Assembly: GCA_017551505.1 (NCBI GenBank)
Contig: JAFZLL010000028.1
Location: forward strand, 1 to 64,000
Direction: 5' to 3'
Source: Eubacteriaceae bacterium
GTDB taxonomy: Bacteria; Bacillota; Clostridia; Eubacteriales; Anaerofustaceae
Length of the DNA stretch: 64,000 nucleotides
Each line of letters begins with the position of its first letter. The stretch's first letter is position 1. The notes below the pieces were generated by a model. That model was not told the origin of the DNA. It saw nothing but the letters and a program-made list of their open reading frames with translations, and did not search any database. Shown piece by piece: positions 1 through 64,000 of the stretch. Made by a program: the position numbers and the translations under genes.

Positions 1-138
1 CCCAACTACAACTTCAAGATCATCGTCGGCGGAGCTCCTGTCACCCAGGCATTCGCAGATGAGATCGGTGCTGACGGATATGCTGTAGACGCCGGCGCTG
101 CCGCCATCAAGGCAAAGGAAATGGTAAAGGACCTCTAA
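1..138 (+). CDS. Corrinoid (B12-binding) protein, C-terminal fragment
   Basis: Only the last 45 codons lie in the window; the gene begins upstream of base 1. The visible residues read VGGAPVTQAFADEIGADGY followed by an Ala-rich helix, which matches the end of the Rossmann-like cobalamin-binding domain of MtaC/MtbC/MtmC-type corrinoid proteins, where the VGGAPV strand and the GADGYAxDA segment line the nucleotide tail pocket. Such proteins carry a methyl group between a substrate-specific methyltransferase and a second methyltransferase. The axial-ligand DxHxxG motif would be off the left edge, so it cannot be checked. A URO-D-family methyltransferase-like gene lies 3 kb away on the opposite strand. 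The family call is firm, the substrate unknown. Confidence 0.85.
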   Translation, partial: PNYNFKIIVGGAPVTQAFADEIGADGYAVDAGAAAIKAKEMVKDL

Positions 139-168
139 TCCCCTTAACGGATAATGCTAGATAGATTT

Positions 169-200
169 CAGGCGGGCATAATGAAGCCCGCCTGTTTTGG
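169..200 (+). terminator. Intrinsic terminator of the corrinoid protein gene
   Basis: A 9-bp perfect stem (CAGGCGGGC / GCCCGCCTG) with an 8-base loop is followed by TTTTGGTCTCT. It begins 30 bases after the corrinoid gene stop codon and ends that transcription unit. Confidence 0.75.
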
Positions 201-245
201 TCTCTAACAATACTGTCAACTGTCTTTGGCGGCTGACATAATAAG

Positions 246-277
246 AAACGCCTTCTTTTGAATACAGAAGGCGTTTT
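246..277 (-). terminator. Terminator of the metG operon, probably bidirectional
   Basis: The 11-bp arms AAACGCCTTCT and AGAAGGCGTTT flank a 9-base loop. On the minus strand it lies 25 bases past the stop of the small membrane protein gene. A and T runs on both sides mean it can also back up the plus-strand terminator at 169-200, so it separates the convergent units. Confidence 0.75.
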
Positions 278-301
278 GTGCATTAAGGAACAAAAAACTG
301 A

Positions 302-859
302 CTATTGGCCATTAGTCTCCGCAGATTCATTTTCTGACTGTTCTCCGCCGTCGTCCTCATTTTCATTGACTTCAGGTTGGGCCAATCCGCTGACTGCAGT
401 GAAATTGAGTACTCTTGTCTGATCTGCGTAGACTATTGTTACAGTGAAAGTCGTTCCGGGTTCTACATCACTGTGCAGGGCGATCTCGTTGAATTCGGGT
501 CTGTCACATATTGTTGCGTCCGAGAAGAACATTCTCAGCTTGTATTTTTCCGTAAGGTCGGTGTCCCTGCGGGAATTCCATGTTGTCATAACGGTTTTGA
601 TATCCAGTTTGACGACTGTCCCTGGCACGATCTCATATTCGGTACCGTCTTCCGGCAGCGTTACCTCGATTCTTTTTGCGGCCATTTGCCTTATCGAGGG
701 GATATATCCGTAGCGGCGCTGAGTAATGACAAGCGCTGAGACTGCGGCGGCAGCCAGTATGATGAAGGAAAACACGATCCCTCTGAGTATCGCTGTACGG
801 CGCCGTTTTTTGTCGGCCGGACTGTCGAAGGTGCCCCTCAGCTTTCTGCGCACCGCCAT
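302..859 (-). CDS. Small single-pass membrane protein, hypothetical
   Basis: This 185-residue protein is not recognised. It has a basic N-terminus (about residues 1-24, many Arg/Lys), one hydrophobic segment at about 25-45 (GIVFSFIILAAAAVSALVI), and then an extracytoplasmic region of roughly 110 residues rich in short beta-type stretches, ending in an acidic Asn/Glu/Asp/Ser tail. The topology is therefore N-in with a single signal anchor. Its ATG overlaps the metG stop codon as TAATG, so the two are translated together from one mRNA. That coupling suggests constitutive expression but does not reveal a function; no catalytic motif or Cys residues forming a pattern were seen apart from one Cys. 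Confidence 0.7.
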   Translation of the reverse strand: MAVRRKLRGTFDSPADKKRRRTAILRGIVFSFIILAAAAVSALVITQRRYGYIPSIRQMAAKRIEVTLPEDGTEYEIVPGTVVKLDIKTVMTTWNSRRDTDLTEKYKLRMFFSDATICDRPEFNEIALHSDVEPGTTFTVTIVYADQTRVLNFTAVSGLAQPEVNENEDDGGEQSENESAETNGQ

Positions 860-2850
860 TACCTGACAGAACCTCCTGCGGGAATATCATCCGAAGGCGC
901 CACGAAGGATAGTTTTCCGTCGTGTTCGGCCATCAGAATCATGCCTTCGCTTACAATACCTCTCAGCTTCGCGGGTTTAAGGTTTGCAACTACCGTAACA
1001 GTCCTTCCTGTGATCTCTTCCGGCTTATAATACTTTGCGATTCCTGAAACAATCGTGCGTATCTTTTCACCGGTATCGACCTTTAATATCAGAAGCTTAT
1101 CCGCGTCGGGATGCTTTTCGGCAGATATGATCTTGCCGACTTTCAATTCCACTTTTCCGAGATCATCGATCGTAATATAGCTTCCTTCATCGGGCGTATT
1201 ATCGCTTGGCTGCTCCGCGGCGGGTGCTGCAGCGATCACGTTTGCGGCTTCCGCAGCGGACTTTGGTTTGTTGGCAAGGTATTCCTCTACGGCTGCCATC
1301 TGCTTTACCGGATCGATGCGCTCAAAGAGCTTTTCAGACTCTCCAAGCTTTGTCCCTGGCACCAGCAGGCCGTAGGACAGGCAGGATTCCATGGAATTAT
1401 CGCTGCAGGAGAGCATCTTCAGCATCTTATCCCCCGTATCGGGCAGGTAGCATCTGATCAGGCAGGCGGAGATCCGGATCACTTCCAGCAGGTTATAAAG
1501 CACACCGCCGAGACGCTCTCTTTTGTCCGGATCCTTGGCAAGCACCCAGGGCTGTGTCTCGTCAACATATTTATTCGCGCGTCTGAACAGGTCAAGTATC
1601 AGCTGCATCGAATCAGATATCTTCAGGTCAGCCATCTTCTCGCTGACCCTCTCGAAAAGGGTCGAAGCTTCGTTTATGAGATCGCTGTCCATGGCGTCAT
1701 CAATGTATTTTGCAGGGATCACCCCGTCAAAGTACTGATTTGTCATGGCCATGGTGCGGTTTACCAGGTTGCCCAGGATATTTACCAGTTCTCCGTTCAC
1801 CCTGTCGATGATCAGGTCGTAGGTCAGGTTGCCGTCTTGCGCGAAGGGCATTTCCTTGAGACAGTAATAGCGTATCGCGTCCAGACCGAAGGAGTGGACC
1901 AGATCGTCGGCATAGATCACGTTTCCCTTGGACTTGCTCATCTTGCCTCCTCCTACAAGGAGCCATGGATGTCCGAAGACCTTCTTCGGGAGCGGCAGAT
2001 CCAGAGCCATCAGCATGATGGGCCAGTATATAGTATGGAACCGTATTATATCCTTGCCGACCAGGTGGAGATCCGCCGGCCAGTATTTCTTGAATGAAGG
2101 TTCATCCTCGCCGTCCGGGTTATATCCGGGGAAGGTTATGTAGTTGGCGAGGGCGTCTATCCAGACGTAGACGACATGTCCCGGGTCGAAATCAACGGGG
2201 ATTCCCCAGTTGAAGCTGGTACGCGAAACACACAGGTCTTTGAGTCCCGGACGTATGAAATTGTTGAGCATCTCATTCTTGCGGGATTCGGGCTGGATGA
2301 AATCCGGATGTGATTCGATGTACTCCTCCAGGCGCTTCGCATACTTGGAGAGCTTGAAAAAGTAGGCTTCCTCCTTGGCATATTCGACCGGCCGGCCGCA
2401 ATCGGGGCATTTGCCGTCGATAAGCTGGCTTTCGGTGTAGAAAGATTCATCAGGCTTGCAGTACCAGCCCTCATACATGCCCTTATAGATATCTCCCTGT
2501 TCATAGTAGCGTTTGAATATCTTCTGGATCTTGGCCATATGGTCAGGGTCTGTAGTGCGGATGAAACGGTCATAGGATATGTTCATGACATCCCAGTTGC
2601 GCCTGATCTCACCTGAGATCATGTCCACGAATGTCTGGGGGGCCATGCCCGCCGCCTCTGCCTTATCCTGTATTTTCTGCCCGTGTTCGTCGGTGCCTGT
2701 CTGGAAATATACGTCATATCCGCTGAAGCGCATGAAGCGGGCGATCGCGTCCGCAAGCACTATTTCGTATAGATTGCCGATATGTGGTTTGCCGGACGTG
2801 TAAGCGATGGCCGTAGTGATATAAAATGGTTTTTTAGGCTCATCTGACAT
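859..2850 (-). CDS. metG: Methionyl-tRNA synthetase
   Basis: This cytoplasmic class I synthetase charges tRNA-Met with methionine. The 663-residue product carries the HIGH-type motif HIGN at residues 23-26, a CPDCG zinc knuckle in the connective peptide, KMSKS at 303-307, the anticodon-binding helical domain, and a C-terminal EMAP/OB-fold tRNA-binding domain (about 555-660, containing ISAEKHPDADKLLILKV), so it is the full-length dimeric form. I chose the ATG at 2850 because GGAGGT lies upstream of it and a sigma-A promoter occupies 2903-2931; the in-frame extension to 2931 would start inside that promoter. It is followed by a translationally coupled small membrane protein gene. No T-box was found in its leader. 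Confidence 0.97.
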   Translation of the reverse strand: MSDEPKKPFYITTAIAYTSGKPHIGNLYEIVLADAIARFMRFSGYDVYFQTGTDEHGQKIQDKAEAAGMAPQTFVDMISGEIRRNWDVMNISYDRFIRTTDPDHMAKIQKIFKRYYEQGDIYKGMYEGWYCKPDESFYTESQLIDGKCPDCGRPVEYAKEEAYFFKLSKYAKRLEEYIESHPDFIQPESRKNEMLNNFIRPGLKDLCVSRTSFNWGIPVDFDPGHVVYVWIDALANYITFPGYNPDGEDEPSFKKYWPADLHLVGKDIIRFHTIYWPIMLMALDLPLPKKVFGHPWLLVGGGKMSKSKGNVIYADDLVHSFGLDAIRYYCLKEMPFAQDGNLTYDLIIDRVNGELVNILGNLVNRTMAMTNQYFDGVIPAKYIDDAMDSDLINEASTLFERVSEKMADLKISDSMQLILDLFRRANKYVDETQPWVLAKDPDKRERLGGVLYNLLEVIRISACLIRCYLPDTGDKMLKMLSCSDNSMESCLSYGLLVPGTKLGESEKLFERIDPVKQMAAVEEYLANKPKSAAEAANVIAAAPAAEQPSDNTPDEGSYITIDDLGKVELKVGKIISAEKHPDADKLLILKVDTGEKIRTIVSGIAKYYKPEEITGRTVTVVANLKPAKLRGIVSEGMILMAEHDGKLSFVAPSDDIPAGGSVR

Positions 2851-2902
2851 AAGAATTATTACCTCCGGTGGTTGATTTCCCTGTGAATGAACAGGTACAG
2901 CC

Positions 2903-2931
2903 ATAATACCGCAAAAAAACAGACAATTCAA
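2903..2931 (-). promoter_or_regulatory. Sigma-A promoter of metG
   Basis: On the minus strand the -35 box is TTGAAT (2926-2931), the spacer 17 bp, and the -10 box TATTAT (2903-2908). Transcription should begin near 2896, giving a leader of about 45 nt, too short for a T-box. The rest of the gene-free stretch 2932-3100 shows no structure I can name. Confidence 0.75.
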
Positions 2932-3100
2932 TTATTAAATACAGAGAAGGAGAAAGAAGAAGGAAAAACATCGCTGCGCCTGAGTATTCGACCTCAAGCC
3001 ATGTCCTTCTGATGAGTTCCGGACAGCAGACGACGACAGATGCAGTTTATTCAGAGTTTTAAGACAGATCCCGCGGCGGGATAATACGGCGAGTAGACCG

Positions 3101-3136
3101 AAAAACAGAAGAGGCATGATATCGCTCATGCCTCTT
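3101..3136 (-). terminator. Terminator of the URO-D-family gene
   Basis: An 11-bp perfect stem (AAGAGGCATGA / TCATGCCTCTT) with a 6-base loop is followed on the minus strand by CTGTTTTT. It sits about 50 bases after the stop of the 3186-4247 gene and isolates it from metG. Confidence 0.8.
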
Positions 3137-3185
3137 ACAAAACATATTGCTGTTTCCTTTTATTATATATCGTTCTGACGGATTG

Positions 3186-4247
3186 TCAGACGGTGCCTCC
3201 GTACTTCTTGCGGGAGTATACATAGACCTCTTCCTTGAACGCATCGGTCATGACCGGGCCTGCATAGAGGTTAAACATTGAAACCTTGCCGGGTTTATAG
3301 AACTTGTCTACGTATGCCCTGGCAGCTGCTCTCTGTTCGTCTACTGAGGTCTTTTCGGGATCGAACTGATCCGGGATTATACCGAAGATCATCTTGTCGC
3401 CGAATTCCTCGTAAAGGGCGTGTGTATCGTTCATTGGCTGTGGATCCCACTGGTCGAATCCGCCGTCGATGAATGCCTGGACTCTCTTTTCGTTATTTCC
3501 GCAGGAGTGGAGAGTAACGTACTTGCCGTAGGAGTGCATATGATCTGTAAGATCCCTCATGTAGGGTACGAAGAACTCATATGCGATGTCCATGGAGAAG
3601 AACGGGTTCTTCTGCGCACCCCAGTCATCGTGGATATTGAAGCCATCCAGGAACGGATAATAGTGGACGATATGATCGACGAGATCGCATGCAAAATCCG
3701 TGGTGGCCCTGAAGAGGGATTTGACGGCGTCCTGCTGGTCCTCATCGACAAGTGCCGTGGCGGCGGGGGCGAAGTCCATAAAGGAGATCAGCCTTTCAAA
3801 CCAGAAGCCGTTTATCAGGGACATCTGAGGCGAGAAACGCAGATCCGGCATCTGAGACTTTTCGACATCTGCCTTCCAGTCTATCTCGTCAAGATTGGGG
3901 AAGTGGATCTTGTCAGGCCACTCGTTGGCGTTCGACAGGAACGGATCGCCGGGATGGACGATGGAGCCGCGGGCGGATTCGACCCATTCCCAAACGATTC
4001 CGAAAGCATCGGTCGTACCTGCCGGTCCGCCTCTGCCCAGCATATCGTTGTAGAAGGGGGCTGCCCAATAGCCCATTTCTCCCGGAAGGGGATACCAGTA
4101 GGACTCCTTGTCCCAGAACAGGGCAGTGATGTTTTCCTTCGGTGTGACGGGAGTATTAATAATTGGGTTGCCTGGACGGCCCATAAAGCCGGGGCGTACT
4201 TCAACGACTCTTAATTCTTCCTCCGAAAAAGGTATTTTTCTGTTCAT
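3186..4247 (-). CDS. URO-D-family protein, likely corrinoid-dependent methyltransferase
   Basis: The 353-residue product belongs to the uroporphyrinogen decarboxylase superfamily, which in anaerobes mostly comprises MtaA/MtbA-like methyltransferases rather than haem enzymes. Seen directly: a C-terminal TIM-barrel pattern with NIHDDWGAQ (about residue 220) and LHSCGNN (about 265), whose His-X-Cys resembles the zinc-binding H-x-C of methylcobamide methyltransferases, then QPMND and a YAGPVM segment near the end. No haem genes are nearby, while a corrinoid protein ends at base 138, so methyl transfer is the more likely role; substrate unknown. The ATG at 4247 is preceded by AAAGGAC; a longer reading to 4307 is excluded because that codon lies in the -10 box. 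The gene is monocistronic. Confidence 0.8.
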   Translation of the reverse strand: MNRKIPFSEEELRVVEVRPGFMGRPGNPIINTPVTPKENITALFWDKESYWYPLPGEMGYWAAPFYNDMLGRGGPAGTTDAFGIVWEWVESARGSIVHPGDPFLSNANEWPDKIHFPNLDEIDWKADVEKSQMPDLRFSPQMSLINGFWFERLISFMDFAPAATALVDEDQQDAVKSLFRATTDFACDLVDHIVHYYPFLDGFNIHDDWGAQKNPFFSMDIAYEFFVPYMRDLTDHMHSYGKYVTLHSCGNNEKRVQAFIDGGFDQWDPQPMNDTHALYEEFGDKMIFGIIPDQFDPEKTSVDEQRAAARAYVDKFYKPGKVSMFNLYAGPVMTDAFKEEVYVYSRKKYGGTV

Positions 4248-4306
4248 TTTGTCCTTTCGCGCAGTTTTAAAAACCGCTTCAAATAAAATTGATTTATGAT
4301 GATTCA

Positions 4307-4335
4307 ATTGTAAATCAAATAATACATCATATCAA
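4307..4335 (-). promoter_or_regulatory. Sigma-A promoter of the URO-D-family gene
   Basis: Minus strand: -35 TTGATA (4330-4335), 17-bp spacer, -10 TACAAT (4307-4312), about 60 bases before the start codon. The remaining intergenic DNA to 4467 shows no T-run hairpin for the transketolase operon that ends at 4468. Confidence 0.7.
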
Positions 4336-4467
4336 GAAAAACAGTTGTGGAATTATGATTAATCGGATACAGCCTTAGGCCATCCGCCTACTGCGCCAGT
4401 GAGTTCTTTCCGGAGCCGCGAAGCAGCCCCCTTAAGGAGAACGGCCTTCTTACTGTATCTACGTTTT

Positions 4468-5403
4468 CTATTTTTCGCCGAATTCTTTATACTTTTTCGC
4501 TATGTCCATAGCGGTCAGGTGGTAGTGCGACATAAGCTGGTCGGGTTTTCCGCTCTGGCCGAAAACATCATTTACCGCGACCGCCCTGACAGGTGTCGGG
4601 CACTCTTCTGCGAGCGTCTGGCATATGACCGCATTAAGGCCTCCGTATATGGAATGCTCCTCGCAGGTAATGACATTTCCGCATTTTTGCGCGTACCTGA
4701 CTACAGTCTCCTTATCCAAAGGCTTGATCGTGCTGACGTTTATCACCGCGGCGCTTACTCCCTGCCCGTAGAGCAGTTCGGCTGCCTTCAGGGCTTCGGA
4801 CACCATCACTCCGCAGGCGAAGATGGCAACGTTATGGCCGTCCCTGAGCACGTCGGCTTTGCCCGGGATGAAAACGTGATCCTCAGGGTAGATTACCGGG
4901 GTCTTGCCGCGTGAGAATCTGAGGTATACCGGTCCGTCTATCTTTGCGGCTTCAAAAACCGCAGCCCGCGCTTCCACGGCGTCTGCGGGGACGAAGACGG
5001 TCATGTTGGGGAGTCCGTTCATCAGGGAGATATCCTCCAGAGACTGGTGGGTGGCGCCATCCTCTCCGACCGTGAGACCTGCATGCGTGCAGGCTATCTT
5101 GACGTTGAGGTTGGGGTAGCATATGCTCTGGCGCACTGCATCGTAGTTCCTCCCTGTGCCGAAAACTGCGAAGGTGGAGATGAACGGGATCTTGCCGCAT
5201 GCAGCCATGCCGGCGGCCACGTTCGTCATGTTGGTCTCCGCGATGCCCATGTCGAAGAATCTGTCCGGATATGCCTGCGCGAAATTGGATGTCTTGGTCG
5301 AACCCGACAGGTCGGCATCCAGCACCACGACTTTATCGTTGACTGCTCCCAGATCTTTTAAAGCCAGCCCGTAAGCTTCTCTTGTGGCGATATCCTCACT
5401 CAT
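4468..5403 (-). CDS. Transketolase, C-terminal subunit
   Basis: The 311-residue product holds the pyrimidine-binding and C-terminal domains of transketolase, which shuttles two-carbon units between sugar phosphates in the non-oxidative pentose phosphate pathway. Visible landmarks are DADLSGSTKT near residue 29, FDMGIAETNM (the catalytic Glu of the pyrimidine domain) near 50, THAGLTVGEDGATHQ near 107, and CEEHSIYGGLN in the C-terminal domain. It lacks the pyrophosphate-binding domain, which is the separate gene immediately upstream; the two overlap by four bases (ATGA). Split transketolases of this size are common in clostridia and archaea. The protein could in principle act on a related substrate (DXS-like enzymes share the fold), but the paired gene and prs neighbour favour transketolase. 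Confidence 0.93.
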   Translation of the reverse strand: MSEDIATREAYGLALKDLGAVNDKVVVLDADLSGSTKTSNFAQAYPDRFFDMGIAETNMTNVAAGMAACGKIPFISTFAVFGTGRNYDAVRQSICYPNLNVKIACTHAGLTVGEDGATHQSLEDISLMNGLPNMTVFVPADAVEARAAVFEAAKIDGPVYLRFSRGKTPVIYPEDHVFIPGKADVLRDGHNVAIFACGVMVSEALKAAELLYGQGVSAAVINVSTIKPLDKETVVRYAQKCGNVITCEEHSIYGGLNAVICQTLAEECPTPVRAVAVNDVFGQSGKPDQLMSHYHLTAMDIAKKYKEFGEK

Positions 5404-6239
5404 TTCTCTTCCTCCGCGAGCCTTGCGAGCTCCATGTCCAATTCATTGACGGCCTGATCCCTTTCGTTTTCATTTGGAGCTGAACCGTGCCATTTGGCCT
5501 GGTTTTCCATGTAGGAGACGCCCTTGCCCTTGACCGTTTTGGCAACGAGGGCTTTTGGTCTTCCGTTCTTTTCCGTAAGTTTCCCGAAGGCTGATCTCAG
5601 GCAGTCGAAGCAGTTTCCATCCTCAGCTGTGACGACATCGAATCCGAAAGCCGCCAGCTTTTCGTTTATCGGATAAGGGTTCATCACTTTGCCTATCTCG
5701 CCGTCGATCTGCAGATTATTATTGTCGACTATAAGTATGAAATTATCAAGTTTGTAATGGGAAGCTGACATGCATGCCTCCCATACGCTGCCTTCCTCGA
5801 TCTCCCCGTCTCCGCAGAGGCAGTATACGCTGTAATTCTTTTTATCGGTCTTACCCGCCAGCGCCATGCCGACGGCAGCGCCGACACCCAGCCCCAGTGA
5901 GCCTGTGGTCATTTCGACTCCAGGCAGTTTCTTCATATCGGGATGCCCCTGCAGGCGGCTCCCCATGCGGCGGAACGTCTTAAGTTCCTCTTTCGGGACA
6001 ACGCCTTTAGCGCACAGCATCGAGTACAGCAGCGGAGAGGCATGGCCTTTGCTCAACACGAAGCGGTCACGGTCCGGATCTGTGAACGAAGGGATATCCA
6101 TGATCTCAAAATACAGCAGAGCTGCTATCTCGACCCCGGAGAGCGACCCTCCCGGATGACCGCTGGAGGCGGAGTATACCATCTCGATGATATCCTTCCT
6201 TGCCTCGGCAGCTATTTTTTTCAGTTCCAGATTGTCCAT
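5400..6239 (-). CDS. Transketolase, N-terminal subunit
   Basis: This product of about 279 residues is the thiamine-pyrophosphate-binding half of a two-subunit transketolase. Seen: SSGHPGGSLSGVEIA near residue 25, SKGHASPLLYSML near 65, and the TPP/Mg motif CGDGEIEEGSVWEA near 145 that ends in DNNNLQIDG. It must pair with the product of the overlapping downstream gene to be active. The ATG at 6239 has GAGGA six bases upstream; an ATG two codons earlier (6245) overlaps the prs stop as ATGA but abuts the same GAGGA, so I prefer 6239. Cotranscribed with prs, it supplies ribose-5-phosphate to PRPP synthesis. Confidence 0.94.
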   Translation of the reverse strand: MDNLELKKIAAEARKDIIEMVYSASSGHPGGSLSGVEIAALLYFEIMDIPSFTDPDRDRFVLSKGHASPLLYSMLCAKGVVPKEELKTFRRMGSRLQGHPDMKKLPGVEMTTGSLGLGVGAAVGMALAGKTDKKNYSVYCLCGDGEIEEGSVWEACMSASHYKLDNFILIVDNNNLQIDGEIGKVMNPYPINEKLAAFGFDVVTAEDGNCFDCLRSAFGKLTEKNGRPKALVAKTVKGKGVSYMENQAKWHGSAPNENERDQAVNELDMELARLAEEEK

Positions 6240-6241
6240 TT

Positions 6242-7198
6242 TCATTCCTCGAACAGGCTGCTGACCGATTTCCCTTTATGGATGCGGTCTATGGTCTTGG
6301 CGAGCAGCGGAGCTATGGATACGACAACGACTTTATCTATGTTCTTTTCTTCCGTGAGAGGGACGGTGTCGGTGACGATAATCCTGTCTATGGCACTTTC
6401 CATCAGCCTTTTGGGAGCTTCTCCGTTGAAAAGGGGGTGAGTGCAGCCTGCCGTGATGGACTTTGCGCCAAGTTCTTTTAATGCATTTGCGGCGCCGCAG
6501 ATGGTCCCTGCCGTATCTATCATGTCGTCTATCATCAGAACGTCCTTGCCGACTACGTCTCCGATGACGTTCATCACTTCGGAAACATTAGCCTGAGGAC
6601 GGCGCTTGTCTATGATCGCCAGAGGGCAGCCGAGACGTTCAGCCAGGGAACGCGATCTCTTTACGCTGCCAACGTCCGGTGCGACGACCACCAGGTTGTC
6701 CAGATCGTACCCGCTGTTTTTTACATGGTCTACGATGATCGGCTGCGCCGTGAGCGCGTCCATAGGGATATCGAAGAATCCCTGGATCTGATCCGCGTGC
6801 AGATCCACCGATACGACCCTGTCTGCTCCCGCTCTGTCAAGAAGGTCAGCTACCAGCTTTGATGTGATGGGGACTCTCGATTTGTCCTTTCGGTCCTGAC
6901 GTGAATAGCCGTAATACGGGATTATGGCGTTGATGCGTGAAGCCGAGGCACGTTTTAAAGCGTCGATGGCGATAAGCAGCTCCATCAGATTCTCGTTGAC
7001 AGGCCTGCATGTCGGCTGGATGACAAAAACGTCCTTGCCGCGAACGGATTCGCAGATATGCACATAGCTCTCTCCGTCTGCGAAATGCTTGATCTCCGTT
7101 GTGGTCAGGGGGATGCCCAGCGCTTCGGAGATCTCAGAATTCAGTTTGGGGTGCGCGCTCCCGCCGATGAGCACGATGTCTTGATAAAGTCCGTCCAT
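6242..7198 (-). CDS. prs: Ribose-phosphate pyrophosphokinase (PRPP synthetase)
   Basis: The enzyme transfers pyrophosphate from ATP to ribose-5-phosphate to make PRPP for nucleotide, histidine and tryptophan synthesis. The 318-residue length is normal for class I. Motifs seen: the N-terminal FADGES, ARG-type loop replaced by YYGYSRQDRKDKSR (ATP-binding region, near residue 95-110), the Mg site SVDLHADQIQGFF near 130, and the PRPP/ribose-5-phosphate loop DDMIDTAGT near 220. GAGAGG precedes the ATG. It sits between a GlmU-like gene and split transketolase, an arrangement comparable to the glmU-prs pairing of Bacillus, so precursor supply is probably coordinated. Confidence 0.97.
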   Translation of the reverse strand: MDGLYQDIVLIGGSAHPKLNSEISEALGIPLTTTEIKHFADGESYVHICESVRGKDVFVIQPTCRPVNENLMELLIAIDALKRASASRINAIIPYYGYSRQDRKDKSRVPITSKLVADLLDRAGADRVVSVDLHADQIQGFFDIPMDALTAQPIIVDHVKNSGYDLDNLVVVAPDVGSVKRSRSLAERLGCPLAIIDKRRPQANVSEVMNVIGDVVGKDVLMIDDMIDTAGTICGAANALKELGAKSITAGCTHPLFNGEAPKRLMESAIDRIIVTDTVPLTEEKNIDKVVVVSIAPLLAKTIDRIHKGKSVSSLFEE

Positions 7199-7258
7199 GT
7201 TTTTCCTCTCTTTTGTTTGGATGATTTATAAATAAAAAATGAAATAAATGCGTTTTGA

Positions 7259-8011
7259 TTACCAGCTTGCCTGTTTCGGATGCCGCATCCCCTGGTAGAT
7301 CTCCTCTAAGGCGGCGAGTTCTTCTCTCGTATTTGCACCTGCTACGGCATTCTCATCCCCGCAGTCGTATGCAAGTACCTTTTTGCCGCCTGCTATAAGA
7401 ATTGACACCGCGTCAGTGAGATAGTACTCCTTTTTGGTGTTTTCGTTCTTTATCCTTTCCAGCGAGTATGTCAATGATCCAGGGGTGAACAGCATGGCTC
7501 CCGAATTGATCTCTTTGATCTTGAGCTCCTCGTCGGTCGCGTCCGCTTTTTCAACGATCCCCGTGAAATTGCCGCTGCTGTCCCTCTTTATGCGCCCGTA
7601 AGCGGCGGGATCCTTCACGCTGGCTGTGAGTACGCACAGGTCAGCCTCGTTCTCAGTAAAGTATTCAAACAGGTCTTTTATGCATTTCGCGGAAAGCAGC
7701 GGGGCGTCTCCTAGCAGTATGAGCACTGGGGTTTCTGTCCCCTCAAAAAAGGCAGACGCGCTCTTCACCGCATCCGCCGTGCCCAGCTGTTCCTTTTGGG
7801 TATAGCAAGAAACGCCGTCTCCGACAGCCTGCCTGACCATGTCCCCCTTGTATCCGACGACGACCGCTATATCTTTTACTCCGGCCTGTCTGGCATTTTC
7901 GATCACGTGGGAGACCATTGGTTTGTCTCCCAGCGGATTCAGGACTTTGGGCAGATCGGATTTCATCCTGGTTCCCTTGCCCGCGGCAAGAATGATAGCG
8001 TTAAGTTCCAT
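7259..8011 (-). CDS. GlmU-like UDP-sugar pyrophosphorylase, uridylyltransferase domain only
   Basis: The 250-residue product matches only the N-terminal nucleotidyltransferase half of GlmU, which makes UDP-GlcNAc from GlcNAc-1-phosphate and UTP. Seen: LAAGKGTRMKSDLPKVL (residues 8-24), QLGTADAV, LLGDAPLL for Mg/UTP binding, GRIKR, EINSGAML and KKEYYLTDAV. Bifunctional GlmU is about 455 residues and continues into a left-handed beta-helix acetyltransferase; here the reading frame ends soon after the first domain (NTREELAALEEIYQ) with a clean stop and no downstream hexapeptide repeats before prs. The ATG at 8011 has GGAGGC seven bases upstream. The acetyltransferase step must come from elsewhere. 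Other NDP-sugar specificity is possible. Confidence 0.88.
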   Translation of the reverse strand: MELNAIILAAGKGTRMKSDLPKVLNPLGDKPMVSHVIENARQAGVKDIAVVVGYKGDMVRQAVGDGVSCYTQKEQLGTADAVKSASAFFEGTETPVLILLGDAPLLSAKCIKDLFEYFTENEADLCVLTASVKDPAAYGRIKRDSSGNFTGIVEKADATDEELKIKEINSGAMLFTPGSLTYSLERIKNENTKKEYYLTDAVSILIAGGKKVLAYDCGDENAVAGANTREELAALEEIYQGMRHPKQASW

Positions 8012-8032
8012 TGCTTTTGCCTCCATATAGTC

Positions 8033-8038
8033 ATTATA
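8033..8038 (-). promoter_or_regulatory. -10 element of the glmU-like/prs/transketolase operon
   Basis: TATAAT on the minus strand would give a leader of about 15 nt that still contains the GGAGG. No convincing -35 box lies 17 bp upstream, so only the -10 is reported. The remaining DNA to 8178 shows nothing I can name. Confidence 0.4.
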
Positions 8039-8178
8039 CATCTTTATATATCTATTACGGGACTTTTCCGCGGTTGATTGAAAGTTTTAAGGTGCATGCC
8101 ACATGGACAGCAGTTTTCTCCATGCCGGCGGGAAAGCTGTCTGTGCCTCTCTGCGCCGTAGAGATCAGGGATGCAGGC

Positions 8179-9102
8179 TTACTGCTCTTCGGCCGTGATG
8201 CCTTCAGCCTTTGCGGTCTTCATATCGGCGTAATTTTGGTTGAGCTTGATGAGCCACGGGAAAATGATCATGATCCAGCTGATAGCTGCAAAATAGCGTA
8301 TGAAGTTCATCGGTGCGCTGGTGCCGAGAACGGCTTTGAGGGCTCCTCTGATCGCTGCGGTCCCTCCCAATCCGACAAAAAGCTTGACCGCATGATATAT
8401 CCAGCTGCCTCTTTTTTCGTCAAACCTGATGTACCTGTTTTCCAGGAAATAACCAAGGGCCAGGGCGAGTCCGGATCCGGAAACGGTCATGATGTCGTGA
8501 GTATTTGCGGCCACTTCACCTCCGGCATGCCACGCAATAAAGCCGTTTGCGGCTGAGAAGGCAACGAGTATCCCGAGAATGACTGACAGCACCGGACGGC
8601 CTTTTTCATCGATCCTGATCATAGAGAAGAGTATGGCGGAAGCAGACCCTATAAGGAGCCCGACGACTACGTCTGCAAGCGTATGGACGCCTATAAACAA
8701 TCTTGAAAAGGCGACAGCTGCCGTTAAGACGGCAAGGGCAGCCTTCGCCCAGCGTTTTTTTATGAAGAGGGCAAGTGAACCGTAGATGCTGGAGGCAGAC
8801 TGACTGTGTCCGCTGGGGAAGGAATAACCTGTTGCAGTGGTCTTTGCTCCTTCAACGGGCTCGAAGGACTGATCGATGATCCATGGACGCGGGATCTTCA
8901 GAAGCAGCTTTATGTTATTCAGCAGCAGCGCGGAAAAATAATAAGCGAAAGCTGCGCGGTAAGCCGCCTTCTTGTCTACGCACAGGAACAGTACGACCAG
9001 CGGCGCGACAAGGATCGTGGCCTCTCCGAAGAGGGTCACGACGGAGAAAACTGTATTCCAGAAGTCTGTCCTGTATGAACTCAAAAATCTCAGGAATTCC
9101 AT
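8179..9102 (-). CDS. PAP2-family membrane phosphatase
   Basis: The 307-residue integral membrane protein has the complete PAP2 active site: KIPRPW (KxxxxxxRP motif) near residue 68, SFPSGHS near 94 and SRLFIGVHTLADVVVG near 133. Such enzymes dephosphorylate lipid phosphates (phosphatidate, undecaprenyl pyrophosphate, sphingoid phosphates) at the membrane surface. Six or so hydrophobic segments follow the usual pattern, and about 120 further residues with three or four more membrane segments extend the C-terminus beyond the core domain. It appears monocistronic, with an extended -10-like TGCTAAAAT on the minus strand near 9137. Recycling of undecaprenyl pyrophosphate is a reasonable but untested role. 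Confidence 0.88.
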   Translation of the reverse strand: MEFLRFLSSYRTDFWNTVFSVVTLFGEATILVAPLVVLFLCVDKKAAYRAAFAYYFSALLLNNIKLLLKIPRPWIIDQSFEPVEGAKTTATGYSFPSGHSQSASSIYGSLALFIKKRWAKAALAVLTAAVAFSRLFIGVHTLADVVVGLLIGSASAILFSMIRIDEKGRPVLSVILGILVAFSAANGFIAWHAGGEVAANTHDIMTVSGSGLALALGYFLENRYIRFDEKRGSWIYHAVKLFVGLGGTAAIRGALKAVLGTSAPMNFIRYFAAISWIMIIFPWLIKLNQNYADMKTAKAEGITAEEQ

Positions 9103-9212
9103 AATACTCTCCCATTGCTATGTTATTTGGCTTTGTTATTTTAGCATTAATCCGGAGCGTTGACTTCATATTGGTTATTAATTGTGCTAAACTTCCTAGT
9201 AAAGAGGAGATT

Positions 9213-9872
9213 ATGATCAGATTCAGGTCCGCAGTCCTATACGTGTTCGTCATCGCGATGGCGATAATGCTCTTTGCTTCTTTCGACGCAGAGTTCTTTT
9301 TCGATTATTCGAGATTTTTCGATATTTCCCCGGAAATGATGTACAGGGCTCTTACGGACAATACCGACAATTTGGCGATAGAGCCGGATGATCCCACGAC
9401 GCCTCCGCTGGTGACCGAATATAAACTGGGCGACTCCAATACGACGGTCCTTAATTATAAGAAGAAACTGTATTACCTTAAATTCCTGTCCGAGTACCCC
9501 GAGGATAAGGACTTCGATACCAAGACCGTGCAGGCGGTTACCGACTACCAGACCTCGCGCGGACTGGATGTCACGGGAACTATCAATCCGCAGACGCGCA
9601 ACAGCCTTGACGGCGAAGCGATCACCTACGCCGCGGGAGTGCGCGGGGAAAAGATAACCGAGACCAAGGACCTGCTGAGGACCCTGGGCTACTACCCTCA
9701 GGACGCGGTATATGACGATGTTTTCGACAGTGAGATGGAAGAGGCGGTCAAAAAATACCAGAAGAACAATTCGCTGGAAATGACCGGAGAGCTGGATGTT
9801 TTTACGCTCTTCGCGATGATGGGGGACGTTACAGACCAGTATGACGTCAATGGCGAGCTGTACAGACCGTGA
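9213..9872 (+). CDS. Exported protein with two peptidoglycan-binding domains
   Basis: The 219-residue product begins with a signal anchor (residues 4-22, hydrophobic) and has two PG_binding_1-type three-helix repeats: one around 75-135 (TTVLNYKKKLYYLKFL to NPQTRNSL) and one around 150-205 (TETKDLLRTLGYYP to DVFTLFAMM). Each carries the typical D/F-TxxAVxxYQ core and a Gly-X-hydrophobic-Asp-Val/Met-Thr-Gly turn. No protease or amidase domain is attached, so the protein may simply tether to the cell wall. The ATG at 9213 is preceded by AGAGGAG; a longer reading to 9120 lacks one. A TTGACT sits at 9160 but I could not match a -10 with confidence. Confidence 0.85.
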   Translation: MIRFRSAVLYVFVIAMAIMLFASFDAEFFFDYSRFFDISPEMMYRALTDNTDNLAIEPDDPTTPPLVTEYKLGDSNTTVLNYKKKLYYLKFLSEYPEDKDFDTKTVQAVTDYQTSRGLDVTGTINPQTRNSLDGEAITYAAGVRGEKITETKDLLRTLGYYPQDAVYDDVFDSEMEEAVKKYQKNNSLEMTGELDVFTLFAMMGDVTDQYDVNGELYRP

Positions 9873-9910
9873 GCCTGATATCCGTAAACAAATAGAAACG
9901 GTCATTCTAT

Positions 9911-9945
9911 CCCCGGTGGGACTGCCGATCTCACCGGGGCTTTTA
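9911..9945 (+). terminator. Intrinsic terminator after the PG-binding gene
   Basis: CCCCGGTG (9911-9918) pairs with CACCGGGG (9932-9939) and is followed by CTTTTAT. Confidence 0.8.
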
Positions 9946-10066
9946 TATCGATCGCTGCCGGCGGCACTGTTCTGTCGATAAAGAGGCTGTCTGTCGAGGC
10001 TATTGTCCCCGCTGCCCGGCGAATGATGGGAATTCAATTAAACTTGCACTGTTTCATAATTCACTA

Positions 10067-10075
10067 TGTTATAAT
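10067..10075 (+). promoter_or_regulatory. Extended -10 promoter of the XpaC-like operon
   Basis: TGTTATAAT is an extended -10 element with no good -35 box. The expected start point near 10082 leaves a leader of at most 10 nt before the ATG at 10092, or essentially none before the in-frame GTG at 10083. Confidence 0.55.
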
Positions 10076-10091
10076 CGCTTAGGTGACTGAC

Positions 10092-11108
10092 ATGGCACGA
10101 AATAATTACAAAAGCACATATTATAAAGTATACAGACCAAAGGGCGTTTACGGGGCTGACGTGATAACCGTCGACATGATCGATTACAGGAGGCTGTCTT
10201 CTCTTGCCCCGCAGGGAGCTTTCTGGATCGCGATAGGGATTTTCTGGCTGAACCTTGTCAGCGTGATCTTTCCGTTCTTCTACAGCTTTGGGCTGATCAT
10301 CTATCTGATCGCCAAGGCTCGCGATCTGATGCTGTACAATAGGGCAAAGAAATACTGCGCGCTTTTCGCCAGCGGCAAAACCAGATCCATCCGCGAGATC
10401 TGCCGCTATATGGGGATGTCAGAGGCGGCCGTGCGCGCTGATCTGGCCAAATTGGTTGAAAAAAGGATCATTTCCCTGGAGGAAGCTCCTTATTATGTGC
10501 AGACTGTCGTGGAGACTGCTCCCAGGCAGACGGTCAATGTATATAACGGGGGCAACGATACCTTCACCGCAGTTTTCCAGGAAGCCGAGAGGGATGCCAG
10601 AAAAGCTGCCGAAGCAGTCAAGAAAGCCAAGAACAAGGATAAAGACCCGATGCTCAGCGAGGCTGAGAAATACATCGATCGGATGAAAAAAGCCGACGAG
10701 AAGATCGACAGCGAGAAGATCAGCAATGACATTTGCCGCATCGAGGACCTGACAAAGGACATCTGCAAGAGAGCGGCAGAGGATGAGGCCGTCCGCAGGA
10801 AGACTACCCGCTTCATGGATTATTATCTTCCGACGACCGTAAAACTGATGGATACATACGCTCAGCTGGAGGATCTTACCGTTGAGAGCGATAATATCGC
10901 CAGTATCAAAAACGACATAGAAAAATGCCTCGACACCATCGTGGAGGCTTTCAGCAGACTGAATGACAGCCTTTATGATTTTGACGCCATAGACATAACG
11001 AGCGAGATCGAAGCATTCAAAGGCGCGCTGGCTTCTGACGGGCTCCTCAGAAGCGAGATGGAGCTCGATATGGACGCCATGATGCAAGAGGCAGAGCTGG
11101 AAAAATAA
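10092..11108 (+). CDS. XpaC-like 5-bromo-4-chloroindolyl phosphate hydrolysis family protein
   Basis: The 338-residue protein has two membrane segments near residues 43-75, then a winged-helix-like stretch (SIREICRYMGMSEAAVRADLAKL, about 97-120), a charged coiled-coil-rich middle (EAVKKAKNKDKD) and a C-terminal helical domain containing RRKTTRFMDYYLPTTVKLMDTY, the hallmark of the XpaC family whose biochemical role is poorly defined. The DNA-binding-like segment beside membrane helices is also found in relatives. I chose the ATG at 10092 with AGGTGA five bases upstream; an in-frame GTG at 10083 is the alternative. Its stop codon abuts the tcdA start (TAAATG), so the two form an operon. Confidence 0.75.
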   Translation: MARNNYKSTYYKVYRPKGVYGADVITVDMIDYRRLSSLAPQGAFWIAIGIFWLNLVSVIFPFFYSFGLIIYLIAKARDLMLYNRAKKYCALFASGKTRSIREICRYMGMSEAAVRADLAKLVEKRIISLEEAPYYVQTVVETAPRQTVNVYNGGNDTFTAVFQEAERDARKAAEAVKKAKNKDKDPMLSEAEKYIDRMKKADEKIDSEKISNDICRIEDLTKDICKRAAEDEAVRRKTTRFMDYYLPTTVKLMDTYAQLEDLTVESDNIASIKNDIEKCLDTIVEAFSRLNDSLYDFDAIDITSEIEAFKGALASDGLLRSEMELDMDAMMQEAELEK

Positions 11109-11789
11109 ATGAACAGCATCTATACTCGCAGCGAGCTTTTAGTTGGTGAGCAAGCGGTATCGAGGCTGAGGGGAGCAAAAGTCTTCGTGGCGGGGCTCGG
11201 CGGAGTGGGTTCCTGGGCGGCGGAGGCTCTGGCCAGAAGCGGCGTCGGGAACATCACGGTATGCGATGCGGACACTATAGAGATCACCAACGTGAACCGC
11301 CAGATCTACGCTCTCGGTTCCACCGCGGGCCAGCCTAAAACAAAGGTTGCAGGGGCTCGCATCCATGACATCAATCCGCAGTGTCTGGTCAAGGAGATAC
11401 AGGCAAGGATCACTGCGGACAACGTGGAAGAGATCCTCGGGGAAGAACGCTATGACGCCCTTATAGACGCTGTTGACGATACCGCGGCCAAGACGGCGCT
11501 TGCAGTATACTGTGAGAAAGCCGGCATCTACGAGATATCCGCGATGGGGACGGGAGCTAAAACGGATCCGACCCTCCTGAAGGTTTCCGACATTTATCAG
11601 ACAAAGATCTGCCCTCTGGCCAAGGTCATGCGACGGCACCTGAAGGACGCCGGTGTGAAAGCCCTTGACTGTGTCTGGTCAGATGAGTCTCCGGTTAAAA
11701 TCAAGGATACGATCCCCAGCATGGTGTTCGTGCCTGCTGCGGCAGGACTCATCGCCGCAAGGACCGTAGTGATGAAGATAATCTCCTGA
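11109..11789 (+). CDS. tcdA: tRNA threonylcarbamoyladenosine dehydratase
   Basis: This 226-residue E1-like (ThiF/MoeB superfamily) enzyme uses ATP to dehydrate t6A37 of tRNA to cyclic ct6A. Visible: the nucleotide-binding GLGGVGSWAAEALARSG at 29-46, DADTIEITNVNRQ near 57, the DAVDDTAAKTAL segment near 117, and the family-typical CPLAKVMRRHLK near 163. The absence of the Cys-X-X-Cys zinc pairs and adenylated-partner features of ThiF and MoeB, plus the length, supports TcdA (CsdL). It starts directly on the stop codon of the XpaC-like gene. The neighbours do not share its pathway. Confidence 0.9.
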   Translation: MNSIYTRSELLVGEQAVSRLRGAKVFVAGLGGVGSWAAEALARSGVGNITVCDADTIEITNVNRQIYALGSTAGQPKTKVAGARIHDINPQCLVKEIQARITADNVEEILGEERYDALIDAVDDTAAKTALAVYCEKAGIYEISAMGTGAKTDPTLLKVSDIYQTKICPLAKVMRRHLKDAGVKALDCVWSDESPVKIKDTIPSMVFVPAAAGLIAARTVVMKIIS

Positions 11790-11812
11790 TACATTTTCTG
11801 CGAGGAAGAATA

Positions 11813-13063
11813 ATGAAAAAAAGCCTTTACGCCGCTCTGATATTGATCCTGATTATGATTATGGTGATAGTATTTCTTTCACCGCCGGTTTTCGCTGAAG
11901 GAGACGACGGCGGTGAAGGAACCTCGGATACAGAGGGCGGCGGAGAAGGAGGAGACCCGAATACAGAAGACCCGGTCACGGAAGACCCGATTGAAGATGG
12001 TTCTGAGGAAGGAGTCACGAATGCCATCGTCAAATACTTCCGCGGAGAAGTCATCAAGGTGGAGACAATAACCAGCCGTCAGGACAATACCATGGACGAG
12101 CACCAGGTTGTGCAGTATCTGGAGGTGAAGATCACTTCCGGACCGTTTAAGAACAGGGTCTATTCCACCAGCAATACCGCAAATACCCTTGATGCGTCGG
12201 CCATGATCTTCAAATTAGGCGATAAGGTGATGCTCTCCGCTGAAATGACCGAAAACAGCAGCGATATCTCATCGATCTATATAAGCGATTATTACAGGGT
12301 AGACCTGCTTATCGCCTACGCCATAGTATCAGCCATCGTCATCTGTCTTGTAGGGCGTGTCTCGGGAATAAGAGTCGTCGTGACTGTGGTATTCAGCTGC
12401 CTGTCTTATTATTTCTATTTTGTCCCCTTCATGCTCAATGGGATAGATCCCAAACTGCTTGTGCTCCCGGTAGCCCTGATCGTCACCGCATTCAACCTCT
12501 GGATGGATCTCGGTTTTGGGAAAGACTATCTGGCAAGCCTGGTTGGGACGGTTATCGCCGCAGCCGTCGCAGCTTTCCTCGGACTTATCGCGGAGAAGGC
12601 TGCCCATCTCATCGGCCTCGGTGAATCCGAACTGGAAATGATACTTTACATGCCTGAGCATTACGCGATGAATTTTGACGGGCTTACCTTTGCTCTTACG
12701 ATGATGCTCACGGTAGGCAGCGCCATGAACGTGAGCGGAGCTATCTGCGACCACATGATTGAGACGAATAAGTCCAATCGCTATATATCGATGGAGGCGC
12801 TCTTCGCTTACGGCATGGATAAAGGCCGTTCCGCACTGGCCAAATCCTCCGTAGGACTGGTATTTGCCTCAGTGGTGTGCTTTGTGCCGATATGGATCAT
12901 CTACGCCGGCTATGATACACCGCTTTTCGTGTTGCTCAATAATAACATCATAACCACCCAGCTCTTCCGTATGATGGCTTCCCTTATCGGGATATGCGCC
13001 TGTGTGCCCGTTACGGCTTACCTGTTCGCAAAGCTGCTTCGCGGACGCTCCATGTATTCGTAA
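11813..13063 (+). CDS. YibE/F-family membrane protein
   Basis: The 416-residue protein has a cleavable signal peptide (residues 1-28), an extracellular low-complexity Glu/Gly/Thr/Pro linker (about 29-65), a beta-rich extracytoplasmic domain with an OB-like character (EVIKVETITSRQD to SAEMTENSSD, about 77-155), then six or seven membrane helices. The membrane part ends with AYGMDKGRSALAKSSVGLVFAS, typical of the YibE/F family. Relatives in Firmicutes are unstudied transporters or enzymes of unknown substrate. It may be cotranscribed with tcdA, 23 bases upstream, and is followed by a clear terminator. Confidence 0.85.
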   Translation: MKKSLYAALILILIMIMVIVFLSPPVFAEGDDGGEGTSDTEGGGEGGDPNTEDPVTEDPIEDGSEEGVTNAIVKYFRGEVIKVETITSRQDNTMDEHQVVQYLEVKITSGPFKNRVYSTSNTANTLDASAMIFKLGDKVMLSAEMTENSSDISSIYISDYYRVDLLIAYAIVSAIVICLVGRVSGIRVVVTVVFSCLSYYFYFVPFMLNGIDPKLLVLPVALIVTAFNLWMDLGFGKDYLASLVGTVIAAAVAAFLGLIAEKAAHLIGLGESELEMILYMPEHYAMNFDGLTFALTMMLTVGSAMNVSGAICDHMIETNKSNRYISMEALFAYGMDKGRSALAKSSVGLVFASVVCFVPIWIIYAGYDTPLFVLLNNNIITTQLFRMMASLIGICACVPVTAYLFAKLLRGRSMYS

Positions 13064-13076
13064 CAGAAAGCTCCCG

Positions 13077-13104
13077 GCCCCTGTCTCGGGCAGGGGCTTT
13101 TTTC
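13077..13104 (+). terminator. Terminator after the YibE/F gene
   Basis: GCCCCTG (13077-13083) pairs with CAGGGGC (13091-13097) and is followed by TTTTTTC, 14 bases past the stop codon. Confidence 0.88.
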
Positions 13105-13198
13105 ATTTATTCATGCTCATGGGACAGCCAGTCTGTACAGGGACTTCAGGAAAAGAGGCGTGCCGGGACCGCGGACCGCGTCATGCTGAAGCCGAACG

Positions 13199-13231
13199 GA
13201 AAAAAAGACAATCCCTGTCAGAGGAATTGTC
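13199..13231 (-). terminator. Terminator of the PfkB-kinase gene
   Basis: On the minus strand GACAATTCC pairs with GGGATTGTC around a short loop with one mismatch, followed by TTTTTTTCC. It lies 55 bases after the stop of the 13286-14086 gene. Confidence 0.75.
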
Positions 13232-13285
13232 GTCATATGCTTTGCCGCATTTGGTGCATACATGGATACTGACCGGTATAAGCGA

Positions 13286-14086
13286 TCACCATGCACCGAA
13301 AAACGTTATTGTTTCACTGGCTACTCTGGCACCCTGCAGCATACTGTCTCCGAGTGAAAGGCCGCGCACCAGGCCGACCAGGGTGCCCGCTATATAGCTG
13401 TCCCCCGCACCGAGTGTGTCAACCGCATCAGCCGGCACTATGCCGCATTTTGTATAGTACTCGCCGTTGTAAGCCAGGCTGCCGCGGTCCCCGAAAGTGG
13501 CGAAGACGATCTCAGGCCCTTTGGACTGCATATCCTTTATAAACCCGCGGATATACTCATCATCGCTCTCGCTGTAGGAGAAAAAGGCGTAGTCGCAGTT
13601 CCTTATCGCTGTTTCGGTTATCTCTCCTTCATAAATATCGGAGAAATCGAAGGATATCTTCACTCCGCGCTCACGGAGCTTATACAGGTCGTTATGCACG
13701 CATCCCCACATGGCGGAGTGCACGATGCGGCATCCTGAAAGATAGTCCAGTTCATCTTCACCCAGATAATACTGTTCCATCACTCCCAGGGGATATTCGA
13801 GAAATTCTCTGTTGCCGTTCACGAGCCTGACCAAAGTCTTTGCGGTCTCGCCTTCTATAACTCTTATACGGGAGGTGTCGAGCCCTGCCCTGTTTATGGC
13901 GTCCAGTGCAAACTTGCCGTTTTCATCGGTGCCTACGGCACCGCAGAACCGTGTTTCGATATCGAGCCTTTTCATATGCACAGCCACGTTAAGGCAGTTT
14001 CCGCCCGCGTAGCGGCGTCCGTCCGTATAGACGTCCACGTATATATCGCCTGCCGCGGCGACCAGAGCATCCTTATTCTGTTCCAT
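13286..14086 (-). CDS. PfkB-family kinase, fructoselysine 6-kinase-like
   Basis: The 266-residue protein has the PfkB signatures GGNCLNVAVHMKRLG-like N-terminal motif (residues 27-40) and DTLGAGDSYIAGTL near 222, with the catalytic Asp. It resembles E. coli FrlD, as I remember that sequence, more than ribokinase or fructokinase: shared points are GGN-NVAV, LGVMEQY, IVHSAMWG, SFDFSD and the C-terminal GAW preceded by a short AxxTI stretch. FrlD phosphorylates fructoselysine, an Amadori product, for cleavage by FrlB. No FrlB deglycase or FrlA permease is nearby, so the substrate assignment is an inference. Promoter and terminator make it monocistronic. Confidence 0.8.
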   Translation of the reverse strand: MEQNKDALVAAAGDIYVDVYTDGRRYAGGNCLNVAVHMKRLDIETRFCGAVGTDENGKFALDAINRAGLDTSRIRVIEGETAKTLVRLVNGNREFLEYPLGVMEQYYLGEDELDYLSGCRIVHSAMWGCVHNDLYKLRERGVKISFDFSDIYEGEITETAIRNCDYAFFSYSESDDEYIRGFIKDMQSKGPEIVFATFGDRGSLAYNGEYYTKCGIVPADAVDTLGAGDSYIAGTLVGLVRGLSLGDSMLQGARVASETITFFGAW

Positions 14087-14131
14087 ATATCCCTCAGAAA
14101 ATGAAGTGCTTTATTCTCATCGATTTTAATC

Positions 14132-14160
14132 ACCATATCACAACGCTGTATCAAAGTCAA
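14132..14160 (-). promoter_or_regulatory. Sigma-A promoter of the PfkB-kinase gene
   Basis: Minus strand: -35 TTGACT (14155-14160), 17 bp, -10 TATGGT (14132-14137). Its -35 box lies only 14 bp from the -35 box of the divergent promoter at 14175. Confidence 0.65.
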
Positions 14161-14174
14161 ACGGTAAGACAAAA

Positions 14175-14203
14175 TTGACTTTTCTCAAATTAGAAGATAT
14201 AAT
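14175..14203 (+). promoter_or_regulatory. Sigma-A promoter of the 102-residue protein gene
   Basis: TTGACT (14175-14180), 17-bp spacer, TATAAT (14198-14203). The predicted leader is about 25 nt and includes AAGGAGG. Confidence 0.85.
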
Positions 14204-14234
14204 ATGGATGTACAAATTTCAAGGAGGAACAATC

Positions 14235-14543
14235 ATGGGCTTTGCGGGAAATTGGGAATGCCTGTCCAGATCATCTTTCGGTGATTCCACCACTTACTGG
14301 TACATCAAGGAAGAGAACGGCGTGTACAGCGGCGTCAGCGAGGCTTTCGGTGCGAAGACCGAATTCACTTCGGTAAAATTCGAGAATAACAAGTTCACGT
14401 GCCAGCTGTCGATGAATATGGGCGGCATGCAGATGAATCTGACTATGGAAGGCGAATACGACCCGGTCAGCGACACTATCACCGGCTCGTCCAATTCATC
14501 CATGGGGGTCACGCCGTTCACCGGCAAGAGGATGCCTGAATAA
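14235..14543 (+). CDS. Small beta-rich protein, hypothetical
   Basis: The 102-residue product has no signal peptide or membrane segment. It begins GFAGNWECLSR and has alternating strand-like segments with TVKFENNKFTC-type and YDPVSDTITG-type repeats, suggesting a lipocalin or calycin-like small beta barrel; ligand unknown. The ATG at 14235 is fixed by AAGGAGG seven bases upstream and by the promoter at 14175-14203. It stands alone between a divergent kinase gene and a terminator, with a strong promoter and ribosome site, which implies abundant expression. I do not recognise the family with confidence. Confidence 0.75.
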   Translation: MGFAGNWECLSRSSFGDSTTYWYIKEENGVYSGVSEAFGAKTEFTSVKFENNKFTCQLSMNMGGMQMNLTMEGEYDPVSDTITGSSNSSMGVTPFTGKRMPE

Positions 14544-14635
14544 AAAAAGACGCCTGGGTCAGAAGCTTCCTGAACGAGGGAAGCGGCATATCGATCCTTA
14601 AGGAAAGGCGCGTTATAACAGCATCAGATCGCAAA

Positions 14636-14665
14636 GGGCTGTCACTCATGCGGCAGCCTTTTTTA
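14636..14665 (+). terminator. Terminator upstream of nth
   Basis: GGCTG (14637-14641) pairs with CAGCC (14654-14658), followed by TTTTTTATT. It most likely ends the transcript of the 14235-14543 gene. Confidence 0.65.
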
Positions 14666-14714
14666 TTTGCCATCGAATCATTCATGTACTGTCCTTCCCA
14701 TACTTCGATCCCTA

Positions 14715-14743
14715 ATGACGAAAGGTCCTGCTTATGCTATAAT
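14715..14743 (+). promoter_or_regulatory. Extended -10 promoter of nth, predicted leaderless
   Basis: ATGACG (-35, four of six), 17-bp spacer ending in TGC, and TATAAT (14738-14743). The start point expected seven bases after the -10 box is the A of the nth ATG at 14750, and there is no Shine-Dalgarno sequence near the ATG. Confidence 0.7.
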
Positions 14744-14749
14744 ACTGCC

Positions 14750-15403
14750 ATGAAAACAGAAGATATCCCCGATTTCCTTTCCGATATGAAAGCGGCGTAC
14801 TGGGATGCTTCCTGCGCCCTTGATTTCGAAACACCGTATGAGCTGCTCGTCGCGACCGTACTGTCCGCCCAGTGCACTGATGAAAGGGTCAATAAGGTGA
14901 CATCCGTACTCTTCAGGAGAGCCTCGACCCCTGAGCAGATGCTCGGACTGACCATCGACGAGCTGGAGGATATCATCCGCCCGTGCGGGCTGTATAAGAC
15001 TAAAGCCGCGCATATAATGAGTCTGTCAAGGACACTGGTGGAAGACTACGGATCCCGTGTGCCCGAAACGAGGGCGGAACTGAAAAAGCTTCCGGGAGTG
15101 GGTGAAAAGACGGCCAGTGTCGTGCTGTCGAACGCATTCGGTGTGCCTGCTATCGCAGTGGATACCCATGTCTTCCGCGTATCCGGACGGCTCGGATTGT
15201 CACACGAAAAGACCCCGGACAAGACCGCGCAGGTCCTGATGAAAACTTTTCCCGAGGAAGACTGGTCACTGATCCACCACATGCTGATAAAACACGGCCG
15301 TGAGATCTGCCGCGCGAGGAATCCGGAGTGCTCTGCCTGTCCGGTGCGGAAATACTGCGAGTATTACGAAAAAACAGAGGAGAGCCGGCCGGCGTTGACT
15401 TGA
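14750..15403 (+). CDS. nth: Endonuclease III
   Basis: This 217-residue base-excision repair DNA glycosylase/AP lyase removes oxidised pyrimidines. Visible: the helix-hairpin-helix LKKLPGVGEKTASVVL (about 107-122) with catalytic Lys120-type residue, VDTHVFRVSGRLGL with the catalytic Asp near 136, and the C-terminal 4Fe-4S loop C-x6-C-x2-C-x5-C (CRARNPECSACPVRKYC) near 186-202. The ATG at 14750 has no ribosome binding site and lies six bases after an extended -10 box, so translation is probably leaderless. The last two codons, TTG ACT, double as the -35 box of the tRNA-Leu promoter. Confidence 0.96.
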   Translation: MKTEDIPDFLSDMKAAYWDASCALDFETPYELLVATVLSAQCTDERVNKVTSVLFRRASTPEQMLGLTIDELEDIIRPCGLYKTKAAHIMSLSRTLVEDYGSRVPETRAELKKLPGVGEKTASVVLSNAFGVPAIAVDTHVFRVSGRLGLSHEKTPDKTAQVLMKTFPEEDWSLIHHMLIKHGREICRARNPECSACPVRKYCEYYEKTEESRPALT

Positions 15404-15423
15404 TAAGGCTGATTTGCTATACT
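15395..15423 (+). promoter_or_regulatory. Sigma-A promoter of tRNA-Leu
   Basis: TTGACT (15395-15400, inside the end of nth), 17-bp spacer, TATACT (15418-15423). The predicted start near 15430 is four bases before the mature tRNA. Confidence 0.85.
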
Positions 15424-15433
15424 TCCTTTGCGA

Positions 15434-15518
15434 GCGGACGTGGCGGAATTGGCAGACGCGCAGGATTTAGGATCCTGTGCCGCAAGGCGTGCAGGTTCAA
15501 GCCCTGTCGTCCGCACCA
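15434..15518 (+). tRNA. tRNA-Leu (anticodon UAG)
   Basis: The 85-nt gene folds as a class II tRNA. The acceptor arms are GCGGACG (15434-15440) and CGTCCGC (15508-15514), the anticodon stem is CAGGA/TCCTG around loop TTTAGGA giving anticodon TAG, the long variable arm is present (TGCCGCAAGGCGT region), the T loop is GGTTCAAGCCC, and CCA is encoded at 15516-15518. It reads CUA and by wobble other CUN codons. It has its own promoter and stands alone. Confidence 0.95.
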
Positions 15519-15534
15519 TGAACAGTAATAGATA

Positions 15535-15558
15535 CAGGAGGCCCGTACAGGCCTCCTG
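15535..15558 (+). other. GC-rich hairpin after tRNA-Leu
   Basis: CAGGAGGCC (15535-15543) pairs perfectly with GGCCTCCTG (15550-15558). No U-run follows, so it may be a processing or stabilising stem instead of a terminator. Confidence 0.55.
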
Positions 15559-15609
15559 TCTGCATAATGAACCGCTCGTCTGATCAGCTTGAAAGGTATA
15601 CCGCGGCAG

Positions 15610-15637
15610 AACGCCTGATCCGCAAGGCGTTTTTTTA
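15610..15637 (+). terminator. Terminator of the tRNA-Leu transcript
   Basis: AACGCC (15610-15615) pairs with GGCGTT (15626-15631), followed by TTTTTTATTTT. Nothing is identified between it and the ROK gene end at 15772. Confidence 0.75.
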
Positions 15638-15771
15638 TTTTCGTGAAAAGCTGCTGCGGCACCCCTGCTTCCTCTTTTGACATTGATCGCACTGTCATTA
15701 CATCCGGACTGTATCTCGTTCTCGCCGGATGCTTATCGTTGCAGCGCTGTCTCAGTTTGTATCGATCATCA

Positions 15772-16701
15772 TCATAGCCATTGCGCCGCCGCGCCGTACA
15801 TCCCGGCTTCATTGCCGAGGGAGGCGGCGACTATCGGGGTGTCCGCGCACGGGTACATGACTGCTTTCTTATAACTCGCCGTTACCTTATCGATCAGAAA
15901 ATCCCCGGCTCCGCTCAGGCCTCCGCCGATTATGAATATATCCGGGTCAACGATGCAGGCAGTCATGGCCAGTGCTTCCCCAAGTATCCCGCAGGCGTTA
16001 TCGACCGCTTTCAGGCAGACTGCGTCGCCATTTTTCGCCGCGTTGAACACGTCCCTGCCGGTGATCTCATCCAGTCCGGAAAGGCTCGAAGGTTCACCTT
16101 TGTCCAAAGCGGATCTGACTGCCTTGATGATCCCGGTGGCAGAAACGTATTGTTCCAGGCATCCACGCTTCCCGCAGCTGCAGTATGCTGTTTCAGCCCT
16201 GTTGACAGTGATATGGCCGATCTCGCCGCCTGCTCCGTTCGTGCCTGTGATGACCTTTCCTTCGGAAACGAAGGCTCCGCCGACTCCCGTGCCCAGGGTG
16301 ACGAAAAAGGCGTTTGCCGCCCCGGCAGCGCTGCCGCGCCATGTCTCGCCCAGTGCTGCGGCATTCGCGTCGTTGATGGCTCTTGCCGGTAGGCCCGACA
16401 TGCGGGAGAACTCTCCTGCCGCGTCCGTCAGTCCCCAGCCCAGGTTCACGCATCCGTTTACGAGGCCGTCTGCCCGTACCGGTCCCGGTACGCCTATGCC
16501 TACTCCTCCGATATCTTCCAGCGCAACTAAGCTGGCATCTGCGAGCATTTTCAGCCCATACGCGGCATCGCGGATTATTCCTGAACCTTTATCTGAAATA
16601 TCGGTAGGAACGGAATCTGTGCCGATAAGCATTCCGTAGGGGGTGAAAAGCCCGAGTTTTATCGTAGTTCCCCCGATGTCGATCCCTGCGATGTATTTCA
16701 C
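15772..16701 (-). CDS. ROK-family glucokinase
   Basis: The 309-residue protein is an ATP-dependent hexokinase of the ROK family, probably phosphorylating glucose or a related hexose in the cytoplasm. Seen: phosphate-binding DIGGTTIKLGLF (residues 7-18), GVGIGVPGPV near 67, NDANAAALGE with the catalytic Asp near 110, GTGVGGAFV, the zinc motif GEIGHITV with CSCGKRGCLEQY (C-x-C-x4-C) near 172-183, and IIGGGLS. There is no N-terminal DNA-binding domain, so it is an enzyme and not a repressor. The GTG start follows the stop of the sugar isomerase gene by one base, so these two form an operon. Confidence 0.9.
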   Translation of the reverse strand: MKYIAGIDIGGTTIKLGLFTPYGMLIGTDSVPTDISDKGSGIIRDAAYGLKMLADASLVALEDIGGVGIGVPGPVRADGLVNGCVNLGWGLTDAAGEFSRMSGLPARAINDANAAALGETWRGSAAGAANAFFVTLGTGVGGAFVSEGKVITGTNGAGGEIGHITVNRAETAYCSCGKRGCLEQYVSATGIIKAVRSALDKGEPSSLSGLDEITGRDVFNAAKNGDAVCLKAVDNACGILGEALAMTACIVDPDIFIIGGGLSGAGDFLIDKVTASYKKAVMYPCADTPIVAASLGNEAGMYGAAAQWL

Positions 16702-16702
16702 T

Positions 16703-17503
16703 TTACTCCCTCCCGAAGTATTTATGGAGCGAAGCTATCGCTTCCCTGAGATACTCTTCCGGCTTGATATCCTTTTCCGGTCTGTCGTTCTCCTGATCGT
16801 AGGGGAGCGCGCATTCCAGCATCATGGACCGGTCATAGGAGGTAAGTGCCAGCGCGTCCCTCACCTCATCCCAGCGTATCGTGCCTTCGCCCGGGATCAG
16901 ATGGCTGTCCGAGCTTGTGTCGTTGTCGTGGAGGTGCACAGCCGCTATCCTGGAACGGTATCTGTCCAAAAAAGAGAGGTCGTCTCCGCAGTCCTTGTGG
17001 TTGTGCCCGCTGTCATAGCATATCCTGAGCCGCCCGTCGGCCTTCTGTACTATCCTGTGGAAAGAATCCATGTCGGGCAGGTTTTCCAGGCATATTGCCA
17101 CATCTGATCTGGCTCCCTCCTCGATAAGCGTATTGAGGCGGGCAACGAAGAAATCGATGTTTCCGTCTGCAGGCATGCTGAGCTCAAAAGGATGCATGAC
17201 GAGCCTGTCGAGTCCCGCTCTGCCCGCTTGCGCGATGCTTTCCCTGTAGAAACCGAAGCGTTCCTCTCCGTCCAGGCTCGAATAGTACAGTTTATCGCAG
17301 CCGTAATACGGAAGGTGTCCGTTGTCCACGTCAAGACCTGCCTTAAGCGCTGCCTCCATCTGGCTGATCCTGCTGCCGTCTGATTCTGCGAATTCATTGC
17401 CCCACCAGACGCATACTGCGTCGAACCCGGCTTCCTTTATCAGGCGGAGCTTTTCGTCAAACGGCAGTATATAGCCGAACCATGTGAAGATACCCGTCTT
17501 CAT
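16703..17503 (-). CDS. Sugar phosphate isomerase/epimerase (AP endonuclease 2-like TIM barrel)
   Basis: The 266-residue protein belongs to the xylose-isomerase-like TIM barrel superfamily. Metal-ligand positions are visible as strands ending in MHPFE, CLENLPD (Glu), CYDSGH (Asp and His), AVHLHDND (His) and MMLECAL (Glu), the usual order. PGEGTIRWDEV is the conserved turn between the last two ligands. Members isomerise or epimerise keto-sugars, inositols or fructoselysine. Coupling to a ROK kinase suggests a sugar route where the isomerised product is phosphorylated, but the substrate cannot be deduced. The ATG at 17503 follows a gap from the methylase gene. Confidence 0.82.
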   Translation of the reverse strand: MKTGIFTWFGYILPFDEKLRLIKEAGFDAVCVWWGNEFAESDGSRISQMEAALKAGLDVDNGHLPYYGCDKLYYSSLDGEERFGFYRESIAQAGRAGLDRLVMHPFELSMPADGNIDFFVARLNTLIEEGARSDVAICLENLPDMDSFHRIVQKADGRLRICYDSGHNHKDCGDDLSFLDRYRSRIAAVHLHDNDTSSDSHLIPGEGTIRWDEVRDALALTSYDRSMMLECALPYDQENDRPEKDIKPEEYLREAIASLHKYFGRE

Positions 17504-17548
17504 CCCAATGCCTCTGAGAAGACTGACACAGAAGAGTGTTTTTTCATC

Positions 17549-19402
17549 CTATTCACTGAAATAAGCCTCCACATCCTCAATGGAATCAAAACCGTTTATC
17601 ACGTCCACAGGAGGGATCATCATTTTTTTGACCGTATTCGGATAGTATTCGTAAAGCGCCCCGCCCAGCTTCTTGGCGAAGGTCTTGAAATAAGCGTCAT
17701 AGATCGGGGAATTGAGCAGCAGGGCGAGCTTCCTGAGGTCCAATTGCTCCCTGAACCGCTCGTTTGCCCTCATGCCGTAGACGTCTGCCGAAAAGTAGAA
17801 ACCGGAATCGTCGTAAACGAATAGGCTTCTGTCATTCTTATAGGGGAAGACCAGTTTGGCTTCGTCGAACAGTTCGCGGCGCCGTGGCCACTGAAGCTCA
17901 TACCACTTACGGGTCCCCTCGACGCACTCTCTGCGCTTAAGTAGCGTTTCCTTATAAACGGATATCTTTGAAAGAGTCTGGGGCATGGATTCGATATCGT
18001 CTGCCCCGTTGGTATAGAGCACGTACTGCCCCCGGAATTCGATACCGCCGGGCCGTACATCGCGGCTCTTTATCCATTTCCTGCCGCACTCGTCGATGCA
18101 CCCGAAATAGAGCATGGATGTGGAATCCGCCACAAAAGCCTTGTCACAGCCGGTTATTACGCCCTGGAAGAACTCCACGGTGTCTGCCAGGCTGAGGGAG
18201 GATTTTTTGATTATCTTTTCCGTCGCGAGCCTTTCCGTATCCGAAAGGAAGTTGAAGCCGTCAGCCGAAAGGTCGGAATTATTCATCGTTATGCCGAATG
18301 CTCCGCTGCGCATCGTCCTCAGGTCAAAGGGCATCTCTCTGTCATATTTGACGGCTCTGAAGATCCCCCTGCTGCCTCCCTTCGTCATGGAGATGATCAT
18401 GGGATCCACGCCTGCTGTCTTGAAGGGCCTGAGGCCGTAGAAATCCACAGCCTCGTCCACTGTGAAATTATCGATGATGAACTGCCTGAGGCCTTCCGCG
18501 AAGCGGCTCTGCGCGAAATAGCGCCCAGTAACGAATACGAGCCTGCCGCCGTCCTTAAGGAGCCTTTCGGCCAGCGCGAAGAAGCAGTAGGACAGATCTG
18601 CCTTGTCTTTGTATACCGAGGGATATCTCTCCGCGATCTTTCTGCGGTAGGCAGACTTGATCTGTTTGTGGCCGACGTAGGGAGGATTGGTCACCACGAA
18701 GTCGAAGGTGCCGTTCAGTTCGTCTCCGAGGGAGAGCAGGCTGTCCCTGCAGACGATATTGTCCGATATCACACATTCGTGGTATCGGAGCGCAAGGATT
18801 ATCTTGGAGATCGCCGTTGCCTGAGGTGAGGTGTCAGCCCCGAAGATGTTTTCTTCGATGATGCGCCTGTGCACCGCCGCCACATATTCCCCGCTCTCCA
18901 TCACGCACGCCCTTGCCATGAGGCAGTCATAGAAGGCCTCCAGGAAGATGCCGCAGCCGCAGGCGGGATCGAACAGACGGTCCGTATCCTTCACTCCTTC
19001 GGCGATGATCTGGGTCATGTATTCACAGATATCCTCGGGGGTATAGACGACTCCCTTTTCCTTCTTTTCGGAGGAGGGGATCGATTCCCCGTAGATCCTG
19101 CCGATGACTGAGCCTTTTTCCGCGGACATGTTCAGCGCGCGGCTTGACAGGATGCTGCCCAGAAGCTCCCTTGCATCGTCATCCAGGAACAGGGGTTCCT
19201 CGGAGAGGATGCTGACATCCCTGCCCGCCCATATGGATATCATGTTGTTTAAGGTGAATTCGTCGAATATGGCTTCGAGGTGCTTTTTCACATCGAAATA
19301 GAAGCCTTTGTCCCAAAAGAACTTGAGCAAGGCGGCTTTGACCCCCAGGAGGGCGTCGCCGTTATTTTTGGCCAGTGAAGAAAAATAGGAAACGATGTCC
19401 AT
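17549..19402 (-). CDS. N6-adenine DNA methylase with TaqI-like specificity region
   Basis: The 617-residue protein is a gamma-type N6-adenine methyltransferase of the Eco57I/TaqI class. Seen: helical N-terminal region, GVVYTPEDICEYM near 127, AdoMet motif I DPACGCGIFLEAF near 150, and catalytic motif IV NPPYVGHKQ near 240; the C-terminal half (about 360-600) has the WYELQWPRR, KLVFPYKNDRS and LLNSPIYDAYF blocks of TaqI-like target recognition domains. Type IIG enzymes carry an N-terminal PD-ExK nuclease, which I do not see, and no restriction gene is adjacent, so this looks like an orphan methylase. ATG at 19402 is preceded by AGAGG; the longer reading to 19435 is less likely. Confidence 0.85.
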   Translation of the reverse strand: MDIVSYFSSLAKNNGDALLGVKAALLKFFWDKGFYFDVKKHLEAIFDEFTLNNMISIWAGRDVSILSEEPLFLDDDARELLGSILSSRALNMSAEKGSVIGRIYGESIPSSEKKEKGVVYTPEDICEYMTQIIAEGVKDTDRLFDPACGCGIFLEAFYDCLMARACVMESGEYVAAVHRRIIEENIFGADTSPQATAISKIILALRYHECVISDNIVCRDSLLSLGDELNGTFDFVVTNPPYVGHKQIKSAYRRKIAERYPSVYKDKADLSYCFFALAERLLKDGGRLVFVTGRYFAQSRFAEGLRQFIIDNFTVDEAVDFYGLRPFKTAGVDPMIISMTKGGSRGIFRAVKYDREMPFDLRTMRSGAFGITMNNSDLSADGFNFLSDTERLATEKIIKKSSLSLADTVEFFQGVITGCDKAFVADSTSMLYFGCIDECGRKWIKSRDVRPGGIEFRGQYVLYTNGADDIESMPQTLSKISVYKETLLKRRECVEGTRKWYELQWPRRRELFDEAKLVFPYKNDRSLFVYDDSGFYFSADVYGMRANERFREQLDLRKLALLLNSPIYDAYFKTFAKKLGGALYEYYPNTVKKMMIPPVDVINGFDSIEDVEAYFSE

Positions 19403-19458
19403 GCAGCCTCTGCATAACCCGGGCTCTTGAGTCAACGACAGCCTTGGAATATATCATT

Positions 19459-19467
19459 ATTATAGCA
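19459..19467 (-). promoter_or_regulatory. Extended -10 promoter of the DNA methylase gene
   Basis: TGCTATAAT on the minus strand, with the hexamer at 19459-19464, would start transcription near 19452 and leave a leader of about 50 nt. Confidence 0.5.
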
Positions 19468-19533
19468 TAGATCTCCGGGAGTACATTACTATCGCAGCCA
19501 CAAGGTCTTCTTGCGCGCCTGAAGCGCAGGTAT

Positions 19534-19560
19534 TAAAAATCCCCCCGCTCTGCGGGGGGA
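19534..19560 (-). terminator. Terminator of the MBG-repeat surface protein gene
   Basis: Very strong stem CCCCCCGC / GCGGGGGG (19541-19548 with 19552-19559), 3-base loop, followed on the minus strand by ATTTTTAA. It lies 27 bases after the stop codon. Confidence 0.88.
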
Positions 19561-19586
19561 TGGCTGCTCCTGATATTCAGTATCTC

Positions 19587-21764
19587 TTATTCCTCATCCG
19601 GCATATCGCCGAAATCTTCATCGTCGAAGTCGTCGAAATCATCAAAGTCATCATAGTCATCGAAGTCATCGTCAAAATCTTCATCGAAGTCTTCATCATC
19701 GTAATCCGTGTCGTCCGGATCCTCATCATCGTAGAACGTTTCATCGGATTCGACATCGTCCAAGTCTTCTTCCACGCCGCTGAGATCCCTTGTCTCGTCC
19801 TGTGTTTCCTCTTCGGACTCTCCTGCGGGCGTGCGCTTCTTTCTGCCTGCTCCTTCGGCAGCGGCTGCTGTCTCCAGGCGCCGGGTCTTAGCGTCGCTTC
19901 CTTTGCCGGACTTGCCTCTGCGATTGCCGCGCTTGCGGCCTGCTATAACGGCATTCATGATGATGCCGGTCACGATCACGACACCGACGATGGCGAAGGG
20001 GACCCACACTGAGGAAAAGGACATCCATTTCTTCGGAAGTTCGCCTTTCTCCGTAAGGATGATGAGCTCGCCGTCCTGGTACTGTATCTCGTAATTGTCG
20101 GCAGTGTAGCCGGAAGGAGTGATCTTGTAGTAACCGGGGCGGCTTCCGGAAGTGTAATCGCTCTCCAGAGAAAGCTCGCCTGTAAGCACCGACTCATCCT
20201 CGCCCTCCGCAAAACCTGTTATGGTCGCCGTGAAGGCTGGGACAGGCTGCTTGTAAGGCACTGATATATCGTCTGCCTTTATGATAAGCATCGCCTTTTT
20301 GATGCTCCCCGTGGCGGTCAGTTCCGTGGTGGAGCAGGTGTAGTTGTCGGATGACGCGCTTGCATAGTCGATGACTATATTGCTGATAGTGATGCTCTTG
20401 TTGTCGCCTGCTGCCGGATCGCTGTATGCCCATTCGCCGCGGGCCTGTGCTGTCTCGCCCATAGCCAGGCCGCTTATCTCGAGGACAGCTGCTTCGCTGG
20501 TAACGGCAGTCGTGCCGTCATAGAACTTGTCTGTCTGGCTTCCGGGGGCGACCGAGATGGTCAGAGGCGCTTTGGAGATCGTCCATGACAGCGTGGTATT
20601 CTTGCCGCCCTTAAGCGTGTAGTTTTTATTGGAGAGCTCTCTGATCTCGGTGGTATATTTCCCCGCGTTGAGCTGGATGTTGGTCTTTGACGTATCGTAT
20701 TTCGATACGGTAACGACGTCCTCCGTATTCGTGGTTTGATTCGTTGCGGCGTTCACGACTTTCGCGTAGACCGTATGCTCCATGCCGGTGTATACGAACG
20801 AGGATGGCTTGTATTCCTCCCCGAAGGTCGAATCCACATACCATTTGATCTCAACGGGCCGCGGCTTTATCTCAAGTTTTCCGTATTTATATTTTATTGT
20901 ATAATATGACGTTACGTCCGTACCCGCTGAATTGACTACTTTGCCTCCTGACGGTATGAGAAAATCGGGGTATGTGCCGGCGTTGATGACTGAGGGGTCT
21001 TTGCTCTTTATCTGGACCGAGGAGTCAACTAATTTGTCGCCTTCCGCGAGGCCTGAGACCTTGCATCTGAGGCCGCTTTGGACCTTGCCGTCGTATTCGA
21101 CGCTGACATCTTCAGCCGTTATGGTAAGCGTCGCTTTGGAGATCGTGACTTTTGCGCTGCCGGATTTATCCTGGAAATTGCCGCTGCCGGTGTAATGCAC
21201 ATAATAATATACTGTCGTATTTGTGCCCGGCACTGTGTATTCCGGCGGGGTCTGGCTTCCTGCGGTGGAGTAGTTGCCGGAATTAAGCGCGGTATCGGGT
21301 GAATAATAGATTGAATAGTTGCTGGTACCTGTGACTTTGACTTCGATCTCGTGAGGCTCGCCGTTATACTGTACGCTGACGTCTGCGGCGGAAGCGTTCA
21401 TATTGCCCTGCTTAACGTGAAAAGTGATCGTGCAGGGATTGTCTTCATAACCATCAGCTTTGAATGTTACTGTAACGGAACCCTGTTTACCTTCGTTGTC
21501 TGTCAGGTTAAGTGACGCCGTTGTCGGTATAAAGCCAGGCTTGGAAGAAGCGAAGGTAACCGTTCCCGATCCGCTGAGAGGCGTTTCCGGGTCCAGCTCG
21601 ATGCTGCTGCCGAAGGCCGCTCTGGTCGTGACTCCTCCCACCGTGCAGGTCAGACTGTCCGGCACCGCCGGGCCTCCTTCGGCAAAGGCTTCTTCCGAGA
21701 AAGCGAATGTCGCGATAAGGATCGCGGCAGTAAGGATTATTAAGGAAAAGAATTTCTTTTTCAT
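19587..21764 (-). CDS. MBG-repeat surface protein with acidic cytoplasmic tail
   Basis: The 725-residue protein has a signal peptide (1-28, ending AFA), a long extracellular region of several immunoglobulin-like MBG/YDG-type modules, one membrane helix at about 586-607, a Lys/Arg-rich stop-transfer stretch, and a cytoplasmic tail of about 110 residues whose last 60 are almost only Asp, Glu, Phe and Tyr (DDFDDFDDFDD pattern). MBG units recur with cores such as TLTITAEDVSVEYDGK, YKYGKLEI and APLTISVAPGSQTDKFYDG, spaced about 80-90 residues. There is no LPxTG sorting motif, so anchoring is by the helix. Likely an adhesion or wall-spanning protein; the tail's role is unknown. Ribosome site before the ATG is weak. 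Confidence 0.85.
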   Translation of the reverse strand: MKKKFFSLIILTAAILIATFAFSEEAFAEGGPAVPDSLTCTVGGVTTRAAFGSSIELDPETPLSGSGTVTFASSKPGFIPTTASLNLTDNEGKQGSVTVTFKADGYEDNPCTITFHVKQGNMNASAADVSVQYNGEPHEIEVKVTGTSNYSIYYSPDTALNSGNYSTAGSQTPPEYTVPGTNTTVYYYVHYTGSGNFQDKSGSAKVTISKATLTITAEDVSVEYDGKVQSGLRCKVSGLAEGDKLVDSSVQIKSKDPSVINAGTYPDFLIPSGGKVVNSAGTDVTSYYTIKYKYGKLEIKPRPVEIKWYVDSTFGEEYKPSSFVYTGMEHTVYAKVVNAATNQTTNTEDVVTVSKYDTSKTNIQLNAGKYTTEIRELSNKNYTLKGGKNTTLSWTISKAPLTISVAPGSQTDKFYDGTTAVTSEAAVLEISGLAMGETAQARGEWAYSDPAAGDNKSITISNIVIDYASASSDNYTCSTTELTATGSIKKAMLIIKADDISVPYKQPVPAFTATITGFAEGEDESVLTGELSLESDYTSGSRPGYYKITPSGYTADNYEIQYQDGELIILTEKGELPKKWMSFSSVWVPFAIVGVVIVTGIIMNAVIAGRKRGNRRGKSGKGSDAKTRRLETAAAAEGAGRKKRTPAGESEEETQDETRDLSGVEEDLDDVESDETFYDDEDPDDTDYDDEDFDEDFDDDFDDYDDFDDFDDFDDEDFGDMPDEE
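19613..19745. repeat. Low-complexity GAC/TTC coding repeat (acidic tail)
   Basis: Imperfect short repeats on the plus strand of the type ATCGTCGAAGTC / ATCATCAAAGTC encode the Asp-Asp-Phe runs of the surface protein tail on the minus strand. They may be prone to slippage in multiples of three. Confidence 0.7.
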
Positions 21765-21812
21765 GTTGCACCGCTGTGTGTATAGAATTTATGTAGAGTT
21801 TTTTACAGCGCT

Positions 21813-21841
21813 ATTATAACCGATGGCTCCGGCTTATTCAA
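21813..21841 (-). promoter_or_regulatory. Sigma-A promoter of the MBG-repeat protein
   Basis: Minus strand: TTGAAT (21836-21841), 17-bp spacer, TATAAT (21813-21818), about 50 bases before the ATG. Confidence 0.8.
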
Positions 21842-21945
21842 TAAAAAGCTTTTGAACGTCCGCAGGGCACTTAAAAAAATCCGTCGATTCTTCCGATGAC
21901 GGTGTCTCCGCCTGAGAAAAAAAGCAAAAAATCGAAAAAATCTGC

Positions 21946-21974
21946 TTTACAACCGCATATTTATGGTGTAATAT
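21946..21974 (+). promoter_or_regulatory. Sigma-A promoter of the ribosomal protein operon
   Basis: TTTACA (21946-21951), 17-bp spacer, TAATAT (21969-21974). It lies divergent from the surface-protein promoter 105 bp away and drives the long S10-spc-alpha run. Confidence 0.65.
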
Positions 21975-21980
21975 CAAAAA

Positions 21981-22189
21981 GCTGTGCAGTTAAAGGGATT
22001 ATTATGCCCATTTCTGCTTCAGTCATACCGCGGAGAGGTTGCAACTCTTCTTCCTGAGAGTTGGGAATTCCCGCGATAAATGCCGTCTGAGAACGGCGCG
22101 GCGAGTCGGGACCGATGCACCCCGATGAATAAGAGGTAGCTGTACACCTATTGCAGTGTACGATGCCCGCCGCAGAAATAGGAGGAAAT
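21981..22189 (+). promoter_or_regulatory. Structured leader of the S10 operon
   Basis: About 210 nt precede rpsJ and contain no gene. Local hairpins are visible: ACTCT/AGAGT near 22040-22062, GCCGTC...GAACGGC near 22082-22097, and GTACAC/GTGTAC flanking ctattgca near 22142-22162. In E. coli ribosomal protein L4 represses the S10 operon through its leader; a similar feedback role here is a guess, because I do not see a known Firmicutes leader class. There is no U-run. Confidence 0.5.
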
Positions 22190-22495
22190 ATGGCAACAAC
22201 AAAAATGAGGATCAGACTGAAGGCGTTCGACCACGAGGTCATGGACCAGAGCGCTTCCAAGATCGTCGAGACAGCGAAGAGAACCGGAGCTGAAGTGAGC
22301 GGCCCCATCCCCCTTCCCACCGAAAAGGAAGTGGTAACGATCCTTCGCGCGGTCCACAAGTACAAGGACAGCCGGGAGCAGTTCCAGATGCACACTCACA
22401 AGCGTCTGATCGAGATCGCAGATCCGACTCCCGAGACTATCAATGCACTCATGCACCTCGATCTGCCCGCAGGCGTGGACATCGAGATCAAATAA
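22190..22495 (+). CDS. rpsJ: 30S ribosomal protein S10
   Basis: The 101-residue S10 is a 30S head protein and also, as NusE, a partner of NusB in antitermination. The sequence [26 protein letters not shown] followed by GPIPLPT and the loop [13 protein letters not shown] is diagnostic. The start at 22190 is set by AGGAGG just upstream. It is the first gene after the promoter at 21946; no rpsL, rpsG, fusA or tuf precedes it, unlike many Firmicutes. Confidence 0.98.
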
Positions 22496-22539
22496 AATTA
22501 TGACCGTTTCACCCACGGTCCGCTGATGGAGGAAAAAGG

Positions 22540-23178
22540 ATGAAGAAAGCTATTATAGCTAAGAAGATCGGAATGACTCAGGTTTTCGATTCCGAAGGCG
22601 AAATAGTACCGGTGACGGTGCTTCAGGCCGGCCCCTGCAAGGTGACGCAGGTAAAGCAGGCTGACACCGACGGCTATGACGCAGTGCAGCTGGCGTTCTA
22701 CCCCGAGAGGGAAGCGCTTGCTACAAAGCCCCTTCAGGGGCATTTCAACAAGGCCGGGGTCGCCCCGATGAAGATGCTCAAGGAGTTCAAGCTTGAAGGC
22801 ACCTATGCGATGGGCGACGAGATCAAGGCCGACGTGTTTGCCGAGGGCGACAGAGTGGACGCCCACGGAGTGAGCAAAGGCAAAGGATATGCGGGTTCTA
22901 TCAAGCGCCATAACCAGCATACCGGACCCATGGCACACGGTTCAAAATATCACAGGGGCCCCGGCTCCCACGGCGGAAGCTCGGATCCCTCGAGGGTATT
23001 CAAGGGAAAGAAGCTTCCCGGACACATGGGGAGCGAGAATGTGACCGTTTCCAACCTGAAAGTCGTCAGGGTCGACGCTGAAAACGACATGATCCTAGTC
23101 AAAGGATGCGTGCCCGGCTCGAACGGTTCCTTCATAACCCTTACCGAAGCCAAGAAAGTAGTCAAAGCGACCAAGTAG
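22540..23178 (+). CDS. rplC: 50S ribosomal protein L3
   Basis: The 212-residue L3 helps assemble the 50S subunit near the peptidyl transferase centre. KKIGMTQVFDSEGEIVPVTVLQAGPC opens it and the central loop contains the invariant stretch GPMAHGSKYHRGPGS, with the expected C-terminal SNLKVVRVD. Spacing of 44 bases from rpsJ is the widest gap in this part of the operon and carries GATGGAGG for ribosome binding. Confidence 0.98.
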   Translation: MKKAIIAKKIGMTQVFDSEGEIVPVTVLQAGPCKVTQVKQADTDGYDAVQLAFYPEREALATKPLQGHFNKAGVAPMKMLKEFKLEGTYAMGDEIKADVFAEGDRVDAHGVSKGKGYAGSIKRHNQHTGPMAHGSKYHRGPGSHGGSSDPSRVFKGKKLPGHMGSENVTVSNLKVVRVDAENDMILVKGCVPGSNGSFITLTEAKKVVKATK

Positions 23179-23189
23179 GAGGAAACGAC

Positions 23190-23807
23190 ATGAAAGCTGA
23201 TATGTATAACAAAGACGGTCAGATAGTAGGTTCTGTCGACCTCAGTGACGAGATATTCGGCATTACTCCCAATGAAGCGGTAGTGCACCAGAGCGTTGTG
23301 GCGTATCTCGCCAACCAGCGTCAGGGCACCCAGAGCGCCAAGACCCGCTCCGAAGTTTCCGGCGGCGGCAGAAAGCCCTGGAGACAGAAGGGCACCGGCC
23401 GCGCGAGAGCAGGAACGTCCCGCTCCCCGCTTTGGTACCACGGCGGCGTCATCTTCGCCCCCAAGCCGAGGGATTATTCCCAGAGCATGAACAAGAAGAT
23501 GAGGAGGCTGGCAATGAAGAGCGTGCTCTCCGCCAAGGTCCAGGATAAGGAACTGTTCGTTATAGACGCGCTCACATTCGATGAACCGAAGACGAAAGAG
23601 ATGGTCAAAGTGCTGGATAATCTGAAGCTGGCAAAGACCCTCGTAGTCACAGCCGATTCCGACAGGAACGTGTTCAAGTCCGTGAACAATATCGCGACGG
23701 CTAAATGCACCACGGTAGGCGAGCTCAACGTATACGATATGCTGAAATACGACAATCTGCTCGTCACCAAGGATTCAGTCGATAAGATCGAGGAGGTATT
23801 CGCTTAA
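23190..23807 (+). CDS. rplD: 50S ribosomal protein L4
   Basis: The 205-residue L4 binds 23S rRNA and lines the exit tunnel; in enterobacteria it is also the autoregulator of this operon. RGTQSAKTRSEVSGGGRKPWRQKGTGRARAG is the extended tunnel loop, where macrolide-resistance changes occur elsewhere; the KPWRQKGTGRAR core is intact here. The ATG at 23190 follows AGGAGG; the longer in-frame reading overlaps rplC and is rejected. Its stop overlaps rplW as TAATG. Confidence 0.98.
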   Translation: MKADMYNKDGQIVGSVDLSDEIFGITPNEAVVHQSVVAYLANQRQGTQSAKTRSEVSGGGRKPWRQKGTGRARAGTSRSPLWYHGGVIFAPKPRDYSQSMNKKMRRLAMKSVLSAKVQDKELFVIDALTFDEPKTKEMVKVLDNLKLAKTLVVTADSDRNVFKSVNNIATAKCTTVGELNVYDMLKYDNLLVTKDSVDKIEEVFA

Positions 23808-24094
23808 TGGATCCCTACGCAGTAATCATAAAGCCCGTGGTAACCGAGCGTTCGATGAACGCGGCAGCCATGAAGAAATACACCTTCCAGGTGGCAAAGA
23901 CAGCAAATAAGTACCAGATCAAGGACGCGGTCGAGAAGATCTTCAACGTGAAGGTCGCCGGAGTTTCGACGATGCACGTCCAGGGAAAGGTCAGAAGACA
24001 GGGCAGGTTCGTCGGCAAGACCTCTTCCTGGAAGAAGGCCATCGTAACCCTGACCCCCGACAGCAAAGAAATCCAGTATTTTGAGGGTATGTAA
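23807..24094 (+). CDS. rplW: 50S ribosomal protein L23
   Basis: The 95-residue L23 sits at the tunnel exit and docks SRP and trigger factor. [29 protein letters not shown] and the extended loop [21 protein letters not shown] are typical. It overlaps the rplD stop codon by one base, which ensures coupled translation. Confidence 0.98.
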
Positions 24095-24111
24095 GGATAA
24101 GGAGCGCAGCA

Positions 24112-24942
24112 ATGGGTATTAAAGTATATAAACCGACCTCTCCCGGTATGAGAGGAATGACAGGCCCCACCTTCGAAGAGATCACCAAGGGCACTCCTGA
24201 AAAGTCCCTGCTCTCCAAAAAAAGCAAAAAAGGCGGGCGAAACAATAACGGCCGCATCACGGTGCGCCACAGAGGCGGCGGAGAAAAGCGCAAGTACAGA
24301 GTCATAGACTTCAAGCGCAATAAGGATGGGATCCCCGCCACCGTCAAGGCGATCGAATACGATCCAAACAGGAACGCCTTCATCGCACTGCTCTTCTACG
24401 CCGACGGCGAGAAGCGCTACATCCTGGCCCCTCTCGGGCTCAAGGTGGGCGATAAGGTCATGAGCGGCCCGGAGGCCGACATCAGGCTGGGCAATGCCCT
24501 TCCTATGGAAAACATCCCGATGGGCACAGTGCTCCACGCCATTGAGATGAAGGCCGGCAAAGGTGCGCAGATGGCCCGCAGCGCGGGAACATACGTGCAG
24601 CTGATGGCCAAGGAGGGCAACTACGTAACGCTGAGACTTCCTTCCGGCGAAATGAGGATGGTGCGCAAGGAATGCCGCGCAACCATCGGCCAGGTCGGAA
24701 ACCTGGATCACGCGAACTACAACAGAGGCAAGGCCGGAAAGATCCGCCATCTCGGCATCCGTCCGCATGTAAGAGGAAGCGCGATGAACCCGATAGACCA
24801 CCCGCACGGAGGTGGCGAGGGTAAAGCTCCTGTTGGACATCCCGGACCGATGACCCCCTGGGGCAAGCCGGCGCTGGGATACAAGACCAGGAAGAAGAAC
24901 AAGCCTTCAGATAAATACATTGTCAGGAGAAGGGGTAAGTAA
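24112..24942 (+). CDS. rplB: 50S ribosomal protein L2
   Basis: The 276-residue L2 is needed for subunit association and peptidyl transfer. Both the N-terminal [11 protein letters not shown] and the C-terminal signature containing the invariant His ([18 protein letters not shown]) are present, with the basic C-terminal [13 protein letters not shown] tail. Length is normal. It lies between rplW and rpsS with short gaps. Confidence 0.98.
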
Positions 24943-24944
24943 GC

Positions 24945-25223
24945 ATGAGCAGATCAACAAAGAAAGGCCCTTATGTAGATGAAAGGCTCCTCAAACGCAT
25001 CGAGGAGATGAACAATACAAATACGAAGAGCATCATCAAGACCTGGTCCCGTGACTGCACCATCTTCCCGCAGTTCGTCGGACACACCATAGCTGTCCAC
25101 GACGGAAGAAAGCATGTCCCCGTATACGTAACCGAAGACATGGTCGGTCACAGGCTCGGAGAATTCGCCCCGACCAGGACCTTCAGAGGCCATGCCGGCG
25201 ATAAGAAAACCAGGGTGTCTTAG
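24945..25223 (+). CDS. rpsS: 30S ribosomal protein S19
   Basis: The 92-residue S19 forms part of the 30S head. [55 protein letters not shown] and [12 protein letters not shown] are the standard blocks. The start lies two bases after the rplB stop. Confidence 0.98.
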
Positions 25224-25231
25224 GAGAAGAT

Positions 25232-25573
25232 ATGGAAACTGTAGCAAAAGCAACTGCAAAATACATACGTGTGCCTGCACTCAAAGCGGCAAGAGTAGCT
25301 GATCTCATCCGCGGCAAGAACCTGGATGTGGCTCTGGCTATCCTGAAGTTCACCGGGAATAAAGCGGCGAAGGAATTCGAGAAGGTCGTGAAGAGCGCGG
25401 CTGCAAACGCCACCAACAACCATTCGATGAACGAAAGCAAGCTGTATGTCAGCGAAGCGTTCGCGAATCAGGGACCGACGCTCAAGCGCATGAAGGCCCG
25501 CTCTCATGGGCAGGGCACCATCATCCTCAAGAGAAGCAGCCATCTGAGCGTAACGCTCAAGGAAAGAGCATAG
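25232..25573 (+). CDS. rplV: 50S ribosomal protein L22
   Basis: The 113-residue L22 contacts all 23S domains; its hairpin lines the exit tunnel. [21 protein letters not shown] opens the fold and the hairpin region [24 protein letters not shown] is intact, so no macrolide-resistance insertion is present. The C-terminal VTLKERA is somewhat short but usual for clostridia. Confidence 0.97.
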
Positions 25574-25587
25574 GGGGGAGTAAGAGA

Positions 25588-26256
25588 ATGGGTCATAAAG
25601 TTAATCCCAACGGACTGAGAGTCGGAGTTATCAGGGACTGGTCGTCCAGATGGTTTTCCAAGGACAAAGGGTTCTCCGATTATCTGGTAGAAGATCAGAA
25701 GATCCGCAAGTATATCAAGAAAACCCAGTATTCCACAGGGATCTCACGCATAGATATCGAACGCAGCGGCAATAAGGTCGTGCTGTTCATCTACTCCGGC
25801 AAGCCCGGACGTATAATCGGAAGAAGCGGCGCAGGAGTCGAGGCGATGCGCAAAGAGATCCAGAAGATGACCGGCAAGCAGATAGCCATCAACATCATGG
25901 AAGTCAAGAATGTGGACACTGACGCACAGCTCGTCGCCGAGAACATCGCCGGACAGCTGGAAAAGAGGAGCGCCTACAGGAGAGCCATGAAGCAGGCTAT
26001 AAACAGGGCCAGAAGAAGCGGAGTCGACGGCATCAAGGTCAGGTGCAGCGGACGCCTTAACGGCGCCGAGATCGCCAGATCCGAAGCATATGCCGAGGGC
26101 AGCGTTCCCCTGCAGACTTTGAGAGCGGATATCCAGTACGGGTTTGCTGAAGCCGACACCACCTACGGCAAGATCGGCATCAAGGTCTGGATCAACAACG
26201 GCGAGGTTCTGCCGTCAAAGAAAACGCAGCCCCAGGCCGCAGGACAGGCAAAGTAG
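25588..26256 (+). CDS. rpsC: 30S ribosomal protein S3
   Basis: The 222-residue S3 has an N-terminal KH domain ([26 protein letters not shown], with the GxxG loop) and a C-terminal domain with [24 protein letters not shown]. It guides mRNA entry and contributes to the ribosomal helicase activity. Length and order are standard. Confidence 0.98.
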
Positions 26257-26276
26257 TGCTTTAGGAGGAATTCGAT

Positions 26277-26702
26277 ATGTTGATGCCTAAAAGAGTTAAA
26301 TACAGAAGAGTTCACCGCGGACGCATGAAGGGCAAAGCCCTGAGAGGCAATACGGTAACTTACGGTGATTTCGGGCTTATGGCCCTCGAGCCTGGATGGA
26401 TCAAGTCCAATCAGATAGAGGCTGCCCGTGTCGCCATCAACAGATATATAAGAAGAGGCGGAAAGGTCTGGATCAAGATATTCCCGGACAAGCCTATCAC
26501 CAAGAAGCCTGCCGAGACCCGAATGGGATCCGGAAAGGGCTCACCCGAATACTGGGTGGCAGTTGTCAAGCCGGGGAAGGTCCTCTTCGAAATAGCAGGC
26601 GTAGACAGGGCAGTGGCTAAGGAAGCCCTGAGGCTCGCCTCAAACAAGCTGCCCATAGCGGTCAAGTTTGTCGAAAAAGAGAATACAGGCGGTGAAGCGT
26701 AA
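26277..26702 (+). CDS. rplP: 50S ribosomal protein L16
   Basis: The 141-residue L16 organises the A-site tRNA region of the 50S subunit. It opens [19 protein letters not shown] and shows [32 protein letters not shown] and [18 protein letters not shown]. The first Met at 26277 is used because MLMPKR is the typical start; AGGAGG precedes it. The stop overlaps rpmC as TAATG. Confidence 0.98.
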
Positions 26703-26893
26703 TGAAGGCCAGCGAATTAAGAAACAAGACAGATGACGAGCTGAACAAGCAGCTCGCTGATCTAAAGGAAGAATTGTTCAACCTTCGTTTCCAGCACGCC
26801 ACGGGGCAGCTGGATAACCCGATGCATCTGAAGCAGGTCAAGCGTGATTATGCCAGGGTCAAGACGATACTTCGCGAAAGGAAGGATGCATGA
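26702..26893 (+). CDS. rpmC: 50S ribosomal protein L29
   Basis: The 63-residue two-helix L29 lies at the tunnel exit. The [23 protein letters not shown] motif is diagnostic. Starts overlap rplP by one base and the stop overlaps the next gene's possible upstream ATG. Confidence 0.97.
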
Positions 26894-27147
26894 TGGAAAG
26901 AGCACAGAGAAAAGTGAGACAGGGAAAAGTCGTTTCCGCAAAATGCAATAAAACGATAGTCGTCGCCGCCGAGACCTTCACGAAGGACCCCCTTTACGGA
27001 AAACGCCGTAAGTCGACGAAGAAATATTTCGCCCATGATGAAGAGAACGTCTGCGAAGTGGGCGATACTGTAAAGATCATGGAGACCAGGCCTTTGTCAA
27101 AGACAAAGAGATGGAGACTGGTCGAGATAGTAGAGAAAGCTAAGTAA
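26893..27147 (+). CDS. rpsQ: 30S ribosomal protein S17
   Basis: The 84-residue S17 is an OB-fold primary 16S-binding protein. [23 protein letters not shown] and the [20 protein letters not shown] ending are typical. Two adjacent ATG codons exist (26890 and 26893); the second has AAGGA at the better six-base spacing and gives the usual MER start. Confidence 0.97.
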
Positions 27148-27165
27148 GCAGGGAGGCAGAAGAAA

Positions 27166-27534
27166 ATGATACAAGCTGAATCTCGTCTGAGAGTTGCAGA
27201 CAACACAGGCGCTAAAGAGCTTCTCTGCATCAAGGTGCTGGGAGGAACAAAGCGCAGATACGCCAGCGTGGGTGATGTTATCATCTGCTCTGTGAAAAGT
27301 GCTTCCCCGAACGGAACCGTCAAAGCCGGCGACGTTGTAAGGGCCGTGATCGTCAGAACGGTCAACCGCCTGAAGAGACCCGACGGCAGCTATATAAGGT
27401 TCGACCAGAACGCGGCTGTCATCATCGACTCATCCGGGCAGCCCAGGGGCACCCGTATCTTCGGGCCTGTCGCCAGGGAGCTCAGAGACAAACAGTATAT
27501 GAAGATCGTCTCGCTGGCACCGGAAGTCTTGTAG
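27166..27534 (+). CDS. rplN: 50S ribosomal protein L14
   Basis: The 122-residue L14 forms an intersubunit bridge. [27 protein letters not shown] starts the chain, and [26 protein letters not shown] and [15 protein letters not shown] complete the expected pattern. It begins the spc-type part of the operon without a visible separate promoter. Confidence 0.98.
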
Positions 27535-27545
27535 GAGGTATCGAT

Positions 27546-27869
27546 ATGCGTGTAAAAACTGGAGATACAGTAGTAGTGATTTCGGGGGCAGCAGATAAAG
27601 ACAAGGGCGCCAAGGGCAAAGTCCTCAAGGTGCTTCCGAAGAAGAACAGAGTCATTGTTGAAGGCGTGAATATGATCAAGAAAGCCCTCAGGGCGCAGGG
27701 GGGCAACACGCAGAGCGGCATCATCGAACAGGAAGGTACCATAGACGCTTCCAATGTGATGCTTTACTGCGAGAAATGTCAGAAAGGCGTGAGGACCGGC
27801 CATAAAGTCCTTAAAAACGGAAAGAAAGTCAGATACTGCAAAAAATGCGGCGAGACTTTTGACGAATAG
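27546..27869 (+). CDS. rplX: 50S ribosomal protein L24 with C-terminal zinc ribbon
   Basis: The 107-residue L24 initiates 50S assembly. The KOW motif DTVVVISGAADKDKGAKGKVLKVL is at residues 7-30. Two CxxC pairs (CEKCQKG and CKKCGETF) at about 77-80 and 97-100 form a zinc ribbon seen in many clostridial L24 proteins. The acidic TFDE ends it. Confidence 0.97.
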   Translation: MRVKTGDTVVVISGAADKDKGAKGKVLKVLPKKNRVIVEGVNMIKKALRAQGGNTQSGIIEQEGTIDASNVMLYCEKCQKGVRTGHKVLKNGKKVRYCKKCGETFDE

Positions 27870-27879
27870 GAGCTAAGGC

Positions 27880-28425
27880 ATGACAGCGAGAATCAAAGAA
27901 TTATATGATGAAAAAGCAGTGCCGGCTCTCAAGGAGAAGTTCGGCTACAAGAACGTGATGCAGATACCGAAGCTCGACAAGATCGTGCTCAACATGCGTT
28001 TCGGTGACGTTAAAGACAACACCAAAGCCATGGAAAGCGCCGTCTCTGAGCTGACAACCATCGCAGGGCAGAAGCCGCTCGTTATAAAGGCGAGGAAGTC
28101 GGTATCCAACTTCAAACTCAGAAAAGGCATGGACATCGCGGCCAAAGTGACTTTAAGGCACGATAGGATGTATGATTTCGCCGACAGGCTCATCAATATC
28201 GCCATCCCCCGTATCAGGGACTTCCGCGGAGTTCCATCCTCTTCCTTTGACGGGCGCGGAAACTACGCGCTCGGCCTTAAGGAACAGTTGGTGTTCCCCG
28301 AGATCGAATACGACAAGATCGAGAAGATCCGCGGACTGGACATTGTCTTCGTCACCACGGCGAAGACGGACGAGGAAGCATACGAGCTTTTAAGCCAGCT
28401 CGGGATGCCGTTCGAGAGGGCATAA
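27880..28425 (+). CDS. rplE: 50S ribosomal protein L5
   Basis: The 181-residue L5 binds 5S rRNA and contacts the P-site t[39 protein letters not shown] and [28 protein letters not shown] are the conserved blocks, and [20 protein letters not shown] ends the chain. Confidence 0.98.
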
Positions 28426-28436
28426 AGGAGGACATT

Positions 28437-28622
28437 ATGGCAAAAAAATCAATGATATCCAAGCAGGAGCGCGAGCCCAAGTTCTCCACGAGAGCCTACA
28501 CCCGCTGCCGTATCTGCGGACGCCCCCATGCCTATCTCAGGAAATTCGGACTCTGCAGAATATGCTTCAGGGAGCTTGCTTACAAAGGCGAGATACCCGG
28601 GGTCAAGAAAGCCAGCTGGTAA
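28437..28622 (+). CDS. rpsN: 30S ribosomal protein S14, zinc-binding short form
   Basis: This 61-residue S14 is the short Zn-dependent form (often rpsZ), with CRICGRP and CRICFREL giving the C-x2-C-x12-C-x2-C site. It belongs to the 30S head. A Zn-free paralogue would be about 89 residues and is not in the window. Confidence 0.98.
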
Positions 28623-28646
28623 TAAGGAAGAAGGAGATAAAGAGCT

Positions 28647-29045
28647 ATGTCAATGACAGATCCCATTGCGGATATGCTGACCAGAATAAGGAATGCAAAT
28701 AAGGCAAAGCATCCCACCGTCATGATCCCTGCTTCCACCATGAAGAAATCGATCGCACAGATCCTTCTGGAAGAAGGATATATCAGTGACTACAAGGTCA
28801 CCGAAGACGATAAGCAGGGGATGATCGAGGTCACCATGAAATATGACGAAGATAACAATCGTGTTATCTCCGGTCTCAAGAGAGTAAGCAAACCGGGACT
28901 GCGCGTGTACGCAGGCAAGGACGAAGTGCCCAAGGTTATGAACGGGCTCGGAGTCGTGATCATGTCCACGAGCAAGGGCATTATGACTGACAGAAACGCC
29001 CGCAAGAATCACATCGGCGGGGAGGTAATCTGCTACGTCTGGTAG
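28647..29045 (+). CDS. rpsH: 30S ribosomal protein S8
   Basis: The 132-residue S8 is a primary 16S-binding protein and, in E. coli, the repressor of the spc operon. [19 protein letters not shown] at the N-terminus and [33 protein letters not shown] at the end are standard. MSMTDP is kept as the start because GGAG lies upstream at an acceptable distance; Met-Thr-Asp two codons later is the alternative. Confidence 0.98.
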
Positions 29046-29062
29046 CAGATATAGGAGGCAAC

Positions 29063-29602
29063 ATGTCAAGAATAGGTAAAGCGCCGATCAATGTCCCTCA
29101 GGGAGTTGAAGTAAAGGTCTCTGACGGAGTCGTCACCGTCAAGGGCCCCAAGGGCGAACTTAAAAGAAAGATCAGCGACAACATGAAGTTGGAAGAAAAG
29201 GACGGTGTCCTCACCGTTTCCCCGATCAAAGAGGAGACGCGTAAGGACAGCGCCATGCACGGCCTCACCAGAAAACTCATCTACAACATGGTTGAAGGCG
29301 TAAGCAACGGCTTCTCCAAAGATCTGGAGATAGTCGGAGTCGGCTACAGGGCCGACAAACAGGGAGACAACCTTGTGCTCAGCCTCGGATTTTCCCATCA
29401 GGTTACAATGCCCGATCCCGAAGGTGTAACCACCACAGTCGAAGGACAGACCAAGATAAAGGTCTCCGGTATAGACAGGGAAGCAGTAGGACAGCACGCA
29501 GCCAATATCAAGCGCCTCAGGCCGCCTGAGCCATACAAGGGCAAAGGCATCCGCTACGCCGGCGAGTACGTGCGTATCAAGGAAGGCAAGACAGGAAAGT
29601 AG
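29063..29602 (+). CDS. rplF: 50S ribosomal protein L6
   Basis: The 179-residue L6 lies near the factor-binding site. SRIGKAPINVPQGVEVKV and the C-terminal RRPPEPYKGKGIRY-type stretch (here LRPPEPYKGKGIRYAGE) with KEGKTGK end are typical. AGGAGG precedes the start. Confidence 0.98.
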   Translation: MSRIGKAPINVPQGVEVKVSDGVVTVKGPKGELKRKISDNMKLEEKDGVLTVSPIKEETRKDSAMHGLTRKLIYNMVEGVSNGFSKDLEIVGVGYRADKQGDNLVLSLGFSHQVTMPDPEGVTTTVEGQTKIKVSGIDREAVGQHAANIKRLRPPEPYKGKGIRYAGEYVRIKEGKTGK

Positions 29603-29619
29603 AGAGGAGTGTAGGATAA

Positions 29620-29982
29620 ATGGTCAGTAAGCCTTTGAAGAACAAAAACAGACAGAAAAGACACCAGAGGATCAGAAATACCATCAACGGCACTCCGGAT
29701 ATTCCGCGCCTGAGCGTGTTCCGCTCCAACAGGTACATTTACGCCCAGATCATCGACGATACCGTCGGAAAGACTCTGGTTTCATCCAGCTCCAAAGTGC
29801 TCGCAGGAGAACTCAAGAGCACTTCTTCAATCGAAGCAAGCAAGGCTGTTGGCAAGGACATCGCAGCCAAGGCTCAGGAAGCCGGGATTAAGACCGTGGT
29901 CTTTGACAGGGGCGGTTACATTTATCACGGCAGAGTCAAGGAATTGGCCGAAGCCGCCCGCGAAGCCGGGCTGGAGTTTTAA
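29620..29982 (+). CDS. rplR: 50S ribosomal protein L18
   Basis: The 120-residue L18 binds 5S rRNA. Basic N-terminus [39 protein letters not shown] and the [25 protein letters not shown] ending are diagnostic. Confidence 0.98.
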
Positions 29983-30000
29983 GGAGGGCGCGTTAAGAGA

Positions 30001-30519
30001 ATGGATAATAAAAATCAGAGAACACAACCCGCTGTTGAAGAAAAAGAATTCACGGAAAAGGTCATTCAGATAAACCGTGTTGCCAAGACTGTTAAAGGCG
30101 GCCGCAATATGCGTTTCTCCTGCCTGTGCGTTGTCGGAGATGGCAAGGGCAGAGTAGGCGTCGGAATGGGGAAGGCCATCGAGATTCCCGAAGCCATCAG
30201 GAAAGGCGTTGCGGATGCTCATAAGAATCTGGTAAAGGTAGCCATTTCCGGAACTACCATCCCTCATGAGGTCATCGGCGTTTTCGGAGCCGGAAAGGTG
30301 AAGATCATGCCCGCCCCGAAAGGGACCGGAGTCATTGCCGGTGCCAGCGCTAGAGCCGTACTCGAAGCGGCAGGTATCCAGGACATACGCTGCAAGTCCC
30401 TGGGTTCCGACAGGGCAGTGAACGTCGTTAAAGCAACACTGGAAGGACTTAAGAGCCTTTGCAGCCCCGAGATGGTAGCCAAGAAACGCGGAAAGACCGT
30501 GGAGGAGATCCTAGGCTAA
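30001..30519 (+). CDS. rpsE: 30S ribosomal protein S5
   Basis: The 172-residue S5 is needed for decoding accuracy and mRNA helicase function. [30 protein letters not shown] and [27 protein letters not shown] are present. Spectinomycin-contact loop residues near VAKTVKGG look wild type. Confidence 0.98.
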
Positions 30520-30532
30520 GGAGAAGACTAAC

Positions 30533-30718
30533 ATGGAAGAAAAGAAACTTAAGATCACATTGGTCAAGAGCCTGATCACCAGGATCCCGGCCCATCGCAA
30601 GATAGTACATGCGCTCGGCATCAAGAAGATCGGCGAATCCGTCATCATGCCCGACACCCCCGCGACAAGGGGTATCCTCAATAAGGTCGGCTTTTTGATG
30701 AAGGTGGAAGAGTTATAA
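30533..30718 (+). CDS. rpmD: 50S ribosomal protein L30
   Basis: This 61-residue L30 has the expected KITLVKSLITRIPAHRKIVHALGIKKI start, which follows GGAGAAG. It lies directly between rpsE and rplO. Confidence 0.97.
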   Translation: MEEKKLKITLVKSLITRIPAHRKIVHALGIKKIGESVIMPDTPATRGILNKVGFLMKVEEL

Positions 30719-30730
30719 GGAGGATAGAGA

Positions 30731-31174
30731 ATGAAACTGCATAATCTGCATGCTCCTGAGGGAAGCACCAGAAAACCTGTCCGCAAAGGCCGCGGCACCG
30801 CGTCCGGACAGGGCAAGACAGCAGGCAGAGGACAGAAAGGCCAGAATTCGCGTTCAGGCGGCGGGGTCCGCATGGGATTTGAAGGCGGCCAGATGCCTCT
30901 GACGAGGCGCGTTCCTATGAGAGGATTCTCCAATTACCGCTTCAAGAAGCTGGTCGCCAGAGTGGACCTCGAAAAGTTGAACGTGTTTGACAACGGCACG
31001 GTTATCACTGTGGACGTTTTAAGAGATAAAGGAATAATCAAGAACAATTTCGATATAGTAAAGGTGCTCTGCAACGGCGAGATATCCAAAGCCGTTACAT
31101 TAAAAGGAGTATCCGTATCCAAGGCCGCGGCTGAGAAGATTGCCGCTGCTGGTGGAAAAGTAGAGGAAGAGTAA
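30731..31174 (+). CDS. rplO: 50S ribosomal protein L15
   Basis: The 147-residue L15 is a late-assembly protein. MKLHNLHAPEGSTRKPVRKGRGTASGQGKTAGRGQKGQ is the basic Gly-rich N-terminal extension, followed by GGQMPLTRRVPMRGF. The stop overlaps secY as TAATG. Confidence 0.98.
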   Translation: MKLHNLHAPEGSTRKPVRKGRGTASGQGKTAGRGQKGQNSRSGGGVRMGFEGGQMPLTRRVPMRGFSNYRFKKLVARVDLEKLNVFDNGTVITVDVLRDKGIIKNNFDIVKVLCNGEISKAVTLKGVSVSKAAAEKIAAAGGKVEEE

Positions 31175-32433
31175 TGATAGAGACACTCAAAAGCGCATGG
31201 AAAACACCGGATATTCGCAAGAAGATCCTCTATACGCTGATGATGTTGGGTATATTCAGGCTGGGTAGCCATATCATGGTGCCGTTCATCGACAGATCGA
31301 TGCTTGCTAACTACATCAGCTCGAACAGCATGATGGGCTTGTTCAATATCATCTCCGGAGACAACCTGAAGAACTTCTCGATATTCGCCATGGGCATCAC
31401 GCCCTATATCAACGCTTCGATCATCATGAACCTGCTGACCATCGCCATTCCCGGTCTCGAGAACCTGGCGAAGGAAGGCGGAGAAGAGGGCAAGCGCAAG
31501 ATATCCCGCTACACCCGTTATACGGCGATAGGTCTGGCTGTAATGCAGTCCCTGGGAACCACGCTGACCATATCCGGATTGCTTACGGATAAATCCTGGT
31601 ACATCGTAGCTCTTGTCACTGCGGTCATCACAGCAGGAACGGCTTTCATCATCTGGATGAGCGAAGCCATGACGGAAAAAGGCATCGGGAACGGGACCAG
31701 CTTGCTTATCTTCATCGGTATCGTGAGCTCGCTTCCGGGCGCTATCCGGACTATCATCGACGGAATAGCAGGCAAGACCTTCCCAATCTGGATGCTTCCT
31801 GTCATCGCCGTTTTCATGCTGGTTACCATCATGGGTGTTATAGAAGTCGAGGAAGGACAGAGAAGGATCCCCGTACAGTACTCCAAGAGGGTCAGGGGCC
31901 GCAACATGATGGGAGGACAGAATTCCTACATCACGATGAAGGTGAATCAGAGCGGGGTCATCCCCGTAATCTTCGCTTCAGTCATTACGATGTTCCCGAA
32001 TACGCTGGCTTCCTTCTTCCCAAATTCGACATTTCTCACCAAGGTGGCGAATTTCATGGCCTGGGGAACGTGGTTCACGACTATCGTATATGTGCTGCTA
32101 ATCATCGCTTTCTCGTATTTCTATACAGCGATTACCTTCAATCCGGTCGATATCGCGAAAAATATCCAGGATTACGGAGGAGCAATACCCGGGATAAGGA
32201 CAGGAAGACCCACGGCAATGTATATCTCGAAGATATCCTCAAGACTGACGCTTTTCGGAGCGTTGTTCCTGATCATCATTGCCATAATCCCAATCATCGC
32301 CGGTAATGTGCTCAAGCTGAACCTGCAGTTCGGAGGGACCAGCTTGCTCATCGTCGTAGGTGTAGCTCTGGAGACAGTAAAAACTCTCGAGCAGATGCTC
32401 GTAATCAGAAACTACAAGGGATTCCTTAAATAG
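31174..32433 (+). CDS. secY: SecY protein translocase channel subunit
   Basis: The 419-residue, ten-helix SecY forms the protein-conducting pore in the cytoplasmic membrane. Visible: IRKKILYTLMMLGIFRLGSHI in the first helix region, GITPYINASIIM lining the lateral gate, GGQNSYITMKVNQSGVIPVIFA, and FNPVDIAKNIQDYGGAIPGIRTG. Coupled to rplO by a one-base overlap. Length is normal (about 420-440). Confidence 0.98.
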   Translation: MIETLKSAWKTPDIRKKILYTLMMLGIFRLGSHIMVPFIDRSMLANYISSNSMMGLFNIISGDNLKNFSIFAMGITPYINASIIMNLLTIAIPGLENLAKEGGEEGKRKISRYTRYTAIGLAVMQSLGTTLTISGLLTDKSWYIVALVTAVITAGTAFIIWMSEAMTEKGIGNGTSLLIFIGIVSSLPGAIRTIIDGIAGKTFPIWMLPVIAVFMLVTIMGVIEVEEGQRRIPVQYSKRVRGRNMMGGQNSYITMKVNQSGVIPVIFASVITMFPNTLASFFPNSTFLTKVANFMAWGTWFTTIVYVLLIIAFSYFYTAITFNPVDIAKNIQDYGGAIPGIRTGRPTAMYISKISSRLTLFGALFLIIIAIIPIIAGNVLKLNLQFGGTSLLIVVGVALETVKTLEQMLVIRNYKGFLK

Positions 32434-32444
32434 GGAGGAGATCA

Positions 32445-33083
32445 ATGAATATCATTTTACTCGGCCCTCCGGGAGCCGGAAAGGGTACGCAGGCCGCAAA
32501 GATCGTTGAGAAATACGGCGTCGTACATATTTCCACAGGCGACATTTTCCGCAAGAATATGGCAGAAGATACGCCCCTCGGAAAGAAAGCCAAGGAATAC
32601 ATCGAGAAAGGGCTCCTCGTTCCCGATGAGATCACCGTCAATATGGTGAAGGACAGACTCGCACAGCCGGACTGCAGCGCAGGCTATATGCTGGACGGGT
32701 TCCCGAGAACGATACCTCAGGCAGAGAGCCTGGAGGAAATGGGCCAGAAGATAGACTGTGCCCTCGATCTCGAGGTCGATTACTCAATGCTCATCGACCG
32801 CATCTCTGGCAGAAGGATGTGCCCCGATTGCGGAGCGAGCTATCACATCAAGAATTCACCTCCGGAAAAGGAAGGCATCTGCGACAAATGCGGAGCCAAG
32901 CTCTACCAGAGAGATGATGACAATGAGGAGACTGTCAAGAGCCGTCTTAAGGAATACGACGAGAAGACGCTCCCGCTCATCGAGTTCTACCAGAAGAAAG
33001 ATCTCCTGCTGAAGGTGGACGGAAACGGCACTATTGAGGAAACTACGGCCAACGTATACAATGCTCTCGACAGCTTCAAATAA
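32445..33083 (+). CDS. adk: Adenylate kinase, zinc-binding type
   Basis: The 212-residue enzyme balances AMP, ADP and ATP. GPPGAGKGTQAAKI is the P-loop (7-20), YMLDGFPRT near 82 binds AMP, and the LID domain has CPDCGASYH ... CDKCGAK, a four-Cys zinc site typical of Gram-positive bacteria. Located after secY as in most Firmicutes. Confidence 0.98.
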   Translation: MNIILLGPPGAGKGTQAAKIVEKYGVVHISTGDIFRKNMAEDTPLGKKAKEYIEKGLLVPDEITVNMVKDRLAQPDCSAGYMLDGFPRTIPQAESLEEMGQKIDCALDLEVDYSMLIDRISGRRMCPDCGASYHIKNSPPEKEGICDKCGAKLYQRDDDNEETVKSRLKEYDEKTLPLIEFYQKKDLLLKVDGNGTIEETTANVYNALDSFK

Positions 33084-33086
33084 ACT

Positions 33087-33839
33087 ATGATCCAGATCAA
33101 GTCCGACGAAGAAGTTGAAAAAATGGCCGAAGCAGGCCGTATCACCGCTCTGGGAATGCAGGCAGTAGCTGAAGCGATACGCCCCGGGGTCTCTACCTGG
33201 GAACTGGACAGGATTGCCAGACGGACCCTGACCAAACTCAAAGCACGTCCCGCATTCCTGAATTACGGAGGATTCCCGGGCAGCATCTGCGCCTCAAAAA
33301 ACAGCGTAGTGGTGCACGGCATTCCTTCCCGCAGAAATATCCTCAGGGAAGGCGATATCATATCGATAGATATAGGCGCCGTGTACGGAGGCTATGTAGG
33401 AGATATGGCCAGGACGTTCCCTGTAGGAGAAGTCTCCGAGGAGGCAAAGCGGTTGATCCGCGTCACTGAGGAAGCTTTCTGGAAAGGCATCGAATTCGCG
33501 AGAGTCGGATTCAGGCTGGGAGATTTATCCCATGCCATACAGGAGCATGCGGAAGCTTCGGGTTTCGGAGTTGTTCGGGATTACGTAGGCCATGGTATTG
33601 GAGAAGAGATGCACGAGGATCCGGCAGTTCCGAATTACGGTACACCGGGTCACGGGCTCAGATTTGAAAAAGGTCTGGTCATAGCCGTGGAGCCGATGAT
33701 AAATCTGGGCACTTGGGAAGTGACCACAGATGATGACGACGGTTGGACGGTCCGCACCGCTGACGGGAAGATTTCAGCTCATTATGAGAACACCATAGCG
33801 GTAACCGACGGCGACCCGAGAGTACTTACGATAATATGA
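33087..33839 (+). CDS. map: Methionine aminopeptidase, type I
   Basis: The 250-residue enzyme removes initiator Met. Metal ligands fit the pattern: ISIDIGAVYGGYVGDMARTF (two Asp), VGHGIGEEMHEDP (His), FEKGLVIAVEPMI (Glu) and the C-terminal SAHYENTIAV (Glu). No SH3-like N-terminal extension is present. It overlaps the next gene by four bases (ATGA). Confidence 0.97.
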   Translation: MIQIKSDEEVEKMAEAGRITALGMQAVAEAIRPGVSTWELDRIARRTLTKLKARPAFLNYGGFPGSICASKNSVVVHGIPSRRNILREGDIISIDIGAVYGGYVGDMARTFPVGEVSEEAKRLIRVTEEAFWKGIEFARVGFRLGDLSHAIQEHAEASGFGVVRDYVGHGIGEEMHEDPAVPNYGTPGHGLRFEKGLVIAVEPMINLGTWEVTTDDDDGWTVRTADGKISAHYENTIAVTDGDPRVLTII

Positions 33840-34144
33840 GCGTTTTAGACGACAGGCTTGCGCCGGGAAGCATAGCGATATCCAGGGCGGGCCGTGACAG
33901 GAATAAGACGTTCATCGTGCTGAGATTTGATGATACCTGCGCGTATCTGGCGGACGGAAAGCTCAGAAAGGCAGCAAAGCCAAAGAAAAAAAAGCTTATC
34001 CATCTGACAGTGACCAGTGCCAAGGCGGCGAAAACCTCCGAGGTGCTCGCACGCGGGATGCTGCCAGCCGATTCTCTTTTGGCTGAAGAGATCGCGCTGT
34101 ATGATTCTTTAAGGAAAAAGGGGGAATTAAGTGGCGAAAAGTAA
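33836..34144 (+). CDS. KOW-domain RNA-binding-like protein
   Basis: The 102-residue protein has an N-terminal KOW-like SH3 fold ([23 protein letters not shown]) with a Gly-x-x-Arg motif, then a basic [16 protein letters not shown] strand and helical tail. Similar small proteins lie between map and infA in many clostridia and are annotated as KOW/L14e-like RNA-binding proteins of unknown role. It overlaps both neighbours (ATGA with map; 14 bases with infA), which shows tight co-translation. Confidence 0.85.
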
Positions 34145-34355
34145 TTATTTTGAGGTAACGGGCATCGTCAGGGAAGCTCTTCCGAACACCACATTCAAGG
34201 TCGTTCTCGATAACGGTCATGAAGTGTTGGCGCATATCTCGGGAAAACTGCGGATGCATTACATCAAAATATTGCCTGGGGACAAGGTGACGATGGAAAT
34301 ATCGGCATATGATCCGGGCAAAGGCAGAATAATCTGGCGCGAAAAAGGAAAGTAA
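34131..34355 (+). CDS. infA: Translation initiation factor IF-1
   Basis: The 74-residue OB-fold factor blocks the A site during initiation. [60 protein letters not shown] is a full match in pattern. It starts with GTG at 34131, inside the preceding gene, with AAGGGGG as ribosome site. Usual IF-1 is 71-75 residues. Confidence 0.97.
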
Positions 34356-34400
34356 AATCATTATCAGAAGACGGCCTGCGGCCGGTTAAGGAGGAAAATA

Positions 34401-34514
34401 ATGAAAGTAAGACCCAGCGTTAAGAAAATGTGTGAAAAATGCAAGATCATCAAAAGGCACGGCAATGTCATGGTGATCTGCTCCAATCCCAAGCATAAGC
34501 AGAGACAGGGTTGA
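34401..34514 (+). CDS. rpmJ: 50S ribosomal protein L36, zinc form
   Basis: This 37-residue gene is easily overlooked. It reads [20 protein letters not shown] and continues to [11 protein letters not shown], with three Cys and one His forming the zinc site of the C+ type. GGAGG lies six bases before the ATG. It is in its normal place between infA and rpsM. Confidence 0.97.
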
Positions 34515-34550
34515 ATGCTACCATGGGGATTTCGCGGCTGAAGTCGAAAG

Positions 34551-34578
34551 TTGACTTAGAGATCCCTTTGCTTATCAT
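34551..34578 (+). promoter_or_regulatory. Internal promoter before rpsM (alpha operon)
   Basis: TTGACT (34551-34556), 16-bp spacer, TATCAT (34573-34578), 33 bases before the rpsM ATG. It lies inside a loosely paired region where GGGATTTC (34525 on) can pair with GAGATCCC, so expression of the alpha part may be tuned separately. Confidence 0.6.
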
Positions 34579-34610
34579 ATATAAAAAACATGGAGGAACA
34601 AAAAAGCTAA

Positions 34611-34985
34611 ATGGCGAGAATATCCGGCGTTGATTTGCCGAACAGTAAACGTGTCGAAATCGGGCTCACATATATTTTCGGCATCGGAAGAACCACATCC
34701 AACAAGATACTTGCCGACACCGGGATCGATCCCAACACGAGAGTCAAGGATCTCACCGAGGACGAAGTAAATAAGCTGCGTACTATCATAGACAACGAAT
34801 ACTCCGTGGAAGGCGACCTTAAGAGGGACGTTGCCATGGACATCAAACGCCTCACTGAGATAGGCTGCTATCGCGGATTAAGGCATAGAAGGAATCTTCC
34901 TGTCAGGGGACAGAATACGAAGACCAATGCAAGGACCCGCAAGGGACCGAAAAAGACGGTCGGAAGAAAGAGCAAGAAGGGATAA
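34611..34985 (+). CDS. rpsM: 30S ribosomal protein S13
   Basis: The 124-residue S13 bridges to the 50S subunit and contacts P-site t[29 protein letters not shown] and the basic [18 protein letters not shown] end are typical. Confidence 0.98.
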
Positions 34986-34989
34986 TTAG

Positions 34990-35403
34990 ATGGCAAGACA
35001 GAAATCGGCTTCAGCAGCAGCTGCGGCAAGAGCAAAGAAGAAAAAAGTCAAGAAAAATGTTGAGAGGGGCCAGGCGCATATCGCTTCCTCCTTCAATAAT
35101 ACTATCGTAACCATTTCCGACACTGAGGGAAACGTGCTCAGCTGGTCTTCCGCTGGAGAACTCGGATTCAAAGGATCAAGAAAGTCAACGCCTTACGCGG
35201 CGCAGACAGCAGCTACAGAAGCTGCAAAGAAGGCAATGGAGCACGGACTGCAGTTTGTGGACGTTATGGTAAAGGGACCTGGCAGCGGCAGAGAATCCGC
35301 TATCCGCGCTTTGCAGACAGCAGGGCTTACGATCACTTCTATCAAGGACGTCACCCCCATTCCCCACAATGGATGCAGACCCCCGAAGAGAAGAAGGGTA
35401 TAA
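34990..35403 (+). CDS. rpsK: 30S ribosomal protein S11
   Basis: The 137-residue S11 forms the platform. The Ala/Lys-rich N-terminal extension (about residues 1-25) precedes [22 protein letters not shown], then [20 protein letters not shown] and the C-terminal [18 protein letters not shown] signature. It starts four bases after rpsM. Confidence 0.98.
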
Positions 35404-35425
35404 AGCGGGATAAGGAGAATACAAT

Positions 35426-36064
35426 ATGGCAAGATATACTGAATCTGTTTGCAAGCAGTGCCGCAGAGCTCAGGAAAAGCTTTTCCTGAAAGGCGACAGG
35501 TGCTATTCGGCGAAGTGCCCGCTTTCCCCAAACCATAAGAAGAATATCACCCCCGGCCAGCACGGAAAACCGGCGGGTGCCAAGATGTCCGATTATGGGA
35601 CTCAGCTCAGGGAAAAGCAGAAGGTCAAGCAGGCCTACGGAATTATGGAAAAACAGTTCCATCATTACTATGAGATGGCCATGGTAAAGCGCGGCGTCAC
35701 CGGCGAGACACTGCTCCAGTATCTGGAGAGAAGGCTCGACAACGTCGTTTACCGTCTGGGATTTGCTTCCAGCAGGAAAGAAGCACGCCAGCTCGTCACA
35801 CACAGCCACTTCACCGTCAACGGCAAGAAGGTTAATATTCCCTCTTACCTGACAAAGGCCGGCGACGAGATCGCTGTAAAGACCAAATCCAGGAAATCAC
35901 CCAAATTCGTCACCCTCGCGGAGACGGCTGCGGGCAAGACTATCCCCAGCTATTTAAGCCTCGACGTAGATAAAATGACCGGCAAGGTCGTCAATCTGCC
36001 TTCGAGAGCAGATATCGATCTGCCTGTTGACGAGCGTCTTATCGTCGAGCTCTATTCTAAGTAA
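35426..36064 (+). CDS. rpsD: 30S ribosomal protein S4
   Basis: The 212-residue S4 nucleates 30S assembly and, in several bacteria, autoregulates its operon. N-terminal [25 protein letters not shown] forms the C+ zinc knuckle, followed by the S4 domain [40 protein letters not shown]. It is in the alpha cluster next to rpoA, unlike B. subtilis where rpsD is separate. Confidence 0.98.
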
Positions 36065-36118
36065 TCTATCCAGCTTTCTGCACACCTTATTAGATTCGGA
36101 AATCGAATGGAGGATTAA

Positions 36119-37066
36119 ATGTTAGAATTTAAAAAACCCAATATAGAGATCGCCGAGGTCACCCCTGACAAGACATACGGCAGGTTCGTCGTAGAGCCTT
36201 TGGACAGGGGATACGCTACTACCATCGGCAACTCCCTCAGGAGAGTAATGCTCTCATCACTACCCGGCTACGCTGTCACCAGCGTAAAGATCGACGGAGT
36301 ATTGCATGAGTTTTCCACCATCCCGGGAGTCACCGAAGATGTAGTCGAGATCATCCTGAACCTAAAGAAGGTAGTATTCCGTATCCATACCGGAGAGGCG
36401 GCTACCGTTCGCATAGAGAAGGAAGGCCCGGGAGAAGTGACGGCTGCGGATATCATCTGCGATTCTGACGTTGAAGTGCTCACTCCCGACGCCCACATTG
36501 CCACGCTCATGGACGACGGAAAACTCTATATGACGATGACCGTAGAAGCCGGAAGCGGCTACAATTCCACGGAGAAGAACAAAAAGGAAGACATGCCTAT
36601 CGGCACGATACCGATAGATTCCATATTCACCCCGGTGCGCAAGGTCAATTTCAAGGTCGAAAACACCAGGGTCGGCAATATGACTGACTTTGACAGTCTC
36701 ACCATCGAGATATGGACCAACGGTACGATAAGCCCTGAAGAAGCCATTTCTTTGGCTTCCAAGATCCTCAACGACCACTTCGCGCTCTTCATCGAACTGA
36801 ACGATAACCTAAAGAACGTGACGATGATGGTGGAGAGGGAGGAGAACGTCAAGGAAAAAGTGCTCGAAATGTCCATCGAGGAGCTGGAGCTTTCAGTAAG
36901 GAGCTACAACTGCCTGAGGAGAGCCGATATACATACGGTAGAGCAGCTTATCGAAAAAACCGAGGATGAGATATCCAAGGTCAGGAACCTCGGAAAGAAG
37001 TCCCTGAACGAGATAAAGAAGCGTCTGGCTGAGATCGGCCTTTCGCTTAAACAGGGCGAAGAGTAA
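36119..37066 (+). CDS. rpoA: RNA polymerase alpha subunit
   Basis: The 315-residue alpha subunit has the N-terminal dimerisation domain ([40 protein letters not shown]) and the C-terminal DNA/activator-binding domain beginning about residue 240 ([25 protein letters not shown]). Both the alpha-NTD and the alpha-CTD HhH-like [15 protein letters not shown] are complete. Confidence 0.98.
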
Positions 37067-37077
37067 GGAGGATAACA

Positions 37078-37440
37078 ATGTCCGGTTATAGTAAAATTGG
37101 CAGGCCTACAGATCAGCGTCTAGCAATGCTTCGCGGGCTGGTGACCGATACCATCAAATACGGCAGGATCAACACGACACTGACCCGTGCCAAGGAAGCC
37201 AAAAGACAGGTCGACAGGATGATAACTCTGGGCAAGAAGGGAGATCTGGCATCCAGAAGAAGAGCCTTAAGCTACATCTATGATAAAGATGTCGTTGCCA
37301 AGCTTTTCAGCGAAATCGCGCCTAAGTATGCCGAACGCAACGGCGGCTATACTCGCGTCATAAAAGTAGGCAACAGGGCGGGCGATAACGCTCCCACGGC
37401 CATCCTTGAGCTTGTTGAAGGTGGGGAAGAAGAGAAATAA
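37078..37440 (+). CDS. rplQ: 50S ribosomal protein L17
   Basis: The 120-residue L17 closes the ribosomal run. [35 protein letters not shown] and the C-terminal [25 protein letters not shown] are diagnostic. A long stem follows 13 bases after the stop. Confidence 0.98.
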
Positions 37441-37453
37441 TTCTCTTAGGAAT

Positions 37454-37519
37454 AAAACCATTTACGGGAGAGCGCCTATCCGGTAACTGATCCGGATTGT
37501 TTTCCTGTAAATGGTTTTC
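37454..37519 (+). terminator. Long stem between rplQ and ecfA1 (attenuator-like)
   Basis: AAAACCATTTAC (37454-37465) pairs perfectly with GTAAATGGTTTT (37507-37518), extended by GGG/CCT to about 15 bp, and encloses a second hairpin ATCCGG...CCGGAT. It is followed by CTTTATTTAAT and then the ecfA1 ATG. It can act as a partial terminator or as the leader of ecfA1. Confidence 0.65.
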
Positions 37520-37529
37520 TTTATTTAAT

Positions 37530-38366
37530 ATGGATAATACGATCATTAAGCTAGAAAACGTGTCCTTCAGCTATGAAAGCGGGGATAATCCCGTAAAGGC
37601 GCTGGATGACGTGAGTATCAGTATCAATGAAGGGGAATTCGTCGCCATCGTCGGCAAGAACGGTTCGGGCAAATCCACGCTCGCAAAGCTCCTCAACGCA
37701 CTGCTGCTCCCCAGCGAAGGGGTCGTCCTCGTGGACGGTATGGACACCTCTGACCCAGAGAATACGATAGCCATAAGAAAAGCATGCGCAATGGTCTTCC
37801 AGAATCCGGATAACCAGATGGTGGCAACCATTGTGGAGGAAGATGTAGCTTTCGGTCCCGAAAACCTCGGATTGGCTCCGCACAAGATCAGGACTCGTGT
37901 GGACGAAAGCCTCAAAGCTGTCATGATGTATGAATTCAAGGATCAGAAGCCGCATCAGCTGTCAGGCGGGCAGAAGCAGAGGATAACCATCGCAGGCGTC
38001 ATAGCAATGCACCCGAAGTGCATCGTCTTTGATGAATCCACCGCGATGCTGGATCCTGCCGGGCGTGCAGACACCCTTAAGATAATGCATAAGCTTAACG
38101 ACGAGGGAGTAACGGTGATCTTCATTACTCATTACATGGAGGAGATTACAGACGCTGACAGGATAATCGTTATGGGTGATGGCAAGGTCGTTAAAGAAGG
38201 AACCCCGAAGGAGATCTTCGCAGATTCCGAAGGCCTGAAAAAGCTCAGGCTCGGAGTCCCTGAGGTAGTTGCTCTTGGCGATCTGCTGCGTGAAGGCGGG
38301 CTCGATATACCGGAGGGCACACTCTCTGAGGAAGAGCTTGTGGAGGCTATATGTCGATTGAAGTAA
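37530..38366 (+). CDS. ecfA1: ECF transporter ATP-binding subunit A1
   Basis: The 278-residue ATPase is half of the heterodimer that energises ECF-type vitamin and cobalt/nickel uptake. Walker A is GKNGSGKSTLAKLL (about 37-50), Q-loop VFQNPDNQM, signature LSGGQKQR, Walker B CIVFDESTAMLDP and the switch His in FITHYMEEI. ESTAMLDP is typical of EcfA1. The ATG at 37530 has no ribosome binding site, only TTTATTTAAT upstream; translation could depend on the stem just before it. It overlaps ecfA2 by 16 bases. Confidence 0.95.
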   Translation: MDNTIIKLENVSFSYESGDNPVKALDDVSISINEGEFVAIVGKNGSGKSTLAKLLNALLLPSEGVVLVDGMDTSDPENTIAIRKACAMVFQNPDNQMVATIVEEDVAFGPENLGLAPHKIRTRVDESLKAVMMYEFKDQKPHQLSGGQKQRITIAGVIAMHPKCIVFDESTAMLDPAGRADTLKIMHKLNDEGVTVIFITHYMEEITDADRIIVMGDGKVVKEGTPKEIFADSEGLKKLRLGVPEVVALGDLLREGGLDIPEGTLSEEELVEAICRLK

Positions 38367-39202
38367 GGAACCTGACCCATATATACTCTCAGGGCACCGT
38401 ATTCGAAAGGATCGCACTGGATAACGTCAGTTTCGATGTGGGACCCAGGGATTTTATAGGTATCATCGGGCATACCGGAAGCGGTAAATCTACTCTCGTT
38501 CAGCACATAAACCGACTTCTGGTTCCGACATCCGGCACAGTAATCGTCAACCACATCGATATAAACGACAAGAAAGTGCCGATGAAGGAAATAGTAAGAA
38601 GAGTAGGTATCGTTTTCCAATATCCGGAATCGCAGCTTTTCGAGGAGACTGTTTATAAAGATGTTTCCTTCGGACCGAAAAACCTCGGTTATGACGATGA
38701 GAAGACCGATTTCCTTGTGCGCCAGAGTCTGGAAATCATGGGTCTCAACTTTGAGGAGATAAAGGACAAAAGCCCGTTTGAGCTTTCCGGAGGGCAGAAG
38801 AGACGGGTCGCTATAGCCGGAGTCATAGCGATGAAGCCTCCGATCATGATTTTGGACGAACCGACGAGCGGTTTGGACCCGGTTGGCCGCGAGGAGATGC
38901 TGAATATGATCCGCGACATGAATCAGGAGCTCGGCATATGCATACTGCTCGTTACTCACTCTATGGATGATGTGGCGCAGTATGCGGATAAGATAATGGT
39001 CTTTTCCGAAGGGAAGCTCGTAAAGTACGGACCTCCGTCCGAAGTGTTTGCGGATTCCCAGTTCCTGGCAAACATCAGACTTGATGTTCCGCAGAGCAAG
39101 AGCGTATTGGAGAGGCTTAAGGAAAAAGGTTTTGACATCGATACATCTTCGTATACGACGAAGGATGCTGCAAGGGAAATTTTGAGGGTATTCGGGAAAT
39201 GA
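38351..39202 (+). CDS. ecfA2: ECF transporter ATP-binding subunit A2
   Basis: This 283-residue partner ATPase has Walker A GHTGSGKSTLVQHI (about 39-52), LSGGQKRRVAIAG, Walker B IMILDEPTSGLDP and LVTHSMDDV. Together with EcfA1 and EcfT it forms a shared module used by many S components, which are encoded elsewhere. It overlaps ecfT by four bases (ATGA). Confidence 0.96.
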   Translation: MSIEVRNLTHIYSQGTVFERIALDNVSFDVGPRDFIGIIGHTGSGKSTLVQHINRLLVPTSGTVIVNHIDINDKKVPMKEIVRRVGIVFQYPESQLFEETVYKDVSFGPKNLGYDDEKTDFLVRQSLEIMGLNFEEIKDKSPFELSGGQKRRVAIAGVIAMKPPIMILDEPTSGLDPVGREEMLNMIRDMNQELGICILLVTHSMDDVAQYADKIMVFSEGKLVKYGPPSEVFADSQFLANIRLDVPQSKSVLERLKEKGFDIDTSSYTTKDAAREILRVFGK

Positions 39203-40011
39203 TTAAGGATGTTGTTATCGGACAGTATTATCCGACAGATTCGGTTATCCATAAGCTTGATCCGCGCACGAAGATAATGGCCACGCTTCTGTATATAGTA
39301 TTCCTCTTCCTGGCGAGTAACATCTGGGGCTATTTTGCGGCGATGTTTTTCCTGATCGTTGTCGTCATCATCTCAAAGATCCCGGTAGGCTATGTGCTGA
39401 GAGGCATAAAGGGCGTCGTATTTATTATATTGATGACGCTGGTATTCAACCTGCTCTGGACGCCAGGCGAGGCGCTGTATACTATAGGACCAGTCACGAT
39501 CACGCGTGAAGGTGTATCTGCTTCCATCAATATGGCATTAAGGCTGGTGCTCCTGATATCCGGCACCTCCATGATGACCCTTACCACGCCGACCATACAG
39601 TTGACTGACGGAATGGAAGCACTGATCAAGAAAGTGCCTTTCCTCGGCAAGGTTTCCCACGAGATATCCATGATGATGAGTATTGCGCTTCGCTTTATAC
39701 CCACGCTCACGGAGGAGCTTGACAGGATCATGAAGGCGCAGAAGTCCCGCGGCGCTGATTTTGAGAGCAAGAATATCGTAAAAAGAGTGAAAGGGTATGT
39801 ACCTCTTTTGGTGCCTCTCTTTGTTTCCGCTTTCCAAAGGGCAAACGATCTGGCAATGGCAATGGAAGCCAGATGCTATCATGGAGGAGAAGGCAGGACC
39901 AGACTGAAGATATTGAGATACGAGAAACGCGACCGAATAGCATACGCAGTAGTACTATTCGCAATGGCAGGGATATTTGCCACCAGGTTTATCACCTATA
40001 GACTTATATGA
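39199..40011 (+). CDS. ecfT: ECF transporter transmembrane subunit
   Basis: The 270-residue EcfT has about five membrane helices (LYIVFLFLASNIWGYFAAMFFLIVVVII and on) and two cytoplasmic coupling motifs, KAQKSRGADF near 181 and MAMEARCYHGGEGRTRL near 228, that touch the ATPases. It completes the module and is coupled to truA by an ATGA overlap, the arrangement ecfA1-ecfA2-ecfT-truA being widespread in Firmicutes. Confidence 0.95.
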   Translation: MIKDVVIGQYYPTDSVIHKLDPRTKIMATLLYIVFLFLASNIWGYFAAMFFLIVVVIISKIPVGYVLRGIKGVVFIILMTLVFNLLWTPGEALYTIGPVTITREGVSASINMALRLVLLISGTSMMTLTTPTIQLTDGMEALIKKVPFLGKVSHEISMMMSIALRFIPTLTEELDRIMKAQKSRGADFESKNIVKRVKGYVPLLVPLFVSAFQRANDLAMAMEARCYHGGEGRTRLKILRYEKRDRIAYAVVLFAMAGIFATRFITYRLI

Positions 40012-40745
40012 GGAATATCGTGATAACCGTCGCCTATGACGGGACCGCTTATGCGGGATGGCAAGTACAGCTTAACGGGGAGACTGTAGCAGGAGAGATC
40101 AATAAAGCGATAGTATCACTTACAGGTAAAAAAAGCATCCTGTACGGCAGCGGACGTACGGACAGCGGAGTGCACGCCATTGCGCAGACAGCAAACTTTA
40201 AGACAGAATTCATTGCCCCCTGCGAAAAGATCGTGGCCGGCCTGAACTTCTATCTGCCGAAGGATATCCGTGTCACCTCCGCAAGAGAAGCGGATCTGAG
40301 CTTCAATTCCCGTTTCGGAGCCAAAGAAAAGACTTACGTGTATCTTATATACAACTCCACTGTGCTGCCTCCTTTTTACCTTAACCGCGCCTGGCACGTG
40401 AAATATCCACTCGATATAACTGCCATGAAGACAGCGGCGAGGGAGATAGAAGGGAAAAGGGATTTTGCGGCTTTTATGTCTGCAGGCAGCTACGTTAAGG
40501 GAACTGTGCGGAATATAACAGAGCTTACCGTAGTTAGAATGGGCGATGTTATCGCAATAACGGTCACAGCCGACGGCTTCCTGTACAATATGGTGCGTAT
40601 CATCGCCGGCACGCTGATGTACGCGGGTATGGGCAAGCTCTCTACAGAACAGGTAAAGCAGATAGTGGAATCCTGTGACCGCTCCAAAGGCGCTCCTACG
40701 GCCCCTCCCCAGGGTTTGTACCTGAAGGAAGTAAGATATCAATGA
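40008..40745 (+). CDS. truA: tRNA pseudouridine synthase A
   Basis: The 245-residue enzyme makes pseudouridine at positions 38-40 of tRNA anticodon arms. The catalytic Asp is in YGSGRTDSGVHA (near residue 51). TYVYLIYN and FLYNMVRIIAGTL match the family. The start overlaps ecfT by four bases; a strong terminator follows. Confidence 0.96.
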   Translation: MRNIVITVAYDGTAYAGWQVQLNGETVAGEINKAIVSLTGKKSILYGSGRTDSGVHAIAQTANFKTEFIAPCEKIVAGLNFYLPKDIRVTSAREADLSFNSRFGAKEKTYVYLIYNSTVLPPFYLNRAWHVKYPLDITAMKTAAREIEGKRDFAAFMSAGSYVKGTVRNITELTVVRMGDVIAITVTADGFLYNMVRIIAGTLMYAGMGKLSTEQVKQIVESCDRSKGAPTAPPQGLYLKEVRYQ

Positions 40746-40747
40746 TA

Positions 40748-40812
40748 AATGCCATGTGAAAACGCGTAATGCACAGAGCGTTTTGCACATGGCATTGTTC
40801 TTGTATTTTTCC
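40748..40812 (+). terminator. Bipartite terminator after truA
   Basis: AATGCCATGTG (40748-40758) pairs perfectly with CACATGGCATT (40786-40796), and AAAACGC (40759-40765) with GCGTTTT (40778-40784), one bulged base between. TTGTTCTTGTATTTTT follows. It ends the long ribosomal/ecf run and meets the convergent transporter operon. Confidence 0.85.
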
Positions 40813-40914
40813 GTATCGGTCAATCAGATCCGGTACATGTTTAAGAGCAACCATGCAGCTAGTACTGCACAGAATGAAAAGATGCGGTCAGATAGTAAGA
40901 TCATCTCTGTGCAG

Positions 40915-41217
40915 TCAGTTGTTGTCTTTATCTTCCATTCTCTCCAGTACGATCCTGTACCCTCCGGGACCAAAGTTAAGACAACGGTTGACACGGGATA
41001 TCGTCGTTGAGGAAGCTCCTACCAGGTCGACAATCTCAATGTAGGTCTTTCCTTCCTTTAAGAGCCTGGCTACTTCAAGCCGCTGTGAAAGTGAGTCTAT
41101 CTCTCCAATGGTACATATGTCATCGAAGAATTTTGCCGCCTCTTCTTCGGTTCTCAGCTGAAGCACCGCTTTAAAGAGGTTTTCCTTCAGTTTTTTGCTT
41201 TCATCGTGCTCCTGCAT
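40915..41217 (-). CDS. TrpR/YerC-like regulator
   Basis: The 100-residue protein has the TrpR superfamily fold pattern: helices with LFKAVLQLRTEEEAAKFFDDICTIGEIDSLSQRLEVARLLKEGKTYIEI followed by the DNA-recognition helix GASSTTISRVNRCL. It belongs to the YerC/YecD branch found in Firmicutes with few characterised members. Its ATG lies two bases after the stop of the ABC transporter ATPase gene, so it is the last gene of the transporter operon, which suggests that it controls or senses that uptake system. Whether it binds tryptophan is unknown. Confidence 0.9.
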   Translation of the reverse strand: MQEHDESKKLKENLFKAVLQLRTEEEAAKFFDDICTIGEIDSLSQRLEVARLLKEGKTYIEIVDLVGASSTTISRVNRCLNFGPGGYRIVLERMEDKDNN

Positions 41218-41219
41218 AT

Positions 41220-41978
41220 CTATCTCTCCGATCCCCAGATAAAATCTCTCGTTTTTTCCTGCTCAGGTGTATCTATCACTTTTCTGGCTTCTCCCTTTTC
41301 GATGATGCGCCCATTCTCCATGAAGATCACTTCGTCAGCGGTATCCCTGGCAAAGGGCATTTCGTGTGTGACTATCACCACAGATATGCCGTTCATCGCC
41401 AGCGAACGCATCAATCCGCTCATTTGGGCGGTAAGCTTCGGATCCAGCGCTCCGGTAGGTTCATCGAAAAAGATTATCTTAGGATCCATGGCCAAAGCTC
41501 TTGCTATTGCAACCCGCTGCTTCTGCCCGCCTGACAATTCACAAGGATACGCATTCATTTTATTCTCCAGACCTATCATAACTAAGAGTTCTTCCGCTTT
41601 TTCACGCGCTTCGCGTTTATCTTCCTTCAGTACGGTCAGCGGGGCGTCGATGACGTTTCTTAAAACCGAAAAATGGGGAAAAAGGTTATAGCTCTGAAAA
41701 ACGATTCCTATGGCACGACGGGCTTTGCTGAGCTCCTTATCCGGCAAGTATGCGGCTTTCCCCCCTATGGAGGAGGCTATGGTTTCGCCTTGTAGGGTAA
41801 TTTCACCGTCTTCCGCCTCCTCCAGCAGGGAGGCGCATCTGAGTAGAGTAGTCTTTCCAGCACCTGACGGGCCTATGATCGAAAGGATCTTTCCTTCACC
41901 GACAGAAAGTGAGATTCCACAGAGGACCTTCTTCCCCTTGTAGCTTTTAGTTAAGTTTGCGATTTCAAGAACGTTCAT
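41220..41978 (-). CDS. Polar amino acid ABC transporter ATP-binding protein
   Basis: The 252-residue ATPase drives an amino acid uptake system. Walker A GPSGAGKTTLLRCA (about 31-44), Q loop VFQSYNLFPHFSVLRN, signature LSGGQKQRVAIARALAM, Walker B IIFFDEPTGALDP and the H-loop IVTHEM are all intact and match the GlnQ/HisP family. I chose the ATG at 41978 because AGGTG lies six bases upstream; a GTG at 41987 abuts the permease stop. Operon with permease and binding protein. Confidence 0.95.
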   Translation of the reverse strand: MNVLEIANLTKSYKGKKVLCGISLSVGEGKILSIIGPSGAGKTTLLRCASLLEEAEDGEITLQGETIASSIGGKAAYLPDKELSKARRAIGIVFQSYNLFPHFSVLRNVIDAPLTVLKEDKREAREKAEELLVMIGLENKMNAYPCELSGGQKQRVAIARALAMDPKIIFFDEPTGALDPKLTAQMSGLMRSLAMNGISVVIVTHEMPFARDTADEVIFMENGRIIEKGEARKVIDTPEQEKTRDFIWGSER

Positions 41979-41987
41979 CTGCCGCAC

Positions 41988-42638
41988 CTAATTATAGTAA
42001 TCCAGGCTTTTTTCGAAATACTTCATGATCTTCTCCGAGATGAAGCTGAAGATATAATAAAGTAAACCTGCAAAAGCGAAGGGCAGCATCGTGGTTTGGG
42101 CTGAGGCTATCTTCCTGGCTGATGAAAACATCTCACTGACAGCCAAAACGGAAGCCAGCGAAGTGTCCTTCACTAGGGTGATCACTTCGTTTGTAAGAGA
42201 TGGCAATACGGTCTTTATCATCTGCGGCAGCACTATCCTGACATAAGTCTGGCTCCTGGTGTAGCCGAGTGCCTGAGCTGCTTCATATTGTCCTAGGGGG
42301 ATTGCATTCATCCCCCCGCGGTATATCTCGGCAAAATAGGCTGCATAATTCACCACAAAGCCGATGATCGCCGCAGTGAAACGATATGAAGGAAAAAGCG
42401 TCAGCCCGAATAGATAATAAGGCCCGAAATAGACTACCATCAGCTGGAGCATCAGGGGCGTTCCGCGCGTGACCGATATATACGTTTTTATCGGCAGCCT
42501 TATTACAGCTGCGGAACTTGAAGCTCCGAAAGAGACCAGAAGCCCGAGAGGCAATGAAAAGATGAGCGTAAGGCAGAATATACCGATGGATATCCTGAAT
42601 CCCTTGATAAGCAGCTCCAACATTGCATATAAGGACAT
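41988..42638 (-). CDS. Polar amino acid ABC transporter permease
   Basis: The 216-residue His/Glu/Gln/Arg-type permease has about five membrane helices, the family motif TRGTPLMLQLMVVYFGPYY near 55 and the cytoplasmic coupling EAA loop QYEAAQALGYTRSQTYVRIVLPQMIKTVLPSL near 120. A single permease gene implies a homodimeric channel. Confidence 0.95.
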   Translation of the reverse strand: MSLYAMLELLIKGFRISIGIFCLTLIFSLPLGLLVSFGASSSAAVIRLPIKTYISVTRGTPLMLQLMVVYFGPYYLFGLTLFPSYRFTAAIIGFVVNYAAYFAEIYRGGMNAIPLGQYEAAQALGYTRSQTYVRIVLPQMIKTVLPSLTNEVITLVKDTSLASVLAVSEMFSSARKIASAQTTMLPFAFAGLLYYIFSFISEKIMKYFEKSLDYYN

Positions 42639-42671
42639 GGCGCTTTTTTCTCCAAATTAACCTAAACAATA

Positions 42672-43454
42672 CTATTTGCCGAAAATGACGGAATCAGTGA
42701 GACCCCATTTGTCAGAGATCTTGGTGAATGTGCCGTCTTTATACATTTCCGTTAAAGTTTCCTCGACCTTTTCCTTCAGATCAGTATTGCCCAGTTTGAA
42801 CCCTATTGCGTATTTCTCTTCCGTAATGGGCTCATCTAGAATGACGAATTTTCCGCCTCTGCTTTCGACCTGAAATTTGGCTACACCGATATCCATAGCT
42901 ATAGCATCTGCACCGCCTGCTTCCAGATTAAGGAAAGCAGTGTTGTAATCCGGTACCTCCAGTAATTCTTTAAAGGACGCTGTAAGCTCCGTACAGTCTT
43001 CCCCTTCGAGTGCTTCCAAGGCAGAGGAAGCTTCCTGGGTGACAACGACCTTGCCGGCCAGATCGGCCTGTGTTTTTATCCCTGAATCAGCGGCAACGAC
43101 AAAGACCTGAGAGTTGTCCATATAAGGCTTGGACCAGGTGTATTTATCGAGCCTTTCATCGCTCATCGTAAAACCGTTCCAGATGCAGTCGATGCTCCCG
43201 CTTTCGAGTTCCATGTCCTTGGCATTCCAGTCGATAGGCTGAGCGACGAACTCCCATCCGCGTCTGGAACAGACTTCCCTGGCGAGCTCGAGGTCAAATC
43301 CGTCATATTCTCCCTGATCGTTTTGGAACCCGTAAGGCGGAAACTCGGCATCGAATCCTACGGTAAATGTGACTTTGTCCTGCTCTTTCCCGCCGCATGC
43401 TACAAGGGATAGAACAAGGAAAGCGCATAACAGGATGCCCAATAATCTCTTCAT
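42672..43454 (-). CDS. Amino acid ABC transporter substrate-binding lipoprotein
   Basis: The 260-residue protein has a lipoprotein signal with lipobox LVACGG (Cys at about 20), then a SBP_bac_3 fold: FTVGFDAEFPPYGFQNDQGEYDGFDLELAREVC, DCIWNGFTMSDERL and QEASSALEAL. Pattern and size suit a polar amino acid; the sequence alone does not fix which. It is the first gene of the operon with a clear promoter upstream. Confidence 0.95.
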   Translation of the reverse strand: MKRLLGILLCAFLVLSLVACGGKEQDKVTFTVGFDAEFPPYGFQNDQGEYDGFDLELAREVCSRRGWEFVAQPIDWNAKDMELESGSIDCIWNGFTMSDERLDKYTWSKPYMDNSQVFVVAADSGIKTQADLAGKVVVTQEASSALEALEGEDCTELTASFKELLEVPDYNTAFLNLEAGGADAIAMDIGVAKFQVESRGGKFVILDEPITEEKYAIGFKLGNTDLKEKVEETLTEMYKDGTFTKISDKWGLTDSVIFGK

Positions 43455-43485
43455 AATATCTCCCTTTTTATTAAACTGCTTTAAT

Positions 43486-43514
43486 ACTATACCGCACTAA
43501 AGTAATAAAGTCAA
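43486..43514 (-). promoter_or_regulatory. Sigma-A promoter of the amino acid transporter operon
   Basis: Minus strand: TTGACT (43509-43514), 17 bp, TATAGT (43486-43491). An interrupted inverted repeat CTTTA...TAAAG brackets the -10 box and could be an operator for the TrpR-like product of the last gene. Confidence 0.8.
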
Positions 43515-43650
43515 GATTTAATTTACCGTTTTGTTATCTTAGCTTCATATGGATTGTCCTTTCGTGTGCAGGTCGTGAATGATAGATGGCATGAAAACAG
43601 ATTACTGATGTGGCCGATTATTCGGACATGAAAAAGTTTAGCTTGTTGAC

Positions 43651-43679
43651 TTGACAACAGTAATAGCAGGGAATATAAT
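43651..43679 (+). promoter_or_regulatory. Consensus sigma-A promoter of feoAB
   Basis: TTGACA (43651-43656), 17-bp spacer, TATAAT (43674-43679): both hexamers match the consensus perfectly, which fits a promoter held down by a repressor. Confidence 0.92.
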
Positions 43680-43686
43680 CCAATTG

Positions 43687-43704
43687 AGTTAGCAATAGCT
43701 AACT
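43687..43704 (+). promoter_or_regulatory. Palindromic operator downstream of the feo promoter
   Basis: AGTTAGC AATA GCTAACT is a perfect 7-bp inverted repeat centred about ten bases downstream of the expected start point. Its TTAG/CTAA half-sites resemble DtxR/IdeR-type metalloregulator sites; a bound repressor would block initiation. Confidence 0.65.
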
Positions 43705-43751
43705 ATAATCAGCGGCTGTTTTCAGTGAATGCTCGTTTATAGGAGGAACGT

Positions 43752-43979
43752 ATGACATTGGATAAACTGGGAGTCGGAAACTCCGGAATTATCACATCAG
43801 TTGGCGGTGAAGGTGCGCTGCGCCTGAGACTACTGGACATGGGGCTCACCCCACGGGCATCTGTTACAGTGGTAAAGGAAGCTCCGTTGGGAGACCCCAT
43901 CCAGATAAAGATCAGAGGCTATCTGCTATCACTGCTCATAAGTGAAGCGAAAAGAATCGAAGTGGAGGAAATCAAATGA
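43752..43979 (+). CDS. feoA: Ferrous iron transport protein A
   Basis: The 75-residue SH3-like protein assists FeoB. LDKLGVGNSGIITSVGGEGALRLRLLDMGLTPRASVTVVKEAPLGDPIQIKIRGYLLSLLISEAKRI is the full FeoA pattern. AGGAGG precedes the ATG. It overlaps feoB by four bases (ATGA). Confidence 0.96.
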   Translation: MTLDKLGVGNSGIITSVGGEGALRLRLLDMGLTPRASVTVVKEAPLGDPIQIKIRGYLLSLLISEAKRIEVEEIK

Positions 43980-45961
43980 GATTTGCTTTGGCGGGAAATC
44001 AAAACAGCGGAAAGACTACTCTATTCAACCAACTCACGGGATCTAATCAGCATACTGGGAACTTCCCTGGGCTGACCGTGGATATGAAGGAAGGGCTGAT
44101 TTCTGGAGATAAAGAGCTTACTATCGCAGATCTGCCTGGTATTTATTCCCTGCGGCCATACTCATCCGAAGAGATCATTACAAGGGATTACATCCTTAAT
44201 AACGATCCAGATGCAATCATAGACATTGTTGACGCGACAAATATCGAACGCAACCTATACCTCACTCTGCAGCTCATCGAGATGGGCAGACCTGTTGTGC
44301 TGGCACTGAACATGATGGATGAGGTACGTGCAGGCGGTGGCTTTATAGATATAAAAGCTTTAAGTGAAGGACTGGGCATACCCGTGGTGCCGATAGTTGC
44401 ATCAAAAGACGAAGGCATCGGTGAGCTCAGACGTATACTTGTAAAAACAGCAAAAAATGGCGAAAAACCTAAGATATATGACTTCTGCAGACCAGGCCCT
44501 GTTCACCGCTGCATACACGCCGTGGCCCATGTTGTCGAGGACCACGCTCAGAACGCCGGAATGTCTCCGAGGTTTGCCGCGATGAATCTCATCGAAGGTA
44601 ACTCCGACATTATCGACAGGCTGTCGGTGGATGATAACGAGAAAGAACTCATCGAACACAGCGTCAAGGAGATGGAGAATGAATCGGGCCTTGACCGCAA
44701 CGCTGCCATCGCCGATATGCGCTATAGCTTTATCGAGGAGCTTTGTTCCAGATGTGTGAAAAAAACGGCAGAAAGTCCGGACAGAAGAAGAAGCGATAAG
44801 ATCGACTCGATCCTTTTGAATAAATACTTCGCGCTGCCTGTTTTCTCGCTCATCATGATTGCCATCTTCTACCTGACCTTCAATGTGATCGGAGCTTATC
44901 TGTCAGATATGATGACACTGGGAATCGACTGGTTCACCGTGCTGGTAGACAATGCTCTTACTTCATACGGGTTGAACCCGGTGGTAAAGAGCATGGTCAT
45001 CGACGGAGTATTCAGCGGAGTGGGCAGTGTCCTTTCCTTTATCCCGATCATCGTGACTCTTTTCTTTTTCCTGTCAATGCTGGAAGACACAGGCTACATG
45101 ACCCGTATAGCTTTTGTTATGGATCGCCCGCTTCGTTCTATTGGATTGTCCGGACAGAGCATCGTACCGCTTCTGATTGGTTTTGGCTGTACAGTCCCTG
45201 CAGCCATGGCTTCCCGAACCCTCGGCTCGGAAAGAGACAGGCATATGGCTGTGCTTCTGACTCCTTTTATGAGCTGTTCAGCAAAGATACCAGTCTATTC
45301 AATGTTTACCGCAGCATTTTTTGCGAAAAGGCGGTTTTTAGTAATGGCAGGCCTGTATTTTGGAGGCATTCTGGTAGGTATCGTATATGCCATGATAGCA
45401 AAGAAAATATCAGGGGAAAAACACGCTGCGCCGTTTGTTATGGAAATGCCCAATTACCGTATGCCTTCCGCCAGAACGACTTACATGCTCATGAAACAGA
45501 AGGCGATGGATTTCATGCGTAAGGCCTTCACAATCATCTTTATGGCCAGCATCGTGATATGGTTCCTGAACACCTTTGACAGCCGCCTTAATGTAACAGA
45601 TGACAGTGCATCGAGCCTGTTGGGAATTTTAGGGAGCCTGATGGCACCTGTTTTTGCCCCGATAGGTCTAGGAGATTGGCGTATCTGCGCTTCCCTTGTG
45701 GCTGGTTTCGCGGCAAAGGAAGCTGTCGTTTCCACACTGCAGGTACTGATGAACGGTCAGGAACTTTCGTCGTTATTCACAAACGCAGCTGCCTGCTCGA
45801 TGCTTGCTTTCACACTGCTCTACACTCCATGTGTGGCGGCTGTGGCAGCGATTAAAAGGGAACTCGGCGGCACTGCGAAGACCATAGCCGTAGTCGCCGG
45901 GCAGTGCACTATAGCATATGTTTGCGCGGGGATCGTCTATTATGCGGCCAAGGTCTTATAG
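43976..45961 (+). CDS. feoB: Ferrous iron transporter B
   Basis: The 661-residue protein imports Fe2+. The N-terminal G domain shows G1 GNQNSGKTTLFNQLTG (7-22), G2/switch TGNFPG, G3 DLPGIYSL and G4 NMMDE, followed by a helical GDI-like spacer and a membrane domain with two Gate motifs, including LLIGFGCTVPAAMASRTLGS and a second Cys motif LTPFMSCSAKIPVYSMF. Usual length is 650-750. It is in an operon with feoA and a small Cys-rich protein. Confidence 0.97.
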   Translation: MRFALAGNQNSGKTTLFNQLTGSNQHTGNFPGLTVDMKEGLISGDKELTIADLPGIYSLRPYSSEEIITRDYILNNDPDAIIDIVDATNIERNLYLTLQLIEMGRPVVLALNMMDEVRAGGGFIDIKALSEGLGIPVVPIVASKDEGIGELRRILVKTAKNGEKPKIYDFCRPGPVHRCIHAVAHVVEDHAQNAGMSPRFAAMNLIEGNSDIIDRLSVDDNEKELIEHSVKEMENESGLDRNAAIADMRYSFIEELCSRCVKKTAESPDRRRSDKIDSILLNKYFALPVFSLIMIAIFYLTFNVIGAYLSDMMTLGIDWFTVLVDNALTSYGLNPVVKSMVIDGVFSGVGSVLSFIPIIVTLFFFLSMLEDTGYMTRIAFVMDRPLRSIGLSGQSIVPLLIGFGCTVPAAMASRTLGSERDRHMAVLLTPFMSCSAKIPVYSMFTAAFFAKRRFLVMAGLYFGGILVGIVYAMIAKKISGEKHAAPFVMEMPNYRMPSARTTYMLMKQKAMDFMRKAFTIIFMASIVIWFLNTFDSRLNVTDDSASSLLGILGSLMAPVFAPIGLGDWRICASLVAGFAAKEAVVSTLQVLMNGQELSSLFTNAAACSMLAFTLLYTPCVAAVAAIKRELGGTAKTIAVVAGQCTIAYVCAGIVYYAAKVL

Positions 45962-45973
45962 GATGAGGACATC

Positions 45974-46138
45974 ATGCTTGAGATTATCATCATTGCCGCT
46001 CTTCTGATTTGGTTCATATATGCTTTCAAGTATATAAAGAAAAACGGTGCTTATGCCACAGTGTGTTCGGAATGCCCGATGAAAGAAAGATGCTCCAGGT
46101 CGCTGGAAAAGAACAGGCATAGTGATCACTGTAAATAG
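45974..46138 (+). CDS. FeoB-associated Cys-rich membrane protein
   Basis: This 54-residue gene, too short for many gene finders, has one membrane helix (IIIIAALLIWFIYAFKYI, residues 4-20) and a Cys-rich cytoplasmic tail with C31, C34, C40 and C53. Proteins of this pattern follow feoB in many Firmicutes and may be the functional equivalent of FeoC. GAGG lies six bases upstream of the ATG; the gap from feoB is 12 bases. Confidence 0.85.
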   Translation: MLEIIIIAALLIWFIYAFKYIKKNGAYATVCSECPMKERCSRSLEKNRHSDHCK

Positions 46139-46146
46139 GAATGTTG

Positions 46147-46182
46147 AATAATGGACAGGTCTGGTGCTTGTCCATTATTTCA
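46147..46182 (+). terminator. Terminator between feo operon and the Rrf2 gene
   Basis: AATAATGGACA (46147-46157) pairs perfectly with TGTCCATTATT (46169-46179), an 11-bp stem with an 11-base loop. The U-run is short, so it may also serve the convergent Rrf2 transcript. Confidence 0.65.
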
Positions 46183-46257
46183 ATAATGATTAATTATGTG
46201 GAATCAGCAAACGGCTGCTTGAAGAATGCAGAGGTTGTCATTATACTCTTAATACGA

Positions 46258-46677
46258 TTATATGGTCGCAGTTATCCCGTCTGCCAGATCCTGTATCGTG
46301 TATTTCCCGAAAAAGTCCTGCACTACTCCGTAAAACTCTTTCCACATTGGAAGGATAGCGCACTCTTTCTCCCTCTTACAGGTATCGGCTCCCGGGCTCA
46401 GGCAGGTGACTGCATAGAAATCCTTCTCTACTGCAAATATCACTTCCCATGCGGTAAGCTCGCTGGGATCGCGGGAGAGACTGTATCCCCCGTCCCTGCC
46501 TCGTACACTGGATACGATCTTGTTCTCGACAAGTGCTCTCAGTATGGCTTCCAGGTATTTTTCGGAAATACCCTGCCTGTCCGCAATCTGTTTCAAGGGA
46601 ACAGGCCCCTCGCTGTTATGCTGTGCCAGATCTATCATTACGCGCATCGCATAGCGTCCTTTGGTTGAAACGATCAT
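46258..46677 (-). CDS. iscR: Rrf2-family (IscR-like) transcriptional regulator
   Basis: The 139-residue protein has an N-terminal winged helix (STKGRYAMRVMIDLAQH to KIVSSVRGRDGGYSLSRDPSELT) and three Cys at 92, 100 and 106 (TCLSPGADTCKREKEC), close to the C92/C98/C104 iron-sulfur ligands of E. coli IscR. It is divergent from iscS, so control of Fe-S assembly by Fe-S status is the natural reading. GGGAGG lies six bases before the ATG at 46677. CymR-type cysteine regulation is the alternative, but CymR lacks these Cys. Confidence 0.9.
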   Translation of the reverse strand: MIVSTKGRYAMRVMIDLAQHNSEGPVPLKQIADRQGISEKYLEAILRALVENKIVSSVRGRDGGYSLSRDPSELTAWEVIFAVEKDFYAVTCLSPGADTCKREKECAILPMWKEFYGVVQDFFGKYTIQDLADGITATI

Positions 46678-46706
46678 ACCGTGCCTCCCACATTCTTGAT
46701 GAATCT

Positions 46707-46734
46707 ATTATAAGCTCATATCTAAGAAAAGCAA
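46707..46734 (-). promoter_or_regulatory. Promoter of the Rrf2 regulator gene
   Basis: Minus strand: TTGCTT (46729-46734), 16-bp spacer, TATAAT (46707-46712). The -35 box sits beside the first 19-bp palindrome. Confidence 0.6.
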
Positions 46735-46739
46735 ATATA

Positions 46740-46758
46740 TCCTATTGACACAGTAGGA
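46740..46758 (+). promoter_or_regulatory. Palindromic Rrf2 operator 1 over the iscS -35 box
   Basis: TCCTATTG ACA CAGTAGGA: seven of eight arm positions pair; the TTGACA hexamer of the iscS promoter lies inside it. Confidence 0.7.
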
Positions 46759-46773
46759 ATATATGTTTATAAT
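46745..46773 (+). promoter_or_regulatory. Consensus sigma-A promoter of iscS-iscU
   Basis: TTGACA (46745-46750), 17-bp spacer, TATAAT (46768-46773), both perfect. It is flanked and overlapped by two matched palindromes. Confidence 0.9.
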
Positions 46774-46782
46774 CGGTATATA

Positions 46783-46801
46783 TCCTACTTAACAAGTAGG
46801 A
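46783..46801 (+). promoter_or_regulatory. Palindromic Rrf2 operator 2 at the iscS start site
   Basis: TCCTACTT AAC AAGTAGGA is a perfect 8-bp inverted repeat with a 3-base spacer, the same design as operator 1, centred 43 bp (about four helical turns) from it and just after the expected transcription start. Confidence 0.75.
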
Positions 46802-46819
46802 ATTAAGGAAAAGGACAGA

Positions 46820-48010
46820 ATGGACAGATTCATTTATTTGGACAATGCTGCTACAACGAAAACCTCTCCTGAAGTTATAGAGGCAATGCGTCCGTATTTC
46901 GGTGAATTATTTGGCAATCCGGCAAGTGCATATACTTTCGCAGGAAATATCAATTCGGATGTAGACAGGGCCAGGAAGGCGATCGCAGGCTTTATTAATG
47001 CTTCTGCGGACGAGATCTACTTTACGTCGGGGGGCAGTGAATCCGACAACTGGGCGCTGAAGGGGACAGCGTTTGCTCTTAAAAATAAGGGGAAACATAT
47101 TATAACGACTGTAATCGAGCATCATGCAATCCTCAATGCCTGCAATTATCTTGAAAGAAGCGGTTATGACGTCACATATCTGAGTGTCGATGAAAACGGC
47201 CTGATAAGCCTTGAAGAACTAAAGGCGGCTATCCGCCCTGATACGATTCTCATTTCAGTCATGTTCGCCAACAACGAGATCGGCACCATCGAACCTATCA
47301 CGGAGATCGGACGCATCGCCCATGAGCACGGGATACTGTTCCATACTGACGCTGTTCAGGCCTACGGGCATATCCCCATCGATGTAAAACATCTTGGGAT
47401 CGATATGCTGAGCGTCAGCGGCCATAAGATCAACGCTCCTAAAGGAATAGGATTCCTTTATATAAGAAAAGGGATAAAAATCGAACCTTTGATTCACGGA
47501 GGCTCTCAGGAAAGAGGCAAGAGAGGAGGAACGACCAATGTGGCTGGCATCATCGGACTCGCTAAGGCTACCGAACTTGCTGCGGAAAGCCTGGATAAAC
47601 GGGCAGAGTACGAGAGAGAACTCAGGGATTATCTGATTGGCCGCATAGAGAATGAGATACCATATGCCCTGCTGAACGGCGACAGATCAAAAAGACTGCC
47701 CAATAATGTGAATTTCTGTTTCCGCTTTATCGAAGGCGAATCGATGCTTTTGCTGCTGGACCAGTATGGAATCTGCGCTTCTTCGGGAAGCGCATGCACA
47801 TCAGGCTCGCTGGATCCTTCTCATGTTCTTCTGGCTATAGGACGTCCGCATGAGATCGCACACGGCTCTCTCAGACTGACACTATCCGAGGAAACGAGAA
47901 AAGATGATATAGATTTTACGGTAGATACATTAAAGCATATAATAGAGCGGCTCAGAAGCATGTCTCCGCTTTATGAAGACTTTATAAAGGAAAAGAGGGC
48001 TGGAGCATGA
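46820..48010 (+). CDS. iscS: Cysteine desulfurase
   Basis: The 396-residue PLP enzyme takes sulfur from cysteine for Fe-S clusters and thio-modifications. The PLP Lys is in SVSGHKINAPKG near 206; the persulfide Cys loop is SSGSACTSGSLDPSHVL near 327. EHHAILNAC and HTDAVQAYGH are standard. It overlaps iscU by four bases. Confidence 0.96.
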   Translation: MDRFIYLDNAATTKTSPEVIEAMRPYFGELFGNPASAYTFAGNINSDVDRARKAIAGFINASADEIYFTSGGSESDNWALKGTAFALKNKGKHIITTVIEHHAILNACNYLERSGYDVTYLSVDENGLISLEELKAAIRPDTILISVMFANNEIGTIEPITEIGRIAHEHGILFHTDAVQAYGHIPIDVKHLGIDMLSVSGHKINAPKGIGFLYIRKGIKIEPLIHGGSQERGKRGGTTNVAGIIGLAKATELAAESLDKRAEYERELRDYLIGRIENEIPYALLNGDRSKRLPNNVNFCFRFIEGESMLLLLDQYGICASSGSACTSGSLDPSHVLLAIGRPHEIAHGSLRLTLSEETRKDDIDFTVDTLKHIIERLRSMSPLYEDFIKEKRAGA

Positions 48011-48465
48011 GCCAGACAACGGAATATTCAAAGAAAGTACTGGACCATTTTATGAATCCACGCAACGTGGGAGAGATGGAAGATCCGTCCGGTGTGGGCA
48101 CCGTAGGCAATGCCAAGTGCGGAGATATAATGAGGATGTACCTCGACATTGATGAAGACGGTGTGATCAGGGAAGCCAAATTCAAAACGTTCGGCTGCGG
48201 TGCGGCTGTAGCCACCAGCAGCATGGCAACAGAGCTGATAAAGGGAAAGACAATCAAAGAGGCACTTCAGATCACGAATCAGGCTGTGGCGGAGGCTCTT
48301 GACGGCCTGCCGAAAATCAAGCTCCACTGCTCTCTTTTGGCAGAGCAGGCGATCCACGCCGCTCTTTGGGACTATGCTGAGAGGCATGGTATAACTATTG
48401 AAGGGCTCACGAAACCTGTCAATGACATCGATGAGACGGAAGAGTTCTATCAGATGGAAGAGTAA
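48007..48465 (+). CDS. iscU: Fe-S cluster assembly scaffold IscU/NifU
   Basis: The 152-residue scaffold has the three cluster Cys in GNAKCGD (about 38), TFGCGAA (about 63) and HCSLLAEQ (about 105), plus Asp40. It lacks the C-terminal NifU Nfu domain, so it is the IscU-type single domain. The C-terminal tail of about 20 acidic residues is an addition often seen in clostridia. ATGA overlap with iscS. Confidence 0.95.
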   Translation: MSQTTEYSKKVLDHFMNPRNVGEMEDPSGVGTVGNAKCGDIMRMYLDIDEDGVIREAKFKTFGCGAAVATSSMATELIKGKTIKEALQITNQAVAEALDGLPKIKLHCSLLAEQAIHAALWDYAERHGITIEGLTKPVNDIDETEEFYQMEE

Positions 48466-48502
48466 TTGGAATTCCTCCTTAATTCATTATACATTTTTCT
48501 CA

Positions 48503-48528
48503 GGCAGCCATCAAGGCTGCCTTATTTT
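48503..48528 (+). terminator. Terminator of the iscS-iscU operon
   Basis: GGCAGCC (48503-48509) pairs with GGCTGCC (48515-48521), followed by TTATTTTT. The remaining DNA to 48702 holds an extended -10-like TGTTAGAAT near 48636 that may drive the next gene. Confidence 0.88.
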
Positions 48529-48702
48529 TCGATCCGGTCATGATCGCAGGCAGACTCGCATATTCCTTCCATATGCAGTTTATTCCCGTTTTGTTCAAAT
48601 TAATTATCTTTTCATCGCCATATAACTCCATATATGTTAGAATACTGAATACAGTTAAAGTAAGCAGATACTGTACTCGGAATTTACTAAGGATCACTTG
48701 AT

Positions 48703-49740
48703 ATGGAGAAAAAAACAGTCGTTCTTATACCTGCCTACGATCCCACGAAAGAACTCATCGAATACTCAGAGAAACTAATCGCCAACGGTTACCCCGTAGT
48801 GGTCGTTGACGACGGCAGCGAAGAATCTTATGAAGGTATTTTTTCCGCCCTTCCTGAAGAGGTCAGGCAGATTAGGTACAAACCGAATCGTGGGAAAGGG
48901 AGCGCTCTTAAAACCGGTATCACTTATATTATGGAAAATATGCCGGATGTTTTCGGTATTGTCACCGCAGACGCCGATGGCCAGCATAAACCCGAAGATA
49001 TCGAAAAAGTTGCTTTGGCCCTCGAAGAAAACGAAGAGTGCCTCGTACTGGGCAGTCGAAGATTCGACAACGGTGCCCCGTTTAAATCAGTAATGGGAAA
49101 TACCATAACCCGTTTCGTTTTCCGGTTGGTGTCAGGCTCCAAAGTATACGATACACAGACAGGTCTCAGAGGTTTCTCAAGAAAGCTCTTCGAATTCATG
49201 CTCAGCCAGGAAGGCGATCGATACGAATATGAGATGAATGTGCTCATGTATGCGGCGCGCAGCGGTATAAGGATCCTGGAGGTCCCTATCCAGACAGTCT
49301 ATATTGATGACAACAGTGCTTCCCATTTCGATACGGTGAAGGATTCAATACGTATATATTCACGCATATTAAAATTCGGAGGTTCCTCCATTGCCAGTGC
49401 GGCGATAGATTTCATCCTGCTGCTGATCTTGAAGAAAATCACAGCAGGTATTTTCAGCGAGGATATATCCCTGCTGGCAAGTGTTGTCGGAGCCAGGATA
49501 GTGAGCAGCTTGTTCAATTACACGATGAACAAGAAAGTAGTCTTTGCTTCTTCAAACAAGGGCTCCTTCATAAAGTATTATCTTCTGGTTCTAGTCAATA
49601 TGGGACTCAACTACTGCTTCCTGTGGCTGCTGAATATTAAACTTGGCATGAATCTTGCTATTGCCAAGCTCATAGTGGAAACTGTGTTATTCATACTCAG
49701 CTACACAGTGCAGAAAAACTATATATTCACAAAGAACTGA
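48703..49740 (+). CDS. GT2 glycosyltransferase fused to GtrA-like membrane domain
   Basis: The 345-residue protein has a DPM1-type GT2 domain (about 1-210) with LIPAYDP, VVDDGS, the metal-binding ADADGQH and the DRYEYEMNVL segment, followed by a GtrA-like four-helix membrane domain (about 220-345, SSIASAAIDFILLLILKKI on). Such fusions make a polyprenyl-phosphate sugar donor and flip it, serving cell-surface glycosylation. Its lipid sugar may feed the phosphodiester glycosidase neighbour's polysaccharide. AAGGA lies ahead of the ATG. Confidence 0.9.
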   Translation: MEKKTVVLIPAYDPTKELIEYSEKLIANGYPVVVVDDGSEESYEGIFSALPEEVRQIRYKPNRGKGSALKTGITYIMENMPDVFGIVTADADGQHKPEDIEKVALALEENEECLVLGSRRFDNGAPFKSVMGNTITRFVFRLVSGSKVYDTQTGLRGFSRKLFEFMLSQEGDRYEYEMNVLMYAARSGIRILEVPIQTVYIDDNSASHFDTVKDSIRIYSRILKFGGSSIASAAIDFILLLILKKITAGIFSEDISLLASVVGARIVSSLFNYTMNKKVVFASSNKGSFIKYYLLVLVNMGLNYCFLWLLNIKLGMNLAIAKLIVETVLFILSYTVQKNYIFTKN

Positions 49741-49748
49741 CGAAAGCG

Positions 49749-50744
49749 ATGACAAAAAATAAGAGAAAAAAAAGAAACCTCCGTCTCTCAGCCATGCTGA
49801 GGAGCTTTGCCGCAGATGTCCTTCTGGTAGGGCTCACTCTTGTCACCTTTGCATACTTCCATCATGTCCGCCCGATACAGTATGAGCCGCCTGTGCAGCC
49901 TGACCCGCCTATCGTGGAACCTGGAGGAGAAGGAGGGGAGAATACTCCGGGAGACGACGGTATCCTGTATCATTTTGATGTGGATTCCTCTGATAAAAAT
50001 GTGGAAGTGACGAAGGATTCATATACGGTATATCAGACTGACAAGAGTAAGACCCTCAGTGTCACTCTCACTAAGGCTAACGACGGCAGGAATACATATT
50101 TCGTCGAGGATATCCTCATAAGCGACTATCGTTGTCTGAGGAACGCTTTCGCAAGGGGCAAATACGGCCGTTCATTGGGAGAGAGGACTCTTGCGCTTTC
50201 GATCGAACATAATGCCATCGCAGCAATCAACGGAGATACCTACGGTTGGGGCAAAGCGAGCGCTGTGATACGAGACGGGGTATTGTACAGGGCGGAAGCA
50301 ACTGAAGACATATGCGTAATGTACAAGGACGGGACCATGGCTGTCGTGCCACAAGCCAAATTTAACGCTGAAGACGAGATGGCCAAAGGTGCATGGCAGG
50401 CCTGGAGCTTCGGACCTAGCCTCGTCAAACCCGACGGTACACCGAACAGCGGCTTCAGCGGGTATCTCGCAGGAGAACATCCGAGAACCGCGATCGGATA
50501 TATCGAACCTGGGCATTATCTATTTGTCGTGGTGGATGGCAGACAAAGCGGATATTCCGTTGGAATGACGCTGGATGAATTGGCAGAGCTTATGTGTAGC
50601 CTGGGCTGCAAGGTGGCCTATAATCTGGACGGAGGAGCAACCTCGGAGATGACATTTAACAAGGTTACGGTCAACCGTCCTTCCGCAGGCGGGCGCAATA
50701 CCAGCGACATCATTTATATAACTGACTGGGAGAGCGGACAATGA
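49749..50744 (+). CDS. Phosphodiester glycosidase family (NAGPA-like) exported protein
   Basis: The 331-residue protein has a basic N-terminus, a signal anchor near residues 21-40, a Pro/Gly/Glu linker (about 49-70), and a C-terminal NAGPA/DUF2233 domain with AINGDTYGWGKAS, WSFGPSLVKPDG, HPRTAIGYIEPGHYLFVVVDGRQ and NLDGGATSEM. Homologues remove or expose sugars linked by phosphodiester bonds, or modify exopolysaccharide. It follows the GT2 gene by eight bases and overlaps the next gene (ATGA). Confidence 0.9.
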   Translation: MTKNKRKKRNLRLSAMLRSFAADVLLVGLTLVTFAYFHHVRPIQYEPPVQPDPPIVEPGGEGGENTPGDDGILYHFDVDSSDKNVEVTKDSYTVYQTDKSKTLSVTLTKANDGRNTYFVEDILISDYRCLRNAFARGKYGRSLGERTLALSIEHNAIAAINGDTYGWGKASAVIRDGVLYRAEATEDICVMYKDGTMAVVPQAKFNAEDEMAKGAWQAWSFGPSLVKPDGTPNSGFSGYLAGEHPRTAIGYIEPGHYLFVVVDGRQSGYSVGMTLDELAELMCSLGCKVAYNLDGGATSEMTFNKVTVNRPSAGGRNTSDIIYITDWESGQ

Positions 50745-51268
50745 GAAGAATAAGACGTGTCCTTCCTCATCTGTGCATGATCTTGGCAATTGTACTGCTG
50801 ACTCTCCTAATCATAGATGTGATCTTCAATCCTGCCATGGGTTTTGTCGATAATCTTGGCGCTAAACTGATGATGATGGCGCTGTGTGTTTTGACGATCG
50901 TCAATACGCTTGTTACAGTTATCGGCAACTATCAGAGAGCAATGAAAAACGCCGCTCTCAGAGCGCAGCAGCGTGCAGCCGCAAGACAATCTTCTGTTGC
51001 ACGAACCAATGACAAACAGACCCGCTCAAAACAGACTTCAGCCGAGTCTGGACGTCCGAAGCCTGCAGAGAAACAGGCAACGGCTCCGGAATTTATCGAT
51101 ACAAAACCGGAAATGAAGAACCGCGAATTGAAAACATCTGCTGCCGAAGAGTTGATTGAGACACGACCCGCGCAGATAGCGGGATCAAAAGAAAAAGATG
51201 GTCCCGATATTCAAGAGCAGAGCAAGCAATCCGGTACTACATACAAAATCGAAAGAAAGCCAAGATAG
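50741..51268 (+). CDS. Two-helix membrane protein with hydrophilic tail, hypothetical
   Basis: The 175-residue protein has two membrane helices (about 9-29 and 40-62) and then about 110 polar residues rich in Ala, Gln, Lys and Glu with no domain I recognise. It is translationally coupled to the phosphodiester glycosidase gene and probably belongs to the same surface-polysaccharide unit. No catalytic motif seen. Confidence 0.7.
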   Translation: MRRIRRVLPHLCMILAIVLLTLLIIDVIFNPAMGFVDNLGAKLMMMALCVLTIVNTLVTVIGNYQRAMKNAALRAQQRAAARQSSVARTNDKQTRSKQTSAESGRPKPAEKQATAPEFIDTKPEMKNRELKTSAAEELIETRPAQIAGSKEKDGPDIQEQSKQSGTTYKIERKPR

Positions 51269-51356
51269 ACCGTGCGCTGTGTGTACGAGTGTATCAGAGG
51301 CCAATTTAGAAGGATTAGTTGTTACCTGCTGATATGCGGTAGGTTCAGATTACTGC

Positions 51357-51396
51357 AATCCCCTTTTTATTCGAGAGATAAGAAGGGGATTTCTAT
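51357..51396 (+). terminator. Terminator of the GT2-NAGPA operon
   Basis: AATCCCCTT (51357-51365) pairs with AAGGGGATT (51383-51391); followed by TCTATTG, a weak U-run. Confidence 0.6.
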
Positions 51397-51480
51397 TGTT
51401 CGATAGCTTTCTGCTAATCTGGTTCAAGCTATGTGAAGTATTTATCTATATGCCGCATTCAACGTTACATGCCCCCAAAA

Positions 51481-51489
51481 TGTTATAAT
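51481..51489 (+). promoter_or_regulatory. Extended -10 promoter of the GIY-YIG gene, predicted leaderless
   Basis: TGTTATAAT with the hexamer at 51484-51489. The ATG at 51496 begins exactly six bases after the hexamer, where transcription is expected to start. No -35 box is convincing and no Shine-Dalgarno precedes the ATG. Confidence 0.7.
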
Positions 51490-51495
51490 CATTTT

Positions 51496-51810
51496 ATGCG
51501 GCTTAAGAACAGGAATTTCGTCTATATGCTTAAGTGTGCCGACGGCACATTTTACACAGGGTGGACCAATGATATAGCTCATCGTCTCGCCTCCCACCGA
51601 AAGGGCACCGCTTCCAAGTACACGGCTTCCCGCCGTCCTGTGACGCTTTTCTATCTGGAGGAGCTTGCAGACAGGTCTCAAGCAATGAGACGTGAAATAG
51701 AGATAAAAAAGCTATCCAGAAAGGTCAAACTGGCCATGGGCAACGTAACAGCGGAAATGATCGATGAAATAACGTCAGACAGCGTTAAAGGAGAAAAAAA
51801 CTTAAGATGA
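51496..51810 (+). CDS. GIY-YIG nuclease domain protein (YhbQ-like)
   Basis: The 104-residue protein is a stand-alone GIY-YIG domain. The FVYMLKCADGTFYTGWTNDIAHRLASHRKGTASKYT stretch carries both half motifs and the catalytic Arg, and the Glu in EELADRSQAMRREIEIKKL completes the site. Family members of this size cut branched or damaged DNA. The ATG at 51496 is chosen over an upstream in-frame GTG (51433) because neither has a ribosome site and the promoter lies between them. It overlaps the MFS gene by four bases. Confidence 0.88.
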   Translation: MRLKNRNFVYMLKCADGTFYTGWTNDIAHRLASHRKGTASKYTASRRPVTLFYLEELADRSQAMRREIEIKKLSRKVKLAMGNVTAEMIDEITSDSVKGEKNLR

Positions 51811-53021
51811 AAACAAAAAAACTCTCTGCATCACAGCTGTTTCTGTTTTTTTCCGCGACAGTGGCTATGGCTGGAGGATTCAGTGACAGCGTGCTCTCCA
51901 ATTTCTTCAAGGACGCATACAATGTCAATGCGTCCATGAGAGCATTTATAGAATTCCCGCGCGAAACTCCGGGGCTGCTTTGTGTCCTTGTTTTTGCGCT
52001 GCTGGGCTCTTTGGGAGATATAAAGCTTGCATTCATCGCTCAGATGCTTTCCCTGATCGGCATCACGGTCCTGGGCCTTATGACGCCTTCCTTCGCATTG
52101 ATGCTTGTCTACCTCTTCATATTCTCATTGGGACAACATATCTACCTGCCCCTTACTGATTCCATAGGCATGAGCATGTCTGAAAAGGGTAAAGTCGGGC
52201 AGCAGATGGGACAATACGCATCAGCCCGTACCTTCTGCGGAATGCTGGCAGCCTTCGCAGTATTCATTGGGTTTAAAGCGGGGAAATTTACTTTCAAAAC
52301 TCCGGTCAAGCCCATATTCCTAATCTCCTCTTTCCTTTACGCATTGGCTGCGTTGCTTGCGATCAGACTGTACAGACAGAGCAAACAGGAAGGCAAATCG
52401 ATCACTATGCCGGATTCCCGTTCACAGCGTTTCATTTTCCGCCGTGAATATATCTATTTTTATCTTCTTACGATCCTGCGCGGAGTACAGAAGCAGATAG
52501 CCTTTGTATTCGGTTCCTGGGTCATCATCGATATATTAGAAAAGGGAGCGGATGTGATGTCCGTACTTTCTATGACGTCATCACTCATCGGCATATTCTT
52601 TATCAGGTTTATCGGGAAATGCATGGACAAATTCGGGATCAGGAAGATGATGTACGTTGACGCCCTAAGCTATATTTTCGTTTACCTAGGCTATGGGCTG
52701 ACAGTAGCGTTGATCACTGCCGGGAAACTGACCGGTGCACCTGCCGCTTTTCTGATCTACCTGCTTTATATATTGGACAGCCTTTCCATGCAGACAGGCA
52801 TGGTGCGTTCTCTGTATCTGAAAAAAATCGCGGTCAACGAGTCGGAGGTGACGCGCACACTTTCTACCGGCACCAGTCTGGATCATATAGTATCCATTAT
52901 CGCCTCCCAGGTCAGCGGGCTGGTCTGGACTGACTTCGGCCCGCAATATGTCTTCTTTATCGCCGCGTTCTTTTCGCTGGGCAATCTGTTTGTCGCAGGC
53001 AAAGTGCAGTCTGACAGCTGA
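51807..53021 (+). CDS. Major facilitator superfamily transporter
   Basis: The 404-residue protein has about twelve membrane helices. AFIEFPRETPGLLCVLVFALLGSLGDIKLAFIAQM contains the loop 2-3-like region and a Gly-rich helix, and the two six-helix halves are joined by a basic loop near 195-210 (SITMPDSRSQRF). It looks like the family of MFS proteins of unknown substrate in Firmicutes; drug or metabolite efflux is possible. Overlaps the GIY-YIG gene (ATGA). Confidence 0.85.
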   Translation: MKTKKLSASQLFLFFSATVAMAGGFSDSVLSNFFKDAYNVNASMRAFIEFPRETPGLLCVLVFALLGSLGDIKLAFIAQMLSLIGITVLGLMTPSFALMLVYLFIFSLGQHIYLPLTDSIGMSMSEKGKVGQQMGQYASARTFCGMLAAFAVFIGFKAGKFTFKTPVKPIFLISSFLYALAALLAIRLYRQSKQEGKSITMPDSRSQRFIFRREYIYFYLLTILRGVQKQIAFVFGSWVIIDILEKGADVMSVLSMTSSLIGIFFIRFIGKCMDKFGIRKMMYVDALSYIFVYLGYGLTVALITAGKLTGAPAAFLIYLLYILDSLSMQTGMVRSLYLKKIAVNESEVTRTLSTGTSLDHIVSIIASQVSGLVWTDFGPQYVFFIAAFFSLGNLFVAGKVQSDS

Positions 53022-53101
53022 ACGAACTCAACCGGTCATTGTTTTCGAAGGATTCTGCGAGGAGCTCTTACTCGCCACAGCTTTTCTTGATTTATGTTAA
53101 G

Positions 53102-53130
53102 TTGACAGGATCGAAAATATATGATAAAAT
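53102..53130 (+). promoter_or_regulatory. Sigma-A promoter of the cation exporter
   Basis: TTGACA (53102-53107), 17-bp spacer, TAAAAT (53125-53130). Transcription from near 53137 produces a leader of about 170 nt that holds the riboswitch. Confidence 0.85.
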
Positions 53131-53163
53131 AACACAGCAATTTGCACTGCAACAATCTACAGT

Positions 53164-53246
53164 ACAAACTGAGCAGGCGATGGTGCGAACCATGGGGCCG
53201 GGCCGATTTTCGGCAGCAGAATTCTAAGTCTGTGGGACGGTTTTGT
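53164..53246 (+). ncRNA. NiCo (czcD) riboswitch
   Basis: The segment ACTGAGCAGGCGATG, then GGGGCCGGGCCG and TCTGTGGGACGG matches the published Ni/Co-sensing czcD motif from memory: an outer P1 (AAACTG with CGGTTT), the conserved ACTGAGCAGGC bulge, a GCCGGGC arm and a GTGGGAC arm meet in a four-way junction. It is followed by a terminator and a CDF metal exporter, the classic target. The class turns expression on when cobalt or nickel is bound. Confidence 0.85.
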
Positions 53247-53266
53247 TCCCGGACTATTTTATATTA

Positions 53267-53299
53267 GGGGTACGGGTGTAGAACCGTGCCCCTTTTTTT
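53267..53299 (+). terminator. Riboswitch expression-platform terminator
   Basis: GGGGTACGG (53267-53275) pairs with CCGTGCCCC (53284-53292) and is followed by seven Ts that touch the AGGAG of the next gene. AACCGT in its 3' arm can instead pair with ACGGTT of the riboswitch P1 3' side. Confidence 0.85.
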
Positions 53300-53310
53300 A
53301 GGAGAAAGAT

Positions 53311-54189
53311 TTGTCAAACGAAGGGAAAACTGAAAGAGAAGCAATGCTTGCTTCTTTCACAACGATAACACTGAATGTTGCGCTATGTGCAGTAAAGATT
53401 ATAGCGGGGATTTTAGGCCGCAGCGCGGCACTCACTTCTGATGGTATCGAATCTGCCGGGGATGTGCTGAGAGGCATCATCGTCGCTGTCGGGATCAAGA
53501 TGGGTTCTAAAGAGGCAGATAAGGACCACCCCTACGGTCATGAGACGTTTGAATGCGTCGCGGCGCTTATGCTCTCCTTTTTCATCGGGTTCACCGGTGT
53601 TGCACTGGGTTGGGAGAGCGTCCGGACACTCTTTACAAAAGAAGGGACGCAGTCGCCTGCTGTTATTGCGCTTATAGTTTCTGCGGTCTCGGTAGCCATC
53701 AAATATGTCATGTATAAGACAGCTTCCGTAAAGGCGAAAAAGCTCTCTTCTCCGGCTCTTGAGGCGGAAAGCAAAGACCATCTTTCAGACGTATTCGCGT
53801 CTTCCGGCGTGTCGTTGGGAATAATCGGTGCTATGCTTGGCTACCCGCAGGCGGACAGCATCGCAGGTGCTGCCATGAGCGTGCTGATCGTGCGCACCGC
53901 CATAGATATATTCAGAGAGAACGCCGCGAAGATCACAGATAAATCCTGCAGTGATGAGGTGGAGTCAGAGATGGCGGAAGCGATCCTTTCCGTCGATGGC
54001 GTAAAAAGACTGGATCTGCTGAATACAAGGCAGTTCGCAAATAAGATATACGTAGAAGTAGAGGTCGCTGTAGATAGGGATCTGAACCTGACTGCGGCCC
54101 ACGATATCGCCCAGGAGGTCCACGACAAAGTCGAGAGAGAATTCGCACCTGCGGTAAAACACGTGATGGTGCATGTAAATCCGACCTGA
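53311..54189 (+). CDS. Cation diffusion facilitator, likely Co/Ni (Zn) exporter
   Basis: The 292-residue protein is a CDF-family transporter with six membrane helices and a C-terminal cytoplasmic domain (about 205-292). Metal-site residues appear as SDGIESAGDV (helix II) and DHLSDVFASS (helix V), with HPYGHETFE in the loop. The NiCo riboswitch upstream indicates that the exported metal is cobalt or nickel. It starts with TTG at 53311, set by AGGAG six bases before. Confidence 0.92.
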   Translation: MSNEGKTEREAMLASFTTITLNVALCAVKIIAGILGRSAALTSDGIESAGDVLRGIIVAVGIKMGSKEADKDHPYGHETFECVAALMLSFFIGFTGVALGWESVRTLFTKEGTQSPAVIALIVSAVSVAIKYVMYKTASVKAKKLSSPALEAESKDHLSDVFASSGVSLGIIGAMLGYPQADSIAGAAMSVLIVRTAIDIFRENAAKITDKSCSDEVESEMAEAILSVDGVKRLDLLNTRQFANKIYVEVEVAVDRDLNLTAAHDIAQEVHDKVEREFAPAVKHVMVHVNPT

Positions 54190-54238
54190 GCTACTGCTCA
54201 GGCCGGACTCAATATCGAAAGTTAAAAGAGAACATAAA

Positions 54239-54267
54239 AATATCCCTCCCGTATAAGGAGGGATATT
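54239..54267. terminator. Bidirectional terminator
   Basis: AATATCCCTCC (54239-54249) pairs perfectly with GGAGGGATATT (54257-54267). A/T runs on both sides serve the CDF gene on the plus strand and the ABC exporter on the minus strand. Confidence 0.8.
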
Positions 54268-54281
54268 CTGTATTTCGGGTC

Positions 54282-56231
54282 TTATTCCAGTTCGAATGCT
54301 CCCGTATAGAGCTGATAGTAAACTCCCTTCTGGTCGATAAGCGTGTTATGGTTGCCTCTCTCGATGATCTTGCCCTGGTCTATGACCATGATGGCGTCGG
54401 AGTTCTGGACTGTGGAAAGCCTGTGGGCGATAACAAATACCGTCCTGCCCTCCATCAGTTTGTCCATACCGTTCTGCACCAGAGCTTCCGTACGAGTATC
54501 TATGGAACTGGTGGCTTCGTCAAGGATCATTACCGGAGGATCGGCAACAGCCGCACGAGCTATAGTAAGCAGCTGCCTCTGACCCTGGGAAAGGTTGGTG
54601 CCGTTGGAGTCAAGCATCGTATCATAGCCGTCGGTCAGCCTCTCTATGAAGCCGTGGGCATTTGCGACCTTGGCTGCTTCTATGCATTCCTCATCTGTTG
54701 CGTCAAGTTTTCCGTAACGGATGTTTTCCATGACAGTCCCTGTGAAGAGGTCGGTGTCCTGAAGTACGATGGACATGGATCCCCTCAGGTCTTTCTTCTT
54801 TATATCCTTGATGTTGATCCCGTCGTAAAGGATCTCGCCGGATTGGATATCGTAGAATCTGTTGATCAGGTTTGTGATGGTGGTCTTGCCGGCACCTGTC
54901 GCTCCAACAAGCGCTATCTTCTGGCCCGGCTTTGCATATATGGAGATATCATGCAACACCGTCTTTTCCGGATCGTATCCGAAGTAGACATTGTTAAGTT
55001 TGATGTCTCCCTTGAGCTCTCTGAGCTCGACGGTGCCGTCTTCGTTGGGGATCTTCCAGGCCCAGTGCTCTGTTCTTTCAGCGCATTCGGTCAGTGTGCC
55101 GTCTTCAGCCTTGGTAACATTGACAAGGCTGATCTTGCCGTCGTCTTCTTCCGGCTTTTCGTCCATGATAGTGAATATCCTCTGGGCGCCTGCCATAGAC
55201 TGCACGACTGTGTTGACCTGCATCGAGATCTGAGTCAGCGGCATCGTGAACTGTCTGGAAAGGCTTAAGAATGTAATCAGCTCGCCCAGCTGCAGTACAT
55301 GCCTGCCTGCAATGGTGAAGTTGAAGCTTCCGCCTTTAATGGCCATGATGGCTCCAAGCAACGCGAGAACGATATACTGGATATTGCCGAGCAGGCCGTT
55401 GATAGGCATAAGAACATTGGAGAAAAGGTTTGCCTTATCGGAAACTCTGAACAGTTCGTTATTCTCCTTGTCGAATTCCTTCTTGGCCCTCTCTTCATAG
55501 TTGAAGACTTTGACGACCTTCTGTCCTGTGACGTGTTCCTCGATATAACCGTTGACATTGCCGACAGCAATCTGGCGTCCGAAGAAATATCTTGCGCTCT
55601 TGCCGCCGATCTTGGTGGAGAACACTCCCATCAGGATGACGAATACGAAAACCATTCCGGTTAAAGGGATGGAAATCAAGAGCATGCTTCCCAAAACACT
55701 GAACAGTGTAAGCAATGTGGAGAATACCTGGGTCAGTGTGGACTGTATGACGCGGCTTACGGTATCTACGTCATTTGTGAAACGGCTCATTATATTGCCC
55801 GTAGAGTGCTGGTCAAAATACTTGATCGGCAGTGTCTGCATGTGCGTGAACAGGTCGTCTCTTATGTCCTTGGTGATGCCCTGGGTCAGTCTGTTCATTA
55901 CCAGCTGCTGTGATAGCTGGATGACAATCTCAGCCAGGTGAATGATAGCTATCTCGATCATCGCGTGGGGCAGCCCTGCCAGATCTTTCTTGGCTATATA
56001 ATTGTCGATCAGCTGGCCGGTGAACCATGTCCCTCTGAGCCTGCAGTAAGTGTTAGCTACAATTGTGAAGAAAACGAAGAGGGTCATCAGGATGTATCTG
56101 CCCTTCATATAGGTGAAAATACGTCCGAAGACCTTGGGATTGAACTTATAGTTCATATCCTCCATGGCCTGTCTGGGATCTCTTCTTCCTCCGCCCCTTC
56201 CTCCGGGGCCTCCGGGACCGCCTCTACCCAT
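54282..56231 (-). CDS. ABC exporter half, catalytic-site subunit
   Basis: The 649-residue protein has a membrane domain (six helices) and an ATPase domain with Walker A GATGAGKTTITNLI, signature LSQGQRQLLTIARA, Walker B PVMILDEATSSID and switch His in VIAHRLS, all canonical. A Gly/Arg-rich N-terminal extension (MGRGGPGGPGG on) precedes the first helix and about 45 extra residues are inserted before the ATPase domain. It overlaps the partner gene by one base (TAATG), indicating a heterodimer of the BmrCD/TM287-288 type, for drug or lipid export. Confidence 0.93.
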   Translation of the reverse strand: MGRGGPGGPGGRGGGRRDPRQAMEDMNYKFNPKVFGRIFTYMKGRYILMTLFVFFTIVANTYCRLRGTWFTGQLIDNYIAKKDLAGLPHAMIEIAIIHLAEIVIQLSQQLVMNRLTQGITKDIRDDLFTHMQTLPIKYFDQHSTGNIMSRFTNDVDTVSRVIQSTLTQVFSTLLTLFSVLGSMLLISIPLTGMVFVFVILMGVFSTKIGGKSARYFFGRQIAVGNVNGYIEEHVTGQKVVKVFNYEERAKKEFDKENNELFRVSDKANLFSNVLMPINGLLGNIQYIVLALLGAIMAIKGGSFNFTIAGRHVLQLGELITFLSLSRQFTMPLTQISMQVNTVVQSMAGAQRIFTIMDEKPEEDDGKISLVNVTKAEDGTLTECAERTEHWAWKIPNEDGTVELRELKGDIKLNNVYFGYDPEKTVLHDISIYAKPGQKIALVGATGAGKTTITNLINRFYDIQSGEILYDGINIKDIKKKDLRGSMSIVLQDTDLFTGTVMENIRYGKLDATDEECIEAAKVANAHGFIERLTDGYDTMLDSNGTNLSQGQRQLLTIARAAVADPPVMILDEATSSIDTRTEALVQNGMDKLMEGRTVFVIAHRLSTVQNSDAIMVIDQGKIIERGNHNTLIDQKGVYYQLYTGAFELE

Positions 56232-57970
56232 TATTCAAGCCCTCCTTGTGTCTGAGAATAGTATACTTCCTGATATATCTTGTTGGTCTTCAAAAGGTTT
56301 TCCGGTGTATCAAAGCCGTCAACTTTGCCGTTATCCAGGATAAGGATCTTATCAGCATCGTGTACAGAAGCAACTCTCTGCGCGATAATGATCTTAGTGG
56401 TCTCGGGAATGTAAGCCTTGAGAGCCTGACGGATTCTTGCGTCCGTCTTAGTATCTACTGCGCTGGTAGAGTCATCAAAGATGATGATCTTCGGTTTCTT
56501 TAAAAGTGCCCTTGCTATGCACAATCTCTGCTTCTGTCCTCCCGAAACATTGGTTCCGCCCTGATCGAGGAGTGTGTCATATCCGTCCGGGAACTGTCTG
56601 ATGAATTCATCGGCGCATGCCATCTCGCAGACTTCCACCAGTTCTTCGTCCGTAGCGTCTTCCTTGCCCCATCTGAGGTTTTCCTTTATAGTGCCAGAGA
56701 AGAGGACGTTGTTCTGAAGCACCACTGCAACTGAATCCCTGAGCGCAGTCAGGTCGTATTGCCTGACGTCTATCCCACCGACTTTAAGGTCTCCTTCGGT
56801 GACATCATACAGCCTCGGTATCAGCGATACCAGGGAGCTCTTGCCGCTTCCCGTACCGCCCAATATGCCGATGGTTTCGCCTGAATTGATCTTTAGAGAG
56901 ACATCTTTCAGAGAGAGCCTGTCTTCATCTCCGCTATATGAAAAATCGACGTTCTCAAACTGGACGGATCCGTCGGGAACTTCAAAGATCGGATCCTCAG
57001 GATCGGTTATGGTGCTCTTCTCAACCAGTATATCGTATACACGGTTGACTGCTGCCGCAGCCTGTGTGAGCATAACGTACATCATGGACACGCTCATCAG
57101 TGAAGAGAGGATCTGCATCGTGTAGGATAGGAGCATCTGCAGGTTGCCAACGGTAAAGTTGTCGACGCCCTGGATAATCATTTTTGCGCCTAACCATGAA
57201 ATGAGCAGTGTGCAGGTATTCATGCAAAGGGACATGATCGGCATGTTCAGAGACATGATCTTCTGGGCTTTCCAGTTGTTGTCGTAAATAGCTCTCGTCG
57301 CCGCTTTTAACTTCTGGATCTCGTAATCCTCACGGATGAAGCCTTTGACTACTCTGATGGAGCGAACATTTTCACGCACGATATTGTTGAGGTTATCGGT
57401 CTTTCTGAACATCTCCTGGAATATCGGGTGCACTTTTGCTGATATGAATCCGAGCGACACTCCCAGTACGGGCATGACGAGTAAGAATATGAGTGCCATC
57501 TTGCCTCCCGTACGGAAAGCCATGATCATCGCAAAAATGATCGACGCCGGGACCCTCACCAGCATTCTGACCACCTGCATCAGAGCCATCTGAATATTGT
57601 TGACGTCTGATGTGCATCTGGTAACGATCGATGCGGTGGAGAATTTATCGATGTTGGCAAAGGAGAATTCCTGTACCTTATAATAAAGTGCCTGTCTTAA
57701 GTTTGTGGAGAACCCGACGCCCGCTCTGGCGGAACATATGCCGCCCAGCATGCCGATGCCGGCATTGAACAGTGTGGTCAGTACATAGAACAGTGCCATT
57801 TTTTTAACTACGTCAAGGTTCCCGCCCTGGATGCCTTCATCGACGAGTTTTGCTGTGATAATAGGAGTAACTGTGCCCATAGCGCTCTCAATGATCGAGA
57901 ATACGGGCGTTAAAAGCAGGTACTTCGTATATTGCTTCACATGTGAAAGAATTAATCTTATCTTTTTCAA
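56231..57970 (-). CDS. ABC exporter half, degenerate-site subunit
   Basis: This 579-residue partner has six membrane helices and an ATPase domain with Walker A GGTGSGKSSLVSLI and signature VSGGQKQRLCIARA, but the Walker B catalytic Glu is Asp (IIIFDDSTSAVD) and the H-loop His is Gln (IIAQRV). This is the usual pattern of the degenerate subunit in heterodimeric exporters. It starts with TTG at 57970 (GGAGG upstream) and is cotranscribed with the MarR regulator gene. Confidence 0.93.
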   Translation of the reverse strand: MKKIRLILSHVKQYTKYLLLTPVFSIIESAMGTVTPIITAKLVDEGIQGGNLDVVKKMALFYVLTTLFNAGIGMLGGICSARAGVGFSTNLRQALYYKVQEFSFANIDKFSTASIVTRCTSDVNNIQMALMQVVRMLVRVPASIIFAMIMAFRTGGKMALIFLLVMPVLGVSLGFISAKVHPIFQEMFRKTDNLNNIVRENVRSIRVVKGFIREDYEIQKLKAATRAIYDNNWKAQKIMSLNMPIMSLCMNTCTLLISWLGAKMIIQGVDNFTVGNLQMLLSYTMQILSSLMSVSMMYVMLTQAAAAVNRVYDILVEKSTITDPEDPIFEVPDGSVQFENVDFSYSGDEDRLSLKDVSLKINSGETIGILGGTGSGKSSLVSLIPRLYDVTEGDLKVGGIDVRQYDLTALRDSVAVVLQNNVLFSGTIKENLRWGKEDATDEELVEVCEMACADEFIRQFPDGYDTLLDQGGTNVSGGQKQRLCIARALLKKPKIIIFDDSTSAVDTKTDARIRQALKAYIPETTKIIIAQRVASVHDADKILILDNGKVDGFDTPENLLKTNKIYQEVYYSQTQGGLE

Positions 57971-57984
57971 TTTTCCCTCCTTTT

Positions 57985-58461
57985 TTAGTTTTCGCTAATA
58001 TTGTCCGTGGAGCTGCCTTTCTGGATCTTGTTCTTGATCTTTTCAATGACTTCAAAGAAAGTATCGAGTTCCTCATGTGTAAGGATCCCTGTAAGCTCAT
58101 TGTCCGTATCATTCATGGCTTTATTGATCTTGCTTTGCATGTCTTTTGCTTTATCGGTGAGGACGATTTTTTTGAGTCGTGCATCCTGTTCCACCGATTC
58201 TCTGGTGATCAGGCCGTTTTTTTCCATGAGCTTAATCATGCTGGTGACCGTAGAGGAGCGGATAAAGAATTTCTCCTCGATCTCCTTCTGATATATATCG
58301 TGATCATCGTTATGGGCAAGATAAGCGATGATGTACCCATGCATCGGCGTGATGCTGTATTCTTTCCTTATCGCTTCCGTTCCCTTGTCTATGTATCGGG
58401 ATACGATGTTGTTCAGCGTGCGGACAGCAATACCCAGAGTCCTCTTTTGTGGTGCTTTCAT
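57985..58461 (-). CDS. MarR-family transcriptional regulator
   Basis: The 158-residue winged-helix protein has dimerisation helices at both ends, recognition helix IRSSTVTSMIKLMEKNGLITRE and the wing DARLKKIVLT. First gene of the unit that also encodes the heterodimeric ABC exporter, so it probably represses that exporter and itself until a toxic ligand binds. The ATG at 58461 has GGAGG five bases upstream; a TTG one codon earlier is less likely. Confidence 0.92.
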   Translation of the reverse strand: MKAPQKRTLGIAVRTLNNIVSRYIDKGTEAIRKEYSITPMHGYIIAYLAHNDDHDIYQKEIEEKFFIRSSTVTSMIKLMEKNGLITRESVEQDARLKKIVLTDKAKDMQSKINKAMNDTDNELTGILTHEELDTFFEVIEKIKNKIQKGSSTDNISEN

Positions 58462-58496
58462 CAAATCCTCCTTTCCGCTAAAATTCAGTTAGGCAT

Positions 58497-58511
58497 CGAA
58501 CAGTTAGTTCG
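58497..58511 (-). promoter_or_regulatory. Inverted-repeat operator for the MarR regulator
   Basis: CGAAC TAACT GTTCG (minus strand) is a 5-bp inverted repeat just past the -10 box; CTAACTG is also repeated directly 15 bases on. A dimeric MarR protein bound here would block the promoter. Confidence 0.55.
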
Positions 58512-58517
58512 CGGATT

Positions 58518-58546
58518 ATTATATTACAAGGTAAATATGATGTCAA
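58518..58546 (-). promoter_or_regulatory. Consensus sigma-A promoter of the marR-ABC operon
   Basis: Minus strand: TTGACA (58541-58546), 17-bp spacer, TATAAT (58518-58523), a perfect consensus, implying repression. Confidence 0.92.
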
Positions 58547-58591
58547 CCTTTTTTATTCCGGTTTTAAACAAAAACGATATTTTTAGCGCGT

Positions 58592-58620
58592 AAAAAAAAA
58601 CGGCTTTATCAAGCCGTTTT
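58592..58620 (-). terminator. Terminator of pgi
   Basis: AAAACGGCTT (58597-58606) pairs with AAGCCGTTTT (58611-58620), 4-base loop, with a minus-strand run of about nine Ts. Confidence 0.88.
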
Positions 58621-58677
58621 TAAACTTAGAATATTTTGAATAAATGAACATAAACTTAGCCTGCTAACAGTTTTTCT

Positions 58678-59910
58678 CTATTCTGAAAGCTTTTTTACAA
58701 TGGCCTTATACGCTTCTACGCCTGGTTGATCGAATGGATTTACTCCAAGAAGGACGCAAGAGATAGCGCACGCCCTCATAAAGAAATACACCCCATAACC
58801 GAAAGCTTCCGCTCCGGAATTATCAAACGTGAATCTCATCACCGGCGTGCTGCCTTCAGAGTGGGCAATGGACACGGCCTGCTCGATTACTGCGTTGGTG
58901 CCGGCGTAGCTCTTATCCCCTTCATAGGATATATCCAAAGTCGGAGTGGTTATTGAGAACATCGTTTCAAATGTCAGCGGCGTTCCTTGCTGCAGGAACT
59001 GTCCGAAGGAATGCAGATCCCTTGTGAACATTGCCTGTGCCGGATAAAGCCCTTTGCCGTCTTTCCCTTCGCTCTCTCCAAAGAGCTGGATGAGCCAGTC
59101 AGTGAAGTATTCCAATCTCGGCTCCCATCCGGCAAATACCTCGATTCTTTTCCCTTTTAGGTCCATCAGTCTCCTGAGAACGGCATATTTATAACAGTCG
59201 TTCTGTTCGTATGGAAGTGAATTGATGTCATCATACGCGGCTTTTGCGCCTTTTATAATGGCAAGCACGTCAACACCTGCACAAGCAAGCGGCAACAACC
59301 CTGACGGTGTAAGCACGCTGTAGCGTCCGCCTATGTTTTCAGGCAGCGCGAATGCCTTGTAGCCCATCTGTACCGCTTCCTCGTGAATGGCTCCGGAATC
59401 GGGTGAAGTGACGACATAGATCCGGTTTACATAATCATCGCCGTATTTTTCAAAAAGGAAATAACGGAATATTTTGAAAGCGGCGGCGGTTTCGATAGTG
59501 GTGCCGCTCTTCGAGATCACAATTACGCACACGTCCTTGTTCTTGACCGCCTTCATGACCTCTGCGTGGTAAACGGAGCTCATGTTCCATCCTGCGAAAT
59601 AGACTTCAGGGCAACCTTCTTTTGCGTTGAAGGAATCCTTTATCATGGTCAGGCCGGCTTTGGCTCCCATGTAGCTTCCTCCTATACCTATGACGACCAG
59701 AGCGTCGCATTTGCGCTTAATCTCCTCTGCCGTATTGAGGATATCAAGGAGCACTGTCTGTTCTATTTTTACTGGGTAATCCAGCCAGTCTGTATTATTG
59801 AATGTGCCGTTTGCCAGTTCTTTGTCAGCGGAGGCTGCGGTTGAAGCAAAGCGGCTCAAATATTCCGGGGAAAACCCAGACAGAGAATAATCGAATTTCA
59901 GAACACTCAT
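58678..59910 (-). CDS. pgi: Glucose-6-phosphate isomerase
   Basis: The 410-residue enzyme interconverts glucose-6-phosphate and fructose-6-phosphate. Seen: VVIGIGGSYMGAKAGL near 68, VISKSGTTIETAAAFKIFRYF near 128 (phosphate binding), FALPENIGGRYSVLTPSGLLPLA near 190 and the C-terminal NPFDQPGVEAYK with the catalytic Lys. This short class lacks the N-terminal extension of the enterobacterial enzyme. The ATG at 59910 is used; a long upstream reading frame crosses the pth promoter and is rejected. Confidence 0.96.
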   Translation of the reverse strand: MSVLKFDYSLSGFSPEYLSRFASTAASADKELANGTFNNTDWLDYPVKIEQTVLLDILNTAEEIKRKCDALVVIGIGGSYMGAKAGLTMIKDSFNAKEGCPEVYFAGWNMSSVYHAEVMKAVKNKDVCVIVISKSGTTIETAAAFKIFRYFLFEKYGDDYVNRIYVVTSPDSGAIHEEAVQMGYKAFALPENIGGRYSVLTPSGLLPLACAGVDVLAIIKGAKAAYDDINSLPYEQNDCYKYAVLRRLMDLKGKRIEVFAGWEPRLEYFTDWLIQLFGESEGKDGKGLYPAQAMFTRDLHSFGQFLQQGTPLTFETMFSITTPTLDISYEGDKSYAGTNAVIEQAVSIAHSEGSTPVMRFTFDNSGAEAFGYGVYFFMRACAISCVLLGVNPFDQPGVEAYKAIVKKLSE

Positions 59911-59953
59911 TATTATGTATCTCCGAGATAATTGATTTGAATTAAAGCAATTA

Positions 59954-59962
59954 TAACATGTA
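59954..59962 (-). promoter_or_regulatory. Extended -10 promoter of pgi
   Basis: TGTTATAAT on the minus strand about 45 bases before the ATG; no clear -35 box. Confidence 0.5.
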
Positions 59963-59996
59963 TTATTGAACAATGAAATTGTAATGATTTCTTTTT

Positions 59997-60005
59997 TGAT
60001 ATAAT
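59997..60005 (+). promoter_or_regulatory. Extended -10 promoter of pth
   Basis: TGATATAAT, hexamer at 60000-60005, followed by about 20 nt of leader with GGTGT before the ATG. Confidence 0.5.
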
Positions 60006-60030
60006 GGCAGATAGGACAAAGGTGTAAGAA

Positions 60031-60633
60031 ATGTATCTTATTGCCGCGCTGGGCAACCCCGGCAGAGAATATGAGCTGACAAGGCATAACGCCGGATTCA
60101 TGACCGCTGACGCCTTCTGCGGGATTCACGGATTTTCCTGCAACAGGGAGAGGTTCTATTCGTTGTGCGGCGAGACCCGCATCGGCGCAGAAAAGGTGCT
60201 TCTGATTAAACCACAGACATACATGAACCTGTCCGGCATCGCAGTCAGGGCTGCGGCTGATTATTACAGGATAGATCCCGAGCATATAATCGTGATTCAT
60301 GACGATATCGAATTTCCCATGGGCGAACTGAGGATACGCCGTGGCGGAGGCCCCGGGACGCACAACGGGATGAAAAGCGTGGTCTCAAGCCTCGCTACCA
60401 CGAAATTCCCGCGCATACGCTTCGGTGTAGGCGACAACGGTTCCAGAGACCTGAGGGATTACGTGCTTTCCCCGTTCACTCCCGAAGAGCTTGAGATAAT
60501 GAAATCCTCGGCAGAAAGAGCCGCACAGGCCATCGACTGCTATGTAAACGAAGGCATCGACAGTGCGATGAACAAGTTCAATCCGCGCAGAATAAAAAAA
60601 GCTCCCATTGAGGGAGAGAACAAAGATAATTAA
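60031..60633 (+). CDS. pth: Peptidyl-tRNA hydrolase
   Basis: The 200-residue enzyme frees tRNA from peptidyl-tRNA that has dropped off ribosomes. LGNPGREYELTRHNAGF holds catalytic His20-type and Asn, KPQTYMNLSG near 60, and HDDIEFPMGELRIRRGGGPGTHNGMKSV near 90-118 holds the Asp and Asn/His. Length is normal; it sits between divergent pgi and rpoB. Confidence 0.96.
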   Translation: MYLIAALGNPGREYELTRHNAGFMTADAFCGIHGFSCNRERFYSLCGETRIGAEKVLLIKPQTYMNLSGIAVRAAADYYRIDPEHIIVIHDDIEFPMGELRIRRGGGPGTHNGMKSVVSSLATTKFPRIRFGVGDNGSRDLRDYVLSPFTPEELEIMKSSAERAAQAIDCYVNEGIDSAMNKFNPRRIKKAPIEGENKDN

Positions 60634-60703
60634 GTTCAGGTTAAAATATTATATATATGGCCTCTGCAAATGTCAATATTTTTTCTAACGTATAAAACAA
60701 AAT

Positions 60704-60722
60704 GCTCTTGACAAAAGAGCAC
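60704..60722 (+). promoter_or_regulatory. Palindrome over the rpoB -35 box
   Basis: TGCTCTT GACAA AAGAGCA is a perfect 7-bp inverted repeat that includes TTGACA. It may be an operator or, as RNA, part of a pth terminator. Confidence 0.5.
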
Positions 60723-60737
60723 GTTTGTCGTATTATT
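60709..60737 (+). promoter_or_regulatory. Sigma-A promoter of rpoB
   Basis: TTGACA (60709-60714), 17-bp spacer, TATTAT (60732-60737). The predicted leader is about 160 nt. Confidence 0.85.
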
Positions 60738-60807
60738 TATTTTTGCAAGTATGGCTTTTTTGTGTATGTAAATATAGAAAAAACATGAATCTAACGGATT
60801 GGAGGAT

Positions 60808-60858
60808 ACCCGCCAAGCGCATTATCATCGTTCGATAACATAATAACGCAAATCGGGT
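60808..60858 (+). ncRNA. Structured hairpin in the rpoB leader
   Basis: Four helices stack in one hairpin: ACCCG/CGGGT (60808-60812 with 60854-60858), GCG/CGC, ATTAT/ATAAT (60821-60825 with 60840-60844) and ATC/GAT around a GTTC loop, separated by internal loops CCAA/AAAT, C/AA and C/AAC. It ends 46 bases before the rpoB ATG. Unknown class; it may regulate rpoB. Confidence 0.6.
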
Positions 60859-60904
60859 TTCTTTTCAATCCTTCATTATAATTTTCACAACCAAAGGAGT
60901 TACG

Positions 60905-63900
60905 ATGGTACATGAGGAACTGATCGGCAAGCACAGGAGGATGAGCTTTGCCCGGATTAAAGACGTTATGGAGCTCCCTTACCTGATCGAGATCCAGAAA
61001 TCTTCCTATCAGTGGTTCCTGGAAAAGGGCATGAAGGAGGTCTTTGACGACATCAACCCGATCGTGGACTACTCCGGTAATCTGTTTCTGGACGTAGTCG
61101 ACTACTCCCTGGACAACACCACGAAGTACGATGTTGAAGAATGCAAGGAAAGGGACGCCAATTATTCCACATCCCTGAAGCTCAAGGTCCGCTATCACAA
61201 CAAGCAGACCGGCGAGATAAAGGAACAGAATATCTACGTGGCTGATTTCCCGCTTCTTACGGACACCGGAACCTTCATCATCAACGGAGCTGAAAGGGTG
61301 GTGGTCACCCAGCTGGTAAGGAGCCCCGGGGCTTATTTCTCCATGGTAACCGACAAGCGCGGCAACGACCTGTTTTCCGCGCAGGTGATCCCGTCCAGAG
61401 GTGCCTGGCTCGAATACGAGACCGATTCAAACAATATCCTTTATGTCAGGGTGGACCGCACCAGAAAAGTGGCAGTCACTGCTCTGGCAAGGGCTGTCGG
61501 CATTTCTACCAACGCTGAGATCGTAGATCTGTTCGGTGAGGATGAGAGGCTGCTCGCCTCCATGAAGAAGGATGACTCGACAGACACCGAATCGGGCCTG
61601 ACCGAAATATACAAGAAACTTCGTCCGGGAGAGCCTGCCACGATAGACAGCGCCCGTCCGCTCTTTACTTCCATGTTCTTCGATCCCAAGAGATATGATC
61701 TTATGCTCGTGGGGCGTTATAAGCTCAATAAGAAGCTCTCTCTTGCAGTGCGCCTGGTAGGTCTTGCTCCCGCCGGAAATGTAGTCGACCCGAGGACAGG
61801 TGAGCTGATTGCCGCCGCAGGTGAGAAGATGAGCGAAGCCACCGCATGGGCCGTGCAGAACGCCGGCATCAATAAGGTCACTGTCATCGCCCCCGATGGG
61901 CAGGAAGTGAACGTGGTGGGGAACAATACCGTTTACGCGGATAAGTACGGTGTCCCGTTCGACATGTCCGAAACCGATATCGACATGCCCGTTTATCTGC
62001 CTGCACTGGAAGAGATCCTTGCCTCAGAGGATGACAACGACAAGAAGAAGGAAACGTTCGCCGCCTCCTCAAGGATGCTGCTCCCCAAGATCATCACATC
62101 CTGGGATATCCTGGCATCAATCAGCTATATACTCGGCCTTGCCCACGGCATCGGCGAGATTGACGACATCGACCATCTGGGCAACAGGAGGCTCCGCAGC
62201 GTTGGTGAACTGCTCCAAAACCAGTTCCGCATCGGAATGACGAGGTTCGAAAAGAACGTTAAGGAACGCATGCAGGTCACCAATCCCGAGGAGATCACTC
62301 CCCAGGGCCTTGTGAATATTCGCCCGGTGTCCGCCGCACTGAAGGAATTCTTCGGTTCTTCGCAGCTAAGCCAGTTTATGGATCAGACCAATCCGCTTTC
62401 TGAGCTGACGAATAAAAGAAGGCTTTCCGCTCTCGGCCCCGGTGGACTTTCGAGGGAAAGAGCCGGGTTTGAAGTGCGCGACGTACATCATTCACACTAC
62501 GGACGCATTTGTCCGATAGAGACACCCGAAGGCCCCAACATCGGTCTGATAGGTTCTCTGGCAACATATGCCAGGGTGAATAAATATGGTTTTATCGAAA
62601 CACCTTACCGTAAGGTGGTTGACGGTAGGGTTACCGGACAGATAGACTACATCGACGCCGAGGAAGAGGGCAAATATACGATGGCACAGGCCAGCGAGCC
62701 CCTCGACGAGAACGGGTATTTCGTAAACGAGAAAGTTACAGGCAGGACAGGCAAGCTGAGAGATTTCGTCACAAGCCCGAGGAATTCCGTTGACTATATG
62801 GATGTCTCTCCCCGCCAGATCATATCCGTTGCCACAGGCATGATCCCGTTCCTCGAAAATGATGACGCGAACCGCGCCCTGATGGGCACGAACATGCAGA
62901 GGCAGGCTGTGCCTTTGCTCGTTCCTGAGGCTCCTGTCGTCGCTACGGGCCTTGAATACAGGGCCGCAAAGGACTCCGGTGTATGTGTTGTATCCGTTGC
63001 TTCGGGAGAGGTGACGAGAGTCACGGCAGACGAGATAGTGATCCTTGAGGATGAGACCAAAGCCAAAAGGTCATATCCGCTTCGCAAATTCAAGAGAAGC
63101 AACCAGGGTACCTGCATCAATCAGCATCCCATCGTCAAGGTCGGCGATCGTGTTGAGGCGGATGAGATCATTGCCGATGGTCCGTCCACCGATATGGGCG
63201 ATATGGCTCTTGGCCGCAATGTGCTTATCGGGTTCATGACCTGGGAAGGATATAACTACGAGGATGCTGTTCTGCTCAGCGAAAAGCTCGTTGAGAACGA
63301 TGTGTATACATCGATACATATAGAGGAATACGAGGCTGAAGCCAGAGAAACCAAGCTCGGGCCCGAGGAGATAACCAGGGAGATCCCGAACATCGGTGAG
63401 GACGCTGTAAAGAACCTGGATTCACGCGGTATCGTAAGGATCGGTGCAGAGGTTACCAGCGATGATATACTGGTCGGAAAGGTTACTCCGAAAGGGGAGA
63501 CTGACCTGTCCGCCGAAGACAGGCTGCTCCGTGCGATATTCGGAGAGAAGGCCAGAGAGGTCCGCGATACTTCGCTCAAAGTTCCCCACGGGGAAGCCGG
63601 CATCGTCGTGGATGTAAAGGAATTCTCCGCTGCAGCAGGAGACGAGCTCAAGCCTGGAGTCACCAAACTCGTACGCGTATATGTTGCTATAAAGAGGAAG
63701 ATCTCCGTAGGCGACAAAATGTCCGGACGTCACGGCAACAAGGGCGTCATTTCCAGGATACTTCCGGTGGAGGACATGCCTTTCATGGATGACGGCACAC
63801 CGCTTGATATCCTGCTCAGTCCGATGGGCGTTCCGAGCCGGATGAACATCGGTCAGGTCCTTGAGGTGCATCTGGGACTTGCCTGCCGCGCCAAGGGGTG

Positions 63901-64000
63901 GAGGATCGCCACTCCTGTTTTCGACGGTGCGAAGGAAGAGGAAATCAGACAGTTGCTTGTTGAGGAAGGATATGATCCTTCAGGACAGGTGACATTAAGA
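60905..64000 (+). CDS. rpoB: RNA polymerase beta subunit (5' 1032 codons)
   Basis: The beta subunit forms one side of the polymerase cleft. The gene runs off the right edge in frame without a stop. Landmarks: [19 protein letters not shown] start, the rifampicin cluster [18 protein letters not shown] (codon 483 on) followed by [45 protein letters not shown], and [13 protein letters not shown] near 938. At codon 503 (62411-62413, AAT) Asn replaces the His corresponding to E. coli 526. AAAGGAG precedes the ATG. It is not preceded by rplJ/rplL as usual. Confidence 0.97.

Follow-up and report, generated by a model that had tools for sequence, protein, structure and literature searches.

The locus

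The window analysed here is a stretch of 64,000 nucleotides from Eubacteriaceae bacterium (assembly GCA_017551505.1, contig JAFZLL010000028.1, positions 1 to 64,000 of the forward strand). In it, a leader of the NiCo (czcD) riboswitch class precedes the gene for a CDF exporter, which forms a single-gene unit behind the switch (Table 1). A first-pass annotation of the same DNA had delimited the element as 53164-53310; it is larger than this, starting with a sigma-70-type promoter upstream of the aptamer and a conserved sequence block. A similar promoter-like site is also found in the same position at a second locus of the same genus (L004).

Table 1. Features of the riboswitch and exporter locus, in window coordinates.
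Feature	Position	Strand	Remarks
Promoter-like site TTGACA-17-TAAAAT, TG before the -10	53102-53130	+	11 of 12 consensus matches
Upstream block TTTGCACTG, proposed P0 5' strand	53141-53149	+	accompanies leader CAGTACAAA; pairing in next row
Aptamer leader CAGTACAAA, proposed P0 3' strand	53160-53168	+	8 of 9 pairs with the block
NiCo aptamer (RF02683)	53159-53242	+	70.8 bits, cut-off 37
Hairpin T1, followed by AUUUUAUAUU	53227-53255	+	-13.8 kcal/mol; usual NiCo terminator position
Second terminator T2, U-run after a 10-bp stem (53266-53293)	53266-53299	+	-19.9 kcal/mol; homologue in L004
Ribosome-binding site AGGAG	53300-53304	+	from sequence
CDF exporter, 292 aa, TTG start	53311-54189	+	PF01545 and PF16916
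Terminator-like hairpin (both strands), with the CDF gene on one side and a convergent ABC transporter gene on the other	54239-54269		

The aptamer

The three blocks of the czcD motif reported by the first-pass annotation are present in the sequence, and the Rfam check that it proposed gave a match spanning model positions 1-96, well above the gathering cut-off and with an E-value of 2e-14 over the window. The 1.56 Mb genome has no second NiCo copy, 14 control genomes gave no NiCo match, and no other Rfam family was found in the leader. The NiCo observation at this locus is real and far from chance. Class membership rests on the covariance score, a terminator overlapping the 3' half of the aptamer and a metal exporter directly downstream, and there is very little doubt that the element is a NiCo-class switch acting on the CDF gene, presumably in the ON direction of its class. 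Metal-induced read-through with cooperative transition-metal binding is a trait of that class, and by analogy would be predicted here as well.

The locus is an ordinary addition to the NiCo class. It has a platform of two terminators and a conserved 5' block that is not annotated, and its ligand is disputed. Like other members it has a full-length aptamer, an overlapping terminator hairpin and a heavy-metal exporter downstream, whereas it departs from them in the weak tail of T1 and in an extra strong T2 that is shared only within the genus. It departs from the Rfam model in its upstream block, which the model lacks.

Two terminators

A terminator that overlaps the aptamer and is mutually exclusive with it has been published for the NiCo class. 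For comparison, 83 distinct NiCo leaders were gathered from the order, class and phylum, oriented and extracted with their flanks; a collection-wide DNA pattern scan used too loose a pattern and returned mostly unrelated genomes, the useful few including L098 (Acetobacterium tundrae) and L127 (the contig of G006). A terminator-like hairpin overlaps the aptamer in 82 of the 83 loci: an arm of the GUUCC type lying downstream pairs with the P4 3' strand, GGGAC and the P1 3' strand, and a T-run usually comes directly after. The sole exception (L224) seems by eye to have the same hairpin with a longer loop. In the window, T1 overlaps these same three parts of the aptamer, and it is very probably the hairpin that competes with it. 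Few loci in the sample have a stem as weak (-13.8 kcal/mol here, where the median is -22.2 kcal/mol), and the T-run of T1 is short, at four against a median of seven.

The first-pass annotation had described a different hairpin, T2, as a terminator whose U-run reaches the ribosome-binding site of a TTG-started gene, and this description is accurate: a U7 tract follows the stem at 53266-53293 and leads directly into AGGAG and the TTG start at 53311. Its account of a NiCo switch with a terminator stands as regards the class, the CDF gene and transcription termination, but not as regards the switching geometry read from T2; T1 went unreported there. T2 has a homologue in L004, though the exporter genes of the two loci are merely 59% identical. 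Across the sample, a second terminator occurs in at most 5 of 83 loci, two of them of this genus and no more than three elsewhere, a count that rules out T2 as a widespread part of the class. T1 and T2 coexist in the computed ensemble (probabilities of 0.999 and 1.0), and T2 persists when the aptamer is enforced in folding programs, which do not model metal binding; T2 is therefore not the hairpin that excludes the aptamer, and T1 is. As to the main stop in this species, we lean slightly towards T2.

Possible coupling of the second terminator to the switch

From the complementarity of ACGGTT in P1 (53237) and AACCGT in T2 (53282), the first-pass annotation had read the geometry of the switch. 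The two sequences are complementary as claimed, but their pairing has a computed probability of 9e-5 and costs 6.7 kcal/mol when enforced, and it is rejected as the switch on these grounds. A better candidate, plausible in this genus, would be a pairing of the T1 3' arm (GUUCCC), freed on metal binding, with the T2 5' arm (GGGUAC). At L004 this duplex is predicted at -13.5 kcal/mol, with 9 of 1000 shuffles as good, and the core of the pairing is retained in the full-length fold. The window shows this register only as a transient prediction, at a stage when the T2 3' arm has yet to be made, and the duplex is no better than chance (201 of 1000 shuffles as good). Whether the T1 3' arm antiterminates T2 is, on these folding results, close to an even question, with the balance falling slightly short of it.

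The main rival to a coupled T2 is that T2 is uncoupled from the aptamer and acts as a constitutive leaky brake that keeps the exporter low, so that T1 alone would be under metal control. The formation of T2 with the aptamer enforced fits this, as does the lack of significance of the antiterminator duplex in the window. However, the U-run of T1 is poor here, which would leave little to control, and the register between the two arms is strong at L004. We regard the leaky brake as a serious contender, though a somewhat weaker one than coupling.

A conserved block upstream of the aptamer

Of 50 distinct loci that have the aptamer leader AGTACAA, 49 carry a block like TTTGCACTG at a distance of 4 to 29 nt upstream, and in the fiftieth (L197) the block is present too, with one base different just after it. 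Among 29 loci without the leader, it is present in two and absent from 27 (Fisher p about 1e-17 for the association, uncorrected for relatedness). The block was first noticed in loci of the order and class, and phylum-level loci fetched later agreed. The Rfam NiCo model starts at ACAGUAC and leaves the leader unpaired, and the block falls outside it.

Block and leader could form a helix of eight pairs in nine, here termed P0, that directly abuts P1. In unconstrained folds, where the leader can form a rival hairpin with the P1 5' strand, P0 has a median probability of 0.375; with P1 enforced, the median rises to 0.955 over 46 loci, against 0.452 for a control in which the block was permuted and any upstream pairing of the leader was counted. 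The corresponding probability in the window is 0.76 with P1 enforced; its leader CAGU has an alternative partner in the P1 5' strand, giving a hairpin with a probability of 0.88 in the free full-length fold. In 17 loci the spacer between block and leader is longer and mostly holds a hairpin of varying sequence (mean z of -2.1, the loci not being independent of one another). Compensatory change in P0 is thin: one double change from G-C to A-U (L217) and several G-U pairs were found, and the helix is otherwise nearly invariant. There is little covariation because the helix hardly varies, and P0 is for this reason rated a likely, unproven RNA structure.

Alternatively, block and leader could be a DNA operator for a repressor rather than an RNA helix, as might be expected of a near-invariant, imperfect inverted repeat that lies close to the promoter and shows little covariation within it. 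Yet the two halves are separated by anything from 4 to 29 nt, hairpins that differ in sequence occupy the long gaps, and conservation of the repeat alongside the aptamer leader extends over many families of the phylum. An operator is unlikely on this evidence, and less likely than an RNA helix.

Taking P0 as RNA, we tentatively propose that NiCo riboswitches carry a conserved 5' helix (UUUG.C.ACUG with CAGU.A.CAAA, including a conserved C.A mismatch) outside the described aptamer. P0 may work in a chain of segments complementary to one another in alternation, made up of ACUG, CAGU, ACUG, CAGU and the T1 arm, in which P0 and P1 would form in the bound state, and the leader/P1 5' strand hairpin and T1 in the free state; in this genus, T2 would be wired to the chain through the released T1 3' arm. 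This whole scheme is possible, with the odds leaning somewhat against it. If P0 is functional, a model or construct that starts at the Rfam boundary omits a conserved 5' part of the switch.

The exporter

As the first-pass annotation had held, the gene downstream encodes a CDF: the 292-aa ORF contains the Cation_efflux domain (PF01545, 2.8e-42) and the C-terminal dimerisation domain (PF16916, 1.6e-19) of the family. Its best NCBIfam equivalog models are MamM (179.7 bits), MamB (153) and FieF (121), which places it near the FieF/MamM/MamB branch, and YiiP/FieF are its best solved relatives. It nevertheless scores far under the cut-offs of these models (350, 350 and 420), so that they are its nearest named relatives only. 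DmeF, a Co/Ni exporter of the same superfamily, was ruled out at 26.8 bits against a cut-off of 250; DmeF belongs to the Zn-CDF group with HxxxD in TM5, in contrast to DxxxD here. The score for MntE is 93 bits against a cut-off of 500.

Aligned with YiiP, site A consists of E47, D51 and the DxxxD of TM5, an all-carboxylate E/D/D/D site, unlike the D/D/H/D of YiiP itself. Position 47 is Q in the orthologue. Among 27 aligned CDFs linked to NiCo elements, a set that leaves aside paralogous CDFs found in the window's own genome, 20 have an H/D/H/D site and five an N/D/D/D site, and E or Q with D/D/D occurs in this genus only. DxxxD in TM5 is a published mark of Mn-CDFs, whereas Fe/Zn-CDFs have HxxxD (PMC1868760). 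The window protein has this mark in TM5; a further Mn-CDF feature is a D in TM2, four residues ahead of the conserved D, and at that position the window protein has E. The sequence of the protein would thus point to hard metals, iron or manganese, over cobalt or nickel.

In the order and class, NiCo elements mostly precede genes for P-type ATPases rather than CDFs (46 versus 27 in a rough count; for example L129, L131 and L133).

Which metal is sensed

According to reviews, the NiCo class was first reported for Ni and Co; in anaerobic work it responded to Fe(II), calculated cellular occupancy favours Fe(II), and one of these reviews considers it apt to change the documented selectivity (PMC7689651; PMC9434800; PMC11477304). 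The contention of the first-pass annotation that the riboswitch gives the transporter a Co/Ni assignment is not supported: the metal of the class is disputed, with several authors favouring Fe(II), and NiCo elements precede varied exporters. These include many P-type ATPases as well as CDFs with three or more types of site, so the metal of the transporter does not follow from the riboswitch alone and should not be assigned from the riboswitch name.

The window contains a group of genes at 43752-48465 that comprises feoA, feoB, a cysteine desulfurase gene and an IscU/NifU scaffold gene, with an Rrf2-family regulator on the opposite strand. The feoA and feoB genes (43752-45961) and iscS and iscU (46820-48465), with the Rrf2 regulator, lie 5-10 kb upstream of the riboswitch. 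No match for CbiM or NiFe-hydrogenase was found in the 1.56 Mb genome, in which nine cobalamin riboswitch matches, eight of them over the cut-off, are spread over several contigs; nine such matches without a CbiM match suggest heavy reliance on B12 uptake. Gene neighbourhood is circumstantial evidence of a metal; taken with the literature, the neighbouring genes make as good a case for iron as for nickel or cobalt, if not a better one. In favour of iron we count the published reassignment, the nearby feoAB, Rrf2 and iscSU genes, the lack of a CbiM or NiFe-hydrogenase match in the genome, the exclusion of DmeF and the all-carboxylate site A; against it stand the DxxxD in TM5 of the CDF and the documented binding of Co and Ni by the class. 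On balance the physiological ligand is fairly likely to be Fe(II) rather than Ni or Co. The locus lends itself naturally to a test of the iron reading, having iron uptake genes and Fe-S genes nearby, an unusual, all-carboxylate exporter site, and neither a CbiM nor a NiFe-hydrogenase match in the genome.

A role of switch and exporter in manganese handling, in place of iron or Ni/Co, would agree with the Mn-CDF signature in TM5, with the N..D/D..D sites of five NiCo-linked CDFs and with the binding of Mn(II) by czcD RNA. The reported affinity for Mn is, however, far weaker (11 uM, versus 0.4 for Fe, 0.12 for Co and 0.06 for Ni), position 47 differs between the window protein and its orthologue (E and Q), and the MntE score falls far short of its cut-off, all of which makes manganese improbable. 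The first-pass model as a whole, a Co/Ni sensor with T2 as its single terminator, which switches when its 3' arm pairs with the P1 3' strand, can be set aside as very improbable, because published Co/Ni binding and complementary strands are outweighed by the energetic cost of that pairing, by the direct competition of T1 with the aptamer, which is the norm of the class, and by the disputed metal specificity.

Proposed mechanism

The best overall explanation, and in our judgement a probable one, is a transcriptional ON riboswitch of the NiCo/czcD class in front of a single-gene CDF exporter. At low metal, T1 would take up the 3' half of the aptamer and the P1 5' strand would be bound by the leader CAGU. 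Transcription would end at T1 or, mainly, at T2, because the U-run of T1 is poor in this species. At high metal, most likely Fe(II) and possibly also Ni, Co or Mn, the aptamer would close P1 and hold GGGAC, the upstream block would take up the leader to form P0, and T1 would be barred from forming. The freed T1 3' arm could then pair with the T2 5' arm during transcription of T2, and polymerase would get through to the exporter gene. The contrast between T1 and T2 in the two congeners suggests a route by which an expression platform may shift from one terminator to another.

Two further features were seen among the compared leaders. In the L220 leader, T1 is followed (+41, downstream of the aptamer) by another terminator-like hairpin, AGACTGCAGACAATAAAGATGCAGTCT, with a T-run. 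Its sequence bears no relation to that of T2 in this genus, and it may mark another tandem-terminator NiCo leader. Between T1 and T2 of L004 (L004:1385-1440) lies a run of short repeats of the AAGCTTAAAGCAAAAGCTTAAA type.
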